Part shown: positions 1 to 64,000 of the stretch, in pieces
Numbering within the stretch: the stretch's first letter is position 1
How the letters are laid out: every line of letters starts with the position of its first letter
DNA from: Crenothrix polyspora
GTDB taxonomy: Bacteria; Pseudomonadota; Gammaproteobacteria; Methylococcales; Methylomonadaceae
Assembly (NCBI RefSeq): GCF_900163755.1
Contig: NZ_FUKI01000119.1
Location: 1-64,000 of the forward strand
DNA: 64,000 nt
Reading direction: 5' to 3'
Translations under genes and position numbers: made by a program
Notes under the pieces: model-generated
What the model was told of the DNA's origin: nothing
The model's input: the letters and a program-made list of their open reading frames with translations, nothing else
Databases searched by the model: none

Positions 1-1
1 A

Positions 2-3000
2 AGCATTCCTGTGCCAAACGGCGTAGTCACCGTTGCAGTTGATGGTACACTCAGCTTTAAACCCGTGTTGAATTACACCGGCCCGGTCAGCTTTGACTAC
101 GTGGTCAAAGACCCCAGCGGCTTAAGCGATATCGGTACAGTCAACCTGAACGTAACCCCCGTGAACGATGCCCCGGTTGCTGTCGATGACGGTACGCTGG
201 CACGGCCACTGCCCATAGTCGAAGACACTGCCACCCCGCTCAATTTGCTAGCTAATGACACCGATGTGGATGGCGATGTCCTGACCGTTAAATCAATCAA
301 TGGCATTGAGTTGATTCTCGGCACAGCGCAAAGCATTGCCGTGCCAAACGGCGTAGTCACCGTCGCAGTTGATGGCAGCCTCAGCTTTAAACCTGTGTTG
401 AATTACACCGGCCCGGTCAGCTTTGACTACGTTGTCAAAGACCCCAGCGGCTTAAGCGATATGGGCACGGTTAACCTGAACGTAACCCCCGTGAACGATG
501 CCCCAGTTGCTGTCGATGACGGTACGCTGGCACTGCCCCTGCCGATAGTCGAAGACACTGCCACCCCGCTCAATTTGCTAGCTAACGACACCGATGTCGA
601 TGGCGATGTCCTGACCGTTAAATCAATCAATGGCATTGAGCTGATTCCCGGCACAGCGCAAAGCATTGCCGTGCCAAACGGCGTAGTTACCGTCGCAGTT
701 GATGGCAGCCTCAGCTTTAAACCCGTGTTGAATTACACCGGCCCGGTCAGCTTTGACTACGTGGTCAAAGACCCCAGCGGCTTAAGCGATATCGGTACAG
801 TCAACCTGAACGTAACCCCCGTGAACGATGCCCCAGTGGCTGTCGATGACGGTACGCTGGCACGGCCACTGCCGATAGTCGAAGACACTGCCACCCCGCT
901 CAATTTGCTGGGCAATGACACCGATGTGGATGGCGATGCCCTGACCGTTAAATCAATCAATGGCATTGAGCTGATTCCCGGCACAGCGCAAAGCATTGCC
1001 GTACCAAGCGGCGTAGTCACCGTCGCAGTTGATGGCAGCCTCAGCTTTAAACCGGTGTTGAATTACACCGGCCCAGTCAGCTTTGACTACGTGGTCAAAG
1101 ACCCCAGCGGCTTAAGCGATGTCGGTACAGTCAACCTGAACGTAACCCCCGTGAACGATGCCCCGGTTGCTGTCGATGACAACGTACCGGTACTGGTTAA
1201 CACCCCCGTTACCGGCAACGTCCTTGACAACGACAGTGATCTTGATGGCGACAAACTGCTGGTCGGTCAAGCCCTGGTTGATGTCAATGGCGACGGCACA
1301 CCGGACGTGTTAGTACTAGGCACCGCGACCGCGTTGACCGATAAAACCGGCAACCCAATCGGCACTCTGACCTTAAACAGCGATGGCAGCTTCAACTTTA
1401 AACCAGCAAACAACTACACCGGTGCCGTGCCCGTAGTCGAATACACCCTGAGCGATGGCAACGGTGCTACGGATGTTGCTCTTTTGAATTTGGGTAATAT
1501 AAAGGCATTGAATGCACCGACAGTTGAAATTGTAGAAGATGCTAATAACGATGGATTCATCAATGCAGCTGAATTGGTTGGACTTGTCGATGTTAAAGTG
1601 AGCTTGCCAGCGAATGCCAAGGCTGGTGATCGCTTAATGGTAACGGATGGTATAAAACCTTACACAAGGGTGTTAACTGCGACTGATATTGTTGCTGCTA
1701 ATGTGGATGTTACATTTGTGGCACCTGCGGATGGCAAAACAATCAGTGTGACTGCTCAAATTACCGACAGTGCGGGTAATCTTGGCCCAGTAAGTAACAC
1801 GGATAGCGCTAAAATTGATATTACCGCGCCATTAACGGCGGAGCTAAACCCTGCTAGTGATAGCGGCGTGTTGGGTGATACAAAAACCAATGACACGACC
1901 CCAACCATTCGTGGTACCGGTATGGCAGGCGATACGATTACTGTTATCAGCCCAACCGGTGAAAAATTAACGACCCTGGTTGCGGCCGATGGCACATGGC
2001 AAGTAACACCGGAAATAGCGTTGCCAAATGGTGCGCAAAACTTTAGTGTAACGGCTACCGATCCTGTTGGTAACGTCAGTACGCCGATTGCAGTAGCGGT
2101 TATTATTGATACCGATATTATTTTAACAGCGGAATTAAAGCCTGAGACAGACAGTGGTGTCGTAGGGGACGGGCTTACCGATAAAAACCCGCCCGCTATC
2201 AGCGGTACCGGTACACCAGGTGATGCCATTACAGTTACGTCACCTTCCGGCGAAATACTGCATACCCTCGTTGATGGTGATGGTAACTGGAGTGTAAACC
2301 CTGTTAATTTATTACCGGTGGGAATCAAGCAAACCTATGTTGTGGTATCTCATGATTCTGTTGACAATAATGGTAAACCCATTAATGTTGATGTCACTAT
2401 CGTGCCAACTATTGTGCCTAAGCCTGATACGGTGGATGGCGCAATCGATACCCCCATCAAGATAGATATTTTGGCGAATGATCCCAAAACTGATCCTACG
2501 ACTATAAAGCTTGTTGGCACAGCCAAACCGGGTGATCCATTGGTCGTACCAGGGCAGGGTACGTGGACAGTTGATCGTACGACAGGGGTAATAACCTTTA
2601 CGCCACTGGCGACGTTTCATGGCGCGCCAACCCCCATAGAGTACACCGTTACCAATGCGAAAGGCGAAGTGTCTGCTAACGCATTAATAAAAATTAAGAC
2701 CCCGCCCAGCGTAACAAATGATGTTGTCAATACCCAAGCCGTTAATACGCCTATTACTGTGGATGTATTGGCCAATGATAAAGACGTCGATCCTACTACT
2801 GTGCAAATTGACGGTACAACTGAGCTGGGTAATCCATTGCTTGTACCAGGACAAGGTCTCTGGACAGTGGATAAAACTACCGGTCAGTTGACTTTTACGC
2901 CGCTCGCTACTTTTAATGGCGATCCTACGCCAATTAACTACACGGTAAAAAGTCCAAGTGGTTTGGTTTCAGGGCTTGCAGGCGTAACAATTCATATTTT

Positions 3001-3652
3001 ACCGCCAGAAATAGGCTCTTTGATTCTGTTGGTTAATCAAGAGCCCCCCTTGTTTACCATGCCGGTAAAAACATTACCGTTTACGGTGTTGCCGGTAAGA
3101 CCGTTAACACCTATGTGGGAACATGAATGGTTTAAACCGTTGCATTTAAGTCTGTTTAATAACGCTGAACAATGTGAGCTTTACTTAACAGGATCATTAA
3201 AGAATCAATTTGTAATTGAAAGACAGCCGTATCATTTCTCTATTCCAGCCGGTACGTTTAGGCACACTAACCCAAGTGAACAATTGGAATATAAAGCCAC
3301 ACATCCGAATGGTTCGCCGTTGCCAGAATGGCTGAAGTTTGATGCAAAAACGTTGACTTTCTTTGGTGTGCCGCCAAAAGGCACGTTATCTGAAACAGTT
3401 ATGATAACGGTTAGAGACAGTTGTGGTGACGAAGTGCATGCGACTTTCTTCGTTAAAGTAAGTAAAGAGCATCAGCATCATACCAGCCGCGATAAAGCGC
3501 ATGGTTTTAACAAGGGTAAGCTAGGCCTTAGTAACCAACTGCACGCGGCAGGAAAAATGGGCAGACTGCAACAAGGTCGTGAATTATTAGATAGTCTCGC
3601 GGCTGATAAAAATGTAGAAAATGTGACTATACTTAAATCACAAAAGGGATAA
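2..3652 (+). CDS. Giant tandem Ig/cadherin-like repeat adhesin, 3' part (5' end outside window)
   Basis: This reading frame is open from the first bases, so the gene starts upstream of the window; the GTG at 11 is internal to a repeat. Three full copies of a nearly identical 110-residue module (330 bp) fill about 180-1170, each containing the Ig/cadherin-like phrase NDTDVDGD. Diverged VCBS/Ig-like modules follow, then Big-type domains. An EF-hand-like loop (DANNDGFINAAE) lies near 1540. Near 3280-3450 there is a CADG/He_PIG-like domain (LPEWLKFD then FFGVPP), followed by a basic tail. No RTX nonapeptide repeats are visible in this part. By family this is a secreted or surface adhesin/biofilm matrix protein. 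The four genes downstream on the same strand encode envelope and export-type components, so it is probably their cargo (inference). Exact function and full length are unknown. Confidence 0.85.
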   Translation, partial: SIPVPNGVVTVAVDGTLSFKPVLNYTGPVSFDYVVKDPSGLSDIGTVNLNVTPVNDAPVAVDDGTLARPLPIVEDTATPLNLLANDTDVDGDVLTVKSINGIELILGTAQSIAVPNGVVTVAVDGSLSFKPVLNYTGPVSFDYVVKDPSGLSDMGTVNLNVTPVNDAPVAVDDGTLALPLPIVEDTATPLNLLANDTDVDGDVLTVKSINGIELIPGTAQSIAVPNGVVTVAVDGSLSFKPVLNYTGPVSFDYVVKDPSGLSDIGTVNLNVTPVNDAPVAVDDGTLARPLPIVEDTATPLNLLGNDTDVDGDALTVKSINGIELIPGTAQSIAVPSGVVTVAVDGSLSFKPVLNYTGPVSFDYVVKDPSGLSDVGTVNLNVTPVNDAPVAVDDNVPVLVNTPVTGNVLDNDSDLDGDKLLVGQALVDVNGDGTPDVLVLGTATALTDKTGNPIGTLTLNSDGSFNFKPANNYTGAVPVVEYTLSDGNGATDVALLNLGNIKALNAPTVEIVEDANNDGFINAAELVGLVDVKVSLPANAKAGDRLMVTDGIKPYTRVLTATDIVAANVDVTFVAPADGKTISVTAQITDSAGNLGPVSNTDSAKIDITAPLTAELNPASDSGVLGDTKTNDTTPTIRGTGMAGDTITVISPTGEKLTTLVAADGTWQVTPEIALPNGAQNFSVTATDPVGNVSTPIAVAVIIDTDIILTAELKPETDSGVVGDGLTDKNPPAISGTGTPGDAITVTSPSGEILHTLVDGDGNWSVNPVNLLPVGIKQTYVVVSHDSVDNNGKPINVDVTIVPTIVPKPDTVDGAIDTPIKIDILANDPKTDPTTIKLVGTAKPGDPLVVPGQGTWTVDRTTGVITFTPLATFHGAPTPIEYTVTNAKGEVSANALIKIKTPPSVTNDVVNTQAVNTPITVDVLANDKDVDPTTVQIDGTTELGNPLLVPGQGLWTVDKTTGQLTFTPLATFNGDPTPINYTVKSPSGLVSGLAGVTIHILPPEIGSLILLVNQEPPLFTMPVKTLPFTVLPVRPLTPMWEHEWFKPLHLSLFNNAEQCELYLTGSLKNQFVIERQPYHFSIPAGTFRHTNPSEQLEYKATHPNGSPLPEWLKFDAKTLTFFGVPPKGTLSETVMITVRDSCGDEVHATFFVKVSKEHQHHTSRDKAHGFNKGKLGLSNQLHAAGKMGRLQQGRELLDSLAADKNVENVTILKSQKG
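181..1170 (+). repeat. 330-bp in-frame tandem repeat, three full copies plus a partial copy at the left edge
   Basis: The phrase starting with GTCGATGACGGTACGCTGG recurs at a fixed 330-bp spacing inside the adhesin gene. The copies differ by only a few substitutions and one residue choice each (for example DLAR/DLAL-type changes in the linker). Such near-identity suggests recent duplication or ongoing gene conversion, and the copy number may differ in other isolates or be collapsed by short-read assembly. Confidence 0.9.
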
Positions 3653-3664
3653 CGATTTACATAT

Positions 3665-3687
3665 TGAGCCCTTTAGTTATGGGCTCA
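3665..3687 (+). other. Hairpin between the adhesin gene and the TolC-like gene
   Basis: TGAGCCC and GGGCTCA form a 7-bp stem with a 9-nt loop, 12 bases after the adhesin stop codon. Only a weak T-rich stretch follows. It could be a partial terminator or a processing/stability element separating a huge transcript from the export genes. Confidence 0.4.
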
Positions 3688-3733
3688 GCCACTTTTAAGT
3701 AATATTACTATTAAATTTTGAACGGACTACACT

Positions 3734-5281
3734 ATGAGATATTCGAATGCTTTCGGAGCTGCAATTTTAACAGCGGCGGCTTTAAGTGGTTGCGCAATCA
3801 AGCCAGAACCGATTGGCGACAAAGAACGACTTAAGAGTATGATGACCGATCAGTCAGAAATGTACAGTAAACAAGAGCCGATTAGCGGTGGCCTGACGTT
3901 TTATGATGCGTTGGCGCGGGCTTTAAAATATAATTTTGATCATCGTTTAACCATGATGGAAGCGGTTTTACAAGATACACAGTTATCTGTGGCAACCATT
4001 AATATGTTACCTAAGTTAACCGCCAGTGCCGGTTATTTAGGTCGTCAAGATCAAATGTACTCTAGTAGCAATGCGCTAGGTAATAATCAAAATGCTTTGA
4101 ATAATGGTCGGTATGCTACATCACAAGACAGCGGTCGTGGGGTAGCTGATTTGTCTTTCGCTTGGAATATACTGGACTTTGGTGTTAGTTATTTTCAAGC
4201 TAAACAGCAAGCTGACAGGGTATTAATTGCCCAAGAAAGACGACGTAAAGTGGTTAATAATTTAATTAAAGAAGTGCTGCAAGCTTACTGGAGCGCGAGC
4301 ATTGCTGATCGTTTATTGCCTAAATTAGTACCGGTATTAGAGCAGTCTGAACGTGCTTTAGCCTTAAGCAAAACCATTGGTGATAATCGCTTGCAACCGG
4401 TTGTTGGCGTGTTGGAATACCAGCGTAGCTTGTTGCGTATTATTGATCAATTGAAAAAGCTGAAAGCCGATTTATCAATTGCTAAGCCTAAGTTGGCCGG
4501 TTTAATCAATGCACCGATGAATACGTCGCTGGTGTTAGCTAATCCTGACCAAACGCCCGAGCCACCAGAGTTAAAAGTGGCGGTTGCTGATCTTGAAAAT
4601 TTAGGCTTATTCTACCGTCCAGAATTACGTGAAGAGTTGTATCAAGAGCGTATCAGTCGTACCGACGCTTGGAAAGAAATGTTAAAGATATTGCCCGGTA
4701 TCACCATACCCATGTCTGTGCAATGGGATTCAAATTCTTTCTTATTGCATCAAATGTGGTTAGAAGCCGGTGCGCGTACTACTTTTAATTTAGTTAACCT
4801 GATTGCTGCACCTAAAATTTGGAAATCAGCAGAAACACAGATTGAAGTGGCTAGAACCCGTCGTAAAGCCTTATCGGTTGCGGCGTTAGTACAAATTAAC
4901 GTTGGTTATATGCAGTATCAAAAAGCGCTGGACAGTTATAAAAGTTCTATTGAATTGAGTCGGGTTGATGATGGTATCTTTACTGCTGTGTCTAATAGTG
5001 CGGATAACGATGCAGGCTCTGAGCTTGAGCGTATTCATGCTGCGACCTCTGCTTTAGCATCGCAGCTAGAAAAAGAACAGAGTCTGTCAGAAGTGTATTC
5101 TGCATTGGGTAATATTTACGCGTCTATTGGCTTAGATCCGGCCACCGGTAGTATTGAAAACGTTAATGTAAGAACGCTGTCTGCCAATCTGGAAAGAAAT
5201 ATGGATCGGTGGTATAAGGGGCAATTACCTAGGCTGCCGACTATTGCGGTTGCTAAACCCGTTAACCTGAGTGTGAAATGA
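3734..5281 (+). CDS. TolC-family outer-membrane efflux/secretion lipoprotein
   Basis: The 515-residue product begins with a lipoprotein signal (hydrophobic segment, lipobox LSGC with Cys at about 20). It is followed by long amphipathic helical stretches with the duplicated TolC/OEP layout: LTFYDALARALKYN at the start of the mature part, and repeated coiled-coil helices around residues 150-260 and 360-460. TolC-family trimers form the outer-membrane channel and periplasmic tunnel of type I secretion or efflux machines. The stop codon overlaps the start of the next gene by 4 bp (ATGA), indicating translational coupling. Its partners are the two HlyD-like adaptors and the M50 protein downstream; the probable cargo is the adhesin upstream. 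The family call is secure, the transported substrate is inferred. Confidence 0.85.
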   Translation: MRYSNAFGAAILTAAALSGCAIKPEPIGDKERLKSMMTDQSEMYSKQEPISGGLTFYDALARALKYNFDHRLTMMEAVLQDTQLSVATINMLPKLTASAGYLGRQDQMYSSSNALGNNQNALNNGRYATSQDSGRGVADLSFAWNILDFGVSYFQAKQQADRVLIAQERRRKVVNNLIKEVLQAYWSASIADRLLPKLVPVLEQSERALALSKTIGDNRLQPVVGVLEYQRSLLRIIDQLKKLKADLSIAKPKLAGLINAPMNTSLVLANPDQTPEPPELKVAVADLENLGLFYRPELREELYQERISRTDAWKEMLKILPGITIPMSVQWDSNSFLLHQMWLEAGARTTFNLVNLIAAPKIWKSAETQIEVARTRRKALSVAALVQINVGYMQYQKALDSYKSSIELSRVDDGIFTAVSNSADNDAGSELERIHAATSALASQLEKEQSLSEVYSALGNIYASIGLDPATGSIENVNVRTLSANLERNMDRWYKGQLPRLPTIAVAKPVNLSVK

Positions 5282-6099
5282 TAAAACGATTAGTTGTCTC
5301 TGTTTTAGCCCTATTGCCACTGTCGATGACCGTGGCAGTCGCTGAAACTCCCCAAACACCCGAAGCTTTGTCAGCCGCTGCGGTTGAAATTCCAAGCGTT
5401 GCCAGTGAGCAATCGCCGGTTAAAATGGTTGATCAAGCGATACATTTGCGTGCCCAATTGAAGGCACGACAAAGTACCTTGGTGTCCAGTGAAATGGGCG
5501 GCCGTATCAATCAATTAAAACTACGTGATGGCGAGCGTTTCAGTAATGGCCAGACTTTGGTGGAGTTTAATTGCAGCGTGGAAGATGCGCAGTTGAATAA
5601 AGCCAAAGCCACTTTAGAAAAAAAGAATAAAACCTACGAAGTTAATCAGCGTTTGGCGGAGTTGAAGTCGATTAGTACACTGGAAGTATCGGTGGCTAAA
5701 ACCGAAGCCGAAGAGGCCAAGGCTGATGTCAATGTGGCGCAGGCTGTATTACAGCGTTGTAGTATACAAGCGCCTTTTTCCGGTAAAGTGGTTGAGTTGT
5801 TAGCGCGACCTTTTCAATCGGTACGTGCGGGGGACCCCATCATGGAAATTATTGATGATAAAGATTTGGAAGTTGAGTTTATGGCACCTTCCGATGCTGC
5901 GGCACATTTAAAACCAGGTAAAAGATTTCGCGTCACTTTGGATGAAATCGGTAAAACGTATAACGCACAAATTATTCGTATTGGCGGTAAGGTAGATGCA
6001 GTTAGTCAAACCATTAAAGTTTATGGACGAATTACCGACAAGTCATCGGAATTATTACCTGGCATGAGTGGGGCGATTGATACGGCGGCACTTAAATGA
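5278..6099 (+). CDS. HlyD/MFP-type periplasmic adaptor subunit
   Basis: This 273-residue protein has a cleavable signal peptide (MIKRLVVSVLALLPLSMTVAVA). A split biotinyl-lipoyl half follows near 65-95 (SSEMGGRINQLKLRDGERFSNGQTLVEF), then a helical hairpin at about 100-150, the second lipoyl half (APFSGKVVELLARPFQSVRAGDPIMEI), and a beta-barrel region. This is the layout of membrane-fusion adaptors that link an inner-membrane component to TolC. It is short for the family and has no N-terminal membrane anchor beyond the signal peptide, so it is probably free in the periplasm. It overlaps both neighbours by 4 bp (ATGA). Confidence 0.8.
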   Translation: MIKRLVVSVLALLPLSMTVAVAETPQTPEALSAAAVEIPSVASEQSPVKMVDQAIHLRAQLKARQSTLVSSEMGGRINQLKLRDGERFSNGQTLVEFNCSVEDAQLNKAKATLEKKNKTYEVNQRLAELKSISTLEVSVAKTEAEEAKADVNVAQAVLQRCSIQAPFSGKVVELLARPFQSVRAGDPIMEIIDDKDLEVEFMAPSDAAAHLKPGKRFRVTLDEIGKTYNAQIIRIGGKVDAVSQTIKVYGRITDKSSELLPGMSGAIDTAALK

Positions 6100-7430
6100 G
6101 CGATCGGCTTAATCATCAATTATTGCGCTTAACGCTGCTATTACAGCTAGAAAGAAGAGCACGATTAGCGCCTGCTGATGAGCTGCCTTTTGTTATTGTC
6201 AATGAAACGACAGAGTTATTACCCTACCGGCAGGCCTTGCTGTGGCATAAAAAATCGGCGCGATTGCACGCCGCTTCTGGTGTTGCTACACCGGAAAAAA
6301 ACAGCCCTTATGCACTGTGGATAAAACCGATATTACAGCATCTTTGTCGTGATCAACGTGCTGATGCAGTGATGGCATTTACCGCCGAAGACGTGTCAGC
6401 AGAATTGGCCAGGGACTGGTATGAGTGGCTGCCGGAACATGGGTTGTGGATACCGTTGATAACACCTAACGGCAGTCAATACGGCTTGGTGTTATTGAGA
6501 GAGTCCGAGTGGACGGAATCTGAAATGCAGTTGGTCGGTTATTTAGCTGAAACTTATGGCCATGCTTTAGCTTTGGCAGCAGCGGGGCCACCAGTACGAT
6601 CTTGGTGGGACAGGCTGAGCAGTAAAAAACTACAGTTACTTATTGTCGGCGCGTTATTGGCGGCGGCGTGTTATCCGGTGCGGCAGGCGGTGTTAGCTGA
6701 AGCAGAAGTGATTCCTGTTAAACCCAATTTAGTTCGTGCGCCGCTAGAAGGTGTAATAGAAACGTTTTATGTGCAACCTAACGAAGTCGTCAAGGTGGGG
6801 CAGAAATTGTTTTCGTTAGACATGACTCAATTACGCAGTCGTTTGGATGTGGCGCAAGAAACCCGCGATATTGCTAAAACCGAGTATTTGCAAACCACCC
6901 AGCAAGCCATGCTCGATCCTACTGTTAAATCCAAATTGGCGGGTTTAAAAAGCAAATGGGATCAACAAGTCGCCGAGGTGAACTATGTGCGAACCTTGTT
7001 AAAACGCAGTATGGTGACAGCGACCAAAGCTGGGGTAATGGTTTTTGATGACCCTAACGATTGGTTGGGCAAACCGGTGACTCAAGGTGAAAAAATACTC
7101 GCGGTAGCTGATCCCGGCATTGTTGAGTTAGAAATACGCTTACCGATGGACGATTTACTGGCTTTGGAGCCTGATGCCGACGTATTGTTTTTCTCTAATA
7201 TTAATCCGCATAAGCCGTTACAAGCCAAGCTGAATTATTTTAGTTACCGTGCAACCCCAACACCTGCCGATATTATGGCATACCGTTTAAAAGCTAACTT
7301 TACTGACACCACGGCAAGTCCACGTCTTGGCTATCGTGGTTCGGCCAAATTGTATGGCGCACGTAAACCGTTTATTTTATGGTTGTTGCGTAAACCTATT
7401 CAAACTGCGCGGTTGTGGATGACATGGTAG
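6096..7430 (+). CDS. GAF-domain/HlyD-like adaptor fusion, inner-membrane anchored
   Basis: In this 444-residue product, residues about 1-165 form a cytoplasmic GAF-like domain (ERRARLAPADELPFVIVNET at its start). One transmembrane segment follows near 180-195 (LLIVGALLAAACYPV), then a periplasmic HlyD-type barrel-sandwich domain (VRAPLEGVIETFYVQPNEVV; second half KAGVMVFDDPNDWLG). A GAF sensor on the cytoplasmic side of an adaptor suggests that assembly or activity responds to a small ligand or a protein signal (inference). Translation is coupled on both sides: a 4-bp overlap upstream and a 16-bp overlap with the M50 gene. Confidence 0.75.
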   Translation: MSDRLNHQLLRLTLLLQLERRARLAPADELPFVIVNETTELLPYRQALLWHKKSARLHAASGVATPEKNSPYALWIKPILQHLCRDQRADAVMAFTAEDVSAELARDWYEWLPEHGLWIPLITPNGSQYGLVLLRESEWTESEMQLVGYLAETYGHALALAAAGPPVRSWWDRLSSKKLQLLIVGALLAAACYPVRQAVLAEAEVIPVKPNLVRAPLEGVIETFYVQPNEVVKVGQKLFSLDMTQLRSRLDVAQETRDIAKTEYLQTTQQAMLDPTVKSKLAGLKSKWDQQVAEVNYVRTLLKRSMVTATKAGVMVFDDPNDWLGKPVTQGEKILAVADPGIVELEIRLPMDDLLALEPDADVLFFSNINPHKPLQAKLNYFSYRATPTPADIMAYRLKANFTDTTASPRLGYRGSAKLYGARKPFILWLLRKPIQTARLWMTW

Positions 7431-9565
7431 CAGCGGCTTTACCCCCTATAGAGGGAGAAAAATCCGCTCCTTGGCCAGAGTTACGTGATGATCTTGCCAT
7501 TTTTTCAGGACCGAAAAGCCACGATGGTTTGCCCACATGGACGTTACATGATCCCTTAGCGCATCGCTATTTTCGCTTAGGCTGGCTAGAGTTTGAATGC
7601 TTGCAGCGCTGGAGTATCGGCAATGCTGCCCATATTGCCGGTGCTATTTTCGAAGAAACACCTTTGGATGCCGATGCCGGTGATGTTGAACAATTTTGTC
7701 AGTTTCTGAGTAATCAGCAGTTAATTAAAGCCTCTGGTGTGGAAGCTAGCCGTAAATTTGCCAAGCAACGCCAAGCCAGCAAAACCGGATTTTGGCTGTG
7801 GCTGCTGCATAATTATTTATTCATGCGTATTCCGCTGCTGCGTATTGATTCGACCTTAAAAAGCATTGTGCCGCGTTTGGAGTGGTTTTTCCACACGCAG
7901 TTTATTGGCGTATTGCTGTTTTTTGCCTGTATTGCCGGTTATTTGGTAATGCAGCAATGGAGTCATTTTACTCACAGTTTTTTATATGTATTAACCCCAG
8001 AAGGCGTATTGGCGACGGCGTGCATGTTGTCGTTGTCCAAGGTGATTCATGAGTTTGGCCATGCGTTTGCTGCCAGTCATTTTGGTTGCCGAGTGCCGAC
8101 TATGGGGGTTGCATTATTGCTGGGTATGCCGGTGTTGTGGACAGATGTGACCGATGCCTGGCGTTTGTCTGACCGTAAACAGCGTTTAACAATTGATGCT
8201 GCCGGTATGATTGCCGAATTGACCTTGGCGGTATTTGCCACTATTTTGTGGACAATGTTGCCGGATGGGCCGTTTCGCAGTGGTATTTATTTATTGGCCA
8301 GTACCGCATGGGTGTTAACTTTGGCGGTTAATCTTAACCCGTTTATGCGCTTTGATGGTTATTATCTGTTAACCGATGGCCTGGATATAGCGAATTTACA
8401 AGACCGGTCTTTTTCATTAGCCAGGTGGCGGCTACGGGAAAGTTTGTTTGGTTTTGGTCATGCAGCCCCCGAAAATTGGTCGGCGGGGCGTTATCGTCTG
8501 TTACTGGCTTATGCTTACGGCACATGGATATATCGTTTGATACTGTTTACCGGTATCGCATGGGCGGTGTATTACTTTTTTTTCAAGGTCTTAGGGCTGG
8601 CGTTGTTTGCAGTTGAAATCGGTTGGTTTGTTATTCGTCCTATGCTAAAAGAAATGTCTGCCTGGCGCGAGCAAATCGCGGCGCATGATAAAGCTATTCG
8701 TCCACGCGTGTCTTGGCTGATACCCATTGCGGCGCTGGCGGTGCTTTTTGTGCCGTGGCAAGCGCATTTGATTGTGCCGGGCTTAGTGCATGCGCAAGCG
8801 GAATCAACGTTGTATAGTCCGCAAGCTGCACAAGTTAAAAAACTGTGGGTACAGGAGGGCGATACGGTTAAAGCGGGGCAGGTATTAATGGAATTAACCT
8901 CACCCGATCTGGATTTTAAAATTGCTACTGCACAGCGACAATGGACAGAATTATCCGATCAATTAGCTTCACAAAGTTTAGAGTTGAGTTTGGCACGGCG
9001 CAATCCTATCGATGCAGAAGCCTTGCAATCGACTTTGGCAGAATTGGAAGGTTTGCGGGCAGCGCATAAAAAATTGCTTGTAAAATCAGCTTTTACAGGA
9101 CGAATTCGGGATTTATCGGATGTATTGCGTCCTGGTGAATGGTTAGCGAAAGATGAGGTTCTAGGCGATGTGGAAACACCTGCTTCTACGGTGGTTGCCT
9201 ATGCAGAGGAGGCTGATGTTGGTCGTTTACAGGCTGATGGGGCAGGGCGTTTTTATCCTGAAGGGGGCGATTTATTGCCGTTTCCTGTGCGTATTATCAG
9301 TATTGACAAAACCGGTACTCGCCAGCTTAATGTAGAAGAACTCGCTTCAACGTACGGTGGTGCAATCGCCGTGCGCCCTGATACTGAAAGACGCTTAGTG
9401 CCAGAGCAAGGTATTTACCGCGTGTTATTGCAAGTAGAAAACAATACGGCGAGCCTACCGATGACCGTGCGCGGCAGGTTATCATTAGAAACCCAACCAG
9501 AAAGTTTGGTAGGACATATGTTACGTTCAGCGGCTGCTGTTGTTATTCGTGAGAGTGGTTGGTAG
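7415..9565 (+). CDS. M50 (site-2-protease-like) metalloprotease fused to a HlyD/lipoyl domain
   Basis: This is a 716-residue polytopic membrane protein. Residues about 25-110 resemble a PqqD-like winged-helix/RRE domain (HDPLAHRYFRLGWLEF, then FCQFLSNQQLI). Residues 160-440 carry several membrane helices with both zinc motifs of family M50 intact: HEFGH at 212-216 and NLNPFMRFDGYYLLTD at 306-321. Residues about 455-700 form a periplasmic biotinyl-lipoyl/HlyD-like adaptor region (SPQAAQVKKLWVQEGDTVKAGQVL). M50 enzymes cut peptide bonds in or near the membrane. Here the protease takes the place an ABC exporter would hold beside TolC and HlyD. It may process or gate an exported adhesin (inference). 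Confidence 0.8.
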   Translation: MDDMVAAALPPIEGEKSAPWPELRDDLAIFSGPKSHDGLPTWTLHDPLAHRYFRLGWLEFECLQRWSIGNAAHIAGAIFEETPLDADAGDVEQFCQFLSNQQLIKASGVEASRKFAKQRQASKTGFWLWLLHNYLFMRIPLLRIDSTLKSIVPRLEWFFHTQFIGVLLFFACIAGYLVMQQWSHFTHSFLYVLTPEGVLATACMLSLSKVIHEFGHAFAASHFGCRVPTMGVALLLGMPVLWTDVTDAWRLSDRKQRLTIDAAGMIAELTLAVFATILWTMLPDGPFRSGIYLLASTAWVLTLAVNLNPFMRFDGYYLLTDGLDIANLQDRSFSLARWRLRESLFGFGHAAPENWSAGRYRLLLAYAYGTWIYRLILFTGIAWAVYYFFFKVLGLALFAVEIGWFVIRPMLKEMSAWREQIAAHDKAIRPRVSWLIPIAALAVLFVPWQAHLIVPGLVHAQAESTLYSPQAAQVKKLWVQEGDTVKAGQVLMELTSPDLDFKIATAQRQWTELSDQLASQSLELSLARRNPIDAEALQSTLAELEGLRAAHKKLLVKSAFTGRIRDLSDVLRPGEWLAKDEVLGDVETPASTVVAYAEEADVGRLQADGAGRFYPEGGDLLPFPVRIISIDKTGTRQLNVEELASTYGGAIAVRPDTERRLVPEQGIYRVLLQVENNTASLPMTVRGRLSLETQPESLVGHMLRSAAAVVIRESGW

Positions 9566-9674
9566 TTTTAATAATATTGGGTGGGTAAGCTTTGTTGTAC
9601 AAATAGTAAATATTCCCACCCTCCTATAGTTACAACAATAAATGAGATAACGAGGCACGATGTTCATCAGACAT

Positions 9675-9801
9675 ACAGCGTTTTCAACTTAGAACAGTTA
9701 CAGCCACCGTTCGTGCTGAGCTTGTCGAAGCACGAACGGCACACTTCGACAAGCTCAGTGCGAACGGTTACGCTGTAACTATTGAACTGTGAAAACGCTG
9801 T
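9675..9801. repeat. 127-bp palindromic element, family B copy 1
   Basis: The element is bounded by ACAGCGTTTTC and GAAAACGCTGT. Inside lies a shorter palindrome with the core GAGCTTGTCGAAG / CTTCGACAAGCTC. Two more 127-bp copies lie at 36461-36587 (inverted) and 51297-51423. It sits in the intergenic gap between two convergent transcription units, and any short reading frame through it is not a gene. Confidence 0.85.
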
Positions 9802-9826
9802 AAGCCAAAAAAGAGGGTAAAAGCTA

Positions 9827-11020
9827 TTATTTTTTATTGGAAAAGATGATATTTTGGCATGTTGCCCTTAGTTGCTCACCAAACAATTCCCATGAAAACT
9901 TAGTCGCATAGTGCAGGCACTTCAGTTTTGATATTTCGGCGCATTGAATTAATGGATAACTTTTGTGACGCTCAAGGTAATTTAAAATAACTTTACTAAA
10001 TCCTGGGTAATCACCAGACTTTACTAACCAGCCCGAAATTTTATTTGCAACTGCGTCTGTAACACCGCCGACAGCAAACGCAGCTGTGGGTAAACCATGT
10101 GCCGCAGCCTCTACAGCCACCATGCCGAAACCCTCGACATCACCGGGTAAATCCAATACCGGAAATACCAGCAGATCACTGCACAGGTAAGCATGAGACA
10201 AGTCAACTTCAGATACCTGACCTAGCAACAAAACGTGATCTTGTACTTTTGCTTCAAGCGCAGATTGTCTGATCTTAGTGATCATACTGGTTTGTTTATT
10301 TAATGCATCGCTTGCTTCGTTACCTATAATAACCAATAAAATATCAGGAAATTGAAGTACTATCTCAGCTAAACAATGTTGAATAAATTCCGGTAAGCCT
10401 TTGCGCTGTGTTAATCGACCAACGCTTAATAAAATTATTTTATCATCACTGATGCCAAACGATTTTCTAAATATTGTAGGATCAGCGTTTAATTGATTAC
10501 TGTTTGGCAGCGTCACACCTGGGTGCAATATGGTGATTTTTTCAGAAGCAATTTTTTTTTGCTTAGCTAAAAATGCAGTATGCTTGCTATTTACCCAGAT
10601 GCCATCACAAGCACGAATGGCCGGAAGAAACAATAATTGATATATCGGATGCGGAAATAATATATCTAAGCCGTGCAAAAAACTCATTACTTTGGCATCA
10701 ACTCGCCACCCTGCTATTAGCGCCGCTATAGCGGTTACCCCGCTGCCAGCAATAATCAGATCAGGTTTTTCTTGAACAGCAAAACGATAAGCCATTATAA
10801 AAGATTTTACCAGAAATAGACCCAGTGGTTTATGTGGAAACAAAGTAACAGCGGTCTCTGCCGCTAAGTAATTTTGACAACCTTGTGGGCCTGCAATACT
10901 AATATCAAATTCTTTTGCTAGCTCTAAATAAATGTGGTAATTAAGGCGCTCCATACCACCGGTTAAAGGTGGAAAATTACGAGTAATTAATAGAATACGT
11001 TTTCGTTGTGGTATCGTCAT
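9827..11020 (-). CDS. Glycosyltransferase family 4 (GT-B fold)
   Basis: The 397-residue protein has a Rossmann-like N-terminal half (RILLITRNFPPLTGGMERLNY) and a GT4 C-terminal half with LLSVGRLTQRKGLPEF and the donor-binding E-x7-E type segment DVEGFGMVAVEAAAHGLPTAAF. GT4 enzymes transfer an activated sugar with retention of configuration, usually in polysaccharide, LPS or glycolipid synthesis. It follows a GT2 gene with a 4-bp ATGA overlap, so the two are co-transcribed. The acceptor and donor cannot be read from the sequence. Confidence 0.9.
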   Translation of the reverse strand: MTIPQRKRILLITRNFPPLTGGMERLNYHIYLELAKEFDISIAGPQGCQNYLAAETAVTLFPHKPLGLFLVKSFIMAYRFAVQEKPDLIIAGSGVTAIAALIAGWRVDAKVMSFLHGLDILFPHPIYQLLFLPAIRACDGIWVNSKHTAFLAKQKKIASEKITILHPGVTLPNSNQLNADPTIFRKSFGISDDKIILLSVGRLTQRKGLPEFIQHCLAEIVLQFPDILLVIIGNEASDALNKQTSMITKIRQSALEAKVQDHVLLLGQVSEVDLSHAYLCSDLLVFPVLDLPGDVEGFGMVAVEAAAHGLPTAAFAVGGVTDAVANKISGWLVKSGDYPGFSKVILNYLERHKSYPLIQCAEISKLKCLHYATKFSWELFGEQLRATCQNIIFSNKK

Positions 11021-11808
11021 TGCAAGGCAGTTTCAAGTAAGCCATGACTGGTTTTTTTTCGCAGATGTCTCACTAAAAAACCATGTTTTACGAAAAATAA
11101 ACAATGGCCATAGGCTCGTAAACAATAGGTTACAAATTTATAACGAAAAATTCTATTCGTGGTTGCGCTGGTAAAGTGATAATAAAATGAGCTATTAGCA
11201 TTCAAGAATTTTTGCGGTGTTTTTCCTAAAAAACAAAAGCTACGCCACATAATGTCAGGATCAGAGCCAAAGCCGGGATAAAATAACTCATCGTAACCAC
11301 CAATAGCATCAAAGAGCTTCTTGGTCATTAATTGCGAAACTGATAAGCTGACTTTTCTTGGAAAAAATAATTCATTAACCGTCGCTAACAGTTTTGTTGC
11401 TTGTAGTGTTGAAGGACTTTGGCCAAAATCATATTGTATAGAGCAAGGGTTAGTATTGTGTGGCCAAATTTCGACCAAGCTCTTCCATGCAAACTCACCT
11501 TCAGTTTCAATTAAAGGCAAAATATTAACATCCCACAAAGGTAATGCTAATTTATCATCATCCCATAACAGCAGATACTCACCCTCAGCAAGTTTAGCCA
11601 ATTCATTATAGGCTTTGCATACGCCTGTATTATAAGAAGAGCTTAAGCTCTTGTGTGATAAGCTGTTGATAAAATCTGAAGATGCCTGATTACCGCCATT
11701 GTTGTAAATTAATATTTCAAAAGCTGATTTAGTATGCTTTTCCAAATAGTTAATACAGAGTTTTAGGCATTCGGTATTATTAATTGTGGGTATTAAAATA
11801 CTGATCAT
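11017..11808 (-). CDS. Glycosyltransferase family 2
   Basis: The 263-residue product begins MISILIPTINNTECLKLCINYL, the typical GT-A start. It carries the acidic metal/nucleotide motif LLLWDDDK, the usual DxD position. The C-terminal portion holds an aromatic/basic stretch without clear membrane spans. It is the upstream partner of the overlapping GT4 gene and lies 71 bp after the DPM1-like GT2 gene. Together they look like a small surface-glycan or glycolipid modification unit. Confidence 0.85.
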   Translation of the reverse strand: MISILIPTINNTECLKLCINYLEKHTKSAFEILIYNNGGNQASSDFINSLSHKSLSSSYNTGVCKAYNELAKLAEGEYLLLWDDDKLALPLWDVNILPLIETEGEFAWKSLVEIWPHNTNPCSIQYDFGQSPSTLQATKLLATVNELFFPRKVSLSVSQLMTKKLFDAIGGYDELFYPGFGSDPDIMWRSFCFLGKTPQKFLNANSSFYYHFTSATTNRIFRYKFVTYCLRAYGHCLFFVKHGFLVRHLRKKTSHGLLETALQ

Positions 11809-11879
11809 TATATTATTCGTTATAGGTATCTATGCATTTTAAAATAGTCACTATTGACCTTACGTATTTTACATATAGA

Positions 11880-12755
11880 TTACGTCCGCCTATTATCTTC
11901 AGCAGCCTTATAATGCAAAGAGGATATTTGTTCTGACAGTATGCCAATTAAAAAAATAATTAATGAGGACAAAAACAAAACACCACCCATATTGGTAAAT
12001 CGACTGGATGTTGCATAAGTGTAGGCATAATATGATACGCCTGTTGCAAAAACAGTCGCGCTGATCGGTAGGAATAACCGCATGGGAGAAAACAAAGTCC
12101 CGATTCTTAAAATAATAATAAAAAATCGTAGGCCATCTTTTATCAGTTTAATATGGCTTTTACCGTCTCGCTGGCCTGCGCGAATCGGTATATAGGCAAC
12201 AGGAAAGCCTGAGCGAAAAAATGCCATCGTACTGGTGGTTGGATAAGAAAAACCATTCGGCAATAAATAAATAAATTTGCGAAACTTATCTGCTTTAACT
12301 GCTCGAAAACCAGACGTTAAATCCTCAATTTTATGCCCCGTCATGTAAGTGGCTAAACGGTTATAAAACGTATTGGCAAAGCGTCGTATTGCACTGGCAT
12401 GGGTACTTGGATGCCTTGCTCCCACCACCATATCGTAGCCTTGGTTTAATTTAGCAAGTAGTGTCGGTATATCTTCTGGATCATGTTGGCCGTCTGCATC
12501 CATAAAAATAATCACCTCAGCCTTGGCATTTCTTGCTCCGGATTTAACAGCGGCACCATTACCTTGGCAATACGGGTGACTAAAAACGTTTGCTCCACCC
12601 GCAAGCGCCACTTGTGCCGTGTTATCACTTGAACCGTCATTGATTACTAAAATTTCAGCGTCGGGCGCAATTAATTTAAGCCGTGGCAGCAGTATCTCTA
12701 ACGACTTAGCTTCGTTTTTGGCAGGTAAAACAATGCTTACAGCATATTTTTGCAT
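11880..12755 (-). CDS. Family 2 glycosyltransferase, dolichyl/undecaprenyl-phosphate sugar synthase type
   Basis: The 291-residue protein has a DPM1-like catalytic domain: VSIVLPAKNEAKSLEILLP at the start, VINDGSSDNT for nucleotide binding, and FMDADGQHDPED with the DxD metal site. Two transmembrane segments follow (about 227-245 and 253-272). This family transfers a sugar from a nucleotide donor to a polyprenyl phosphate on the cytoplasmic face. It is the first gene of the minus-strand glycosyltransferase unit. The sugar is not identifiable. Confidence 0.88.
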   Translation of the reverse strand: MQKYAVSIVLPAKNEAKSLEILLPRLKLIAPDAEILVINDGSSDNTAQVALAGGANVFSHPYCQGNGAAVKSGARNAKAEVIIFMDADGQHDPEDIPTLLAKLNQGYDMVVGARHPSTHASAIRRFANTFYNRLATYMTGHKIEDLTSGFRAVKADKFRKFIYLLPNGFSYPTTSTMAFFRSGFPVAYIPIRAGQRDGKSHIKLIKDGLRFFIIILRIGTLFSPMRLFLPISATVFATGVSYYAYTYATSSRFTNMGGVLFLSSLIIFLIGILSEQISSLHYKAAEDNRRT

Positions 12756-12862
12756 GATTGATTAAGAAGTTAGAAACTATTAAATCAATTATAGTAGCTG
12801 TCTAATAATTATAAAGAATATTTCTCAAAACGTGCGGGTATAACCCTAACAATAAATAACGA

Positions 12863-13258
12863 TCACTGCGCGACAGTCTCCTCAGGAAAATTCAACTCCA
12901 CCCGAATCCCCACTGGATCAACAATAAAAACCTGCGTCATCTCTGGTGCGTTGCGTTGTTCAAAGCGATATGTAATGGCATTATCGGTCAATAGTTTCAA
13001 GGTAGCATCGATGCCGCTACAGGTGAATGCAACATGATGAAAATGATTTTCACCGCTGACATCTTCCTGTGTACCGATAACCGATAAATGAATCACCGCC
13101 ACTTCATTAAAGGCTGAATACAACCAGGCACCATTGCGGGTAGAAGGTGCGCGGTAACCCGGCGTTAAGCCTAATACCTGTGCATAAAAAGCGATTTCCT
13201 GGGTGAGTTGCTCTTCGGTAAGAACAATATTGATGTGGTTAATACCTAAAACTTTCAT
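12863..13258 (-). CDS. VOC-superfamily (glyoxalase/dioxygenase fold) protein
   Basis: The 131-residue single-domain protein starts with MKVLGINHINIVLTEEQL, has HHVAFTCSGID in the middle and VFIVDPVGIRVELNF at the end. These are the paired beta-alpha-beta-beta-beta modules and metal-ligand positions (His8, His from HHVAF, Glu from VELNF) of the VOC fold. Members include glyoxalase I, fosfomycin-resistance enzymes and ring-cleavage dioxygenases. The exact reaction cannot be assigned. It stands alone between the glycosyltransferases and the peroxiredoxin on the same strand. Confidence 0.8.
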   Translation of the reverse strand: MKVLGINHINIVLTEEQLTQEIAFYAQVLGLTPGYRAPSTRNGAWLYSAFNEVAVIHLSVIGTQEDVSGENHFHHVAFTCSGIDATLKLLTDNAITYRFEQRNAPEMTQVFIVDPVGIRVELNFPEETVAQ

Positions 13259-13331
13259 AAAGACGATAACACCTGTAAACGCAACAACGATAGGCTGTAA
13301 AAACAGTAAGAATTTTTTTGACGATGATGCA

Positions 13332-13829
13332 TTATTCCGCGTTATTTTTTGTTTGTTCCGGGTTCGTCAGATTTTTTATGGCATCTAATACTGCTTGGGC
13401 ATGACCTTCATGGTTAACAGCATTATTGACATACACTAAAACACCTGTTTTATCGATGACAAAGGTAGAGCGAATGATAGCCATAAATTTTTCACCATTT
13501 TTTTCGCGTTCACGCCACACACCATAGCTTTCGCAAACCGCGCCGGAGGTGTCGGCTAGCAACTCAACTTTTAAACCGTATTTATTAATAAAATCAACGT
13601 GGCTACTGCAAGAGTCTTTGCTGACACCAATGACCACGGTGTCTAGCGCCGCAAAGTCATCGGCCAGCGCGGTAAAATCGTTGGCTTCAATCGTGCAACC
13701 TGGGGTGTCGTCTTTTGGGTAAAAATACAAAACAACGTTTTTCTCACCGGCATAATCAGCCAAGCTGATCAGTTGATTGTTTTGATTCATGGATTGAAAT
13801 AGGGGGGCGGTTTGTTGTATTTCCAACAT
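13332..13829 (-). CDS. Peroxiredoxin, BCP/PrxQ-like
   Basis: The start is set at 13829 because an AGGAG ribosome-binding site lies 6-7 bases ahead of that ATG; a longer frame exists but lacks this support. The product (165 residues) has the PrxQ signature YFYPKDDTPGCTIEANDF with the peroxidatic Cys. In classic BCP proteins a resolving Cys sits five residues later, but here that position is Asn. Another Cys occurs in DSCSSHVDF. It would reduce peroxides with thioredoxin as electron donor, or work as a 1-Cys enzyme. BCP family assignment is firm, the mechanism is inferred. Confidence 0.88.
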   Translation of the reverse strand: MLEIQQTAPLFQSMNQNNQLISLADYAGEKNVVLYFYPKDDTPGCTIEANDFTALADDFAALDTVVIGVSKDSCSSHVDFINKYGLKVELLADTSGAVCESYGVWREREKNGEKFMAIIRSTFVIDKTGVLVYVNNAVNHEGHAQAVLDAIKNLTNPEQTKNNAE

Positions 13830-14220
13830 AAGAGACTCCTGGTGATGTGTTATTTTATGTGAGCATTGATGCTGCACTGGTCGCATGCGTACAAGTCATA
13901 ATAATCAGCTGCTGGCGGAATGTCCAGTCATAGCTTGGGCTGTTTACTATTTGGTATCCCAATGTTAACACCTGCTCAATCCTGTTAGCTTGAGAAAAGC
14001 GTCCAATCTGCCTTACATTTTGCGCCAGTTTAATCAGTATTTGCTTTGTTAACCGCAATCCACCCACATCCGCCCCGTCTCAAGTTTTTCAATTGCATTA
14101 CCCACATCCAATATTTGCCGGATTACTTCAATAAATGAAGCGTGCTGCTATAGTTAAGATTCAATCCGATCACAATTTCAGCTACTGGCAATCCTCACTA
14201 ATCCAAGCCCAAGGAATTTT
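13830..14220. other. Intergenic region between divergent peroxiredoxin and BNR genes
   Basis: About 390 bases hold no convincing gene; a 70-codon minus-strand frame here has no recognisable domain or ribosome-binding site. The region must contain both divergent promoters. An AAGGAA ribosome-binding site lies just before the ATG at 14221. Confidence 0.5.
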
Positions 14221-16659
14221 ATGTTATTACGTCATGTTTTTTTTCGGATGATTACCCTATTGGCCTTCATTTTTGGTTTTTTTTCGCAAACAACTACAGC
14301 GGCTATTTCTTTAGTCACACAGCCCTGGCAATCTATTACCCCAGGCGCAGGAGGCTGGTATGGTGCTGTTGGCATAGGTCCCAGTGGACTGATCGTTGTC
14401 GCTAGCGATTTAAACGGTGCTTATATCAGCCCAACGGGTAGCACCTGGACAGCTGTGGGAGCAACGCAAGGATTGCTATCTACCCATGTTTCCGCTGTCG
14501 GTTTCCATAAAACCGATGCTGGCATTGTGCTATTAGGTACCGAAAGTGGCATTTACCGTAGTGCAAACCAAGGTACATCCTTTACCCAAGTCCAACCTAG
14601 CGGCTATATCACCAGCATTAAATTTGCACCCAGCACCCCTGCAACCATGTACGCCGTTGGACACACAGCGTATAACTCAACAACGCCTATTATTTATCAG
14701 AGTACCAACAGCGGCAGTGCATGGGTAAAAAAAGCCAGCATCGGTCTTGCCAATGCCCGTATCCAAAAACTGGTGGTACACCCAACAAAGTCTACCGAGA
14801 TTTATGCTGTCTCAGCCCCAGACCGTTTTGCTAATATCGCCTTACGCGCGGTATACCGCAGTACTGACAGCGGTCAAAACTGGTCAAAATTCGCTACAAC
14901 TTTAGGTGATGCATTTGATTTTGCAATTTCAACGGCATTTCCCTATAACATGTATTTATCGTCTACAAAAGGTGTGTATTATTCAGCTAATAGTGGTGCT
15001 GGCTGGACAAATACCGGCAAATCCCTGGAGTATGATTACTTAAACAACAACATAGGTTTTAGTCTTTGGCTAGACCCTGTAAATCCCAGCAAAATACGTC
15101 TGGTTAGTAACGCCTTATCTGTGTGGGATAACACGCGTTGGGGTGTCTGGCAGGGAACTAAAATAAGTAGCAGTAAGTTTTCTTGGGCTTTCCTGAACAA
15201 CGCCACTAATGCCAACTTCACCAAAACCAGCTGGGAAATGCCCGATTACTGGCATTACAATGTTTTAAAAATTAACAATTTATGGAGTCATTTTTATTAT
15301 ACCGGCGAAAGCCTACGCACTATGGCTATTGACCCACGCAATGCCAGTCGCATGGTTTTTGTCAACGCCCAGTGGGTATTTAACACCAGCGATGGTGGCA
15401 TTAAATTTAGCCAGTATTTTACCAATGCCAGCGGCACAGGGTGGCGTTCACGCGGTATTGAAAATGTGAATGTGCTGGATGTTGCAGCCAGTCGCTGGGC
15501 TACCGGTAACGTTATTTTTGGCGGTTATGCTGATTTAGGTTGCTGGCGCAGTCTGAACGATGGCCTGAGCTGGGAAAGCTGCAATCCCATACAGTATGCG
15601 CCCAGTAATGCACTGGCCGCCGCTACACCCTCCTTGCGCACGTTTAGGCAAAATTTACCCAGCGACGCACTGCCTGATCTACCCACACAGGCCCGCTTCG
15701 GTATTCCGCAGCTAAATCTTACGCCGTCCCGCATTCAACTGGCGGCCGATATGGCCGCTACCGGTGGCTGGAATGGCACGGGGGGTAATGCAACGACGTT
15801 TGCTATCGATCCTGTACGAAACGGCATGGTTTGGACAGCAATAGGCGATAATATTAGCCAGCAGATGACGTTAATGCGCAGCACCAATTCAGGCAGTTTT
15901 GATTCTTGGCAAAAAGCTGACACCGGCATTGCACCGGCAGATTTAAAAAATATTTATGGCCTCAGCATAGATCCCAACAGCCCTGTCACCCAGCGCACTT
16001 TATTTGTCACGGCAAACGGTGAAGTCTACCGCAGTGTTGATGATGGCCGGAACTGGGTAAAAGTATTAAGTTGCAAAGGACAAACCAATAACCTGAATTA
16101 TTGTGTGACGACGGCAGTGGATTATTTCAACAGCAAACTGGTTTATGCGGCAGGTAGCGCAGGCTTGTTTGTATCGACCGACGGTGGAAATAATTGGACT
16201 TGGGCTGATACGACACAAATGACGGTAACGAAAACCCTGCCGGATATGTTTGAAGCTTATCTCGACCGTTATTTGATTAGCCGTGTAGCAACCGATCCGT
16301 TTACGCCTAACAGGGTTTATCTTGCGGTGCTTGATACCCGTAATCCTGGGGGGCGAGGCGGTATATGGTCAAGTGACAGTGGTAACAATTGGCAGCGCCT
16401 CTATACAAATCCTTATATGCGATCTGTAGCTGCATCACCGTTTCTTAAAGATGAGTTAGTAGCAACTTCTTCGGTTGCCTTTACATCCGGTGGCTATAAT
16501 GCGCAGTCGCTGGGGGTGTTACGGTTAAATAACGGTATTTGGGAGTCGTTAAACCAGGGCTTGTCTTACAATAACGTTGCTACGGTTGCCTATGGCACAG
16601 CCAGTGGCCGCATGGTGTTGGCAAGTATGGGGCAAGGAGTGATGCGGAACTGGCGTTAG
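14221..16659 (+). CDS. Secreted BNR/Asp-box beta-propeller protein (sialidase/GH74-like fold)
   Basis: The 812-residue product starts with a signal peptide (hydrophobic stretch ending near TTTAA). It carries many Asp-box motifs of the S-x-D-x-G-x-x-W type: STDSGQNW, SLNDGLSW, SVDDGRNW, STDGGNNW, SSDSGNNW, spread over the whole length. This pattern is typical of six- to seven-bladed propellers such as sialidases, GH74 xyloglucanases and photosystem-assembly/Vps10-like proteins; two propellers would fit the length. No catalytic assignment is possible from motifs alone. It is transcribed alone and is probably extracellular or periplasmic. Confidence 0.8.
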   Translation: MLLRHVFFRMITLLAFIFGFFSQTTTAAISLVTQPWQSITPGAGGWYGAVGIGPSGLIVVASDLNGAYISPTGSTWTAVGATQGLLSTHVSAVGFHKTDAGIVLLGTESGIYRSANQGTSFTQVQPSGYITSIKFAPSTPATMYAVGHTAYNSTTPIIYQSTNSGSAWVKKASIGLANARIQKLVVHPTKSTEIYAVSAPDRFANIALRAVYRSTDSGQNWSKFATTLGDAFDFAISTAFPYNMYLSSTKGVYYSANSGAGWTNTGKSLEYDYLNNNIGFSLWLDPVNPSKIRLVSNALSVWDNTRWGVWQGTKISSSKFSWAFLNNATNANFTKTSWEMPDYWHYNVLKINNLWSHFYYTGESLRTMAIDPRNASRMVFVNAQWVFNTSDGGIKFSQYFTNASGTGWRSRGIENVNVLDVAASRWATGNVIFGGYADLGCWRSLNDGLSWESCNPIQYAPSNALAAATPSLRTFRQNLPSDALPDLPTQARFGIPQLNLTPSRIQLAADMAATGGWNGTGGNATTFAIDPVRNGMVWTAIGDNISQQMTLMRSTNSGSFDSWQKADTGIAPADLKNIYGLSIDPNSPVTQRTLFVTANGEVYRSVDDGRNWVKVLSCKGQTNNLNYCVTTAVDYFNSKLVYAAGSAGLFVSTDGGNNWTWADTTQMTVTKTLPDMFEAYLDRYLISRVATDPFTPNRVYLAVLDTRNPGGRGGIWSSDSGNNWQRLYTNPYMRSVAASPFLKDELVATSSVAFTSGGYNAQSLGVLRLNNGIWESLNQGLSYNNVATVAYGTASGRMVLASMGQGVMRNWR

Positions 16660-16673
16660 TTAGGTTTGGCTTG

Positions 16674-16691
16674 GGCAAGGATGCCCTTGCC
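16674..16691 (+). terminator. Possible hairpin terminator of the BNR gene
   Basis: GGCAAGG and CCTTGCC form a 7-bp stem with a 4-nt loop 15 bases after the stop codon. The following bases are only moderately T-rich. The rest of the gap up to 16978 shows no gene; it should hold the rlmH promoter. Confidence 0.4.
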
Positions 16692-16978
16692 TTATTGATG
16701 GCTTTTTGGCGATCTTAACCTTTTAAGAACGCGTACAGTCATAGGGTAGATAAAATGTGTAGGGTGATTTGTGTTAGTAATCGATTCTACACGGTGCTTT
16801 TAAGGTGAGCTGTTAGCCATTTTTTTTGGTGATACTTGGTTTTTAATTGTCGCGCTACTTTCAAAGCTGCATTATCATAACTTTCGCTGTACTAATTCTT
16901 ATAGCGCCGTGGCACTTCTGTATGAGGTATTAACAGACAACATTGCAACAAACGCCCGATATCTGTATTCTGGCGGCT

Positions 16979-17449
16979 ATGCAAATACATCTAATTTCAG
17001 TGGGAAACCGTATGTCCGGTTGGGTACAACAAGGCTACGATGAATATGCCAAGCGCCTGCCGCGTGAATGTAGCTTGGTGCTTAAAGAAATTGCCCCTGG
17101 CAAACGTACTAAAAACAGCGATATCGCTCGTATTATCAAAGACGAAGGCGACCGGATGCTTGCTGCCATACCGCACTATGCTCATGTGGTTAGCTTGGAT
17201 ATTCCTGGTAAGGCTTGGACAACTGTGGAACTGTCGCATTCACTTAAACGCTGGCAAGACAGTGGCCAGAATGTCGCTTTGTTAATTGGTGGCCCCGAAG
17301 GTTTGGCTGATTCGGTTAAAACGCTGGCGAAAGAGTCGTGGAGTTTGTCGCCGTTAACGTTTCCACATCCCTTAGTACGTATTATTGTCGCCGAGCAGCT
17401 ATACCGTGCTTGGAGTGTTCTTAACAACCATCCTTACCACCGCGAATGA
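16979..17449 (+). CDS. rlmH: 23S rRNA (pseudouridine1915-N3)-methyltransferase RlmH
   Basis: The start at 16979 gives [28 protein letters not shown], the conserved N-terminus, and a 156-residue protein, the usual RlmH length; an in-frame ATG 36 bases earlier adds an unrelated extension. The SPOUT-fold C-terminus has LLIGGPEGL and [24 protein letters not shown], the SAM-binding trefoil knot. RlmH methylates pseudouridine 1915 in helix 69 of 23S rRNA. It is followed by maf with a 4-bp overlap, part of the conserved rlmH-maf-rng-yhdP order. Confidence 0.95.
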
Positions 17450-18015
17450 CAGTACAGATTATCCTGGCTTCGGCTTCTCCACGTAGAAAAGAACTGTTAG
17501 ACCAAATTGGCGTAAGCTACCGTGTTGTCGCCGCCGATATTGATGAAACCGTGCAGCCAGGTGAATTGCCCTTAGCGTATGTACAGCGCATGGCAGCTGA
17601 AAAGTCTGCGGCCTGTGAGCTTAAATGCGGCAAGCACTTGCCGATTCTAGCCGCTGATACGACCGTTGTGTTGGGCGATGTCATTATGGGTAAACCCAAA
17701 GACAAGGACGATGCTTTTGCCATGTTAAGGCAGCTATCTGGTGCTACCCATCACGTCTATACCGCGATTTCATTACGTGGCAATGAACACAACCAATCTG
17801 TTAGTATGACCGAGGTAAGCTTTAAGCCTTTGACCGATACAGAGTTAGAACGTTATTGGCACACGGGTGAGCCGCTTGGCAAAGCCGGTAGTTATGCTAT
17901 TCAAGGTTTGGCGGCGGTGTTTGTGCAATCAATCAAAGGTAGTTTTTCCGGTGTAGTCGGGTTACCGTTGTTTGAGACCAGCCAACTTCTCATAAAACAG
18001 GGAATACAGTTTTAA
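17446..18015 (+). CDS. maf: Maf family nucleotide pyrophosphatase (YhdE type)
   Basis: The 189-residue product shows the Maf signature [16 protein letters not shown], the acidic loop [15 protein letters not shown], and [26 protein letters not shown] near the C-terminus. Proteins of the YhdE subgroup hydrolyse dTTP/UTP and modified nucleotides, cleaning the pool; they have also been linked to septum control. The genomic place between rlmH and rng matches the E. coli yhdE-rng order. It starts inside the rlmH stop (ATGA). Confidence 0.93.
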
Positions 18016-18016
18016 T

Positions 18017-19471
18017 ATGAGTGAAGAAATTTTAATTAACGTCACACCGCCAGAAACGCGGGTCGCGGTCATCGAAAACGGCGTATTGCAAGAGCTGATT
18101 ATCGAGCGCAGCCGCGAGCGTGGTTTAGTGGGTAACATTTATAAAGGTCAGGTATGCCGCGTATTGCCCGGTATGCAAGCGGCTTTTATTGATATTGGTC
18201 TGCCCAAAGCCGCGTTTTTGCATTTGTCTGACCTGTCCAGCAAAGAGCTGGAAAAAAAAGGCTCGGAGAATATTGAGCATTATTTGTACGATGGCCAGCT
18301 GATCGTTGTGCAAGTGGTGAAAGATCCTTTGGGCAGTAAGGGCGCACGCTTAACCACCGAAATTTCTATTCCTTCGCGTTTTCAGGTGTACATGCCGTAT
18401 GCCAGTAATTCCGGCGTATCGCAGCGTATTGAATGTGCCGAAGAACGTGCTAGGTTACGTACTTGCTTGGATAGCTTTCGGCAAGAACACCAATGCGGCG
18501 GCTTTATTGCCCGCACCGCTGCTGAATGCGTAGAAGAATCCATACTGATTGCCGATATGAATTTTTTGGTGAAGTTATGGGAATCGATTTCGGAAAAAAT
18601 TCTCACCGCTAAAGCCAAGCAATTTATTCACAAAGACTTACCCCTCAGCATTCGCACCTTACGGGATTTATACAAAGAAAGCATCGAGCGCATACGGGTG
18701 GATTCCCGTGAAACTTACCACCGTCTGGTGGAATTTGCCAACGTGTTTGTGCCAGAAATTGTGCCGCTGATTGAACACTACACGGGCGAATGTCCGGTGT
18801 TTGATATTTACAGTGTTGAGGATGAAATCCAGAAAGCTTTAGATCGTAAAGTGAAATTAAAGTCCGGTGGCCATTTGGTGTTTGACCAGACCGAAGCCAT
18901 GACCACGGTGGATGTTAATACTGGCGGTTATGTGGGCGGGCGCAATTTGGAAGAAACCATTTTCAAGACCAATCTTGAGGCTGCACAGACTATCGCTAGA
19001 CAGTTACGCTTACGCAATTTGGGCGGTATTATTATTATCGATTTTATTGATATGCAAAGCGATGATCATAAAAAGCAGGTGTTGCACGCGCTGGAACGCC
19101 ATCTTGAAAAAGACCGCGCTAAATCTAAAATCACCGAGGTATCTGTATTGGGTTTAGTGGAAATGACCCGCAAACGTACCCGTGAAAGTTTGGAACATAT
19201 TTTGTGTGAGCCGTGCAGTGCGTGTGGTGGACGCGGTGTGTTGAAAACAGCGGAGTCGATGTGTCTGGAGATATTTCGGGAGATTATCCGTGAAGTACGG
19301 CTTTATAAGGTACAAAAATTACTGGTGCTGGCTTCTAATGGGGTAGTTGAAATGCTGCTGGATGAGGAAGCTGATATGCTGGCAGAGCTGGAAACATTCT
19401 TGGGGGTGCAAATTAAATTCAGGGCAGAAAATGAATACCACCAGGAGCAATATGATGTGGTGCTGCTGTAA
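18017..19471 (+). CDS. rng: Ribonuclease G
   Basis: The 484-residue protein starts MSEEILINVTPPETRVAVIENG and has an S1 domain in the first 120 residues (VGNIYKGQVCRVLPGMQAAFIDIG). It continues with the RNase E/G catalytic core, including TVDVNTGGYVGGRN and GGIIIIDFIDM with metal-binding Asp residues, and the zinc-link region CEPCSACGGRG. It lacks the long C-terminal scaffold of RNase E, so it is RNase G, the 5'-end-dependent endonuclease maturing 16S rRNA and degrading mRNA. It begins one base after the maf stop. Confidence 0.95.
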   Translation: MSEEILINVTPPETRVAVIENGVLQELIIERSRERGLVGNIYKGQVCRVLPGMQAAFIDIGLPKAAFLHLSDLSSKELEKKGSENIEHYLYDGQLIVVQVVKDPLGSKGARLTTEISIPSRFQVYMPYASNSGVSQRIECAEERARLRTCLDSFRQEHQCGGFIARTAAECVEESILIADMNFLVKLWESISEKILTAKAKQFIHKDLPLSIRTLRDLYKESIERIRVDSRETYHRLVEFANVFVPEIVPLIEHYTGECPVFDIYSVEDEIQKALDRKVKLKSGGHLVFDQTEAMTTVDVNTGGYVGGRNLEETIFKTNLEAAQTIARQLRLRNLGGIIIIDFIDMQSDDHKKQVLHALERHLEKDRAKSKITEVSVLGLVEMTRKRTRESLEHILCEPCSACGGRGVLKTAESMCLEIFREIIREVRLYKVQKLLVLASNGVVEMLLDEEADMLAELETFLGVQIKFRAENEYHQEQYDVVLL

Positions 19472-19561
19472 GGTCATGTGTGGGCAAAGCTTTTGCCACG
19501 AACGGCTTGTTTAATGGCGGCAGGCTTAACAGTCGGGCATTGGTTAATTTAGAGTCTGCGG

Positions 19562-22500
19562 ATGATCCATCATATTACGCGGGCTACGCGACACCTTATT
19601 TTTTGGTCTTTACTTGCAATCGCTATCACGTTAAGTGGTGTGCGTCTGTTAATGATTGGCATCGATCGCTATAAGGCCGATTTAACCACCCACATCAGTG
19701 AACTGCTCGGCACACCGGTTACTATTGGGCATTTGGCCGCCCACGTTCACGGTTTTAATCCTGAAGTTGTAATCAAAAATATTGATATTTTATCGACTAA
19801 AGCAGGCGTAAAACCTGCCATACAACTGCAACAAATCCGCTTAGGGATTGATTTAAAAGCAGCGTTTGATACGCACCAATTGTTATCGTCAACCTCGGTA
19901 ACCTTGGTGGGTGCAAAGCTTATGGTTAAGCGTAAGTTAGATGGCAGTTTTGCTTTGGTTGGTTTAAAAGCCAATAACGACAGCCAGCCGTTATGGTTGC
20001 TGCAAGGCCATAAATACCAGATGTTGCATAGCCAAATCACTTGGCAAGATGAAAAACGCCAGGGTAAGCCGATTAGTTTCGATGCGGTTGATTTGGCGAT
20101 TATCAATGACGGTGATCGACATCGGTTAAACCTGTTGGTAGATTTTCCGAAAAAATTGGGTGAATTGCTGCGGGTATCGGCGGATTTTACCGGCAATGCG
20201 TTTGAACCTAATGCCATACACGGCACGGTGTATGTTGAAGGTAAACATTTAAAACTGGCTAAACTGATCACGGGGTATTTACCGCTGGCCTTGCATATTG
20301 ATGCCGGTATCGGCGATTTTAATGTGTGGGCACAGGTTGAGCGCTCACAACTCATTTCTATTCAAGGTGATGTGCAATGCCAGGATTTAAAGCTGCGCCG
20401 TGCTAATCGTAACGACTTTGTTGCCAAAACCATAAAAACTCAGTTTCAGTGGGGTATTACCGACGACCAATGGCGCTTAACGGCCAATGATTTGTCCTTA
20501 CAGTCCGAGTATCAACAGGCTAAATCGACGCTGGTATTAGGCGTTACCGGCACACAAAAAGCCGGTGTAGTGCAAAAACTGGCGGTATTCAGTAAGCGTT
20601 TAGAGCTGCCGCTTATCAATAAAGCGTTGCTGTTTTTCGCTCCGTTAACCGAAGGGCAAGTGGCACAATTCACTCAAAATCCGCTCAAAGGTCGTTTAGA
20701 GAATTTTTTCTTATCGGCCAATTTAGTGGCTAATACCTATGCAGTAAACGGTGGCTTTGCCAATGTGAGTCTGTCTGGTGGTACTGCGCGGATGGCGGTA
20801 GAGAATCTCAGTGGTACGGTAAAAGGCAACGACAAACAAGGCCGTTTACATCTGGCGACTGAAAACAGCCGCTTTATCGCACCTATATTATTTCGTAATC
20901 CTTTAACGCTGTATAAGATGACAGGGACGCTGGATTGGCAGCAAACCGACACGCAATGGTTGTTATCCAGTTCTGATTTAGCCGTTAATACACCTGTTAT
21001 CAGCAGTAAAACGCGCTTGTCTGTTGGGGTATCTAAGGCTGATGCGCCGCTGTTTTTAGATATACAAAGTGAGTTTGTTGGCGATGATGTAAGTAAAGTG
21101 ACGCAGTATTTGCCTGTAGGCATTATGAAAAACAGCGTGGTTGATTGGCTGGATAGGGCTTTTGTGAAAGGCCGCATTACTAAAGGCGGCTTTTTACTGT
21201 ACGGCAATCCGGCGAATTTCCCTTTTATGGGCGGACAGGGTGTGTTTGAAGTGCTGTTTGATGTCGATCAAATGGCGTTATCCTATCATCCGCAATGGCC
21301 GCAGGTGACCGATATTAATGCCGAAGTATTGTTCTTGCAAAACAGTTTGCAAGTGTCGATCCGCAAGGCGAAAACCTATCAGATGAATATTGCCGAGACC
21401 AAAATACAGATTCCCCAATTGGGTAATAGCCCACATTTGCTGATTGCAGGCACAATGGAAAGTGATATTGCCAATGCTTTGGCGTATATGCAGCATACAC
21501 CGATTCATGCAGGCGTTGATGCGGTATTAAATGCGATAACGCCCACCGGTAAAACCCAGGTTGATCTGGATTTAAAAATCCCTTTGATGGACGATGCGAC
21601 GGCAAAAGTACAAGGCAGCGCACATGTTGAAGATGCGGCGTTAACGGTAAAATCCATTGCGTTGCCGGTAACTCATCTTAAAGGCATATTAAAGTTTAAC
21701 GAACGCGGGGTTTACAGCGATAGCATTGATGCAGAGGCTTTGCATTATCCCATCAAAATTAATATTGAACAGACTCATCAGCAAACATTGATTAAAGTAG
21801 CGGGGCGTGCGGCGATAGATGATTTGCAGCAACAATTCCCTTTACCGATATGGGATAGGTTATCGGGCGCGAGCGATTATACGCTGGCACTGGATTTACC
21901 GGCAGATAAGCGCACACCCACATTAAATATACAGTCTGATTTAGTAGGGATCGCGGTAGATTTGCCGGATACCTTGGTTAAAAATACACAACAAACGAAA
22001 CCGTTATCGTTGACGTTTGATCTTAATGGCCAGCAGATAATGCCGATTGTTTTGAATTATGATAATCAATTGAAAGCGGCACTTAATGTGGACGTAAGCC
22101 AAAAAACGCTAGAATCGGCGCAATTTTTGGTGGGTTCTAAAGCGCTGGCGCACGTTACAGCAGCGGGCATCGTGCTGGATATTAAACGTGAACGCTTAAT
22201 GCTACAAGATTGGTTAGCGCTGGCCGCTGTTCATTCTGTGAGCGTTGCAGGTGAGCATCAAGCCGTTGATAGTCGCCTTAAAGCCATTAATATCAGCACA
22301 GCACACGGAGTATGGCAAGACCTTGATTTGGGTTTGTTTAATTTAACAGTAAAGCCGGAAAATAGTTATTGGTCGGCTGTGCTCGATAGTGCTGTTGCGA
22401 AAGGTAAAGTTCATCTGCCATACCAGTTGCAAGGTGCTGAAAAAATGAGCTTTATGATGGATAGAGTGGATTTTTCACTGTTGAAGCCAGATACAGAGAA

Positions 22501-23404
22501 TCGTAAACCCACCGATGACAAACCGCCGCAATTGGATATTGTGCCAAACTTTAGACCTTTATTGGCGATTGCCAGTAAGAAAACCTTGTGGCAAGGCTTT
22601 GATTTGGGACAGTTGACTATAGACAGTGAACGTAAAGCTGACGGCGTTGTCTTTAAACGGCTGGAGTTAGCCAGCCAAGATCATAAATTGCTGGCGACAG
22701 GTGGCTGGAAAATAACCGGTAAGCAATCTGAAACCACACTGAAAGGTCACTGGGATGTACCCAAAGCCGGTGCGTTTTTTAATAAAATTGGCCTAACGCA
22801 AGATTTTACCGAGACCAATGCAACAGTTGATTTTAGCGTTGGTTGGAAAGCTGCCCCGCAGCAGTTTGCAATGGCTAAGCTGAAAGGCCAGTTAGATGTG
22901 CATTTAAAGCAGGGTCGTATACTCAGTGTTGATCCAGGCTTTGGTCGTGTACTGGGCGTTGTGGCTTTGGCGCAGTGGATTAAGCGCTTGCAGTTAGATT
23001 TTAGTGATGTTTTTCAGGATGGTTTAACGTATAACCGTATTGATGGTCATTTTGATATTATCAACGGCAAGGCCATTACCAAAAATTTGGTAATTGATTC
23101 AATTCCTGCCACTATTACCCTGATTGGGGAGACAGATTTGGTGAAAAAAACCGTGGATTTCAAGGTCAATGTGGTGCCAAATAGTGCCGATGCCGTGCCT
23201 ATTGCTGGTACAATTGTCGGTAAAGTCACCTCTATTATGGCTAAAACCTTGACAGGGAAAAATCAGGACGGGTTTTTGTTTGGCTCTCAGTACCAACTTA
23301 AAGGCGAGTGGGGCGATGTGAAAATCAGCCAATTACACGGTGATGAAGGTTTGTTGCAAAAAACCTGGCATGGCTTGACGGATTTTTCATGGATGAAAAA
23401 TTAA
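19562..23404 (+). CDS. yhdP: YhdP family AsmA-like lipid-transport protein
   Basis: The 1280-residue product has one N-terminal membrane anchor (about 12-32) and a long beta-rich repeating body. The N-terminal DUF3971-like part includes LGTPVTIGHLAAHVHGFNPEVVIKNIDI. The C-terminal AsmA_2-like section includes LKQGRILSVDPGFGRVLGVVALAQW. E. coli YhdP (about 1266 residues) is a bridge-like protein that helps move phospholipids to the outer membrane and affects permeability. The neighbours (rng upstream, nit and tldD downstream) match the usual arrangement. Confidence 0.92.
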   Translation: MIHHITRATRHLIFWSLLAIAITLSGVRLLMIGIDRYKADLTTHISELLGTPVTIGHLAAHVHGFNPEVVIKNIDILSTKAGVKPAIQLQQIRLGIDLKAAFDTHQLLSSTSVTLVGAKLMVKRKLDGSFALVGLKANNDSQPLWLLQGHKYQMLHSQITWQDEKRQGKPISFDAVDLAIINDGDRHRLNLLVDFPKKLGELLRVSADFTGNAFEPNAIHGTVYVEGKHLKLAKLITGYLPLALHIDAGIGDFNVWAQVERSQLISIQGDVQCQDLKLRRANRNDFVAKTIKTQFQWGITDDQWRLTANDLSLQSEYQQAKSTLVLGVTGTQKAGVVQKLAVFSKRLELPLINKALLFFAPLTEGQVAQFTQNPLKGRLENFFLSANLVANTYAVNGGFANVSLSGGTARMAVENLSGTVKGNDKQGRLHLATENSRFIAPILFRNPLTLYKMTGTLDWQQTDTQWLLSSSDLAVNTPVISSKTRLSVGVSKADAPLFLDIQSEFVGDDVSKVTQYLPVGIMKNSVVDWLDRAFVKGRITKGGFLLYGNPANFPFMGGQGVFEVLFDVDQMALSYHPQWPQVTDINAEVLFLQNSLQVSIRKAKTYQMNIAETKIQIPQLGNSPHLLIAGTMESDIANALAYMQHTPIHAGVDAVLNAITPTGKTQVDLDLKIPLMDDATAKVQGSAHVEDAALTVKSIALPVTHLKGILKFNERGVYSDSIDAEALHYPIKINIEQTHQQTLIKVAGRAAIDDLQQQFPLPIWDRLSGASDYTLALDLPADKRTPTLNIQSDLVGIAVDLPDTLVKNTQQTKPLSLTFDLNGQQIMPIVLNYDNQLKAALNVDVSQKTLESAQFLVGSKALAHVTAAGIVLDIKRERLMLQDWLALAAVHSVSVAGEHQAVDSRLKAINISTAHGVWQDLDLGLFNLTVKPENSYWSAVLDSAVAKGKVHLPYQLQGAEKMSFMMDRVDFSLLKPDTENRKPTDDKPPQLDIVPNFRPLLAIASKKTLWQGFDLGQLTIDSERKADGVVFKRLELASQDHKLLATGGWKITGKQSETTLKGHWDVPKAGAFFNKIGLTQDFTETNATVDFSVGWKAAPQQFAMAKLKGQLDVHLKQGRILSVDPGFGRVLGVVALAQWIKRLQLDFSDVFQDGLTYNRIDGHFDIINGKAITKNLVIDSIPATITLIGETDLVKKTVDFKVNVVPNSADAVPIAGTIVGKVTSIMAKTLTGKNQDGFLFGSQYQLKGEWGDVKISQLHGDEGLLQKTWHGLTDFSWMKN

Positions 23405-23574
23405 GTGGGTGCATTTATTCTCTAAGGCTGGATTTATGCCCCCATAAAAACGTCCGCTATGACGCTTTCATGCCTTAATATGATCACTGTCATTAAATTT
23501 GTGTGTTGTGTGCTTGTTCGTAGATAATCGGAAATATCAGTTAATAACAATAAAAAATAAATAACGGGGGATAG

Positions 23575-24387
23575 ATGAGTAAATGTGCCGCCATACAAAT
23601 GGCATCAAGTCCGAGTGTTAGCTCCAATTTATTGGAAGCTGAAAAGCTGATTGCAGAAGCTGCTCATGCGGGTGCAAAATTGGTTGCATTACCGGAAAAT
23701 TTTGCGTTAATGGGCGATAACGAATTAGATAAAATCGGTGTTAAAGAGCCGGAAGGCACAGGGCCGATACAACATTTTTTGGCCACCGTCGCCAAAAAAT
23801 ACGCAGTTTGGGTGGTGGGCGGCACTATTCCCATTGCGGGCGATGCGGCTAATAAAGTGCGTGCTGCGTGTTTGGTGTACGATGATCAGGGCAAGCAGGT
23901 TGCCCGTTACGATAAAATTCATTTATTTGATGTTAATGTGCCGGGTACTAATGAAGTGTACCGCGAGTCGGATTCTATAGAGCCAGGTGAAGAATTAAAA
24001 GTATTTGATACACCGTTTGGTCGCTTGGGTCTGGCGGTATGTTATGACCTGCGCTTTCCGGAATTTTTCCGCAAAATGAGTGAACAGAAAGTTGATATTA
24101 TCTTTTTGCCCTCGGCGTTTACCGCAGAAACCGGCGCGGCGCATTGGGAATTATTAGTGCGTGCTAGGGCAATAGAAAATTTATGTTATGTGATTGCGCC
24201 TAATCAAGGGGGATTCCATTTAAATGGCCGCAAAACCTTTGGCCACAGTATGATTGTTGATCCTTGGGGGATTGTGCTGGATTGTCAAAAAACCGGCAGC
24301 GGTTTTGTAATGGCCGACATCGATCTTGAGCGCTTGGAAAAAGTCCGCGCTGTGTTTCCTGTATTAAATCACCGGCGATTTATATGA
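23575..24387 (+). CDS. Nitrilase-superfamily amidase (deaminated glutathione amidase / Nit1 type)
   Basis: The 270-residue protein keeps the full Glu-Lys-Cys triad of the carbon-nitrogen hydrolase fold: E41 in LPENFALMG, K114 in YDKIHLFDV, C156 in LAVCYDLRFPEFFR. Sequence and length fit the Nit1/NitB branch, whose members hydrolyse deaminated glutathione, a metabolite-repair reaction. The substrate is inferred from subgroup resemblance and from its placement between yhdP and tldD in gammaproteobacteria. It overlaps the next gene by 4 bp (ATGA). Confidence 0.88.
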   Translation: MSKCAAIQMASSPSVSSNLLEAEKLIAEAAHAGAKLVALPENFALMGDNELDKIGVKEPEGTGPIQHFLATVAKKYAVWVVGGTIPIAGDAANKVRAACLVYDDQGKQVARYDKIHLFDVNVPGTNEVYRESDSIEPGEELKVFDTPFGRLGLAVCYDLRFPEFFRKMSEQKVDIIFLPSAFTAETGAAHWELLVRARAIENLCYVIAPNQGGFHLNGRKTFGHSMIVDPWGIVLDCQKTGSGFVMADIDLERLEKVRAVFPVLNHRRFI

Positions 24388-24989
24388 ACTATACCCACTG
24401 TTTTTTGAAAAGTTTATTGCTGGCAGTTATTTTTGCTTTAGTCGCGTGTGGCTCGGTGAATGACCGCTATGCCGACAATGACATGCTAGAGCGTCCACCT
24501 GAGATGTTGCCGAGCACGAGTGAGCCAGAGCCGGTTGCGCAGGAGGAAGTGCGCAAAAAAGCTGTTAAAGGCTTGGGCGATGATATCAATGTTAATAATG
24601 GCGGCAGTGTACAGCTTAAGCTAAAGCGGTCTTTTGACATTGCTTGGCATGATCTTGAATTGATATTGAAACACAAAGAGATTGAAATTAAAGATCGGGA
24701 ACATGATAAAGGCCAATATTATGTGATATTTGATGCCGATGATTATCAAGCCGAAGACAGCGGATTTTTTGATAAATCCAAAGCCTTTTTTAACAACGAT
24801 TATAAACCGGTTGTCTATATAGTAACTGTGGAAGCAGACGGCGATAGTGAGGCCAGAATCAGCGCGGCACTTGCCAATGATACAGAACAAACTACTTCAA
24901 ATGATAAGGACGATCACTTGACAGATGGCGCTGACAAGCTATCACTGTATCTATACAAAAGTTTACGCGACGACTTGGTTGAAGATTAA
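24384..24989 (+). CDS. bamC: BamC/NlpB-like outer-membrane lipoprotein, short form
   Basis: The 201-residue product has a lipoprotein signal with lipobox LVAC (Cys22) and an unstructured mature start with DRYADNDMLERPPEMLP, resembling the BamD-binding lasso of BamC. One helix-grip-like domain follows (LKRSFDIAWHDLELILKHKEIEIKDREHDKGQYYV). E. coli BamC is about 344 residues with two such domains, so this form carries only one. The role would be as an accessory lipoprotein of the beta-barrel assembly machine. Family assignment rests on motif resemblance and is likely but not certain. Confidence 0.7.
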   Translation: MNYTHCFLKSLLLAVIFALVACGSVNDRYADNDMLERPPEMLPSTSEPEPVAQEEVRKKAVKGLGDDINVNNGGSVQLKLKRSFDIAWHDLELILKHKEIEIKDREHDKGQYYVIFDADDYQAEDSGFFDKSKAFFNNDYKPVVYIVTVEADGDSEARISAALANDTEQTTSNDKDDHLTDGADKLSLYLYKSLRDDLVED

Positions 24990-25143
24990 AAGTAACGCAA
25001 CTATTCAGCTTCAAGACGGTATCTACATTTTAAAGCAGATATACAACAAGCACATTTTCTACGTTTAGCTGTCGCGTAGCAATCTCTCTTCATGTGCCAA
25101 ACACCGCACGAAATCCCTTTTTAAACACTATTAACCGTACTCA

Positions 25144-26583
25144 ATGGAACTAATAAACATTGCAAAACAAGCTATTTTGCTGCCAGCAGGCATACACGAT
25201 GGCGATATTGAAACCCTTATGGGCAGCCTGCTCAGTGCGCCGATTGATGCGGCGGACATTTATTTTCAGGCCAGCCGGTCTGAGTCCTGGGTATTAGAAA
25301 GCGGCATTGTTAAAGAAGGCAGCTACAGCATTGAACAAGGTGTGGGTGTGCGTGCGGTGGCGGGGGAAAAAACCGGTTTTGCTTACAGTGATAGGATTGA
25401 ACTGCCGGTATTGCACGAAGCGGTCAACAACGTTAAGGCCATTGTGCGCCAAGGCCAGCAAGCGCAGGTTGCGCTAAAAATGCACAGCAATGCCGCCAAG
25501 TATTATGTGGCTGCCGATCCATTGAAATCGCTGACCGATGACGAAAAAATTACCCTGTTACGCAAGGTTGATGTTGAAACCCGTAAACTTGACAGTCGTA
25601 TTGAAGAAGTTATTGTCAGCCTGGTGGGCGCGTATGAAAACATTCTGGTGGTCAGCCAGGATGGTTTGATGAGTGCTGATGTGCGGCCTTTGGTGCGTAT
25701 GAATGTTACTGTTATCGTCGTGGATAATGGCAAGCGCGAACAGGCCAGTATGGGCGGTGGTTGCCGTGGCGATTACCGGTTTTTTATAGCCGATGATGTG
25801 GCGCTGGGCTATGGCAAGGAAGCCGTCCGGCAAGCCCTGGTCAATCTGGAGGCCGGTGACGCGCCCGCCGGTAATATGACAGTAGTGCTGGGTGCGGGTT
25901 GGCCGGGCATTTTGTTGCACGAAGCCATCGGTCATGGCCTGGAGGGTGATTTTAACCGCAAAGGTACCTCGGCGTTCAGTGGTCGTGTTGGTGAACGGGT
26001 GGCTTCCAGCTTATGTACTGTGGTAGATGACGGCACTTTGCAAGGGCTGCGCGGATCACTCAGCATAGACGACGAGGGTACACCGACCGAAAATACCATC
26101 CTGATTGAAAATGGCATTTTAAAAGGTTATATGCAGGACAAATTGAATGCACGGCTGATGGGTGTAAAAGCTACTGGTAACGGCAGACGCGAATCTTACG
26201 CGCATTTGCCGTTGCCACGCATGACCAATACCTATATGTTGGCTGGCCAACACGCGCCGGAAGAGATTATTAAATCGGTTAAAAAAGGCTTGTACGCCAA
26301 AAATTTTGCCGGTGGCCAAGTGGATATCACCTCCGGTAAGTTTGTGTTTTCCGCCAGTGAAGCGTATTTGATTGAAGATGGCAAAATTACCCGTCCGGTA
26401 AAAGGCGCTACTTTAATCGGTAACGGCCCCGATGTATTAACGAAAGTATCAATGGTCGGTAATGATCTGGCGATGGACAGTGGTGTGGGGACTTGCGGCA
26501 AAGATGGTCAAAGTGTACCGGTGGGGGTAGGGCAGCCTACGCTGAAAATCGACGGTTTGACCGTCGGTGGCACGCGCATTTAA
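25144..26583 (+). CDS. tldD: Metalloprotease TldD
   Basis: The 479-residue protein has the zinc motif HEAIGH at 259-264 ([24 protein letters not shown]), the signature of the TldD subunit. It also has the [21 protein letters not shown] segment and the terminal [18 protein letters not shown]. TldD and TldE (PmbA) form a heterodimeric protease that degrades unfolded peptides and matures microcin-type or RiPP peptides. The partner gene pmbA follows 27 bases downstream, so both subunits are encoded together here. Confidence 0.95.
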
Positions 26584-26610
26584 TCCCTTTCCTGAGACAT
26601 TAAAAACACT

Positions 26611-27942
26611 ATGCACAATCAAGAACAAATCAATCAATTAAAAAATATTGTCCAGGACTTATTGGATGAAGCCAAGCAACAGGGCGCAACGGCTGCCGAA
26701 GCCGGCTTAAGTCAGGAGACGGGCTTATCGGTGAATGCGCGTATGGGTGATGTGGAAACCATAGAACACCATTGCGACCAAGGTTTGGGGATTACCGTGT
26801 TTTTTGGCCAGCGCAAAGGCTCGGCCAGTACGTCGGATTTATCGCCAGCCTCCATTAAAGAAACCGTACGCGCGGCATGCAGTATTGCCCGCTATACCAG
26901 CGAAGATGAGTACGCCGGTTTGCCGGACAAGGCCATGCTGGCCACGGAATTTCCTGATTTGGATGTTAACCACCCGTGGACGGTGAGTGTGGATGAAGCG
27001 ATAGCTCTGGCTATTGCTTGTGAGGATGCGGCGCTGACTTACCACAGTGAGATCAGCAATTCGGAAGGCGCGTCGGTTAATACCCACCAAGGCATCCGCG
27101 TGATGGGCAATAGTTTGGGTTTTCTGCAAGGCTATAGTTCTACCCGCCATTCCTTGAGTTGTTCGGTATTGGGGCAGCGCGGCGACAGTATGCAGCGTGA
27201 TTACTGGTATAGCGTGGCGAGGAATGCCAACGATCTGGAAGCTGCGGTTGATATAGGCCGCAAAGCCGCCGAGCGGACGATCAAGCGATTAGAGGCGCGG
27301 CGCTTGACGACTCGGCAATGTCCAGTGCTGTATGCGCCTGAAACCGCCGCAGGTTTGTTGGGTTCGTTAATGGGTGCGATCAGTGGCGGTAACCTGTACC
27401 GTAAATCGACGTTTTTGCTGGATGCCTTAGGCCAACAGATTTTTCCGGAGTTTATTCGTATCCATGAGCAGCCCTATTTAACACGCGCCTTAGGCAGTTC
27501 GGCGTATGACGGCGACGGTGTGGCGACGCAAACGCGCGATATCGTCAGTAATGGTGTGTTGCGCGGTTATGTGTTGGGTACGTATTCGGCACGCAAACTG
27601 GGCATGCAAAGCACGGGTAATGCCGGTGGTGTGCATAATCTGACCTTGGATTCTGGAGCGCTGGATTTTGACGCTATGCTTAAATTAATGGGCACGGGTT
27701 TGCTGGTCACTGAGCTGATGGGGCAGGGTGTCAAGATGATGACAGGCGATTATTCGCGCGGCGCGAGCGGTTTTTGGGTAGAAAATGGCGAGATACAATA
27801 CCCTGTTGAAGAAATCACCATTGCTGGAAATTTAAAGGACATGTTCAAGCATATCGTCGCGGTAGGTAATGATGTAGATTACCGTGGCAATACGCGCACG
27901 GGGTCTATTTTGATTGAGAGAATGTCGATTGCTGGCGAGTAG
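26611..27942 (+). CDS. pmbA: Metalloprotease subunit PmbA/TldE
   Basis: The 443-residue product carries the U62 fold without the TldD zinc motif, as expected for TldE. It has VNTHQGIRVMGNSLGFLQGYSSTRHSLSCSV in the middle, and LGMQSTGNAGGVHNLTL and GDYSRGASGFWVENGEIQYPVEEITIAGNL near the end. It forms the structural half of the TldD/E peptidase. It lies directly downstream of tldD on the same strand and presumably shares its transcript. Confidence 0.94.
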   Translation: MHNQEQINQLKNIVQDLLDEAKQQGATAAEAGLSQETGLSVNARMGDVETIEHHCDQGLGITVFFGQRKGSASTSDLSPASIKETVRAACSIARYTSEDEYAGLPDKAMLATEFPDLDVNHPWTVSVDEAIALAIACEDAALTYHSEISNSEGASVNTHQGIRVMGNSLGFLQGYSSTRHSLSCSVLGQRGDSMQRDYWYSVARNANDLEAAVDIGRKAAERTIKRLEARRLTTRQCPVLYAPETAAGLLGSLMGAISGGNLYRKSTFLLDALGQQIFPEFIRIHEQPYLTRALGSSAYDGDGVATQTRDIVSNGVLRGYVLGTYSARKLGMQSTGNAGGVHNLTLDSGALDFDAMLKLMGTGLLVTELMGQGVKMMTGDYSRGASGFWVENGEIQYPVEEITIAGNLKDMFKHIVAVGNDVDYRGNTRTGSILIERMSIAGE

Positions 27943-28596
27943 GTAAAGGATAGGTTGCGGGTTCTACTAAGCGTGGTAACCCGCAAAAAATGATAGGCAA
28001 GACCTTACCAAATCTGGCATAAGGGAAGATGAAGCTACCGAATGCTGATAAAGCTATAATACCGCCAGAGAAGTTACGAGATTATGTGTTGTCATTTGTC
28101 CCGTTACACATGAAGATATTCTTGCTGCGCGTTCAATTAATGCAGACTAAGTACTTAGTCAATATTATTCTGTCGACTACTGTAAAATACTCCGTTCGTC
28201 CTGAGCTTGTCGAAGGACTTGTGGTTCATGGTTCGACGAGCTCACCACGAACGTCTTTTTAGAATCGCTACCCGCCAGAACTAAATTGACTGAGTACTAG
28301 CCCCGTCAGCCGACGGTTGATTTCATAATTGCCGTTATAGAGCGAGTCTAAGCGTTCTCTTATAGCAGTCTTTGTAGCGAATATAGACGCACTAAACAAT
28401 AGGCTAAACCCTTCAAGGGTTCAGTCTATTGCTGTGCAGGTCGCTTTTATTCTCGCTCTAAAGCGGGCGGGAGGGTTCGCTCATTTGGATAAACAGTGCT
28501 TCGAATCAGCCATAACGCTTGAAACGCTGTTGCCCATTCAATCTTTTGCATTCGCGCCATGTTCAATGTTATCAGCCTATCCTAAAAATCAGCTAA
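27943..28596. other. Repeat-rich intergenic region after pmbA
   Basis: About 650 bases hold no supported gene. They contain the palindromic element at 28147-28300. A second structured patch (28338-28460) is bounded by TAGAGCGAG / CTCGCTCTA and holds an inner hairpin at about 28397-28431 with the stem AACCCTT / AAGGGTT. Short frames here have no domain resemblance. Confidence 0.6.
28147..28300. repeat. Palindromic element with family A core and a different outer arm
   Basis: The core at about 28193-28253 nearly matches the core of the 122-bp elements at 40883 and 52314. The outer inverted repeats are instead CTAAGTACTTAGTCAAT and its imperfect counterpart ending ACTGAGTACTAG. The left arm also contains the perfect 16-bp palindrome GACTAAGTACTTAGTC. 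Confidence 0.65.
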
Positions 28597-29271
28597 TTAT
28601 GGCCGATAAAACAGCGTATTAATAAAATTAGCGATATGCTCAACTTCTTCCACACACACCGAATGTTCAATGACATAATCATGCCAGCTGACATCATAGC
28701 CCAGTGCAATTAAGCCATCGGCAGCTTTTTTACCGATCTCGACATCAACAACGCTGTCTAAAATACCGTGTCCCATAAAAATTGGCGTACTGTTATTGGC
28801 CGGTGAGCGCTCTACTTTTAATTGCTCAAGCATAGGCAGATAAGTTGATAAGGCAACAATACCGGCTAGTTTTTGTGGGTATTTTAAGCCCGCGAGCAAG
28901 GCAATCACCCCGCCCTGCGAGAAACCGGCTAAAAGAATATTTTCAGATGGAATACCTTTGGTAATTTCTTCACTAATCAATTGCTCAATTGCCGCTACCG
29001 ATTGATAAATACCGCTCACATCAACCTGACGCTCCATCGACATTTCTAAAATATCGTACCAGGCACGCATTTTTGCGCCCCCATTAATAGTCACGGCTTG
29101 CACTGGGGCATTTGGAAAAACAAAATGAATATTCGCCGCGTCATCCAATCGTAAACTGGGTACGATGCCTTCAAAATCGTGGCCATCTGCGCCCAAACCA
29201 TGTAGCCATATTATAGAATGGCTGTGTGCTGCGCTGGGCTTTATATTAATTGTGCTAAGTTTTGCGTCCAT
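28597..29271 (-). CDS. Alpha/beta-hydrolase, carboxylesterase/acyl-protein thioesterase type
   Basis: The 224-residue protein has HGLGADGHDFEGIVPSL (oxyanion region), the nucleophile motif GFSQGG with Ser118, Asp172 in GHGILDSVV, and His203 in VIEHSVC, a complete catalytic triad. This is the phospholipase/carboxylesterase family (EstB, YpfH, APT1-like). Natural substrates are short acyl esters or thioesters and cannot be narrowed further. The neighbouring GFA gene invites a formaldehyde-related reading, but this is not the S-formylglutathione hydrolase family. Confidence 0.9.
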   Translation of the reverse strand: MDAKLSTINIKPSAAHSHSIIWLHGLGADGHDFEGIVPSLRLDDAANIHFVFPNAPVQAVTINGGAKMRAWYDILEMSMERQVDVSGIYQSVAAIEQLISEEITKGIPSENILLAGFSQGGVIALLAGLKYPQKLAGIVALSTYLPMLEQLKVERSPANNSTPIFMGHGILDSVVDVEIGKKAADGLIALGYDVSWHDYVIEHSVCVEEVEHIANFINTLFYRP

Positions 29272-29304
29272 AAATTATCCATAAGACTGTATTAAAAAGG
29301 GCTA

Positions 29305-29721
29305 TCAGTGATTAGTAAAATTGCCGGCAAATTTAGGCAAATCTGGATTCATATAATCCCACGGCTGAGCTTCTGCAACCCACACATCTTTTGTGGGCGT
29401 AAAGATACTGGGGTCGTCTAAAGTTGCTGCTGCAATGGGGCGCACTTCGGTAAAAGCGCTGTTTCTACCGAACAAAGAACTACCGCATTCAGGGCAAAAA
29501 CCGCGATGCACAATATGGCCGCTGGCGGCTGTTGAAGCGTATTCTTTGTAATTACCCGTAATAGTTAACGCAGACGCTGCAACAAACATAGCAGCCAAAT
29601 ACGCCGCACCAACCGATTTTTGACACGTTCTGCAATGGCAATTAATGCCGCCTAATGGTTCGGCAGTAATTTCATATCTCACTGCACCACAACAACATCC
29701 ACCGGTGATAGGAAGCTTCAT
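29305..29721 (-). CDS. GFA/CENP-V family zinc protein
   Basis: The 138-residue protein holds the Mss4-like zinc-binding pattern: C9/C11 in GGCCCGAVRYEI, C28/C30/C33 in CHCRTC, and C76/C79 in FCPECG. The family is named after glutathione-dependent formaldehyde-activating enzyme (Gfa), which was proposed to speed S-hydroxymethylglutathione formation. Most members have no proven activity. A formaldehyde role would suit a methylotroph, but the evidence is only family membership. Confidence 0.88.
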   Translation of the reverse strand: MKLPITGGCCCGAVRYEITAEPLGGINCHCRTCQKSVGAAYLAAMFVAASALTITGNYKEYASTAASGHIVHRGFCPECGSSLFGRNSAFTEVRPIAAATLDDPSIFTPTKDVWVAEAQPWDYMNPDLPKFAGNFTNH

Positions 29722-29871
29722 CTATTCTCCTTGTTATTTTCTGCAATATTTGGCTAGACTCTAACAGAAACAAAAGTTTTTCAGTAGTCAGTTTTAATAA
29801 AATAACCTGTTGGCGGTATAAAGTAACAAACCGAGGTTTTAAAAGTGTAACGCAGCGGTATTTTATTCCGC

Positions 29872-31602
29872 TTAACGGGAAGATAAAACAAGTGCAGGTT
29901 TTACATCAAATGCCACACACACACGCTCTTGATCGGTATGAAACGGCACAGTACGGTGGAACAAAGACGAAGGAAATAACACCACATCGCCCACCTGTAA
30001 ATCAATAATTTGACTTTGAAAATCATCGTGTAAACGCGGATAGTCATCACCGTCAGTACCGTAAGCAAAACTGCCTTCGTGGTCGTTGTTTTTAGCAGGT
30101 AATTTAAGATACACGCAACCGCTAATCCAGCCTTCTTCATGGATATGCGCGGTTAAAAATCCTCCTTGTCGCATGCGTAAATACCACGAGCTGGCAAATT
30201 CAATTGCGCTTGGAAAATTGATAATTAAGGTATCGCTACTTTCAGCATAGTGTTTTTGGTAGTCCACAATTTTGGTGCGGATAAGCCTAGCCAGCTTTTG
30301 AAAAGAGGGCTCAGAACGTTTGAGCAAATTACCTGCCGATTGCATTCCGTAATACAAACGCCCCTGTTTGCGTTCAGCGATGGCAAGATGCTCAATGTCG
30401 TGCAATAACGCAGTTAAAAAACCGTTATTCGGTGCGGTTAATTCAGCAATCTGCGACTGCCATACATAATTCATTGGATTTTTGCAGAAACCGTAGCTAT
30501 TTTGCACGCCAAAATTAAGCGCATAATGCGTAGATAAGCTAGCCAATAACACCGAGGTATGTGGCTTGTCTGCAACAATCTGCTCAAGTTTTTGTTTGAA
30601 CAACTCAAACTGCTGAGTTTTATACAAGCACAGCAAAACACGCGCTTTGGCATCTGCAAAATCAGCGCTTGCAAAATAAGGCATTGCTTCCAACATGCGA
30701 CCTGCCAAGCAAAAATACTCACCTAAATTGTATTTAGCGCGATTATGTTGCGGCTGCACTGCCAGCGCCTGTTGGTAACAAGTAAGCGCTGCTGGCATAT
30801 CACCTTGATCACGTAAGGTTTCACCCAAGCTATTCCAGGCATCGGCAAACTGTGGGTTTAATTTGATAGCTTCACGGAATAGGGGTATGGCCTCTGTCTG
30901 TCTGCCTTGATCGTACAATACCGTACCTAAATTAAAATAACCACAGGCATCAACATGTAAGGCCAAAGCCTGACGATAACATTGTTCGGCTTCTGATAGC
31001 TGCCCTAAATGCTGTAAAACTGTCCCCAGATTTGCGAGCGCTTCAAAAAAACCAGCTTCAAGGGCGATGGCTTTGCGGTAATGAATCGCCGCATCGTGTA
31101 ACATATTTTGCGCTTGTAACACAATGCCAAGATTAAAATGTGCCGTGGTAAAATCTGGCTTAAGTTGTAAGCAATGTCGGTAACTGGCGATAGCGTCATC
31201 AGTATCGCCTAACTGTGTGAGTATAATACCCAAATTAAAGTGAATTTCAGCAATACGTGGTTCAATTGTTAGCATTTTGCGAAAATTGTATACCGCCTCA
31301 CGATTTTTACCTTGGCCTTGCTGACAAACGCCCAGCAAATTATACAATATCAACGCATGAGGGTATTGTACAAGTAAAGCCTGAGTTTTTGTTTCTGCCA
31401 ACAGCAATTGCCCACGCTGAATAAGTTGCTGTAGCGCGTGTACGTCAGCAGCTTGTGGTTGCTTGGCTTGTTGAGCACGTATTTTCAAACAACTTACCTT
31501 TTTTATAAAATTAAAGTGACTGAGTGTTAGGTTATTTTCACGAAAGAATATCCTAAATAAAACGTGTGTGTTTTTTCTGGACAATCCTCTTGCTAGGTTC
31601 AT
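29872..31602 (-). CDS. TPR protein with C-terminal 2OG-Fe(II) oxygenase-like domain
   Basis: Up to 576 residues. About seven tetratricopeptide repeats fill roughly residues 60-330 (for example AEIHFNLGIILTQLGDTDDAIASYRHCLQL). A C-terminal cupin-like domain follows with HIHEEGW, LQVGDVVLFPSSLFHRTVPF and RVCVAFDV, matching the family of putative 2OG-Fe(II) oxygenases (His...His iron ligands). The ATG at 31602 has no ribosome-binding site. A TTG at 31488 is preceded by AAGGTAAG and removes a basic 38-residue extension, so it may be the true start. Function may be protein hydroxylation, by analogy with eukaryotic TPR-dioxygenases (speculative). Confidence 0.8.
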   Translation of the reverse strand: MNLARGLSRKNTHVLFRIFFRENNLTLSHFNFIKKVSCLKIRAQQAKQPQAADVHALQQLIQRGQLLLAETKTQALLVQYPHALILYNLLGVCQQGQGKNREAVYNFRKMLTIEPRIAEIHFNLGIILTQLGDTDDAIASYRHCLQLKPDFTTAHFNLGIVLQAQNMLHDAAIHYRKAIALEAGFFEALANLGTVLQHLGQLSEAEQCYRQALALHVDACGYFNLGTVLYDQGRQTEAIPLFREAIKLNPQFADAWNSLGETLRDQGDMPAALTCYQQALAVQPQHNRAKYNLGEYFCLAGRMLEAMPYFASADFADAKARVLLCLYKTQQFELFKQKLEQIVADKPHTSVLLASLSTHYALNFGVQNSYGFCKNPMNYVWQSQIAELTAPNNGFLTALLHDIEHLAIAERKQGRLYYGMQSAGNLLKRSEPSFQKLARLIRTKIVDYQKHYAESSDTLIINFPSAIEFASSWYLRMRQGGFLTAHIHEEGWISGCVYLKLPAKNNDHEGSFAYGTDGDDYPRLHDDFQSQIIDLQVGDVVLFPSSLFHRTVPFHTDQERVCVAFDVKPALVLSSR

Positions 31603-31897
31603 TATTTAAAATGACTTTATACGGGCATAACGATTAGTACGATATTAAAATCAATGTCAGTATCGCCGTTTATATTACTGCGTAAAATGCGTTTGATTCT
31701 ATCAAATTTTAATTCGCCCGACGATACCGAAAAAATCACAATTATGCCTTTTCTTCGGATTCAGTCCAAAGCTAATTATCGGTATATTCGATAAGGCTAA
31801 TAAGTGCTGCACGAAATTTATCTGTGTCTTGCGTCTACCATGTTAAAAATTAAGGTTACAATAAGGCATGACTATTTAAGATCTAACAGGTGTGCTT

Positions 31898-32830
31898 TTG
31901 ACTGACAAAATTATCCGTATTGCTACCCGCCAAAGTCCATTGGCCTTGTGGCAAGCAGAACATGTTGCAGACCGCTTACAAGTGGCCTTTCCAGGTATTA
32001 GTGTTGAACTGGTTAAAATGGTTACCCGTGGTGACAAAATACTGGATACGCCGCTGGCTAAAATCGGCGGCAAAGGCTTGTTCGTTAAAGAATTAGAAGT
32101 AGGAATGTTGGAAGGTACGGCTGATATCGCCGTGCATTCTATGAAAGATGTGCCGGTAGAATTTCCAGATGGACTGCATTTGGCGGCGATTTTAACGCGT
32201 GAAGATCCGACTGATGCGTTTGTCTCCAATCACTATGTTTCGTTGCAAGATTTACCTGCGGATGCGCGGATTGGTACGTCCAGTTTGCGTCGGCAGTGTC
32301 AAATTAGCGGCTTATTTCCAAGAGCGCAGATTATTCCGCTGCGTGGTAACGTCAATACCCGTTTGGCCAAGCTGGATGCCGGTGAATACGATGCAATTAT
32401 CTTAGCGTCGGCAGGCTTAAAGCGTTTAGGCATGGCCGAGCGTATTACGCAGTGTCTTGATCCTAGCGTGATTTTACCTGCCATAGGGCAAGGTGCGATT
32501 GGTATTGAATGCCGCGTTGATGATGTCGACATGAACGTTATGCTGGCACAGCTGCATGACACAGAAACCGGCCTGTGCGTGCGTGCCGAACGCGCTATGA
32601 ACGCGCGTTTGAGCGGTGGTTGCCAAGTGCCTATTGGCGGTTTTGCCCAATTATGTGGTGATGAATTGTTTATGCGCGGTTTGGTGGGCAATCCTGATGG
32701 CAGTGTGTTGTATCGTGCCGAACGTCGCGGCCATTATGACAGTGCTGAAGCGATTGGCCGCGAGATTGCTGAAGATTTATTGGCGCAAGGGGCAGATAAA
32801 ATTTTGCACGATTTATACATGAATGACTAA
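31898..32830 (+). CDS. hemC: Porphobilinogen deaminase (hydroxymethylbilane synthase)
   Basis: The start is placed at TTG 31898 because AACAGG sits 7 bases ahead; a GTG at 31892 would be only one base from it. The 310-residue protein begins [23 protein letters not shown] and has [26 protein letters not shown] and [11 protein letters not shown]. The dipyrromethane-cofactor cysteine lies in [15 protein letters not shown]. It joins four porphobilinogen molecules to hydroxymethylbilane in tetrapyrrole synthesis. It overlaps hemD by 8 bp, heading the hemCDXY operon. Confidence 0.95.
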
Positions 32831-33593
32831 ATTAAACGGAGCGCGGATTTTAGTCACGCGTCCTGAGCATCAGGCTGACACACTGTGTCAATTAATTACC
32901 GAGCAGGGCGGTGAAGCGATTCGTATACCAGGCCTTTCGATTGTTGCGCATGAAGACAGTGCCAGAATTCAAAAAACCTTGGCGGAACTGGCCAAATTCC
33001 AGTGGCTTGTTTTTATTAGTGCTAATGCGGTAAATTTTGCAGTTAAGGCGAATGGTGGCAAAATACATCACAATAGCCTGTTGTGTCTTGTTGCAATCGG
33101 GTCTGCTACGGCAAAAGCACTGCACGCGGCTGGGTTAACGGTGGATTTAATGCCCACAACAGCCCAAAATAGCGACGCGTTATTAGTTATGCCACAAATG
33201 CAAGACGTTGCTGGACAGCGATTTTTAATTGTACGTGGTAGTGGCGGACGCGAAACATTAGCCGATACTTTACGTGCCAGAGGCGCTAAAGTGACTTATT
33301 TAGAAGTCTATAAAAGGCGTATGCCACAGGCAGATAATACACAGCTGCGGGCTTTGCTGGTAACACGCCAACTGGCTGTGGTGACCGCAACCAGTGTGGA
33401 GATACTGCAAAATCTGCTGGTTATGACAGGTGCAGGGATGAGACAGTATTTATTAACCACGCCGCTGGTGGTGATTAGCGAAAGAATACGGCAGGCGGCG
33501 CTGGCTATGGGATTTGAACAAGTCGCGGTAACCGAATACCCTTCGGATAACGCCGTACTTGAGACAGTAACAACGTATGTAACAGGAGGATAG
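32823..33593 (+). CDS. hemD: Uroporphyrinogen-III synthase
   Basis: The 256-residue product begins [37 protein letters not shown], the usual HemD start. It contains [34 protein letters not shown], characteristic of the interdomain region. HemD closes hydroxymethylbilane with inversion of ring D. It lies between hemC and hemX with minimal spacing and is co-translated with hemC through an 8-bp overlap. Confidence 0.93.
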
Positions 33594-33594
33594 A

Positions 33595-35172
33595 GTGGCT
33601 GAATTGACTGAACAACAAGAATCACCTGTGGGTGACACTAAACACCCACCTAAGTCGCGCGGCGGATTCTGGTTTGGCGCTACGGTTTTGCTACTTGTTA
33701 CCGGCCTTGCGGGGGCGGGATTTTTTCTGTTTAGCCAGTTACGCGCTAAACAAGAAGGTTTAAATGGTGAAGTGAAAAGTGAAATGTCCAAGCAGTTGGG
33801 TGGCTATCAAGGTCAATTGACGGAAATAGAAAAACAGATTGCCGCTTTACAAACCGATATTTCCGGTAAAGACGCGCATTTTACCAAAACCTTGGACGAT
33901 TTTTCGCGCTTACACGGTGACAAACTTGATAGCACGCGCAAGCAACTTAACGAATCCATTGTCAGATTGCAGCGGCAACTGGGTAAAACCCGTGGCGATT
34001 GGCTAATTGCCGATGCAGAGTATTTATTAAGTGTCGCCAACGAGCGTTTGTATTTGATTGGTGATGTCAATACCACACGTCAAGCGCTGGAAGCTGCCGA
34101 TCAACGCTTACGTGAAAGCGGTGATGCGTCGGCATTTAAAGTCCGTGATCAAGTCATTAAAGACATTGCCGCACTGGCTAATATTCAGCCTGTTGATGTG
34201 GTTGGCCTGTATGCCGCCATACAGTCATTGGAAGATCGGGTTAATAATTTAGTGTTATTGCTGCCGTATTCAGGCAAAACACTGGAAAAAACCCATACGC
34301 AAGCGCCTGCTACTGAATCCAGCGGTGCAGGCGGTTTATTGGAAGATGCCAAACATAAGCTCAGTGAAATTGTTACCATAAAGCACACGGATCAATCGGT
34401 TAAAGAAATTTTAACGCCGGAACAAGCGCAGTTTATCCGTGATCAATTGCGCGTTAAGCTGGAAGTGGTGAAAGTTGCTTTAGTGCAGCAAAATGAAGCG
34501 CTGTATCAGGCCGGTTTGGCAGATGCTAGAAAATGGCTGGAGCAGCAGTTTGCTCAAAACAGCGATACGAAAGCGTTTGTTAGCGAGTTGAATCGTTTTG
34601 ACGCTATTAAATTACGTAGCCATTTTCCTGATATCAGCTTGTCTTTGAAAATGCTCAAAGATATTACCAAGCTGCGTATTGAGACCGATAAGTCGTTGGA
34701 CTCCAGTGAGCCGGTGAGTTCTACCGATACAGATACTGACGTTGCCCCTGTAACCGGTAGCACACAAGCAATGCCTTCCGAAGCAGATCTTGCAAAATCC
34801 AGTACATCGCTAGATTCAACGGGTTCTGTTGCATCCAAGCCGGATGCCGCAATCATGTCGCCTTCTGAGCCAATTACGCCTGAATCGGCATTGCCAGCCA
34901 AAGCTGACACAGCGACAATGCCGTCTTCGCAGCCGATAACAACCGATATGCAAGCACCTAAACCGCTCGCAGCGCCACCTCAACCGTCATCTGCACCCGT
35001 GGCTGATCATATAGAGCCTAGTATTCCTGAGTATTCTGATGTTATTCCTCCTGATGATAATCAGCGTGCTATGGATAATGGCGGGATTGAGCAAGAAGCA
35101 TCGAAAGCTGATCCCAGTCCGGTTGCTAAATTACTTGAAAAAGTAAAGCAGTATCTGCCTGGTAAACACTAG
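33595..35172 (+). CDS. hemX: HemX, membrane-anchored uroporphyrinogen-III methyltransferase-like protein
   Basis: The 525-residue protein starts at GTG 33595, preceded by AGGAGG. It has one N-terminal transmembrane segment (about 27-47, FWFGATVLLLVTGLAGAGFFLF), a coiled coil to about 125, and the HemX core (GDWLIADAEYLLSVANERLYLIGD). A low-complexity Pro/Ser/Ala-rich C-terminal tail of about 150 residues follows. Despite its name, the HemX family lacks a SAM-methyltransferase fold. Its role in the hem operon is thought to be structural or regulatory. Confidence 0.9.
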   Translation: MAELTEQQESPVGDTKHPPKSRGGFWFGATVLLLVTGLAGAGFFLFSQLRAKQEGLNGEVKSEMSKQLGGYQGQLTEIEKQIAALQTDISGKDAHFTKTLDDFSRLHGDKLDSTRKQLNESIVRLQRQLGKTRGDWLIADAEYLLSVANERLYLIGDVNTTRQALEAADQRLRESGDASAFKVRDQVIKDIAALANIQPVDVVGLYAAIQSLEDRVNNLVLLLPYSGKTLEKTHTQAPATESSGAGGLLEDAKHKLSEIVTIKHTDQSVKEILTPEQAQFIRDQLRVKLEVVKVALVQQNEALYQAGLADARKWLEQQFAQNSDTKAFVSELNRFDAIKLRSHFPDISLSLKMLKDITKLRIETDKSLDSSEPVSSTDTDTDVAPVTGSTQAMPSEADLAKSSTSLDSTGSVASKPDAAIMSPSEPITPESALPAKADTATMPSSQPITTDMQAPKPLAAPPQPSSAPVADHIEPSIPEYSDVIPPDDNQRAMDNGGIEQEASKADPSPVAKLLEKVKQYLPGKH

Positions 35173-35175
35173 AGA

Positions 35176-36408
35176 ATGATAATGAAAAGACTAATTTATT
35201 TTCTAGGGCCGTTGTTATTGGCGATTGTTGCGGTTTTTTTACTTAACAAATGGCTGGGTGGCTTTGAAACCCCAGGCTATGTACTGATTGGCATAGCAGG
35301 CTGGTCGATGGAAACTTCGCTGGTGGTGTTTGCCATCAGTTTGATTATCGGCTTTTATGTGTTTTATAACTTTTTCAGGTTCATGGGCTGGTTGGTTCAG
35401 GTGCCGGGGCGCTATAAAAGTCGTGGTAAACGTATCAAGTTTAATCGCTCTCAAGAAGCACTGATTGCCGGCTTGGTAGATTCTGCTGAAGGCAATTTTG
35501 AAAAAGCTGAAAAAGTACTCATTAAACACGCTTCACACAGTGGTGCGCCCTTGTTGCATTATTTGACGGCGGCCAGAGCGGCGCAATCACGGGGAGCCTT
35601 TGAAAAGCGTGATGAATATCTAAAAAAAGCCTCGAACGCACCAGGATCTGATCTGGCGGTGGGCTTAACACAAGCGGAATTGAGTTTGTCAGGCAATCAG
35701 TTTGACCAAGCGTTGCAAACCTTAACCAGACTGCACTCTATCGACCCTACCCATGCCAGTGTGTTGCGCTTATTACATCAGACATATCAAAATTTGGGCG
35801 ATTGGGAAAGTGTGCGTAGCCTGATTCCGACCTTGAACAAGAATAAAGTCATGCTGGAGGCGGAGATTAAATTACTGGAGGCGGAAGCGTTTAGTAATTT
35901 GCTAAAACAGGCTTCGGAAAGTGGTAATGCGCCAGAAATTCAGAAGCTGTGGTCAGATATTCCAAGCTATATCAAACGTATGCAAGGCTTGTCTGCGATT
36001 TATTTTGCTGCGATGATTAATGCAGGTGATGGCGCTGCTGTTGAAGAAGAGTTGACCAAATTATTATCAGTTAATTGGGATGAAACTTTGCTTGCGTTGT
36101 TCGGCAGCGTGCAATCTGACGATGTGGCCAAGCAATTTTCCGTAGCTGAAAAATGGTTAAGCTTGCATCCCAATGATGTGGTGTTGTTGAATGTATTAGG
36201 CAAATTGGCTATTAAATGTGCTGACCCGCACAAAGCTGAAGCGTATTTATCGCAAAGTATTAATACAGAACCTACCGTGCAGGCCTATCAGTTATTGGGT
36301 GATGTTTTGTTTGCTCGCAATGAAAAAGACAAAGCCTGCGAATGTTATAAATATGGCTTGGAACTGGCATCCAGTGAGATTGTTAGTCAGATTGATGCGG
36401 TGTCGTAG
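35176..36408 (+). CDS. hemY: HemY, TPR membrane protein of the heme operon
   Basis: The 410-residue product has two N-terminal membrane segments (about 5-22 and 42-65), the HemY_N motif FETPGYVLIGIAGWSMETSL, and TPR-like helices in the C-terminal two thirds. HemY-N proteins of proteobacteria are of unknown biochemical role in late heme synthesis and differ from Gram-positive HemY oxidase. It follows hemX by 3 bases; a second ATG six bases in (35182) is an equally possible start. Confidence 0.9.
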   Translation: MIMKRLIYFLGPLLLAIVAVFLLNKWLGGFETPGYVLIGIAGWSMETSLVVFAISLIIGFYVFYNFFRFMGWLVQVPGRYKSRGKRIKFNRSQEALIAGLVDSAEGNFEKAEKVLIKHASHSGAPLLHYLTAARAAQSRGAFEKRDEYLKKASNAPGSDLAVGLTQAELSLSGNQFDQALQTLTRLHSIDPTHASVLRLLHQTYQNLGDWESVRSLIPTLNKNKVMLEAEIKLLEAEAFSNLLKQASESGNAPEIQKLWSDIPSYIKRMQGLSAIYFAAMINAGDGAAVEEELTKLLSVNWDETLLALFGSVQSDDVAKQFSVAEKWLSLHPNDVVLLNVLGKLAIKCADPHKAEAYLSQSINTEPTVQAYQLLGDVLFARNEKDKACECYKYGLELASSEIVSQIDAVS

Positions 36409-36460
36409 ACCGGGTAGACTGTCCGTAGCCATGTACAGCTATCAGTGATAGGCGTTTAAT

Positions 36461-36587
36461 ACAGCGCTTTCACAGTTCAATAGTTACAGCGTAACCGTTC
36501 GCACGGAGCTTGTCGAAGTGTGCCGTTCATGCTTCGACAAGCTCAGCACGAACGGTGACTGTAACTGTCCTAAGTTGAAAACGCTGT
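36461..36587. repeat. 127-bp palindromic element, family B copy 2 (inverted)
   Basis: Same length and arms as the copies at 9675 and 51297 but in the opposite orientation, with a few substitutions (ACAGCGCTTTC at the left end). It fills most of the gap between hemY and the tmRNA terminator. Confidence 0.85.
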
Positions 36588-36655
36588 AAGTGCAATTTTA
36601 TTTTGTAATCTAACGGACTGAAAACAACGCATCTTATCGCATTTCATTGGACAAT

Positions 36656-36691
36656 AAAAAACCCGCTAAGCCTTACAGCTTGCGGGTTTTT
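36656..36691 (-). terminator. Bidirectional intrinsic terminator after ssrA and hemY
   Basis: AAAAACCCGC pairs with GCGGGTTTTT around an inner AAGC/GCTT stem with one bulge. T-runs on both sides let it work for the minus-strand tmRNA and for the plus-strand hem operon. Confidence 0.85.
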
Positions 36692-36722
36692 GTATTTATT
36701 TGTATCTTAATATATCTTTGCT

Positions 36723-37110
36723 TGGTGGAGGCGGCGGGAATTGAACCCGCGTCCGCAAGCACTCTGCCACAAGGTCTACATGCTTATCTCGTTCTTTTGA
36801 TTTAACCGATGACTACCCGACGAGCCAAGAAAATCACCAGCGATTCCGTAAGGTTTTTGCGCATCCACACCGGACAGATTTCAGCGCGATCTTATGTATA
36901 TGACCTCTGAGCGCTCCGCTACCTTACGGCTTAAGAACTCCACCCGCATAAGCACAGATGGTCAAAGGAATGGTGCTGTGTTTAAGCAGCTAAAGCCATT
37001 GAGTAGTTTTCGTCATTTGCGAATACTTTTTTTCTGTAGATTTTACGAGGTGTACAGTCCTCGGCATGCACTCAAGGTTTCGCTACCCACGTCGAAGCCA
37101 TGTCGCCCCC
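36723..37110 (-). ncRNA. ssrA: tmRNA (transfer-messenger RNA)
   Basis: Read on the minus strand, the 5' end is GGGGGCGACATGGCTTCGAC at 37110. The 3' end carries the tRNA-like T-arm (GGGAATTGAACCCGCG as seen on the plus strand) and an encoded CCA at 36725-36723. The resume codon GCA at 37020 opens a tag reading ANDENYSMALAA, ending in TAA at 36984-36982. tmRNA with SmpB rescues stalled ribosomes and marks the truncated protein for proteolysis by ClpXP and others. The total of 388 nt is close to the usual gammaproteobacterial length. It is a one-piece, not permuted, tmRNA. Confidence 0.96.
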
Positions 37111-37118
37111 TTAAATTA

Positions 37119-37124
37119 ATTATA
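37119..37124 (-). promoter_or_regulatory. -10 box of the ssrA promoter
   Basis: TATAAT on the minus strand lies 8 bases ahead of the tmRNA 5' end. No good -35 hexamer was found at 16-18 bases upstream. Confidence 0.6.
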
Positions 37125-37285
37125 ACCGAGTCGATCACGACTAGCTATGATAATTCTAAATATTTTTAACGCTAACCCCGTATTGATACATTGACTAGCC
37201 CGCTTATCTTGTTATGCTGGTAGCTGACAATACAAGACTTTGGTATTTATAACCGCCTTACTGAATCATGTATCATTAAAAATAG

Positions 37286-38485
37286 ATGCGCTTAACTTCA
37301 TATCTCACAGCTTGTTTTGCATTGCTATTTTGTCTACACAATACGGATTGTGTCGCCTGGGAACAAATTACCTGCAAATTAGCTAAAAATCAAGGTAACA
37401 AAAAACGCTGGTTAACACACGAATATAAGCCGGTTATTGATCCTGTCAGTATACCCGAAGGCTCGCCGCAGCACGCCGCATTACTGCAAGCCATAAAGCA
37501 GATGAATCTCAATCCCAGTCGGTTTCGCTATGTGTCGGGTGGTATGGATAACGTGGATGGTGTAGGGGTGGCTAATGGTGAAAGTGAAATCTGGATGAAA
37601 GATTTAGGTGCTGATCGCAGCCATATCTCGGCCACAGAACAAAGTGATGCCGATTATTCGTCAAGTTGTACGGCAACCGAATCTGACATTATTATTAACA
37701 GCCATTATCGCCCGGCACGCGAACCAGTAAATATCAATAAAATTGATTACAGCACAACTAAGAGCCAGATGTTTGAATACGGTGGTAGTTACGGTGTATT
37801 TCGTTCTATTGTGATGCACGAAATGGGGCACGCCGCTGGATTACAGCATGAAGGTGACAGTCTTAATCTCATGGGCGGTGATTATTTGCTGGTCGCTCAA
37901 GGCGATACGGTTAATCCGTATATAGGTGAAGATGCCGCCAGTGGCTTGATTGCGCTGTATGGTCTGGCTGATAATGCCCAAGAAGACATCAGTGTCAGTC
38001 ATTGGCGGTATGGCGGTAAAAAAGCACTTGGCGATGGTAGTTTTTTCAGTATTCATCAGCGTAGCCGAATTTTTGACAGCGCTAATAAGGAGCTTGATAA
38101 ACACTGTCCTTATGTAAAGCCTGATCTTTCAGGTGCGCCTATCAGTAGTTGCCCAGAGCCGGTTTACAAAGTGACGCCAGGCCAGGCGGTTAAATTGGAA
38201 CTCAGTTATGAAAACGCCGGAAAAACGACACCGCTGCACGCTATCGTTAACTATTATGTGTCTGACGATGCGGTGATTGATATAAGCGATACTGTCTTGG
38301 CAACAAAAACCTTAGCATTTAAACGCGACAGTACACCGGCAACGTTCAGCACTGATCTGGTAGTGCCGAAGGCACTTATCAGTGGTAAACCCTATTGGTT
38401 AGGGTGTATTGTTGATGCTAATAATCAACTGGCTGAAAGTTTTGAAACCAATAATGCCACCTATATTGGGATTGTAGTTAAGTAG
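37286..38485 (+). CDS. Secreted metzincin-type zinc metalloprotease with C-terminal CARDB-like domain
   Basis: The 399-residue protein has a signal peptide (about 1-24) and the complete metzincin zinc motif HEMGHAAGLQH at 178-188, with a Met-turn (LNLMGG, Met196). The C-terminal 110 residues (VKLELSYENAGKTTPLHAIVNYYVS ... LAESFETNNATYIGIVV) resemble a CARDB/Ig-like module for cell-surface adhesion or substrate binding. The layout suggests an extracellular or periplasmic protease of the matrixin-like group. Substrate is unknown. It is oriented divergently from tmRNA and has its own promoter region. Confidence 0.82.
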   Translation: MRLTSYLTACFALLFCLHNTDCVAWEQITCKLAKNQGNKKRWLTHEYKPVIDPVSIPEGSPQHAALLQAIKQMNLNPSRFRYVSGGMDNVDGVGVANGESEIWMKDLGADRSHISATEQSDADYSSSCTATESDIIINSHYRPAREPVNINKIDYSTTKSQMFEYGGSYGVFRSIVMHEMGHAAGLQHEGDSLNLMGGDYLLVAQGDTVNPYIGEDAASGLIALYGLADNAQEDISVSHWRYGGKKALGDGSFFSIHQRSRIFDSANKELDKHCPYVKPDLSGAPISSCPEPVYKVTPGQAVKLELSYENAGKTTPLHAIVNYYVSDDAVIDISDTVLATKTLAFKRDSTPATFSTDLVVPKALISGKPYWLGCIVDANNQLAESFETNNATYIGIVVK

Positions 38486-38527
38486 TTACCCAGAGTTTCT
38501 TATTAGTAGCGCAGACAGGAAAATACG

Positions 38528-39265
38528 ATGTCATTTATAATAATATCCGTTGCTATTCAACTTGCTTTTGCTGTACATGCCATTAAAACCGATAGAAAAC
38601 CTATCTGGGTCATCATTATTGGCTTTATTCCTATCTTAGGCTGTCTGGCTTACATTATCGTGGAATTACTGCCCGGCTGGTTGGCTAATAATTCAACTGA
38701 TCACGCACAAAAAAGAATCAGAAACGAAGCTTATCCTGACAAAGACCTAAAAGCCGCGTTAGCTAATGTAGAACTTGCCGATACGGTGAGTAATCGCATG
38801 ACAGTAGCAGAGCTGTATTTGCACAGAGCGCAATTTCAGGATGCGAAAGCGCAATATGAAAAATGTTTGGTGGGTATTAACAAAACCGATCCAATGCTTA
38901 TGTTAGGCTTGGCAAAGGCTAATTTCGGATTGGCCGATTATGCTCAAGTGATTACGACATTGGCAGCGTTAAAAACGGCTAATCCTGATTTTAAATCAGC
39001 GGATGGTCATCTTATTTATGCGCGTGCCCAAGAAAACAACGGTAATATTGCGGCGGCAACCATTGAGTACGAAGCGTTAATTCAATATTATCCCAGCCCT
39101 GAGCCTACCTGCCGTTTTGCATTGTTGCTTAAAACGCAGGGTAATAGTCAGCGTGCAAATCAATTGTTTAACAAGGTTGTTGATTACAGCGAAAATGCGG
39201 GCAGACAATATAATTATACCCATCAAGAGTGGGTGACATTGGCCAAGCGCGAAGCCAATAGTTAA
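38528..39265 (+). CDS. Membrane-anchored TPR protein with PLDc_N-like N-terminus
   Basis: The 245-residue product has two N-terminal hydrophobic segments separated by a short basic loop (VHAIKTDRKPIWVIIIGFIPILGCLAYIIVELLPGW), the pattern of the phospholipase-D nuclease N-terminal (PLDc_N) membrane module. Tetratricopeptide-like repeats follow (AELYLHRAQFQDAKAQYEKCL). No catalytic domain is visible. It may be an assembly or scaffolding protein at the inner membrane. It lies 42 bases after the metalloprotease and 16 before the methyltransferase, so the three may be co-transcribed. Confidence 0.75.
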   Translation: MSFIIISVAIQLAFAVHAIKTDRKPIWVIIIGFIPILGCLAYIIVELLPGWLANNSTDHAQKRIRNEAYPDKDLKAALANVELADTVSNRMTVAELYLHRAQFQDAKAQYEKCLVGINKTDPMLMLGLAKANFGLADYAQVITTLAALKTANPDFKSADGHLIYARAQENNGNIAAATIEYEALIQYYPSPEPTCRFALLLKTQGNSQRANQLFNKVVDYSENAGRQYNYTHQEWVTLAKREANS

Positions 39266-39281
39266 TTAGGAATACACATTT

Positions 39282-40085
39282 ATGACACTGGCAGAACACT
39301 ACAGCGGTGGTTATTCGCCACTGATTATTGATCAATTTAAACAACGCAGCTTTGCTAGGCACGGTGTTTTTGTGCAACCGTATTTAACAGCGGGATTAAG
39401 CGTTTTGGATTGCGGCTGTGGGCCAGGTTCTATCACGTTGGATATTGCCGAATTAGTTAATCCAGGGGTTGTGCATGGTATTGATTTTAGTGCGCTTCAA
39501 ATTGAGCAAGCGCTGTTGTTACAAAAACAGCGGGCAATTACCAACGCACGTTTTACCACCGGTTCTGCCTACCAATTACCCTACGATGACGCGCAATTCG
39601 ACGTGGTATTTGCCCATGCTGTGCTATACCATTTACAACAACCTCAGCAAGCGTTGGCAGAGTTTCGGCGCGTGTTAAAACCCGGTGGTGTGGTGGCGTT
39701 ACGCGATGCCTGCCACACTGGGGATATAATGCAGCCCTGGGATGTGAATTTAGCGGTTGTTTGGCAAACCATAGCCCAGGTATTTAGTTATCAAGGTGGT
39801 AATATTTATTTTGGTTCTCAGCATAAGCAATTATTACTTGAGCAAGGTTTTCAAGCTATTGTGCTGAGTTGCAGTTATGATATGTTTGCTACGGATGCCG
39901 AAAAACACAGTATTCGTGATTATTGGCATCAATTTTTAGATGTTGATCATCGTTCACTTATTGTTGAGCAACAGTGGCTGACAGCATTGGAACTAACCCA
40001 GCAGTGTGCGGCATTGGATCAGTGGCTGGCTAATCCTGCCAGTTTTTTTGCCAGAGCGCGTTGCGAAGCGATTGCGCGTAAATGA
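39282..40085 (+). CDS. Class I SAM-dependent methyltransferase
   Basis: The 267-residue protein has the SAM-binding motif I VLDCGCGPGSITLDIAEL, the acidic residue in GIDFSALQIEQA, and motif IV region FDVVFAHAVLYHLQQPQQALAEFRRVLKPGGVV, typical of the Methyltransf_11/25 group. The substrate cannot be told. It overlaps the following phosphodiesterase gene by 4 bp (ATGA), so the two are translationally coupled. Confidence 0.88.
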   Translation: MTLAEHYSGGYSPLIIDQFKQRSFARHGVFVQPYLTAGLSVLDCGCGPGSITLDIAELVNPGVVHGIDFSALQIEQALLLQKQRAITNARFTTGSAYQLPYDDAQFDVVFAHAVLYHLQQPQQALAEFRRVLKPGGVVALRDACHTGDIMQPWDVNLAVVWQTIAQVFSYQGGNIYFGSQHKQLLLEQGFQAIVLSCSYDMFATDAEKHSIRDYWHQFLDVDHRSLIVEQQWLTALELTQQCAALDQWLANPASFFARARCEAIARK

Positions 40086-40852
40086 CGCAAGGCTACACGA
40101 CTGTTTTGCAGCTGACAGATTTGCATTTGTTTGCAGAGCAACATGGTGTGTTTAATGGTGTTAATACCCGTAATAGCTATAATCAGGTTTTAAATCATGT
40201 GCGCCAGCACTATAGTACGCCCGATGTTATTGTTATTACCGGCGATTTGGCGCACGATAACGCCTGTGAGACCTACCAATATATTGCCGATTCGTTAAAG
40301 GTGTTTAATGCGCCCGTGTACTGTGTGTTAGGTAATCATGACCACAGCAAAAATGCTTACCGTGTTTATCCACTTGCCCCTGTTACTACCGACCTGCATT
40401 GTGTCTTCGGTCAATGGCAAATAGTTTTGCTGGATTCCAATCATCAGCCAGAAGCGGGTAGTTATCAGGGTGAAGTGAGTGCTGTTGAATTGCAGCGGGT
40501 TGGGGCATTATTATCGCGTTATCCTAAATTGTGGACGCTGATTGCTATGCACCATAATTTACCGCAACATGATGACAGAGGTGTGGCGATAGAAGTGCGT
40601 AATCATCAGCAGGTGATGGCGTATTTTGAGCAGCAACCGAATATTAAAGTAGTGTTGTCGGGGCATGTTCATCAGGAATTTGTTATTGTACAAAACGGTG
40701 TTTGCTATTTGTCAACTCCTGCTACGGGGTATCAATCGACATCAAGGTCAGGCCAAGTAACAGGCGAAGCGCCAGGCTACCGGTGGTTAAAATTGTATGA
40801 TAATGGTCGATTTGAGACCGATGTTAGGCGGGTGGCTTATTGGGTTTCGTAA
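40082..40852 (+). CDS. CpdA-like calcineurin-type phosphodiesterase
   Basis: The 256-residue protein holds all metallophosphoesterase motifs: DLHL near the start, GDLAHD, GNHDH, MHHN and GHVHQ. Sequence and size fit the class III cyclic-nucleotide phosphodiesterase family (CpdA, cAMP hydrolysis). If so it would lower cAMP and affect Crp-type control. Substrate identity is inferred; some relatives act on other phosphodiesters. Confidence 0.85.
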   Translation: MTQGYTTVLQLTDLHLFAEQHGVFNGVNTRNSYNQVLNHVRQHYSTPDVIVITGDLAHDNACETYQYIADSLKVFNAPVYCVLGNHDHSKNAYRVYPLAPVTTDLHCVFGQWQIVLLDSNHQPEAGSYQGEVSAVELQRVGALLSRYPKLWTLIAMHHNLPQHDDRGVAIEVRNHQQVMAYFEQQPNIKVVLSGHVHQEFVIVQNGVCYLSTPATGYQSTSRSGQVTGEAPGYRWLKLYDNGRFETDVRRVAYWVS

Positions 40853-40882
40853 CTGAGTGTTTTTTGTTGCATTATAATTGTC

Positions 40883-41004
40883 GGCTACCAATTTAAGACG
40901 GGACATCCGTTCGTCCTGAGCTTGTCGAAGGACTTGTGGTTCATGGTTCGACAAGCTCACCACGAACGGCTTTTTTAAAGCTGTCCCGTTTTAGATTGGT
41001 AGCC
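40883..41004. repeat. 122-bp palindromic element, family A copy 1
   Basis: The element is bounded by GGCTACCAATTTAAGACGGG and its near-perfect inverse ending ATTGGTAGCC. Inside is the core CCGTTCGTCCTGAGCTTGTC and its inverse. A second 122-bp copy in the opposite orientation is at 52314-52435. It lies in the convergent gap between the phosphodiesterase and PEP-CTERM genes and could also act as a terminator. Confidence 0.88.
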
Positions 41005-41073
41005 CTTCTTTTGCACTAAGCAAGCGAATAATTTCGTTACGTTTCATAATTGACGTTCGGCCACTTAAGTTAT

Positions 41074-41754
41074 CTAAGCCATTTGCTTTTTATCGGGCAT
41101 TACACGGCTAGCCCATTTTTGTGACAGAAACAAGCCCGCTAAGCCTATAAGAAACAACGTAATAAGTCTTGTTTCCGGTACGGATTTGGTAACAACAATG
41201 TCATCTATTAAAAACTCTGGATAAAGCCCACCTTGAGCTGTTAATGTTACTGACAGTAGATTGGTAAAGGAAGCAGGAAGGATATATTTTGCCCAGTCGT
41301 AGGGTGCAGCACTATCCAGGGTAACTGTGTGCGACACGGAGATACCGCCTATTAAGTTACCCAGTATATCTATTGATTGAGCTGGGCTATAAGGCGTTTG
41401 TACAGACAAATTGGGTAAAAGATGCCTTGTGCGGCCGCCAGCAAAGAATGACTGCAACGTAAAAGCAGCACCGCCGTCTTTGGTCATTGTAAGAATCGAT
41501 CTTTCCCTCCCATTGATAAGTGCGAAAGTGGGATTGTGTTGGATAACATTAGGGTGGCAGATATACAAATTATTAGAATCAACAGTTGCCGGATTTCCGG
41601 TAAAACTGTAGCCTTGGGTGCTAAGGGTAGTTGCCACATTAGCACATACCGAAACAGGGGTAACAATATTCTGAAAATCAATGACCGTTGCGTATGAGAC
41701 AGTTGAGCCTGCCAGTAATATCAAACCACCTGATAGTTTTGTCCAAATGTTCAT
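41074..41754 (-). CDS. PEP-CTERM-type exported protein
   Basis: The 226-residue product has an N-terminal signal peptide (cleavage near SYA) and a C-terminal sorting signal: VPETR, then a hydrophobic span (LITLFLIGLAGLFLSQKW), then basic residues. The VPE-type motif plus membrane helix plus Arg/Lys tail is the PEP-CTERM pattern handled by exosortase. The body is beta-rich with no known catalytic domain; the phrase FLIDDIVV just before the sorting signal is common in such proteins. The exosortase gene is not in this window. The usual PEP reads PET here, so the call is likely but not certain. Confidence 0.72.
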   Translation of the reverse strand: MNIWTKLSGGLILLAGSTVSYATVIDFQNIVTPVSVCANVATTLSTQGYSFTGNPATVDSNNLYICHPNVIQHNPTFALINGRERSILTMTKDGGAAFTLQSFFAGGRTRHLLPNLSVQTPYSPAQSIDILGNLIGGISVSHTVTLDSAAPYDWAKYILPASFTNLLSVTLTAQGGLYPEFLIDDIVVTKSVPETRLITLFLIGLAGLFLSQKWASRVMPDKKQMA

Positions 41755-42116
41755 TTTTATTAACTCTTAGCAATTTAAAAAACAAATACTTAACGCGTTG
41801 TTTTATTTTGGTTGCCGTTTTAAACGGCTGTGTCGGTGGTTGGAATCATTCTTTTTGGTAGTTTAAATTATAGAAGCATTTAAAGTTAATAACTGTTAAG
41901 TGGCTCACAAAAAAGAAATATTTTTTTCATTTTGGTCGTCAGCTTTGTCTTATAAATGCTGGATACGCTGTGAACCATAAGGTGTAATGGCATAGCGCAT
42001 TACGCCGTAAGAGCATGTAAATATTCGGCGCGATGCCCGTTAGATTTTGTGTCCAAGTTCATTAAACCATAACACTTTGCCGATTTGACCCAAATTGATT
42101 TATGGCTCAGAGGCCA
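41755..42116. other. Intergenic region, no gene
   Basis: About 360 AT-rich bases between the PEP-CTERM gene and the RHH gene. It contains a hairpin (GGTGTAATG / CATTACGCC near 41980-42008) and the left 27-bp direct repeat at 42048-42074. No toxin partner for the RHH antitoxin is visible here. Confidence 0.55.
42048..42074 (+). repeat. 27-bp direct repeat, left copy
   Basis: TGTGTCCAAGT...ATTA.ACCATAACA matches 43746-43772 at 24 of 27 positions in the same orientation. The two copies bracket the RHH gene, the MITE and the HigBA pair. Confidence 0.7.
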
Positions 42117-42338
42117 TTAAATTCCCACGATTTCTGTGAGCAAGTGTTTGTCCTCATCAAGGATGCCAAAGCGCCTTTTCTCTGTCTTGGCTTCGGCCAC
42201 TACGTCGTATAGGGCAATGGCTTTGCGTAATATCTCACTTTTGGTTGTACACCCAGAAGCGGCCAGTTGCTCTAACCGTGCGTTCAGTTCAGGTGATACG
42301 GCCAAGCTAAGCCGAATCACATCTTTGTCTGTTGCCAT
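42117..42338 (-). CDS. Ribbon-helix-helix antitoxin-like protein (CopG family), orphan
   Basis: The start is placed at 42338 because GGAG lies 7-8 bases before it; an upstream ATG at 42371 would run into the neighbouring inverted repeat. The 73-residue product, MATDKDVIRLSLAVSPELNARLEQLA..., has the RHH beta strand (VIRLSLAV) and two helices, typical of CopG-type DNA-binding antitoxins. A basic/acidic tail would normally bind the toxin. No toxin gene is next to it. It may be a solitary regulator or the remains of a toxin-antitoxin pair. Confidence 0.75.
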   Translation of the reverse strand: MATDKDVIRLSLAVSPELNARLEQLAASGCTTKSEILRKAIALYDVVAEAKTEKRRFGILDEDKHLLTEIVGI

Positions 42339-42364
42339 AGAAATCTCCAATGCGTTATTTATAC

Positions 42365-42608
42365 CCGACATTCCGCACCCCTAAATAAAAATTCAGCATT
42401 TAAGCAACATATTGATATTTAATGAATTTTAGTATTTTAGACTTTCGAGTTAAAACAAGAAAAATTCATCTCTCGTTTGTTTTTTGTTAAATATAAGCTG
42501 ATATAAATGACTTTGAAAATACGCCAAAAATTCGAAAAATTTATAACATACTGAAATTATTAAATTAAATTTAATCATAAAATTATGAATAGGGGTGCGG
42601 AATGTCGG
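42365..42608. mobile_element. 244-bp MITE-like element with 19-bp perfect terminal inverted repeats
   Basis: CCGACATTCCGCACCCCTA at 42365-42383 is repeated exactly inverted at 42590-42608, with about 206 AT-rich bases between and no reading frame. This is the form of a non-autonomous insertion element. It ends 27 bases before the RHH start codon and so carries or disrupts that gene's promoter. Confidence 0.75.
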
Positions 42609-42852
42609 TTATACGTAAATATTACGCCTTTTTGTATCTTAGTGCTGGGAAATTTCAATGAGGAACGAGCATGAAATAACTCTAATATCAAGCCAGAGCT
42701 TCGGATTGAGTGCAACACCATGCAGCAGTAAAAATAACAGGGAAAATGATAGACAGTATTGCTTTTTAGTTGTCAATCAGCATGCAAAACTGACCAGGAT
42801 CCTGGGAAAAATAAATGCCCGAAAAATCCTGATTTATCGGACAAAAAACCGG

Positions 42853-42885
42853 TTGCACTCTATTTGGTTGCGTACTATAGTACGC
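42853..42885 (+). promoter_or_regulatory. Promoter with overlapping palindromic operator for the higBA-type pair
   Basis: TTGCAC (42853-42858) and TATAGT (42876-42881) are 17 bases apart. A perfect 16-bp palindrome GCGTACTATAGTACGC (42870-42885) covers the -10 box. Autorepression by the antitoxin, as in other HigBA systems, is the likely meaning. Confidence 0.7.
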
Positions 42886-42913
42886 TTTAGTGTAAGTAGG
42901 AGGAACTGATTCC

Positions 42914-43258
42914 GTGGCAGAAGCGACAACACCGAAGCAAGTCATCGTCTATGCTAAAGAGAACGGGAAAGAACCCTTTACTGATTGGCTTTACGGGCTG
43001 CGGGATATTATGGTGCGAAAACGTATCCTTGCCCGTGTTTCCCGACTGCAACAAGGTAATTATGGCGATTGCGAGCCGATCGGTGAAGGAATCAGTGAAT
43101 TGCGATTGTTCTTCGGCTCGGGTTACAGAGTCTATTTTGGAGAGAAGAACAATCATATTGTTGTGTTGCTCTGTGGCGGCGACAAAGGCAGCCAAGGCAA
43201 AGACATTGAACAGGCGAAAGCCTTTTGGAAGGAGTATTTGAACCATGAGAACCTTTAG
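42914..43258 (+). CDS. RelE/HigB-superfamily toxin (addiction-module killer protein)
   Basis: The start at GTG 42914 follows AGGAGG. The 114-residue product has the core of the killer-protein family: FTDWLYGLRDIMVRKRILARVSRLQQGNYGDCEPIGEGISELRLFFGSGYRVYFG, with basic residues and a terminal GGDKGSQGKDIEQAKAFWKEY. Members cleave mRNA on the ribosome. The gene precedes its antitoxin, the HigBA order, and overlaps it by 14 bp. Confidence 0.88.
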   Translation: MAEATTPKQVIVYAKENGKEPFTDWLYGLRDIMVRKRILARVSRLQQGNYGDCEPIGEGISELRLFFGSGYRVYFGEKNNHIVVLLCGGDKGSQGKDIEQAKAFWKEYLNHENL

Positions 43259-43568
43259 AGGCATTGGGGAAATCGAAGAGCAATATCTTCGTGACCATCC
43301 CGAAGAAGTGGATGATTACATCAGTGTCCTTTTCGATGAATACGCGGAAAGCGGCGATACTGCCGCTCTGCTATCGTCTTTGCGCGTAGTTAGTCGCGTT
43401 AAGGGCGTGAGCCGGATCGCAGAAACCTCCGGCCTTAGCCGCAAGGGAGTACAAAAAGCCCTTTCCGAAAACGGCAATCCGCAATTTGGCAGCGTTAATG
43501 CTATTATGCATGCAATGGGCTATCGCCTAATCCCGCAGAAACTGCATAATGCACATCATTCCCCATAG
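43245..43568 (+). CDS. HigA-type antitoxin (XRE helix-turn-helix, addiction-module antidote)
   Basis: The 107-residue partner of the preceding toxin carries a helix-turn-helix (SRIAETSGLSRKGVQKALSENGNPQFGSVNAIMHAMGYRL) in its second half. The first half, ending FDEYAESGDTAALLSSLRVVSRVKG, should neutralise the toxin. It likely represses its own operon by binding the 16-bp palindrome at 42870. The coupling by overlap keeps both proteins in step. Confidence 0.88.
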   Translation: MRTFRGIGEIEEQYLRDHPEEVDDYISVLFDEYAESGDTAALLSSLRVVSRVKGVSRIAETSGLSRKGVQKALSENGNPQFGSVNAIMHAMGYRLIPQKLHNAHHSP

Positions 43569-43745
43569 ATAATTAGTAGATATACGCTACATGCTCTTTC
43601 CGTACACGAAGATGATCGAACGCCATGATTAGATAAGAACACTGTAGAGCGGCTCGTGTTTTTGATCAATCTTTTTTTCTTTGCGTTGGGTTGTCATGGG
43701 TTTTCTCTTTTCTTGCCTAGTCAGTAGTTCAATTTAACTCTAAAC

Positions 43746-43772
43746 TGTGTCCAAGTCTATTAGACCATAACA
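43746..43772 (+). repeat. 27-bp direct repeat, right copy
   Basis: This is the counterpart of 42048-42074 (24 of 27 identical). It ends 5 bases before the stop codon of the pilin gene on the other strand. Confidence 0.7.
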
Positions 43773-43777
43773 GGTGT

Positions 43778-44224
43778 TTACCAGCAGTCTGTTCCTGATC
43801 CGGATTTAGTTTTTACGCCTGTATTGGTTAGGCTAAAAGTGCCGCAAATGCTGTCTGGACTAGTACTGTCCGGTGTTGCATTTAATGTATAAGAGGAATC
43901 TGTAGCACTAGAAATGCTTAAGTTATAGGTTTGAATGTGGGGAGTAAGGGTACAACTGGAAGAAGTAGGTACACACTGTGGAAAAACGGTTGCTTTCGGC
44001 GATCCATTATCTGGCGCTCCTGCACCGAGGTAACTATTACCATTTTGCATTTTATAAATTTCCATTGCGTTGGCAAACGATGTTAAAGCGGCTTTGGCAT
44101 CGGCGCGTTTGCTTTTTCTAATCTGTCCCATATAGCTTGGGTAGACAATACTGGCCAATATGCCAACAATGGCTACAGCTATCGTAAGCTCTATTAATGT
44201 AAATCCGTATAATTTGATTTTCAT
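43778..44224 (-). CDS. pilE: Type IVa pilin / PilE-like minor pilin
   Basis: The 148-residue prepilin has a short leader ending in Gly (MKIKLYG) followed by FTLIELTIAVAIVGILASIVYPSY, the class IVa N-methylation motif with Glu5 and the hydrophobic helix. The C-terminus has a pair of cysteines forming a likely D-region loop (CGTFSL...GTDCW). Being last in a minor-pilin cluster, it most resembles PilE, a minor pilin priming or decorating the pilus. It could be the major pilin, but context favours the minor role. Confidence 0.88.
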   Translation of the reverse strand: MKIKLYGFTLIELTIAVAIVGILASIVYPSYMGQIRKSKRADAKAALTSFANAMEIYKMQNGNSYLGAGAPDNGSPKATVFPQCVPTSSSCTLTPHIQTYNLSISSATDSSYTLNATPDSTSPDSICGTFSLTNTGVKTKSGSGTDCW

Positions 44225-44262
44225 AAGTTTTAATTCTTTAATTATGAGTTAATTCATCTTGT

Positions 44263-44784
44263 TTAGGGTGTTGTTGTCACACTAACACGGCCTGATGGAG
44301 CAATGGTGATGGTGCGTTTTTCAGTCGCATTAATTGTTGTAAAATCCATTGTAATTGTAGTTGATGAATTCAACCTACCATCAGAGCGATAAGTGGGGGT
44401 GTCATCATTAGTTCCTGCTGAAGTCACCGTTAGGTCAATATTAGTGGCGGCTTCGTAGCTTTGTATTAATGTTCCTGTTCCAGCCGTGGGTGTGCTAGTT
44501 GGCAAAGTAGAACTTTCCAAAAAAGCAATCCATTTGTTTGGAGCGCTATTGCCATTGTTATCTGTGCCAATGGAAACCCCTGCAAGCCTTACTTTTTTGA
44601 TAGATTCACTACGCGCTAATTGCAAGGCAACAATCATGTCGTTAGCTGATGCGGTTAAGCGATTACTGATAATGGTTGCTCTAATATTGGGGATGCCTAT
44701 GGCTAGCGTAATAGCAATAATAATGAGGACAATCAATAGTTCGATGAGTGTAAAGCCTTTGTAGGCTATGTTAGGCTGTGTCAT
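44263..44784 (-). CDS. fimT: GspH/FimT-family pseudopilin
   Basis: The 173-residue product has a leader ending KG, FTLIELLIVLIIIAITLAIGIPNI, and the FimT/FimU hallmark IVALQLARSESIKK. The C-terminal phrase TMDFTTINATEKRTITIAPSGRVSV matches GspH domains. FimT/FimU minor pilins help start pilus assembly at the tip. It lies between the DUF4114 gene and pilE, whereas in many genomes fimT leads the cluster. Confidence 0.88.
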   Translation of the reverse strand: MTQPNIAYKGFTLIELLIVLIIIAITLAIGIPNIRATIISNRLTASANDMIVALQLARSESIKKVRLAGVSIGTDNNGNSAPNKWIAFLESSTLPTSTPTAGTGTLIQSYEAATNIDLTVTSAGTNDDTPTYRSDGRLNSSTTITMDFTTINATEKRTITIAPSGRVSVTTTP

Positions 44785-44915
44785 AGGTCATAGTGGTTAT
44801 GCTGAAGAACGGTTTTATCATTGCTTGTTGGTTAGGTTCAGCAAATGATGCTTTCTTCTAAGTATAGCTATCTACGCGTATAAGAACGGAATAGGTGCAA
44901 TAGTCGGGTAAAAGT

Positions 44916-44950
44916 ATTCTGTACGCTAACTGCTAGTTAGCGTACAGAAT
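44916..44950 (-). terminator. Long perfect hairpin after the DUF4114 gene
   Basis: ATTCTGTACGCTAACT and its exact inverse flank a 3-nt loop (16-bp stem), located 17 bases past the DUF4114 stop codon. On the minus strand it is followed by ACTTTT, so it may end or attenuate transcription between the two halves of the pilin cluster. Confidence 0.6.
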
Positions 44951-44967
44951 TGGATAGTTGAAGATTA

Positions 44968-46578
44968 CTATGGCACGATAGTGGTGTTGACCGTATTATT
45001 ACCGTTACCGTTACCGTTACCGTTGGCTTTGGCCACAGCTTTTGTAGCTTTATTCACATCACCGGTAACTTCAGGTGGTGTTGTTATTTCGCGCCAGCTA
45101 ATAGGGCCGCTTTCACCGCTTGCTGGTGTTATGCAGGTGTTAGTTACTTCATCACGAACTTCTGGCGCAGTACAATTAACGATTGGAATGGGATCACAGG
45201 ATTTAGTTTCCGAATGATATGTTTTTGGTGCAGCGCAACAAGAATTGCTTATTGGATTATAGGCTTCAGGTATGGTGCAAACAGGCGTTGTTGAGCATAG
45301 TTCCGCTGTTGGTAGTGGGCACACTCCGTTCATTTGGAATGTATCATCATGATGACTTAAATGTGTGGTGACGGCATTTTCACTGACACTTACGTACACC
45401 GTTGGGTTAGTTGTACTGGCGGTATTATGGCAAATATTAACCTTGTTACCCATCATGGCAGCCGCTGGAATGGGGGTCGTTGTTACTGGGGTTTTGCAAA
45501 TAGGATCGGGTACTAAAAGGTTACATTTGGCACAATCCACTGCGGGGAATGGCGAGACATGAATGGCAATAATCACATCGTTAAAATCATTGTCACTGGT
45601 GTAGTTATAGTCATTCAATGTACCACTTTGGCGATTAAGATCTTCAAACGCCAGCACCAGTAACTCTTTTTCAGGATAAGAAAACAGGATGGTATGTGCT
45701 TGCAGGTTGCTGGCATTGACAGGTTCAGGATTAAAGCGCTTAATCGTACGAAATATTTTACTGGCCGCTTTATTTGGATCAACTATCCCGCCAGAAGACA
45801 GTACGGCAGGCACGGCAGGTACTGCAGCTTTTGCTTTGACTGCGCGTATTGCGGGTATTGCGGGTCTTGCTGGCGTTGTTATTATTCCGTTTTTAATCAC
45901 AGCTTTTACAGCTTTTACCGCAGGTACAGCCGCTTGTGCAGCTACAGCTGGCACAGCAGGAACAGCAGCTTTACCAGCCACATAAGGTATCCAGCCATTA
46001 GCAATAATGGTAAACCCAATGGCATCACCGGCCACAAAATTCCCTAAATCTACGGTTTTGCCAAATTGCAGAACATTATCCGAAAAATTGGGAAATATAA
46101 TGGTATCAATAACACTGGAAATAGATAGCGTTGTTAGATCTGCTTTAGGAAATTTAAAAAACCCCACTGAATTTAAATACCCAGCACCTTCACTGACATA
46201 CGAAATTTTGATATTGGCATTAGCCTTTAAAAAAATATTAGCTCCTTCATCATTGGTAAGCAGGTCTAATGCTGCTTGATTATTACCTATGGGCTGTCCT
46301 TCTGGTAAGCGGGCTAATACAGTTGCTAATAAGTCAACTGGCAATACGCTACTCTTATCTGTCATGCCAATGGGCTGGCCGTTGGCAGGGTTATAATTGC
46401 TGCTGCCTCCTAAATATTGCCAGTTGGTTGCATGGGCGTTTATGCTATTGAGAGATAATCCCGCCGTTAAACACAGTATGGGTAATAACTGTGTAATAGT
46501 TTTACACCCAAAGTGAGGGGGCTGATTAAGCCGCTCCCTGCCGTCTCCCTGTTGTGCAGCTGTCTTTGTAATAGTCAT
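44968..46578 (-). CDS. DUF4114-domain exported protein in the PilY1 position of the minor-pilin cluster
   Basis: The 536-residue product has a long signal region (hydrophobic 29-46, AHA cleavage near 50). The DUF4114 portion (about 115-340) closes with LLVLAFEDLNR and TSDNDFNDVIIAI, acidic residues that could bind calcium. It is interrupted at 202-260 by an Ala/Pro/Val-rich low-complexity insert. Cys-rich stretches follow (360-480), and the tail has an Asn-Gly repeat. It is placed between pilX and fimT, where a PilY1 adhesin is expected. Its function is unknown; a tip adhesin or surface protein linked to pili is inferred only from context. Confidence 0.75.
   Translation of the reverse strand: MTITKTAAQQGDGRERLNQPPHFGCKTITQLLPILCLTAGLSLNSINAHATNWQYLGGSSNYNPANGQPIGMTDKSSVLPVDLLATVLARLPEGQPIGNNQAALDLLTNDEGANIFLKANANIKISYVSEGAGYLNSVGFFKFPKADLTTLSISSVIDTIIFPNFSDNVLQFGKTVDLGNFVAGDAIGFTIIANGWIPYVAGKAAVPAVPAVAAQAAVPAVKAVKAVIKNGIITTPARPAIPAIRAVKAKAAVPAVPAVLSSGGIVDPNKAASKIFRTIKRFNPEPVNASNLQAHTILFSYPEKELLVLAFEDLNRQSGTLNDYNYTSDNDFNDVIIAIHVSPFPAVDCAKCNLLVPDPICKTPVTTTPIPAAAMMGNKVNICHNTASTTNPTVYVSVSENAVTTHLSHHDDTFQMNGVCPLPTAELCSTTPVCTIPEAYNPISNSCCAAPKTYHSETKSCDPIPIVNCTAPEVRDEVTNTCITPASGESGPISWREITTPPEVTGDVNKATKAVAKANGNGNGNGNNTVNTTIVP
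44998..45025 (-). repeat. 6-bp microsatellite (TTACCG)n in the DUF4114 gene
   Basis: Four or more TTACCG units encode the Asn-Gly run near the C-terminus. In-frame slippage would change the tail length without frameshift. Confidence 0.7.
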
Positions 46579-46649
46579 TGTTGTGTGCCTCTGAGTTAGA
46601 TTAATAAATTGATAATAATGATTTGTTATGTTTTGCTTACGCTCCTTGC

Positions 46650-47438
46650 TTAGGGTGCATTTGCCATGTTTAAATCGCCTGAACAGTCGATTTCAAATTT
46701 TGATTCAATAGTGCGCTCAGTATCAGTTGTGTCGATGAACTTGACGTGTAAGGTATAAACTTCAATTTGGCAGGCATTAGGATTGGGATGGCTTGTTGTC
46801 CATAGGGTGTTTGCTATTACGCCACCTGCTTTATTCAGCTTGTCACAAGCGGCTACGTTTTCAGTATCTGGTATAGGTGGTACTGCCAGCACGGGTGGTG
46901 TAGCTGTTGCATCCCCCAGCACTTCATCTTGCTCACTTCCCACAACCAGATTACGTATTCCCGTGTCGCTGTAGAGGCATTTGTGCTCATTACCCACAGG
47001 AGGTTTTGGACCGTTCCCATCTGGATCGGCATAATTGGAAATGCAATACTCTTCTTTTACTTTTGCGGTGACAGTTGAGTTATTTTGGTTGATGAGTATG
47101 CCTGAGGCGTGCGGATAAAGATGTACGGAGTGAGCTGTATCACTGCTGTTGCAGTGCTTATGAGCTTTGCCATCATCTGCATCGATAATATCACCATCTC
47201 CATTAGCGTCTACATAGCGCTTTAGCTCAAGCACTGACTGTGCTTGCCGCAAAATGGTTTCAACACCCGCAAAGGTAACAGTTTGTTGGGCAGCATTGGT
47301 GGCTATGGCGATTTGGACTTTGTTTTGTCTGATCATACTGACACTTGCCAGCGTTAATACGACCAATATCATCAGGGTAAATGCTAAAACCGCCCCGTGT
47401 TGATTTTTTAGAGAGTATGATTTCATGCTGAATCTCAT
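46650..47438 (-). CDS. pilX: Type IV pilus minor pilin assembly protein PilX
   Basis: The 262-residue product has the PilX N-terminal pattern GAVLAFTLMILVVLTLASVSMIRQNKVQIAIATNAAQ, a GAxL-type start without the FTLIE motif. It is followed by a large globular part with paired cysteines. It is co-translated with pilW (ATGA overlap). PilX joins the minor-pilin complex at the pilus tip with PilV, PilW and FimU. An internal ATG at 47426 is a possible alternate start. Confidence 0.88.
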   Translation of the reverse strand: MRFSMKSYSLKNQHGAVLAFTLMILVVLTLASVSMIRQNKVQIAIATNAAQQTVTFAGVETILRQAQSVLELKRYVDANGDGDIIDADDGKAHKHCNSSDTAHSVHLYPHASGILINQNNSTVTAKVKEEYCISNYADPDGNGPKPPVGNEHKCLYSDTGIRNLVVGSEQDEVLGDATATPPVLAVPPIPDTENVAACDKLNKAGGVIANTLWTTSHPNPNACQIEVYTLHVKFIDTTDTERTIESKFEIDCSGDLNMANAP

Positions 47439-48367
47439 AAAAGTTGATTACGTAAGGCAATAGTCGTGACAAAAGTTTTATACAAACGATAATCGGTAGC
47501 GGTATAGCTGGTTCCTTCAACTTGGTAACTCAAATGGGTATTCGTTAAAAAATCCTCTTCACTCCTAACGACGACCGATAACCGAATACTGACAACGTGT
47601 TGCCATAAAGCAGTCGTTACTTGGGTGGCATCGGCATAATAGTTGGCCGCGTTATCCGCATCTGAATCCACCCCATAACGCATCACTAATTTGATCGCAT
47701 TGCTGATGAGTCCAACAGAGGTGTCCGTGCTGTGGAAGTCGGTTGTACTCATGCAGTTTTTGGCGCATGTTTCTGTTGCACCGCCACCACCACTGGTATT
47801 TGGCAACGTTCGCTGCGCTACGCAGGACAACGTGGTGCCATTAAGATAAAAATACACATTGGCGACGTGTTCTATCACGCTCGGATCTTCGCCAGGATCC
47901 AATAAAATATTTTGCGTGCAAGGTGAACTACCGTTACTCGCTGCACCAGCACTTAAATCTTGGTTATCTAATAATTGATAACGAATAGCAAAGGCATCAT
48001 TAGGAGGAGAGGTGGCATCGCCTTTAATATATTCACTTCCGCTAAAATCTATATTTGTTACTAATAATGGCACTGTTGGGGCTAAAGTCGGTTCGGTGTT
48101 CAACACATTGTTATGCGTTAAAAAGATACGGTCATTAGTGCCAGCAGCATCCGAGCGGCTTCTTAAACCACCTGTGCGCCTAATTTCTTTTTGCAATACT
48201 TCTTGCACATAACTGCTGTCATCGGCCATAGTGGCCATTGCACGTTGTATGCGGTTACTTTTTTGCGTGTGTGAAAATAAGCTGCCGATACCGGCAATCA
48301 AGCTCAAACTTAAAGTCATGCTGACCATTAGTTCAACCAAGGTCATGCCATGTTGTTGCTTATTCAT
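47435..48367 (-). CDS. pilW: Type IV pilus minor pilin PilW
   Basis: The 310-residue prepilin begins MNKQQHGMTLVELMVSMTLSLSLIAGIGSLF, the PilW form of the prepilin leader and helix. It includes QKSNRIQRAMATMADDSSYVQEVLQKEIRRTG, a conserved PilW stretch, and several cysteines. It overlaps pilV upstream and pilX downstream by 4 bp each, so the three are a strict translational unit. Confidence 0.9.
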   Translation of the reverse strand: MNKQQHGMTLVELMVSMTLSLSLIAGIGSLFSHTQKSNRIQRAMATMADDSSYVQEVLQKEIRRTGGLRSRSDAAGTNDRIFLTHNNVLNTEPTLAPTVPLLVTNIDFSGSEYIKGDATSPPNDAFAIRYQLLDNQDLSAGAASNGSSPCTQNILLDPGEDPSVIEHVANVYFYLNGTTLSCVAQRTLPNTSGGGGATETCAKNCMSTTDFHSTDTSVGLISNAIKLVMRYGVDSDADNAANYYADATQVTTALWQHVVSIRLSVVVRSEEDFLTNTHLSYQVEGTSYTATDYRLYKTFVTTIALRNQLL

Positions 48368-48870
48368 GGGGTAATATCCAATCGAAATGTGTTGGTGGTG
48401 TTGGTGCTTTTCGTATGGTTACGGTTCCAGCTAATGGTGATGCAAACATTTGGCGCCCCCATGCAAACACCAGTTGCAGAAGGCGGCTGGGTTACAGTGA
48501 CAACTACGCCTGTACCCCCCAGCCTGTTTTGTACATTGGCTTTCCAGGCGCAATAATCATATTTAGCCATCTGTGCTGGTGTGCATTGATTGGTAAAGTT
48601 GCACCGGGTATTTAGGTTGCTGCAATCAAAATCAGCGTCGTCCATGGAAGTGGGCCCCAGTGGATCACTCCACTCATTCCGATTAACTTTTATCCGGTCA
48701 CTCATCTCATAAGCCAACGTGGAAGCCTGGGAATAAAAAAACGCATCCTGGTTATCTTTTAGCGCCAGTGTTTGCATGGCGGCTAAGCCCAATAAACCGA
48801 TGGCCAGAATAATAGTCGAAACCAAGACCTCAATTAACGTAAATCCCCTAGCCTTTTGATGATCCAACAT
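48364..48870 (-). CDS. pilV: Type IV pilus modification protein PilV
   Basis: The 168-residue product starts MLDHQKARGFTLIEVLVSTIILAIGLLGLAAMQ, the PilV signature, and GGAG lies ahead of the ATG. The globular part holds cysteine pairs (DCSNLNTRC, CTPAQMAKYDYCAW, VCMGAPNVC). It is first in the minor-pilin operon, running pilV-pilW-pilX-DUF4114-fimT-pilE on the minus strand. Confidence 0.9.
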   Translation of the reverse strand: MLDHQKARGFTLIEVLVSTIILAIGLLGLAAMQTLALKDNQDAFFYSQASTLAYEMSDRIKVNRNEWSDPLGPTSMDDADFDCSNLNTRCNFTNQCTPAQMAKYDYCAWKANVQNRLGGTGVVVTVTQPPSATGVCMGAPNVCITISWNRNHTKSTNTTNTFRLDITP

Positions 48871-49022
48871 CTTTTTAATACTCCCAACCTTGTAAAAACA
48901 TTGATGTGGCTTTAATTCTAGTAGAGATTTTTAAGCTTACAACTGACGTTAGTCTTTGAATGTAAATGCGTTAGATTTGGTTAAATAACCCAAATGCTAC
49001 AAAATATCTTAATAAGGGTTAT

Positions 49023-49038
49023 GCAAAAATTGAGCCAA
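49023..49038 (-). promoter_or_regulatory. Candidate sigma-54 promoter upstream of pilV
   Basis: On the minus strand TTGGCTCAATTTTTGC has GG and GC spaced by 10 bases, as in -24/-12 promoters, about 150 bases before the pilV start. The -24 half has T where A is usual. The rest of 48871-49217 shows no gene and is AT-rich. Confidence 0.35.
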
Positions 49039-49173
49039 AAAATTATTAAATATTAAAATTCAATGGATTAAGCTTGTTTTTGCAGGCAAATAGGTATGTT
49101 TTTTAATAAGCCCACAGGACATTTTTTGTCAGTATGGGCCAAAATTTGGCAGAATTTGAATGAAGAGCCCTGT

Positions 49174-49203
49174 TACAATAAAGCTAGATTAAATAGCTAG
49201 CTT
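49174..49203 (+). promoter_or_regulatory. -10 box and inverted repeat before the Phd/PIN pair
   Basis: TACAAT (49174-49179) is followed by AAGCTAG...CTAGCTT (49181-49203), an inverted repeat with a 9-base spacer lying over the expected transcription start, a likely site for autorepression by the antitoxin. An AAGGAG ribosome-binding site precedes the ATG at 49218. Confidence 0.5.
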
Positions 49204-49217
49204 AAAAAGGAGCCGAT

Positions 49218-49475
49218 ATGCAATCCGAACAATGGTCACTACAGGATGCAAAAAATAAACTCAGTGCTTTAGTGGATGCCGCGCAACATGGCAAAGCCCA
49301 GATTGTGACCCGCCGTGGCATACCCGCAGCGGTTGTGGTGTCTTTTGAAGAGTTTGAAAAATTACAACGCCTTGAGGCAATGCAGGCACCGACATTTATA
49401 GATCACCTGCTGAACATGCCTACCGATGACCTTGCATTTGAACGCATGGATATTGGCTTAAGAGATTTTGATTAA
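49218..49475 (+). CDS. Phd/YefM-family antitoxin
   Basis: The 85-residue protein begins WSLQDAKNKLSALVDAAQHGKAQIVTRRGIPAAVVVSFEEFEKLQ, the standard Phd/YefM DNA-binding domain. An acidic tail follows (NMPTDDLAFERMDIGLRDFD) that would wrap the toxin. Its stop codon shares a base with the start of the PIN toxin gene, giving tight coupling. Type II antitoxin with autoregulation by the upstream inverted repeat is inferred. Confidence 0.92.
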   Translation: MQSEQWSLQDAKNKLSALVDAAQHGKAQIVTRRGIPAAVVVSFEEFEKLQRLEAMQAPTFIDHLLNMPTDDLAFERMDIGLRDFD

Positions 49476-49876
49476 TGCCTTATTTACTGGATATTGATAT
49501 TCTTTCCGCCATTCGTTGTAAACAACGCGATATCAATCTTGAAACATGGCTACGTAGCATCACGTCATCAGATGTTTTTATAAGCGTCGTCACCGTGGGT
49601 GAAATTGAACGCGGCATTGCCCAGCAAAGGCGTGTTAATCCCAAATTTGCTGACGATTTAGACAATTGGCTGAATACCATTTTACACCGCCACGAACAGC
49701 GCATCTTGCCCTTAACAACCGGTATCGCCCGCCGATGGGGTCAGCTAAGCGGTGAACTTGGACACAACAATGCCGATTTAATGATTGCAGCTACCGCACT
49801 GGAACACAATCTAGTTGTAGTAACGCGTAACACGCGTCATTTTGAGCCAACCAAAGTTACCCTACTTAATCCTTAG
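49475..49876 (+). CDS. PIN-domain ribonuclease toxin (VapC/FitB-like)
   Basis: The 133-residue protein has the PIN acidic residues: Asp6/Asp8 in YLLDIDILSAI, Glu in VGEIERG, Asp in NNADLMIAATA, and the tail VVTRNTRHFEPT. The fold binds Mg2+ and cuts RNA; VapC toxins typically target tRNA or rRNA. It is paired with the preceding Phd-type antitoxin. The TAG stop codon overlaps the first bases of a 101-bp repeat element, so the present C-terminus may have been set by the insertion. Confidence 0.92.
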   Translation: MPYLLDIDILSAIRCKQRDINLETWLRSITSSDVFISVVTVGEIERGIAQQRRVNPKFADDLDNWLNTILHRHEQRILPLTTGIARRWGQLSGELGHNNADLMIAATALEHNLVVVTRNTRHFEPTKVTLLNP

Positions 49877-49975
49877 GAACGTGCATGAAATAACTTGAAC
49901 AACTTAAACGCCACCACCGTTCGTGCTGAGCCTGTCGAAGCATGAACTTGCTTAAGTTATTTCGTGCGCGTTCCT
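49875..49975. repeat. 101-bp palindromic element, family C copy 1
   Basis: The arms start AGGAACGTGCATGAAATAAC and end with the near-inverse GTTATTTCGTGCGCGTTCCT. The shared core GTTCGTGCTGAGCCTGTCGA lies inside. It is identical in sequence to the copy at 57523-57623. Confidence 0.9.
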
Positions 49976-50057
49976 TATCTTTAACCCTCGCTCACTAGTG
50001 GGCGATTTTTTAGGCAACTGATATAATCATAAAAACGATTTAAAAAAGGAACATGCC

Positions 50058-50822
50058 ATGAATTCCAATACGTTGCCTTCTCCTACACTCGATGATATTT
50101 TGCGTTTATTTCAAGAAACTGATCGCATTATCAAAGAAAGGCAAAAAGAAACCGACCGCAAATTTCAGGAAAATGAGCGCATTACTATAGAAAGGCAAAA
50201 AGAAACCGACCGCAAATTTCAGGAAAATGAGCGCATTATTATAGAAAGGCAAAAAGAAACCGACCGCAAATTTCAGGAAAATGAGCGCATTATTATAGAA
50301 AGGCAAAAAGAAACTGACCGTAAATTTCAGGAAAACGACCGCTTTATCAAAGAAAGCCAAAAAGAAATGGCTTTGTCAATTAAAGCGGTTAATACCGCTA
50401 TTGGCAAATTGGGCAATCGTTTAGGCGAATTTGTCGAAGAAGCTGTGCGGCCTTCTGCCGTGCGTTTATTTCGTGAGTGCGGTATTGATGTGCATGAGGT
50501 TCAGCAAAATATTGTTGCCAAGCGCAATGGTGAAACGCTGGAATTGGATTTGTTAGTTATTAACGATAAAGATGCCGTTGCCATTGAATGTAAAAGCCAT
50601 CTCAGTATTGATGATGTTAACGAACACATAGCACGTCTGGAAAAAATCAAACGGTTGTTGCCGCGTTACAAAGATAATCGCATGTTAGGTGCGGTTGCCG
50701 GTATGGTTATTCCTGAAAACGTGGCGCTGTATGCCATCCGAAAGGGTTTGTACGTAATAGGGCAAAATGGCGATCATTTGGAATTGCGTAATGAATCGAT
50801 CTTTGTTGCCAAAGCGTGGTGA
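50058..50822 (+). CDS. Coiled-coil protein with DUF3782/PD-(D/E)XK nuclease-like domain
   Basis: The 254-residue product has an N-terminal coiled coil made of 18-residue repeats (RQKETDRKFQENERIIIE, about residues 27-98). The C-terminal half has the nuclease-like core ETLELDLLVINDKDAVAIECKSHLS, where D and E-x-K match the PD-(D/E)XK pattern. This fits the DUF3782 family, often found near toxin-antitoxin and other accessory genes. Its biological target is unknown. Confidence 0.8.
   Translation: MNSNTLPSPTLDDILRLFQETDRIIKERQKETDRKFQENERITIERQKETDRKFQENERIIIERQKETDRKFQENERIIIERQKETDRKFQENDRFIKESQKEMALSIKAVNTAIGKLGNRLGEFVEEAVRPSAVRLFRECGIDVHEVQQNIVAKRNGETLELDLLVINDKDAVAIECKSHLSIDDVNEHIARLEKIKRLLPRYKDNRMLGAVAGMVIPENVALYAIRKGLYVIGQNGDHLELRNESIFVAKAW
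50136..50351 (+). repeat. 54-bp in-frame tandem repeat, four copies
   Basis: Units begin at 50136, 50190, 50244 and 50298, nearly identical, and a degenerate fifth begins at 50352. They encode the coiled-coil of the DUF3782-like gene; copy number changes would lengthen or shorten the coil by 18 residues. Confidence 0.92.
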
Positions 50823-50846
50823 TAACCACAACTGACAGGAGGCAAA

Positions 50847-51287
50847 ATGGCTACGACTTATGAAGCTGATATTGTGGCGTGGGCCAATGAACAAGCGCAA
50901 TTTGTCCGTGCCGGACGTTTTGAATTACTTGACTTGGAACATATCGCCGAGGAGATAGAAGACGTGGGTAAAAGCGAGCAGCGGGAGTTGGCGAGCCGTA
51001 TGGCGGTATTAATAGCACATTTACTTAAGTGGCAGTTTCAGCCAGAACGGCAAGGCAGCAGTTGGCAAGTGACTATTCGTCATCAACGAAAAGCCATTCA
51101 GCTGCACTTAAAGCAAGTGCCGAGTTTAAAGCCAAAATTAAATGATGCTGAATGGTGTGAAATTATCTGGGGCGATGCAGTTTATCAAGCCGGAAAAGAG
51201 ACAGGGCTGGATGACTTTCCTGAAACCTGCCCGTGGTCAATTGACGATATTTTGTCGAGTGAGTGGCTACCAACAACACCCGTTTAA
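50847..51287 (+). CDS. DUF29 family protein, copy 1
   Basis: The 146-residue protein is of the DUF29 family common in cyanobacteria and methanotrophs: TTYEADIVAWANEQAQFVRAG and LDLEHIAEEIEDVGKSEQRELASRMAVLIAHLLKWQFQPER. No catalytic motif is known. It follows the DUF3782-like gene by 24 bases. A close paralogue lies at 52464; the N-terminal halves are almost identical while the C-termini differ. Confidence 0.9.
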   Translation: MATTYEADIVAWANEQAQFVRAGRFELLDLEHIAEEIEDVGKSEQRELASRMAVLIAHLLKWQFQPERQGSSWQVTIRHQRKAIQLHLKQVPSLKPKLNDAEWCEIIWGDAVYQAGKETGLDDFPETCPWSIDDILSSEWLPTTPV

Positions 51288-51296
51288 AGTATATAT

Positions 51297-51423
51297 ACAG
51301 CGTTTTCAACTTAGGACAGTTACAGCCACCGTTCGCACTGAGCTTGTCGAAGCATGAACGGCACACTTCGACAAGCTCAGTGCGAACGGTTACGCTGTAA
51401 CTATTGAACTGTGAAAACGCTGT
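51297..51423. repeat. 127-bp palindromic element, family B copy 3
   Basis: Same orientation and ends as the copy at 9675. It lies just after DUF29 copy 1 and before the toxin-antitoxin debris. Confidence 0.87.
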
Positions 51424-51435
51424 AGGAAAATAACC

Positions 51436-51590
51436 ATGCCGTCTACACAAATCAGTGAATCCGTTTCTATCAACATGCGTGCCAAAGCCACTCAGCGCGA
51501 CCTAATCGATCAGACTGTAGTGTCATCGGCCAAAATGGCGATCATTTGGAATTCGGTGTTTGTTCCAAAAACCTGGGGATAACGCTGTCG
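51436..51590 (+). pseudogene. Chimeric debris: start of a DUF1778 (TacA-like) antitoxin joined to the 3' end of a DUF3782-like gene
   Basis: The ATG at 51436 opens MPSTQISESVSINMRAKATQRDLIDQ, resembling the start of DUF1778/TacA antitoxins. After about 27 codons the similarity stops. From about 51510 another frame reads VIGQNGDHLE, matching the C-terminal end of the DUF3782-like protein at 50058. The two pieces are in different frames, so this is a deletion scar, not a functional gene. Confidence 0.7.
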
Positions 51591-51609
51591 GATAGCTTTA
51601 TCTGTGTAC

Positions 51610-52167
51610 CTAACCATACAATTCTTGCACAACCATTGTTAAGTCCACCGATTCCAAAGTAACACTAGCATTGCCCGCAAAACATTCACGCTGCCACTCG
51701 GTGCGGCGACGATAAATTTCCAGATAAGGCGACTCCTGCGATAGCAACACAAGCTCCTGCAAACTCTCCAGCATTTGATAAGCCAAACGTTTTTCGGTGC
51801 GGTCAACGCGCTGCGTAGAATCAGACAACACTTCCACAATCAGGCAAGGGCGCTCGTTGTAATAACGGTCGGTCTCATCCTCGCAAGTGACATGCACATC
51901 CGGGTAATAAAAACGCACATCATTAGCGCGTTGCACTTTCACCTTCATATCCGATTGGAACGGCTCGCAAGGCGTACCTTCCAAATGCTGGTCTAATTGC
52001 CTCATAATACGGCGTACAATACGATTATGGGTACGGCTTGCCCCCGCCATAGCATAAACAAGTCCATTAACATATTCATGGCGAGTTTCCATAACATTGT
52101 CATTTTCCTGTAGCAGATAGGCTTCTGGTGTTAAAATGTGTTCAATTTTGACGGCTGGATTGGCCAT
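51610..52167 (-). CDS. Uma2 family endonuclease-like protein (DUF820)
   Basis: The 185-residue product has the Uma2 pattern: LTPEAYLLQENDNVMETRHEYVNGLVYAMAGASRTHNRIV, YYPDVHVTCED and PCLIVEVLSDSTQRVDRTEKRLAYQ. The D...E-x-V spacing is the PD-(D/E)XK variant of this family. Uma2 proteins are abundant in cyanobacteria and some methanotrophs; they are thought to be nucleases of mobile or accessory origin, but no role is established. It is on the minus strand between two DUF29 genes. Confidence 0.9.
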   Translation of the reverse strand: MANPAVKIEHILTPEAYLLQENDNVMETRHEYVNGLVYAMAGASRTHNRIVRRIMRQLDQHLEGTPCEPFQSDMKVKVQRANDVRFYYPDVHVTCEDETDRYYNERPCLIVEVLSDSTQRVDRTEKRLAYQMLESLQELVLLSQESPYLEIYRRRTEWQRECFAGNASVTLESVDLTMVVQELYG

Positions 52168-52313
52168 AGTAATTCCTCATCAAATGCAATTCTCTAACCT
52201 AGCCTTACAATAATACTCGCTCATTTAGAACAATGTCTATGCGTTTTTATTCATTAAAATGCCAGCAAAAATAGAGATAAGCCAGGTTAAAAATTGGCGG
52301 GGTCTGAATAATT

Positions 52314-52435
52314 GGCTACCAATCTAAAACGGGACAGCTTTAAAAAAGCCGTTCGTGGTGAGCTTGTCGAACCATGAACCACAAGTCCTTCGACAAGCTC
52401 AGGACGAACGGATGTCCCGTTTTAAATTGGTAGCC
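52314..52435. repeat. 122-bp palindromic element, family A copy 2 (inverted)
   Basis: Reverse orientation of 40883-41004 with only a few differences. It sits upstream of DUF29 copy 2. Confidence 0.88.
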
Positions 52436-52463
52436 GAATAATTACCTTACAGGAGGAAAAAAA

Positions 52464-52898
52464 ATGACAACTTATGAAGCTGACATTATTGCGTGGGCTA
52501 ATGAACAAGCGCAATTTGTCCGTGCCGGACGCTTTGAATTACTTGACTTGGAACATATCGCCGAGGAGATAGAAGACGTGGGTAAAAGCGAGCAGCGGGA
52601 GTTGGCGAGCCGTATGGCGGTACTAATAGCGCATTTGCTTAAATGGCAGTTTCAGCCGGAACGCCAAGGCACTAGTTGGCAACGAACTATTACAGAACAA
52701 CGCAAATCCCTTGGGTTTCACATTAAACAAGTACCCAGCTTAAAATCAAAACTGAATGATCCAGAATGGTTTGCTGCTATTTGGTCAGATGCGGTAACAA
52801 TGGCTGTTAATGAAACAGGTATGGCAGGGTTTCCTAAAAGCTGCCCCTGGTCAATTGAAGAAATTCTTTCGAGTGAGTGGCTGCCAGCACCGTTGTAA
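52464..52898 (+). CDS. DUF29 family protein, copy 2
   Basis: The 144-residue paralogue of 50847-51287. The first about 75 codons are nearly identical at DNA level, then the sequences diverge (KSLGFHIKQVPSLKSKLNDPEWFAAIW versus its counterpart). The contrast suggests partial gene conversion or a recent exchange of the 5' half. AGGAGG precedes the start. It is followed 29 bases later by the redoxin gene. Confidence 0.9.
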   Translation: MTTYEADIIAWANEQAQFVRAGRFELLDLEHIAEEIEDVGKSEQRELASRMAVLIAHLLKWQFQPERQGTSWQRTITEQRKSLGFHIKQVPSLKSKLNDPEWFAAIWSDAVTMAVNETGMAGFPKSCPWSIEEILSSEWLPAPL

Positions 52899-52927
52899 TA
52901 TTTAATCCCTAAAACCAAGGAGTATTC

Positions 52928-53479
52928 ATGGCCGCCTTACAACCCCCTGTGTGTGATTTTGGCCAACAAGCCCCCGATTTTAATTTGCTCGGCGTTGATG
53001 ATCGGATGTGGTCATTGCAAGACTGTATGGGCGAAAAAGGTTTGTTGGTGATGTTCATCTGCAATCATTGCCCTTATGTACAAGCCGTACACGAGCGCAT
53101 TATTAAAGACACCCTGGAATTAAAAGTCCTCGGTGTTAATTCCGTGGCGATAATGTCTAACGATACGATTAATTACCCCGCTGATTGTTTCGATAATATG
53201 AAGCTACTGGCACAGCAATCGGCGTATAGCTTTCCGTATTTATGGGATGAGACGCAACACATCGCCAAAGCTTACGGTGCGGTGTGTACACCGGAATTTT
53301 TCGGCTATAACGCGGATTATCAATTGCAATACCGTGGCCGCTTGGATGCCAGTCGCAAGGAAACCGCGCCAGATGGTACAATACGCGAGTTATTTGAGGC
53401 AATGAAGTTGATTGCACAAACAGGTCAGGGGCCGCAGCAGCAAATTGCCAGTATCGGCTGTTCCATAAAGTGGAAGTAA
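52928..53479 (+). CDS. Thioredoxin-fold redoxin (AhpC/TSA-like)
   Basis: The 183-residue product has the redoxin layout with FGQQAPDFNLLGVDDRMWSL and a CxxC pair in MFICNHCPYV, and GAVCTPEFFGYNADYQLQYRGRLD with the cis-Pro after the third Cys. This family of thioredoxin-like proteins probably reduces peroxides or disulfides in the cytoplasm (no signal peptide). It lies 54 bases before pgk on the same strand and could share its transcript. Confidence 0.86.
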   Translation: MAALQPPVCDFGQQAPDFNLLGVDDRMWSLQDCMGEKGLLVMFICNHCPYVQAVHERIIKDTLELKVLGVNSVAIMSNDTINYPADCFDNMKLLAQQSAYSFPYLWDETQHIAKAYGAVCTPEFFGYNADYQLQYRGRLDASRKETAPDGTIRELFEAMKLIAQTGQGPQQQIASIGCSIKWK

Positions 53480-53533
53480 CGCTGATACATGCCAGAAAAA
53501 ATGAAATAAACTTTAAACCGTAGAGAGAAAAAT

Positions 53534-54706
53534 ATGTCGATTAAGAGAATGGTTGATCTGGATTTGTCCGGTAAACGCGTACTGATACGCCAGGATTTAA
53601 ATGTGCCGGTCAAAAATGGCCAGGTTACCAGTGATATCCGTATACAAGCCAGTGTACCTACGATTGAAAAAGCCCTGGCCGCTGGTGCAGCGGTTATGGT
53701 CATGTCGCATTTAGGTCGCCCTGAAGAAGGCCAGTATGATGACGCGTCGTCGTTAAAGCCGGTAGCAGAACGCTTAAGCAGCTTATTGGGCAAACCGGTA
53801 CGTTTGCAAAAAGACTGGATCGATGGCATTACCATTGCCGCCGGTGAAGTGGTATTGTGTGAGAACGTGCGTTTTAATGTGGGCGAAGAAAAAAACAGTG
53901 ACGCGCTAGGCCAAAAAATGGCGGCCTTGTGTGATGTGTTCGTAATGGATGCGTTTGGTACAGCACACAGAGCGCAAGCTTCTACCCACAGCGTGGCTAA
54001 ATTTGCGCCTATTGCCTGTGCAGGGCCTTTATTAGCCAGCGAGTTAGATGCGCTGGGCAAAGCCCTGGAAACACCTACTAAGCCGTTGATTGCTATTGTC
54101 GGCGGTTCTAAGGTATCGACTAAATTGACCGTGTTAAAATCATTGTCGGAAAAAGTGGATCAATTGATTGTCGGTGGCGGTATTGCCAATACGTTTATTG
54201 CCGCAATGGGGTATCCTGTCGGGAAATCCTTGTACGAAGCTGATTTGATCGACGAAGCCAAACGTTTGATTGCTGCCGCCAAGCAAGCCGGTTCTGACAT
54301 TCCTATCCCTACCGATGTGGTGTGTGCAAAAGAATTCTCAGAAACCGCTGTAGCCACCGTCAAACAAGTGGCGGATGTAGAAGCTGATGATTTGATTTTG
54401 GACATAGGCCCTGACACTGCCAAGAATTATGCCGAGTTATTGAAGTCTGCTGGTACTATTGTCTGGAACGGCCCTGTGGGCGTGTTTGAAATTGAACAAT
54501 TCGGTAACGGCACCCGCGTGATGTCACAAGCCATCGCCGACAGCAGCGCGTTTTCCATTGCCGGTGGTGGCGATACGCTGGCCGCTATTGATAAGTATGG
54601 CATCGAAGATAAAATTTCCTATACCTCTACTGGTGGCGGTGCATTTCTTGAGTTTTTGGAAGGCAAAGAATTGCCTGCTGTTGAGATATTAAAGTCACGC
54701 CAGTAG
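53534..54706 (+). CDS. pgk: Phosphoglycerate kinase
   Basis: The 390-residue enzyme has the PGK signature [30 protein letters not shown] for substrate binding, [20 protein letters not shown] and the ATP site [16 protein letters not shown]. It transfers the phosphate of 1,3-bisphosphoglycerate to ADP in glycolysis, or the reverse in gluconeogenesis and assimilation. Length is normal. AGAGA precedes the ATG. Confidence 0.96.
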
Positions 54707-55032
54707 TCGCAACGTTTATAATGGCTAACAAGTGTTGTTTTAAATTGTATTACCCACACAAGCGCGACAAAGCATAATAACATTCAAGTAGGTTGGGCTG
54801 CCTGCTGTTTGGCAACCTAACATTGACAATGCCTTAAAAATTTTGGGCTGAAAAAAGCATTTAATCCAGCCTGCATTTTGTCCCGTATTAAGCGGGTAGC
54901 CTAATTGGAGGACTTCTAAAATTTTGGTTGTCTTAGCTAAGATCGTTAATTTTTAGAAAGCTCAGCGCGAAACTGTCTTACTCCATCGACCTGCTTAGCA
55001 GGTCGAGTTTTTTAACGAAAGAGGATTTATAA
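54707..55032. other. Structured region between pgk and rpoZ
   Basis: It has no gene. It contains a hairpin AGGTTG...CAACCT (about 54789-54818), a short CCCG/CGGG hairpin, and a long stem at about 54915-54961 (CTTCTAAAATTTT with AATTTTTAGAAAG) enclosing the palindrome TCTTAGCTAAGA. The strong terminator at 54986-55013 ends just before the rpoZ ribosome-binding site. Confidence 0.6.
54986..55013 (+). terminator. Intrinsic terminator just upstream of rpoZ
   Basis: TCGACCTGC / GCAGGTCGA forms a perfect 9-bp stem with a 3-nt loop, followed within one base by TTTTTT. It could end the pgk transcript or a small RNA, or act as an attenuator for rpoZ-spoT. Confidence 0.85.
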
Positions 55033-55272
55033 ATGGCTAGAGTGACTATCGAAGATTGTTTGGAACACGTTGAAAACCGTTTCAAGCTGGTATTGTTGGC
55101 AAGCACCAGAGCGCGTCAATTAAGTCATGGTGCTACGGAATTTTTGCCACGCGGCAAAGACAAAGATACCGTATTAGCCCTGCGTGAAATTGCCGCTGGT
55201 CACGTTACCACAGAAAATATCAATCTGTTACACCGTGTTGGCGAATCTTACGATCACGTCTCCATGTTTTAA
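55033..55272 (+). CDS. rpoZ: RNA polymerase omega subunit
   Basis: The 79-residue protein starts [30 protein letters not shown], the conserved omega motif. It is somewhat shorter than E. coli RpoZ (91). It helps fold beta' and forms part of a ppGpp-binding site on RNA polymerase. AGAGGA precedes the start. It is followed 12 bases later by spoT, the common rpoZ-spoT order. Confidence 0.96.
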
Positions 55273-55284
55273 GGCGCGTTAATT

Positions 55285-57453
55285 ATGGTAGAAATAGCCG
55301 AAAGTCTTGTACTTGAACGCCCTGAAGATAAATTAATTCAGCGCTTAAGCGAGACATTGTCTGGCTATCTCGACCAGGAACGGGTTGACGATTGCATCCG
55401 CGCTTATCAATTTGGCGCGGCTGCTCATATCGGACAATACCGTAAAACTGGTGAAGCTTATATCTGTCACCCGATTGCGGTTGCCATTAGTTTGGCAGAA
55501 ATGCGCATGGATGCCGATGGTATTATGGCGGCCATTCTGCACGATGTGATTGAAGATACCCCTGTCACTAAAAAACAGTTGGCGGCACAGTTTAACCCCG
55601 AAGTCGCCGAACTGGTGGACGGTGTCACCAAACTCACCAAAATTGGCAGCAAGTCCCAAGCAGAAACACAAGCCGAAAACGTGCGCAAAATGTTTCTGGC
55701 AATGGGCAATGATTTACGCGTGATTATGGTCAAACTGGCCGATCGTTTACATAACATGCAAACTTTGGGCGCTATGCCGCCCGAAAAAAAGCGCCGGATC
55801 TGCCGTGAAACGCTGGATATTTACGCACCCATAGCCAATCGCCTGGGTATGAACAGCATGCGCCACAAGTTGGAGGCGCTGAGTTTTCAGGAAATGTACC
55901 CCCGGCGTTATGCGGTATTAAATCACGCGGTTAAAAAAGCCCGTGGTAATCGCCGTAAAGTGATTGATACCATTGAAAGTTCTATCAAAAATCGCTTACA
56001 CGAAGCCGGTTTGCTCGGTGATGTATCTGGGCGTGAAAAAAATCTGTACAGTATTTACAAAAAAATGCTGCACAAGAAGATTTCTTTGTCGGATGTGTTT
56101 GATGTTTATGCGTTCAGAATTTTTTGCGACAGTGTTGATACCTGTTACCGCGTACTCGGTGTCATGCACAATCTGTACAAGCCCATTCCTGGCCGCTTTA
56201 AAGACTATATCGCTTTGCCCAAGGCCAACGGCTACCAGTCTTTACATGTGATATTAATGGGGCCTTATGGCCTGCCCATTGAAATTCAGATACGCACCCA
56301 CGAAATGCACCGCATGTCGGAATCGGGTATTGCTGCGCACTGGCTGTATAAATCTGAAGATGATAAATGCCAAAAATTTCAGGATCGTGCTAACGAATGG
56401 CTGCGGGATTTGCTGGAAATACAGAAAACTGCCGGTGATTCGCTAGAGTTTATCGATAACTTGAAAGTGGATTTATTTCCGCAGGAAGTGTTTGTTTTTA
56501 CCCCCAAAGGCAGTATTATCAAGTTGCCGCGCGGTGCAACCATCATTGATTTTGCTTATGCGGTGCATACTGATGTCGGTAATGCCTGTGTGTCGGCGCG
56601 TATAGACCGGCAGTTAGTGCCGTTGCAAACGCGGCTGGAAAATGGCATGACTATAGAAGTGATTACTGCCGTGTGGGCAAGACCGAATCCGTTGTGGCTA
56701 AGTTATGTGGCCACCGCGAAAGCCCGTTCCAGTATTCGCAACTACCTCAAGCATTTTAAGCAATTAGAAGCCATTAATTTAGGTCGGCGCTTGCTGGAAA
56801 AAGAATTGCAAGCTTTGCACACCCAGTTAGATACCATTCCAGAAGCGCGGATAAAAATCTTGTTGGAAGTGACCGCCATGTCATCATTTGAGGCATTGCT
56901 GGAAGATATTGGCCTAGGCAACAAAATGCCCTTTTTAATTGCCAAGCGTCTGCTGCAAGATGATATTTATGCCAATATTAAACTGGATGATGGCGATCAC
57001 AGCCAAAAATCGCCGTTGGTGATTAAAGGCACGGAAGGTATGGTCATTAATTTGGCTAAGTGTTGCCGGCCAATTCCAGGCGATTCAATCATTGGTTTTT
57101 TTAATCCTGGCAAGGGTATTGTGGTGCATCATCACGAATGCCGGAATAGCAATATTGTTAGAAAAAAGCACACCAGCTGGCTGGATGTGGAATGGAGTCT
57201 GGATGCGGTGGGGGATTTTCCTGCGGAATTACGCATCGAAATACTTAATCAGCGCGGTGCGTTAGCGACGATAGCCTCAACCATTTCTGAGCTGGATTCC
57301 AATATTGAGAATGTTACCGTGGTGGATCAAGATGCCCATGTTTCGGTGGATTTGATTACTTTAACGGTGAAAGATCGTGTGCATTTGGCTAAAATTATGC
57401 GTCGTTTGAAAGAGTTGACGATTGTAATCAAGATTACGCGGGTTAAGGCTTAA
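55285..57453 (+). CDS. spoT: Bifunctional (p)ppGpp synthetase/hydrolase SpoT
   Basis: The 722-residue protein has the HD hydrolase site (ILHDVIEDT, His86-Asp87), the synthetase domain with RFKDYIALPKANGYQSLHV and EIQIRTHEMHRMSESGIAAHW, the TGS domain (VFVFTPKGSIIKLPRGATIIDFAYAVHTDVG) and a C-terminal ACT domain (AELRIEILNQRGALATIASTISE). The intact HD motif supports hydrolase function. It controls the stringent response. Co-transcription with rpoZ is likely. Confidence 0.95.
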   Translation: MVEIAESLVLERPEDKLIQRLSETLSGYLDQERVDDCIRAYQFGAAAHIGQYRKTGEAYICHPIAVAISLAEMRMDADGIMAAILHDVIEDTPVTKKQLAAQFNPEVAELVDGVTKLTKIGSKSQAETQAENVRKMFLAMGNDLRVIMVKLADRLHNMQTLGAMPPEKKRRICRETLDIYAPIANRLGMNSMRHKLEALSFQEMYPRRYAVLNHAVKKARGNRRKVIDTIESSIKNRLHEAGLLGDVSGREKNLYSIYKKMLHKKISLSDVFDVYAFRIFCDSVDTCYRVLGVMHNLYKPIPGRFKDYIALPKANGYQSLHVILMGPYGLPIEIQIRTHEMHRMSESGIAAHWLYKSEDDKCQKFQDRANEWLRDLLEIQKTAGDSLEFIDNLKVDLFPQEVFVFTPKGSIIKLPRGATIIDFAYAVHTDVGNACVSARIDRQLVPLQTRLENGMTIEVITAVWARPNPLWLSYVATAKARSSIRNYLKHFKQLEAINLGRRLLEKELQALHTQLDTIPEARIKILLEVTAMSSFEALLEDIGLGNKMPFLIAKRLLQDDIYANIKLDDGDHSQKSPLVIKGTEGMVINLAKCCRPIPGDSIIGFFNPGKGIVVHHHECRNSNIVRKKHTSWLDVEWSLDAVGDFPAELRIEILNQRGALATIASTISELDSNIENVTVVDQDAHVSVDLITLTVKDRVHLAKIMRRLKELTIVIKITRVKA

Positions 57454-57522
57454 GCGTTTAACGAAGAGTGTGATTAAAAATACTGGAAATTTATAAAGTA
57501 TGGGCTGGCAATATGTATTCTT

Positions 57523-57623
57523 AGGAACGTGCATGAAATAACTTGAACAACTTAAACGCCACCACCGTTCGTGCTGAGCCTGTCGAAGCATGAACTTGCT
57601 TAAGTTATTTCGTGCGCGTTCCT
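57523..57623. repeat. 101-bp palindromic element, family C copy 2
   Basis: Identical to 49875-49975, in the same orientation. It occupies the gap between the convergent spoT and opcA genes; the remainder of 57454-57774 shows nothing else recognisable. Confidence 0.9.
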
Positions 57624-57774
57624 TATTCTTTAGGGTGGGCACAATCGCGGCAGTGTTTTCGCGCCTAATAGTCAGCGGATTACATTTATACTAATGCACC
57701 CTATCAATTTTCCCCGCTTTTAATTATACCCTTTCCGAAGCGCAGCGGTTGTTACTGCGCAGTTTTTTGTAAGT

Positions 57775-58917
57775 TTACAACTGAAAAACGGCTGTCATGG
57801 CATTGGCCGATTTTAATGCGCTTTCAAATATTTTGTCACGATTGCGGTGTGCTAATTGTGCCGATACCAAGGTGGCTCGATCCGGTACTTGGGCGGCAAA
57901 AACGCGCGCAGGTAAGCTTGGCAAGGATTCTACAATACCAATTCGCTCATTATCCAGCCGCTCAAAACACAGTGTGTTGTCTTGTTTGGGCGTGCTCCAA
58001 TCCAACAGCAGTTTATACAGCAGCGGTTCGCCTTCCGGTAAACGTTTGGCGGTAATTTTAATTTCGTGATGGCTGTTGTGAAATTTCCACACCAATTCTG
58101 AGTTAGACAGGCGTTTGCCGTCGATAGGTCGCCATTTTAACTGACTGGCTAACCAGCCAACCATCAGCCAGGTCATAGGCAATGCGTGCGGGCCGTGATT
58201 TATTTCGATAACACGCAAACCTTCCAATGCGCCAGGCGCAATTTTTGGGTCGAGCATTTGGCCTAGCAGCTTGCGCCACACAGCAAAGCGTCGCCAAGCC
58301 AGATTATAAACCACTTGTTCATTTTGCTGAGCCGCTACCCAGCGGGTCATAGTTGATATGCCTTGGGTAGGATTGGTCCAGCCCATGTTGTCGTAGATAA
58401 TTTGATCGGCCAATTCAGCCAGTTGAAAAAACACGTAACCGACATCGGGGGGCGGTCGTCTGGATACCCACCACAATGCTGTGGGTAAATCACCGATCAG
58501 TTGTGCCCGTGCAACCGAGGGTAAGCGTTCAGCGGCGGCGAGTGACGAGGTGACATCAATACGCTCGGCGCACACCTGCCAGCCATCTTCCAGCGCGGTG
58601 TAATAGATGGTGATTTGTGCGTCAAGTGTGCCTTCTTTGGGTTGCCCATCGGCTACTAACAACAATACCCGTGCCGGATGCACGTCAACAATCGCAGTGA
58701 TTTCCTGACTGACAACCGCCGCTTCTTCGGCAGTGTCACAATAAATAATCAGATTGGACATACACGCCCGCATCACGGTGTGGCCACCACCGCTGTCACG
58801 GTTAAATTGCGCCCATAACATGCCCAGTTCGGCTTCAATCTGGGCGATACGTACCGGTTTTAAGGGTTGATTGATAATTTTTGGGGTGTCGATGGTTTTA
58901 ATCATAACAGCCGCCAT
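57775..58917 (-). CDS. opcA: OpcA-like glucose-6-phosphate dehydrogenase assembly/activator protein
   Basis: The 380-residue product matches the OpcA family: an N-terminal region with IEAELGMLWAQFNRDSGGGHTVMRACMSNLIIYC, then LPSVARAQLIGDLPTALWWVSRRPPPDVG, then DQIIYDNMGWTNP. In cyanobacteria and actinobacteria OpcA assists assembly or redox-controlled activation of G6PD. Here it overlaps the zwf gene by 16 bp at the 3' end of zwf, so both proteins are made together. A second ATG at 58905 is a possible start. Function is inferred from family and linkage. Confidence 0.85.
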   Translation of the reverse strand: MAAVMIKTIDTPKIINQPLKPVRIAQIEAELGMLWAQFNRDSGGGHTVMRACMSNLIIYCDTAEEAAVVSQEITAIVDVHPARVLLLVADGQPKEGTLDAQITIYYTALEDGWQVCAERIDVTSSLAAAERLPSVARAQLIGDLPTALWWVSRRPPPDVGYVFFQLAELADQIIYDNMGWTNPTQGISTMTRWVAAQQNEQVVYNLAWRRFAVWRKLLGQMLDPKIAPGALEGLRVIEINHGPHALPMTWLMVGWLASQLKWRPIDGKRLSNSELVWKFHNSHHEIKITAKRLPEGEPLLYKLLLDWSTPKQDNTLCFERLDNERIGIVESLPSLPARVFAAQVPDRATLVSAQLAHRNRDKIFESALKSANAMTAVFQL

Positions 58918-60446
58918 TGACGGTTATCGGATTCAATCAGGCGATCCGCTTCCAAAGGCCCCCACGTACCGGCGCTGTATTCGGGCAGCCAGCGGGTACG
59001 GCTGCTTGCCCAAATATTCAGGATATTATCGACCCATGCCCATGAGGATTCGACCGCATCACGGCGCATAAACAACGTGGCATCACCGGCCATGACATCC
59101 AGTAATAAGCGTTCGTAGGCTTCTGGCGATTGTTCGCCAAAAGTTGAGCCATAACGGAAATCCATTTTGACCGGAAACACGCGCAATTTAGTACCTGGTA
59201 ATTTGGTGGCAATACGCAGCGACAAACCTTCATTGGGTTGAATGCTCAGTGCCAGTACATTGGGTTCTAAAGGTTGATCGTGGTTGCTGTTAAATAAAAT
59301 TGGCGGCACGCTTTTAAACTGAATAGCAATTTCGCTGGTGCGTTTGGGCATGCGTTTACCGGTACGGATGTAAAAAGGCACGCCCGCCCAACGCCAGTTG
59401 TCAATGAACACTTTCAGTGCCACGTAAGTTTCGGTGGTAGAGTCTTGAGACACCCCTGCTTCGCGTCGATAGCCTGGCACATCTTCACCGTGATGAAAGC
59501 CAGCGCCATATTGGGCGCGTACCACATGTTGATCAAAATTTTCGGGAGTGATGGCGCGTAAACAATTGAGCACATTTTGGCGGTGGTCGCGAATGACATC
59601 GGCATCCATGCTCCACGGCGGCTCCATCGCAATCAATGACAGTAATTGCAAAATATGGTTTTGAATCATGTCGCGTAATGCGCCAGCGGTGTCGTAATAA
59701 CCGGCGCGTGTACCTACGCCTTCTTCTTCCGCCACGGTGATTTGAACGTGGTCGATATAGCGTGAATTCCACAGCGGTTCAAAAATAACGTTACTAAAAC
59801 GCATGGCCAGAATATTTTGGACAGTTTCTTTGCCCAGATAATGATCAATACGGTAAATTTGTTGTTCGTCGAAATTACTGCATAACGTGGCATTAATTTT
59901 GTGGGCGCTAGCCAAATCTCTGCCGATGGGTTTTTCTACAATAATGCGCGAGAATGGGCTGTTATCGTCTACCGGCATCACCAAGCCTGCGGCTTTGAGT
60001 TGGCACACGCAGGTTTCAATTAAAGCAGGCGGAATGGCTAGATAAAAGACGTGATTGCCTGGAATGCTGAATTGGCTGTCGATTTCATCCAGGCGTTGTT
60101 TGAGTTGCACATAGAATTCGGGGTTATCGAAAGAGCCTTGCAGGTAATGGAAGCGTTTTTCAAAATCGCCCCAAAAGGCTTTGTCCAAGGGTTTTCTGGA
60201 AAATTGTTCAATGCCTTTACGGGCAAATTCACGGTATTTCACATCGTCCATTTTTTCAATAGACAAGCCTAAGACGGCAAAATTAGCCGGTAGTTCGCCT
60301 TCTAGCGCTTGGTTATAAACCGCCGGTAACAATTTGCGACGGGTTAAATCACCGCCGCCGCCAAAAATAACCAGTGTGCAGGGTTGGGGGGCGTGGGTGA
60401 TATTGGTGCCAGCGGTGAGCGGGTTATCGGTTTTTGTGTCTAGCAC
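58902..60446 (-). CDS. zwf: Glucose-6-phosphate 1-dehydrogenase
   Basis: The 514-residue enzyme has the NADP-binding start LVIFGGGGDLTRRKLLPAVYNQ (GxGGDLxxRKLxPA), the active-site motif RIDHYLGKETVQNILAMRF and the C-terminal ESSWAWVDNIL segment. It oxidises glucose-6-phosphate, the first step of the oxidative pentose phosphate pathway. It is followed by the overlapping opcA gene and preceded by pgi; with gnd these form a dissimilatory hexose-phosphate cycle that makes NAD(P)H. Confidence 0.96.
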   Translation of the reverse strand: MLDTKTDNPLTAGTNITHAPQPCTLVIFGGGGDLTRRKLLPAVYNQALEGELPANFAVLGLSIEKMDDVKYREFARKGIEQFSRKPLDKAFWGDFEKRFHYLQGSFDNPEFYVQLKQRLDEIDSQFSIPGNHVFYLAIPPALIETCVCQLKAAGLVMPVDDNSPFSRIIVEKPIGRDLASAHKINATLCSNFDEQQIYRIDHYLGKETVQNILAMRFSNVIFEPLWNSRYIDHVQITVAEEEGVGTRAGYYDTAGALRDMIQNHILQLLSLIAMEPPWSMDADVIRDHRQNVLNCLRAITPENFDQHVVRAQYGAGFHHGEDVPGYRREAGVSQDSTTETYVALKVFIDNWRWAGVPFYIRTGKRMPKRTSEIAIQFKSVPPILFNSNHDQPLEPNVLALSIQPNEGLSLRIATKLPGTKLRVFPVKMDFRYGSTFGEQSPEAYERLLLDVMAGDATLFMRRDAVESSWAWVDNILNIWASSRTRWLPEYSAGTWGPLEADRLIESDNRQWRLL

Positions 60447-60493
60447 GTAAAGTCTCCAAAATGAAAGGGGTGGGCGGCTTATTGAGATATAGG

Positions 60494-62125
60494 TTACGCC
60501 ATTTCGGCCAGCGGGGCGGCGGTAATGTTACGCGCAGCATGTGCTGTTAAGCTGACAGTCAAGTCACTGGGCTTGTGCAATTTGCCGTGTAATACCAAAC
60601 CGCGTGGGTTCATGGCTAAATGCCTAATCACTTTGTAGACGGTTTCAATTTGATCGGGTGCGCCTATTTGTGCGGCTAATGCCGCTAATGTGAGTGGGTG
60701 CTGGGCGGTTTTTAACACCGTTAAAATGTGTCTTTGTAAAACCAAGAAGTCGGTCGCGGCTTTTTTGCCCGCTTCCACGCCTGGTTGGTGATAGGCATTG
60801 ATATTAACCAACGACGCATAAAAACCCACGGCACGTTCATACAGCGCGATTAACGCGCCAATACAGCGGGCATCCACTCTGGGTACGCTGATGGTAATGG
60901 ATTCGCGTTGTTTATCGTACAGGGCTTGGCGTGTGCCTTGCAGTGCGCCGGACAGGAAGTCGCCGGTGGTAATGTCGGGTTCTATTTCAATTGACGGGCC
61001 GGTGCGGTCTTCTAAGACTTCAATGAACGTAACGAAAAAATCATCGACCCCTTCGCGCAGCTGTTGCACGTAGGCGTGCTGGTCGGTTGAGCCTTTATTG
61101 CCGTAAACGGTAATGCCTTCATGGACAATATTGCCGTCTAAATCTTTTTCTTTGCCCAGCGATTCCATAATCAATTGTTGCAGGTAACGCGAGAATAATA
61201 CCAAGCTGTCTTTATATGGCAAAAGTACCATGTTTTTTTGATTGTCGCCGTGGCAAGCGTGATACCAACACAACGATAGCAGCGCCGCTGGATTGTTTTT
61301 AATGTCCGGTACACGGGTGGCGCTGTCCATCGCTTTAGCACCAGCCAGCATGGCGCGAATATCAATGCCCAATAATGCGGCAGACAGCAAGCCCACCGAG
61401 GACATTTCGGAAGTGCGGCCGCCAACCCAATCTAACATGGCAAATTTTGCCAGCCAATTGTCACAGTTTTCCAGCACATCCATTTGGCTACCTGCCAGTG
61501 TGATAGCCACTGCATAGCGCGGGAAATCTAAGCCTTGTTGTTGGTAAGCGTGTTTGGTTTCCAATAAGCCGTTACGGGTTTCAGACGTGCCACCGGATTT
61601 GCTGATGACGATAATCATGGTACTGGCTAAGCGATCTTTTAAGCCGTTGAGAATATGATCCATGCCATCGGGATCGGTGTTGTCGATAAATTGGATGTTG
61701 AGTGGCGGTGCTTCTGAGGTTAAGGCTTTGTCGACAAACTTAGGCCCCAGTGCCGAGCCACCAATACCTATGGAAATAATATCGGTAAATTTAGGCGCAT
61801 GCGGTGGGCGAATTTCACCTGAATGCACTTGTTTAACAAAGTTTTCAATGTGCGCTAAGGTGTCAATAATTTCTGGCTGAAGTGCTTTGGGGGCAAGCTC
61901 TGGGTCGCGTAACCAATAATGTCCCACTTGGCGATTTTCATCGGGGTTAGCAATCGCGCCCTTTTCCAGTGCATCCATAGCGTGAAAGGCGTGTACAAAT
62001 TTAGGCTGTAAGCTGTCGAGAAAATCGTCTTTAAAGTGCATACGGCTGACATCTAAATACAGCCCTAAATCGTCGTTAAAATACAATAAATCTTGATAGC
62101 GCTGCCAAAGTTCTTGATTATTCAT
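60494..62125 (-). CDS. pgi: Glucose-6-phosphate isomerase, cyanobacterial-like type
   Basis: The 543-residue protein has [33 protein letters not shown] and [19 protein letters not shown], which identify Pgi. The N-terminus ([44 protein letters not shown]) and the extra C-terminal about 70 residues with a winged-helix-like pattern resemble cyanobacterial Pgi more than the E. coli type (recalled family knowledge). It interconverts glucose-6- and fructose-6-phosphate. It lies 47 bases upstream of zwf on the same strand. Confidence 0.93.
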
Positions 62126-62256
62126 AATTATTCCGTGTTAGATTGGTGGGCATATCGTGTAAGCTCGTGCGCTTTATAAGCAGTCAAGCATACGCTTTGG
62201 CATATTTCAGGACGCTTAAATCCTGTCGATGTTATTTTTAAACACCGTGAGCGAAC

Positions 62257-62287
62257 TACCTAAATTGCACTTAGCGCAATTTAGGTA
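62257..62287 (-). other. Hairpin between gnd and pgi
   Basis: TACCTAAATTGC and its exact inverse surround a 7-base loop (12-bp stem), 38 bases after the gnd stop codon. There is no clear T-run on either side, so it is perhaps an mRNA-stability or partial terminator element. Confidence 0.5.
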
Positions 62288-62324
62288 AGCAAAAGGGCTA
62301 GGGTTTTTATCGATAAGCGCTTGT

Positions 62325-63308
62325 TTAAGAGGGTTTCGTTTTTTCAATATGGCCACCAAACTGCTTACGCATGGCGGAAATCATTTTGTCTGAGAACGTA
62401 TTTTGCTGGCGCGAACGGAAGCGTGAATACAACGCGGCGGTTAATACGTGTGCCGGAACAGCCTCTTCAATCGCGGCTTGTACTGTCCAGCGACCTTCGC
62501 CGGAGTCTTCTACATAGCCGGTATAGTTTGATAAGTCGGGGTTTTCAACCAAGGCAATAGCGGTTAAATCCAGTAACCAGGAGCCGACCACACTGCCGCG
62601 TCGCCATACTTCGGCAATTTCTGGCAGATCAAGGTCATAACGTAAATTTTCAGGTAAGTTTTCGGAATCGGCGTTACGCATAATGTCGAAACCTTCGGCG
62701 TAGGCCATCATCATGCCGTATTCAATGCCGTTATGTATCATTTTTACAAAGTGCCCAGAACCTGCTGGCCCGCAATGTAAATAGCCCTGCTCGGCTGTGC
62801 CGGTAAAATTGTCGCGGCCAGGCGTGGGATCGATGTCGCCTTTGCCCGGTGCTAAAGTTTTAAAGATAGGGTCGAGTAATTCAACTTGGGGTTTTGAGCC
62901 ACCAATCATCAGGCAATAACCTCTTTCCACGCCCCACACGCCGCCACTGGTGCCAACGTCCATGTAATGAATACCTTGTGCCGCTAAGGTTTTTGCGCGG
63001 CGTGCGTCATCTTTGTAAAAAGAGTTGCCGCCATCAATAATAATATCGCCTTCATCCAATAATTCTGACAGGGCAGTGACCGTGCTTTCGGTTAACTCGC
63101 CCGCCGGTACCATGCACCATACAATACGTGGGGCTTGCAGGGTTTCAACCAACTCTTTTAAGCTGGATGCACCCAGTCCGCCTTCTGCTTTAAAGGTGTC
63201 TACATTGCTTGCATTGACATCAAAGCCGACACAGGTGTGGCCGCCTTTCATTAATCGTCTGGCCATGTTTGCGCCCATTTTTCCCAGACCGATCATTCCT
63301 ATTTGCAT
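62325..63308 (-). CDS. gnd: 6-phosphogluconate dehydrogenase, decarboxylating (short type)
   Basis: The 327-residue enzyme has the Rossmann start [24 protein letters not shown], the motif [19 protein letters not shown], the catalytic region [21 protein letters not shown], and [23 protein letters not shown] with the active-site Lys. It is the short, often NAD-preferring type (GndA/YqeC-like), about 140 residues shorter than E. coli Gnd. It makes ribulose-5-phosphate, the acceptor of formaldehyde in the RuMP pathway of methylotrophs. Together with zwf it completes the oxidative branch. Confidence 0.93.
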
Positions 63309-63587
63309 ATTGTTCTCTTTAGATTAAGTAAGTAGTGATTGCTTTAAAGTGGTGCGCTTTTTTGCACCGCGCACCAAAGTAGTGTGTATTTTAGGTGATT
63401 AAATCCAACACAGGGCATTATAAGAAATAAAGCAATGATTATGCCAGTATGTTGTATTTTTAAAGTAGGCACGCGTTATAAGTGGCTATAAAGTAGCAAA
63501 AGTTCAGTGTAGATTTAAGATGCTCTGGAATTTATGACTGAATTTCTATAGAATTAAGCGTTTACTTCACTTTCACGTCTGGCCTAT

Positions 63588-64000
63588 ATGGATTTAAAAT
63601 TTCTTGATTTCGAACAACCTATCGCCGAACTAGAAGCGAAAATTGAAGAACTTCGCAAAGTGGAGTTTAACAATGACATTAATATTTCAGATGCACTGAG
63701 GCAGTTAGAGGAAAAAAGTCAGGCGCAAAAAGAAGCGGTATTTGGTAATCTGTCTGATTGGCAAATTTCGCAATTATCACGGCATCCTGGACGACCTTAT
63801 ACGCTTGATTATGTCGAGCAGATTTTTGATGATTTCCATGAGTTGCATGGCGATCGCACCTATGCCGACGACCCTGCTATTGTTTGCGGGTTAGCGCGTT
63901 TAGGTGAGCAGTCGGTGATGCTGATTGGTCATCAGAAAGGCCGCGATACCAAAGAAAAAATTTACCGTAATTTCGGTATGCCGCGTCCTGAAGGTTATCG
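63588..64000 (+). CDS. accA: Acetyl-CoA carboxylase carboxyltransferase subunit alpha, 5' part (continues outside window)
   Basis: The frame opens at ATG 63588 and stays open to the right edge (137 codons). The start [22 protein letters not shown] and the phrases [28 protein letters not shown] and [27 protein letters not shown] are the conserved AccA N-terminal half. AccA with AccD transfers the carboxyl group from biotin to acetyl-CoA in fatty-acid synthesis. It is divergent from gnd; the 279-base gap (63309-63587) shows no other gene. Confidence 0.95.

Follow-up and report, generated by a model that had tools for sequence, protein, structure and literature searches.

PilY1/PilC adhesins (PF05567) are encoded in the slot after pilX and combine a Sec-type signal, a seven-bladed propeller and a C-terminal W tail; they are proposed tip adhesins of type IVa pili (T4aP) with a calcium site. 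PilY1 is usually regarded as required, and the propeller is taken to be the part that joins the pilus. In published models, the C-terminus of PilY1 supplies PilX with an additional strand at the pilus tip (PMC11046646; PMC13190605), and the general idea that the tips of type IV filaments are completed by strand complementation is already in print, including a 2026 preprint cited in PMC13190605. In Myxococcus xanthus, PilY1.1 and PilY1.2 place a DUF4114 domain at the T4aP tip, are linked to minor pilins and are proposed to bind polysaccharide in a calcium-dependent manner (PMC9109919; PMC13190605). Normal motility depends on the DUF4114 domain of PilY1.1 and on D498, a proposed calcium residue of this domain (PMC9109919), and the three minor-pilin/PilY1 clusters of Myxococcus are used unequally (PMC13190605). 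The T4P tip of Streptococcus sanguinis (PilA, PilB and PilC, with lectin and vWA modules) also presents a lectin (PMC11046646).

Here we describe a DUF4114 gene of Crenothrix polyspora, located in a 64,000-nt stretch of DNA that we refer to as the window. Its product resembles PilY1/PilC adhesins in slot, signal, tail and proposed tip and calcium functions, but it has no propeller, is about a third of the length and carries the tail short of the very end. Unlike the Myxococcus proteins, in which DUF4114 is the N-terminal part of a propeller protein, it bears DUF4114 without a propeller, and unlike in S. sanguinis the adhesive domain is not grafted onto a pilin. Its predicted core resembles LecB/PA-IIL lectins (LecB, BclA, RS-IIL, CV-IIL), including their E-D...D-x-D-x-N-D pattern, but it has extra N- and C-terminal regions and an insert within DUF4114, lacks the C-terminal glycine ligand and is only a putative sugar binder. 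Pilin-unlinked DUF4114 proteins of Gammaproteobacteria, Bacteroidota and other groups share the domain, but lack pilin neighbours and a W tail and have different C-terminal regions.

Results

A DUF4114 gene in the pilY1 slot of a minor-pilin cluster

The gene begins with ATG and has an uninterrupted reading frame for 536 aa (Table 1). Pfam and TIGR matches to all neighbours bear out the order pilV-pilW-pilX-X-fimT-pilE and the coordinates reported in a first-pass annotation of this DNA. The DUF4114 domain with an acidic loop, TSDNDFNDV, reported by the same annotation is confirmed by the PF13448 match (46.5 bits, above the curated cut-off of 27), the loop being residues 327-335. The absence of the PilY1 propeller likewise holds, as Pfam gives no match to PF05567, the PilY1 C-terminal beta-propeller, at E ≤ 1. 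NCBIfam and PHROGs return no match for the protein. A truncated or frameshifted PilY1 was rejected, because the frame is open throughout, the domain is a different one and the gene is conserved among relatives. pilV, pilW and pilX are joined by 4-base overlaps, the DUF4114 gene starts 71 bases past pilX, and no terminator-like site was found in the gap between these two genes.

The pilin cluster is flanked by toxin-antitoxin-like pairs, with a Gp49-like/HI1420-type antidote on one side (42914-43568) and Phd-YefM/PIN domains on the other (49218-49876). Farther out lie a PEP-CTERM-type protein of the NF038120 family, scoring under the family cut-off (41074-41754), and a coiled-coil protein with near-identical repeats (ERIIIERQKETDRKFQEN; 50058-50822).

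Table 1. Features of the DUF4114 gene, its product and the surrounding minor-pilin genes in the window
Feature	Coordinates	Strand	Evidence
DUF4114 protein in PilY1 slot, proposed pilus-tip lectin	44968..46578	-	536 aa; PF13448 E = 7.6e-12; PF05567 none; slot kept in relatives
pilV minor pilin	48364..48870	-	TIGR02523 E = 2e-26
pilW minor pilin	47435..48367	-	PF16074 E = 1.5e-17
pilX minor pilin, proposed tail socket	46650..47438	-	PilX_N weak, E = 0.009; position; prepilin-like N-terminus; same-slot relatives
fimT/GspH-type minor pilin	44263..44784	-	PF12019 E = 4e-10
pilE/ComP-like minor pilin	43778..44224	-	PF16732 E = 2e-17
N-terminal Sec-type signal sequence, about residues 1-50	46429..46578	-	By eye: hydrophobic stretch, then AHA
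Predicted lectin-like core, residues 52-345	45544..46425	-	AlphaFold2 pLDDT; VIA-align LecB-family rows
Ala/Val/Pro-rich low-complexity insert within the DUF4114 domain, residues 203-257	45808..45972	-	Alignment A1
Glu312-Asp313, invariant; in-order match to LecB Glu95-Asp96	45640..45645	-	10/10 sequences; LecB ligands from PMC8752737
Acidic loop DNDFND, residues 329-334, candidate calcium site	45577..45594	-	Invariant in 10/10; spacing of LecB D99/D101/N103/D104
Cys/His motif region KVNICH...HLSHHDD, residues 378-425	45304..45447	-	Sequence; no Pfam model; also in other slot proteins
PilY1-type C-terminal tail SGPISWREI, residues 490-498	45085..45111	-	PilY1-tail matrix score 17.2

PilY1 proteins and further minor-pilin clusters of the same genome

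Two PF05567 proteins are encoded in the genome, on contigs C45 and C101 (1355 and 1514 aa), in clusters ordered fimT-pilV-pilW-pilX-pilY1-pilE and pilW-pilX-pilY1, respectively. The DUF4114 protein, first put at about half the size of PilY1, is thus nearer a third. A fourth pilW cluster, on contig C14, encodes a 1260-aa protein (L066:2970-6752) that ends in SGLISWREITN. Searches of Pfam, including PF05567, NCBIfam and PDB sequences gave this protein no naming match, and its slot and SGLISWREI tail point to a divergent PilY1-like protein. PilM is present in a single copy. The genome has four minor-pilin sets and apparently a single T4aP machine, an arrangement comparable to the three sets of Myxococcus (PMC13190605).

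Since the two PilY1 genes and the divergent one each stand beside their own minor pilins, the DUF4114 gene is an alternative to PilY1 and not the sole tip protein of the genome. On the same ground, service of the DUF4114 cluster by a PilY1 from elsewhere in the genome, a prospect raised by the first-pass annotation, was rejected: such genes do exist elsewhere, and each has its own pilins.

The slot is kept in relatives

Eight genomes have a DUF4114 gene flanked by pilX and fimT or, where the contig stops, adjoining either gene (G000, G001, G002, G028, G204, G220, G224 and the L107 genome, in which it adjoins pilX). In both genomes of the same genus the position of the gene is unchanged within the reach of their short contigs, and the arrangement spans the genus Crenothrix and three further Methylococcales genera, one of them represented by G028. 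Four of the genomes (G028, G204, G220 and G224) have pilW and no PF05567 match, which bears out the suggestion that DUF4114 and minor pilins may co-occur elsewhere in Methylococcales without pilY1, where "without" means none detectable, PF05567 being an imperfect detector that misses the C14 protein. It seems that the DUF4114 cluster can serve these four genomes as their sole tip set. The idea of the gene as a substitute for an absent pilY1 is therefore upheld for several relatives and fails for the C. polyspora genome, in which PilY1 is present.

The DUF4114 protein carries a PilY1-type tail

PilY1 C-termini of Methylococcales follow a consensus defined in this analysis, G-R-x-S-W-x-[QE]-[LI]. 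In a sample of Gammaproteobacteria with each family represented by a single genome, the W tail is present in 28 of 29 complete PilY1 C-termini, the sole exception being a gene with an internal stop, and 21 score at least 13 against our tail matrix. This matrix was trained on 30 PilY1 C-termini only; it gives the 536-aa protein 17.2 and the top unrelated protein among 544 a score of 13.0. Among 108,800 shuffled C-termini, only 2 score at least as high as the 536-aa protein, and a chance tail was rejected for this reason. SGPISWREI is followed by 38 residues in the 536-aa protein, whereas the PilY1 tail is the very end; the distance of tails from the protein end varies, up to 42 residues.

The tail is found in all seven complete pilin-linked DUF4114 proteins at the Methylococcales loci read (SGPISWREI, SGPISWREV, GGRQSWSER, SGRQSWSER, SGRMNWREK and SGRQTWHES), while the copy in G002 ends inside the tail. 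None of the 14 loci with unlinked DUF4114 proteins in Methylococcales outside G035 has it, nor does any of the DUF4114 proteins away from pilins that were examined outside Methylococcales. In G035, four DUF4114 genes with SGPxxW tails are orphans that do not adjoin pilins (L048:7601-8563, L049:198-1178, L050:4893-6005 and L051:326-757), and the single pilVWX cluster of this genome has a different tail-bearing protein in the slot. Tail and pilin linkage are associated (Fisher p = 3e-4) with the four G035 orphans counted against, in a set of related genomes whose events are not independent. Pilin linkage of tail-bearing DUF4114 proteins is not absolute, as the G035 orphans show; judged by their tails, these orphans may be alternative or spare heads for the pilVWX cluster of G035. 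DUF4114 orthologues unlinked to pilins, which the first-pass annotation had set against its own reading, thus occur with tails in one relative, G035.

Predicted fold and candidate calcium site

We modelled the 536-aa protein with AlphaFold2 from an input alignment of 10 sequences. The pLDDT is about 70-95 outside an insert (about residues 203-260), giving a fairly confident core of about residues 52-200 and 262-345, and confidence is low at the protein ends and in the tail. The Ala/Val/Pro-rich insert is not present in relatives in alignment A1, and it would explain why Pfam covers only the later part of the DUF4114 domain here. A Foldseek search of the PDB with the predicted protein gave nothing at E ≤ 0.001, and a PDB sequence search with the family profile gave no match. 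In VIA-align, LecB-family lectins fill the top 11 rows, aligning 106-110 residues (model residues 108-344) with Z of 6.3-7.5, all below 8, a range in which Z can reflect a common arrangement; the row after them has 3.8. From this uniform top block and the gap to the following row, the predicted core is likely, but not certain, to have the LecB-family fold, and a claim placing DUF4114 in LecB-type lectins is also made in PMC9109919.

LecB binds calcium through Glu95, Asp99, Asp101, Asn103 and Asp104, among other ligands, and fucose through Asp96 (PMC8752737). Compared by sequence order, E95, D99, D101, N103 and D104 of LecB agree in order with E312, D329, D331, N333 and D334, all of which are invariant. 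Specifically, E312-D313 and D329-x-D331-x-N333-D334, as well as F332, are identical in all 10 aligned family members, with an insertion between the two segments relative to LecB. The C-terminal glycine carboxylate of LecB, a calcium ligand for the neighbouring subunit, is absent; it cannot be copied here because the chain continues for about 190 residues past the domain.

Other heads in the slot and tails on PilX

We surveyed the slot in 33 genomes that were positive for pilW and negative for PF05567. A tail-bearing protein is present in the cluster in 23 of the 33: a DUF4114 protein in 4, a Cys/His protein in 8, an Ig-repeat protein in 3, PilX itself in 7 and a short protein in 1 (G129). Five clusters are cut at a contig end or at the end of the fetched stretch (G014, G218, G127, G177 and G165), and the tail match of L198 (G165) was left out, its ORF being cut at the stretch end. 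No tail-bearing protein was found in another five clusters (G089, G121, G137, G210 and G214).

The Cys/His proteins are low-complexity, tail-bearing slot proteins without a DUF4114 match (G016, G017, G023, G035, G108, G223, G232 and G244). A motif for which Pfam has no model, KITICHVPPGNPxNxHTI...AH, occurs in low-complexity slot proteins (L059:6394-7773, L060:8325-9509, L061:4210-6360, L064:5456-6787, L187:4972-6348, L190:2745-4343 and L202:5517-6737) and also in the Cys/His region of the 536-aa DUF4114 protein. Tail-bearing Ig-repeat slot proteins, likewise without a DUF4114 match, occur in G188, G199 and G228, and we propose from their sequences that they are another type of tip head. Large Ig-repeat proteins by pilVWX (L186:1-3057, L203:2-3100 and L201:8055-11000) end in QLNWKEVVK or QLMWKEVV; Big_13 is found in related ones.

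In seven PilY1-less genomes, a tail or a variant of it extends past the end of PilX (L204:4304-4858, L195:3965-4522, L197:1277-1831, L189:6490-6900, L193:4196-4615, L191:6032-6451 and L199:3833-4186). These tails read SRRIAWREIVN (G237), SRRVAWREIVN (G141), KKRIAWHEIVN (G132), ISWKEIVE (G226) and KYWKEMIQ (G208), with W-less variants LSLKEIVEK and LNLREIIEK in G236 and G163. In PilX of G237, the Pfam PilX match stops at residue 167 and the tail is residues 175-183; AlphaFold2 places strands at 160-172 and at the tail with low confidence (pLDDT 43-56). No tail was found at the end of PilX beside a separate head in the loci read. Because two genera carry the PilX tail (G132, G141 and G237 in one; G163, G208, G226 and G236 in the other), this state was either gained two or more times or lost in between. 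Also found in the genus of G132, G141 and G237 are PilY1 proteins whose open frames are short, at about 718-741 codons, and these frames together with the PilX tails suggest a possible reduction series.

Discussion

An alternative pilus-tip protein or calcium-dependent adhesin, as the first-pass annotation proposed, is the best-supported reading of this gene, from sequence and model evidence comprising the slot, the tail, the LecB-like predicted fold and the PilY1-less relatives. We consider it probable that a secreted calcium-dependent lectin is the head of a T4aP tip complex in which it replaces PilY1. Judging from its N-terminus, the DUF4114 protein would be exported by Sec. Through SGPISWREI, PilX from the same operon would then gain a beta-strand, in the way that models show for the C-terminus of PilY1, and the protein would sit on the PilX/PilV/PilW/FimT tip complex, taking over the mounting and priming role of PilY1. 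We infer the docking of the tail on PilX from the shared tail, the shared slot, the PilX proteins with an attached tail and the published PilX-PilY1 models. Given the predicted fold and the invariant residues, the LecB-like core may bind a polysaccharide via calcium in the E-D...D-x-D-x-N-D site; the target could, at a guess, be a polysaccharide belonging to the methanotroph or to one of its neighbours. The four minor-pilin clusters and the single pilM might allow a cell to equip the pili of one machine with various heads. The simplest reading of the published models and the tail data is that the tail acts as a plug, PilX as its socket and the rest of the protein as a head chosen for the target. 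The DUF4114 protein, which is not PilY1 by domain, probably works like PilY1.

The protein might instead be an accessory head only, with the PilY1 clusters priming most pili and the DUF4114 cluster specialised, conditional or rarely expressed. This has a real chance of being right, though somewhat short of even: the two PF05567 PilY1 genes and the divergent one have minor pilins of their own, the genome has a single PilM, and Myxococcus offers a precedent in the unequal use of its clusters. Against it, the four relatives named above keep the DUF4114 cluster without a detectable PilY1, but they say little about the C. polyspora genome itself.

Two further readings take the protein, or its tail, away from the tip. 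That it is a calcium-dependent lectin of the matrix, secreted or held at the cell surface outside the pilus and merely co-transcribed with minor pilins, would suit the fact that most DUF4114 proteins are unlinked to pilins, as well as the orphan copies in G035. We regard this as unlikely, given that the PilY1-type tail is limited to the pilin-linked group and the G035 orphans, whereas other unlinked DUF4114 proteins lack it. Alternatively, the tail could be a sorting or export signal of proteins that use the pilus machinery, not a docking strand; such a tag could take the form of a short motif at the C-terminus of proteins that are otherwise unrelated, and the position of the tail is variable. 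PilX in seven genomes bears the tail, however, although PilX relatives need no such tag, and the PilY1 C-terminus is modelled as a strand on PilX (PMC11046646), which makes a sorting signal quite improbable. A tip head mounted through its tail is the reading that we prefer.

Neither the occurrence of DUF4114 at T4aP tips nor strand addition between PilX and PilY1 is new. The literature searched has no apparent description of a propeller-free DUF4114 head, of a common tail or of a tail on PilX, and a full-text search found no paper combining PilY1 with the tail sequence. We lean, by a little, towards a more general proposal, namely that the plug of T4aP tips is a standard one, consisting of a C-terminal W tail by which PilX is completed. 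A head could then arise from any secreted domain bearing the tail, be it a propeller, a DUF4114 lectin, a Cys/His low-complexity protein or an Ig-repeat protein, while headless lineages would put the plug on PilX, making it self-completing. If this is true, the propeller-free tip proteins and the PilX proteins that carry the last strand only would confine the joining function to some nine residues, and strand addition at the T4aP tip would become directly testable by mutation and head swapping.
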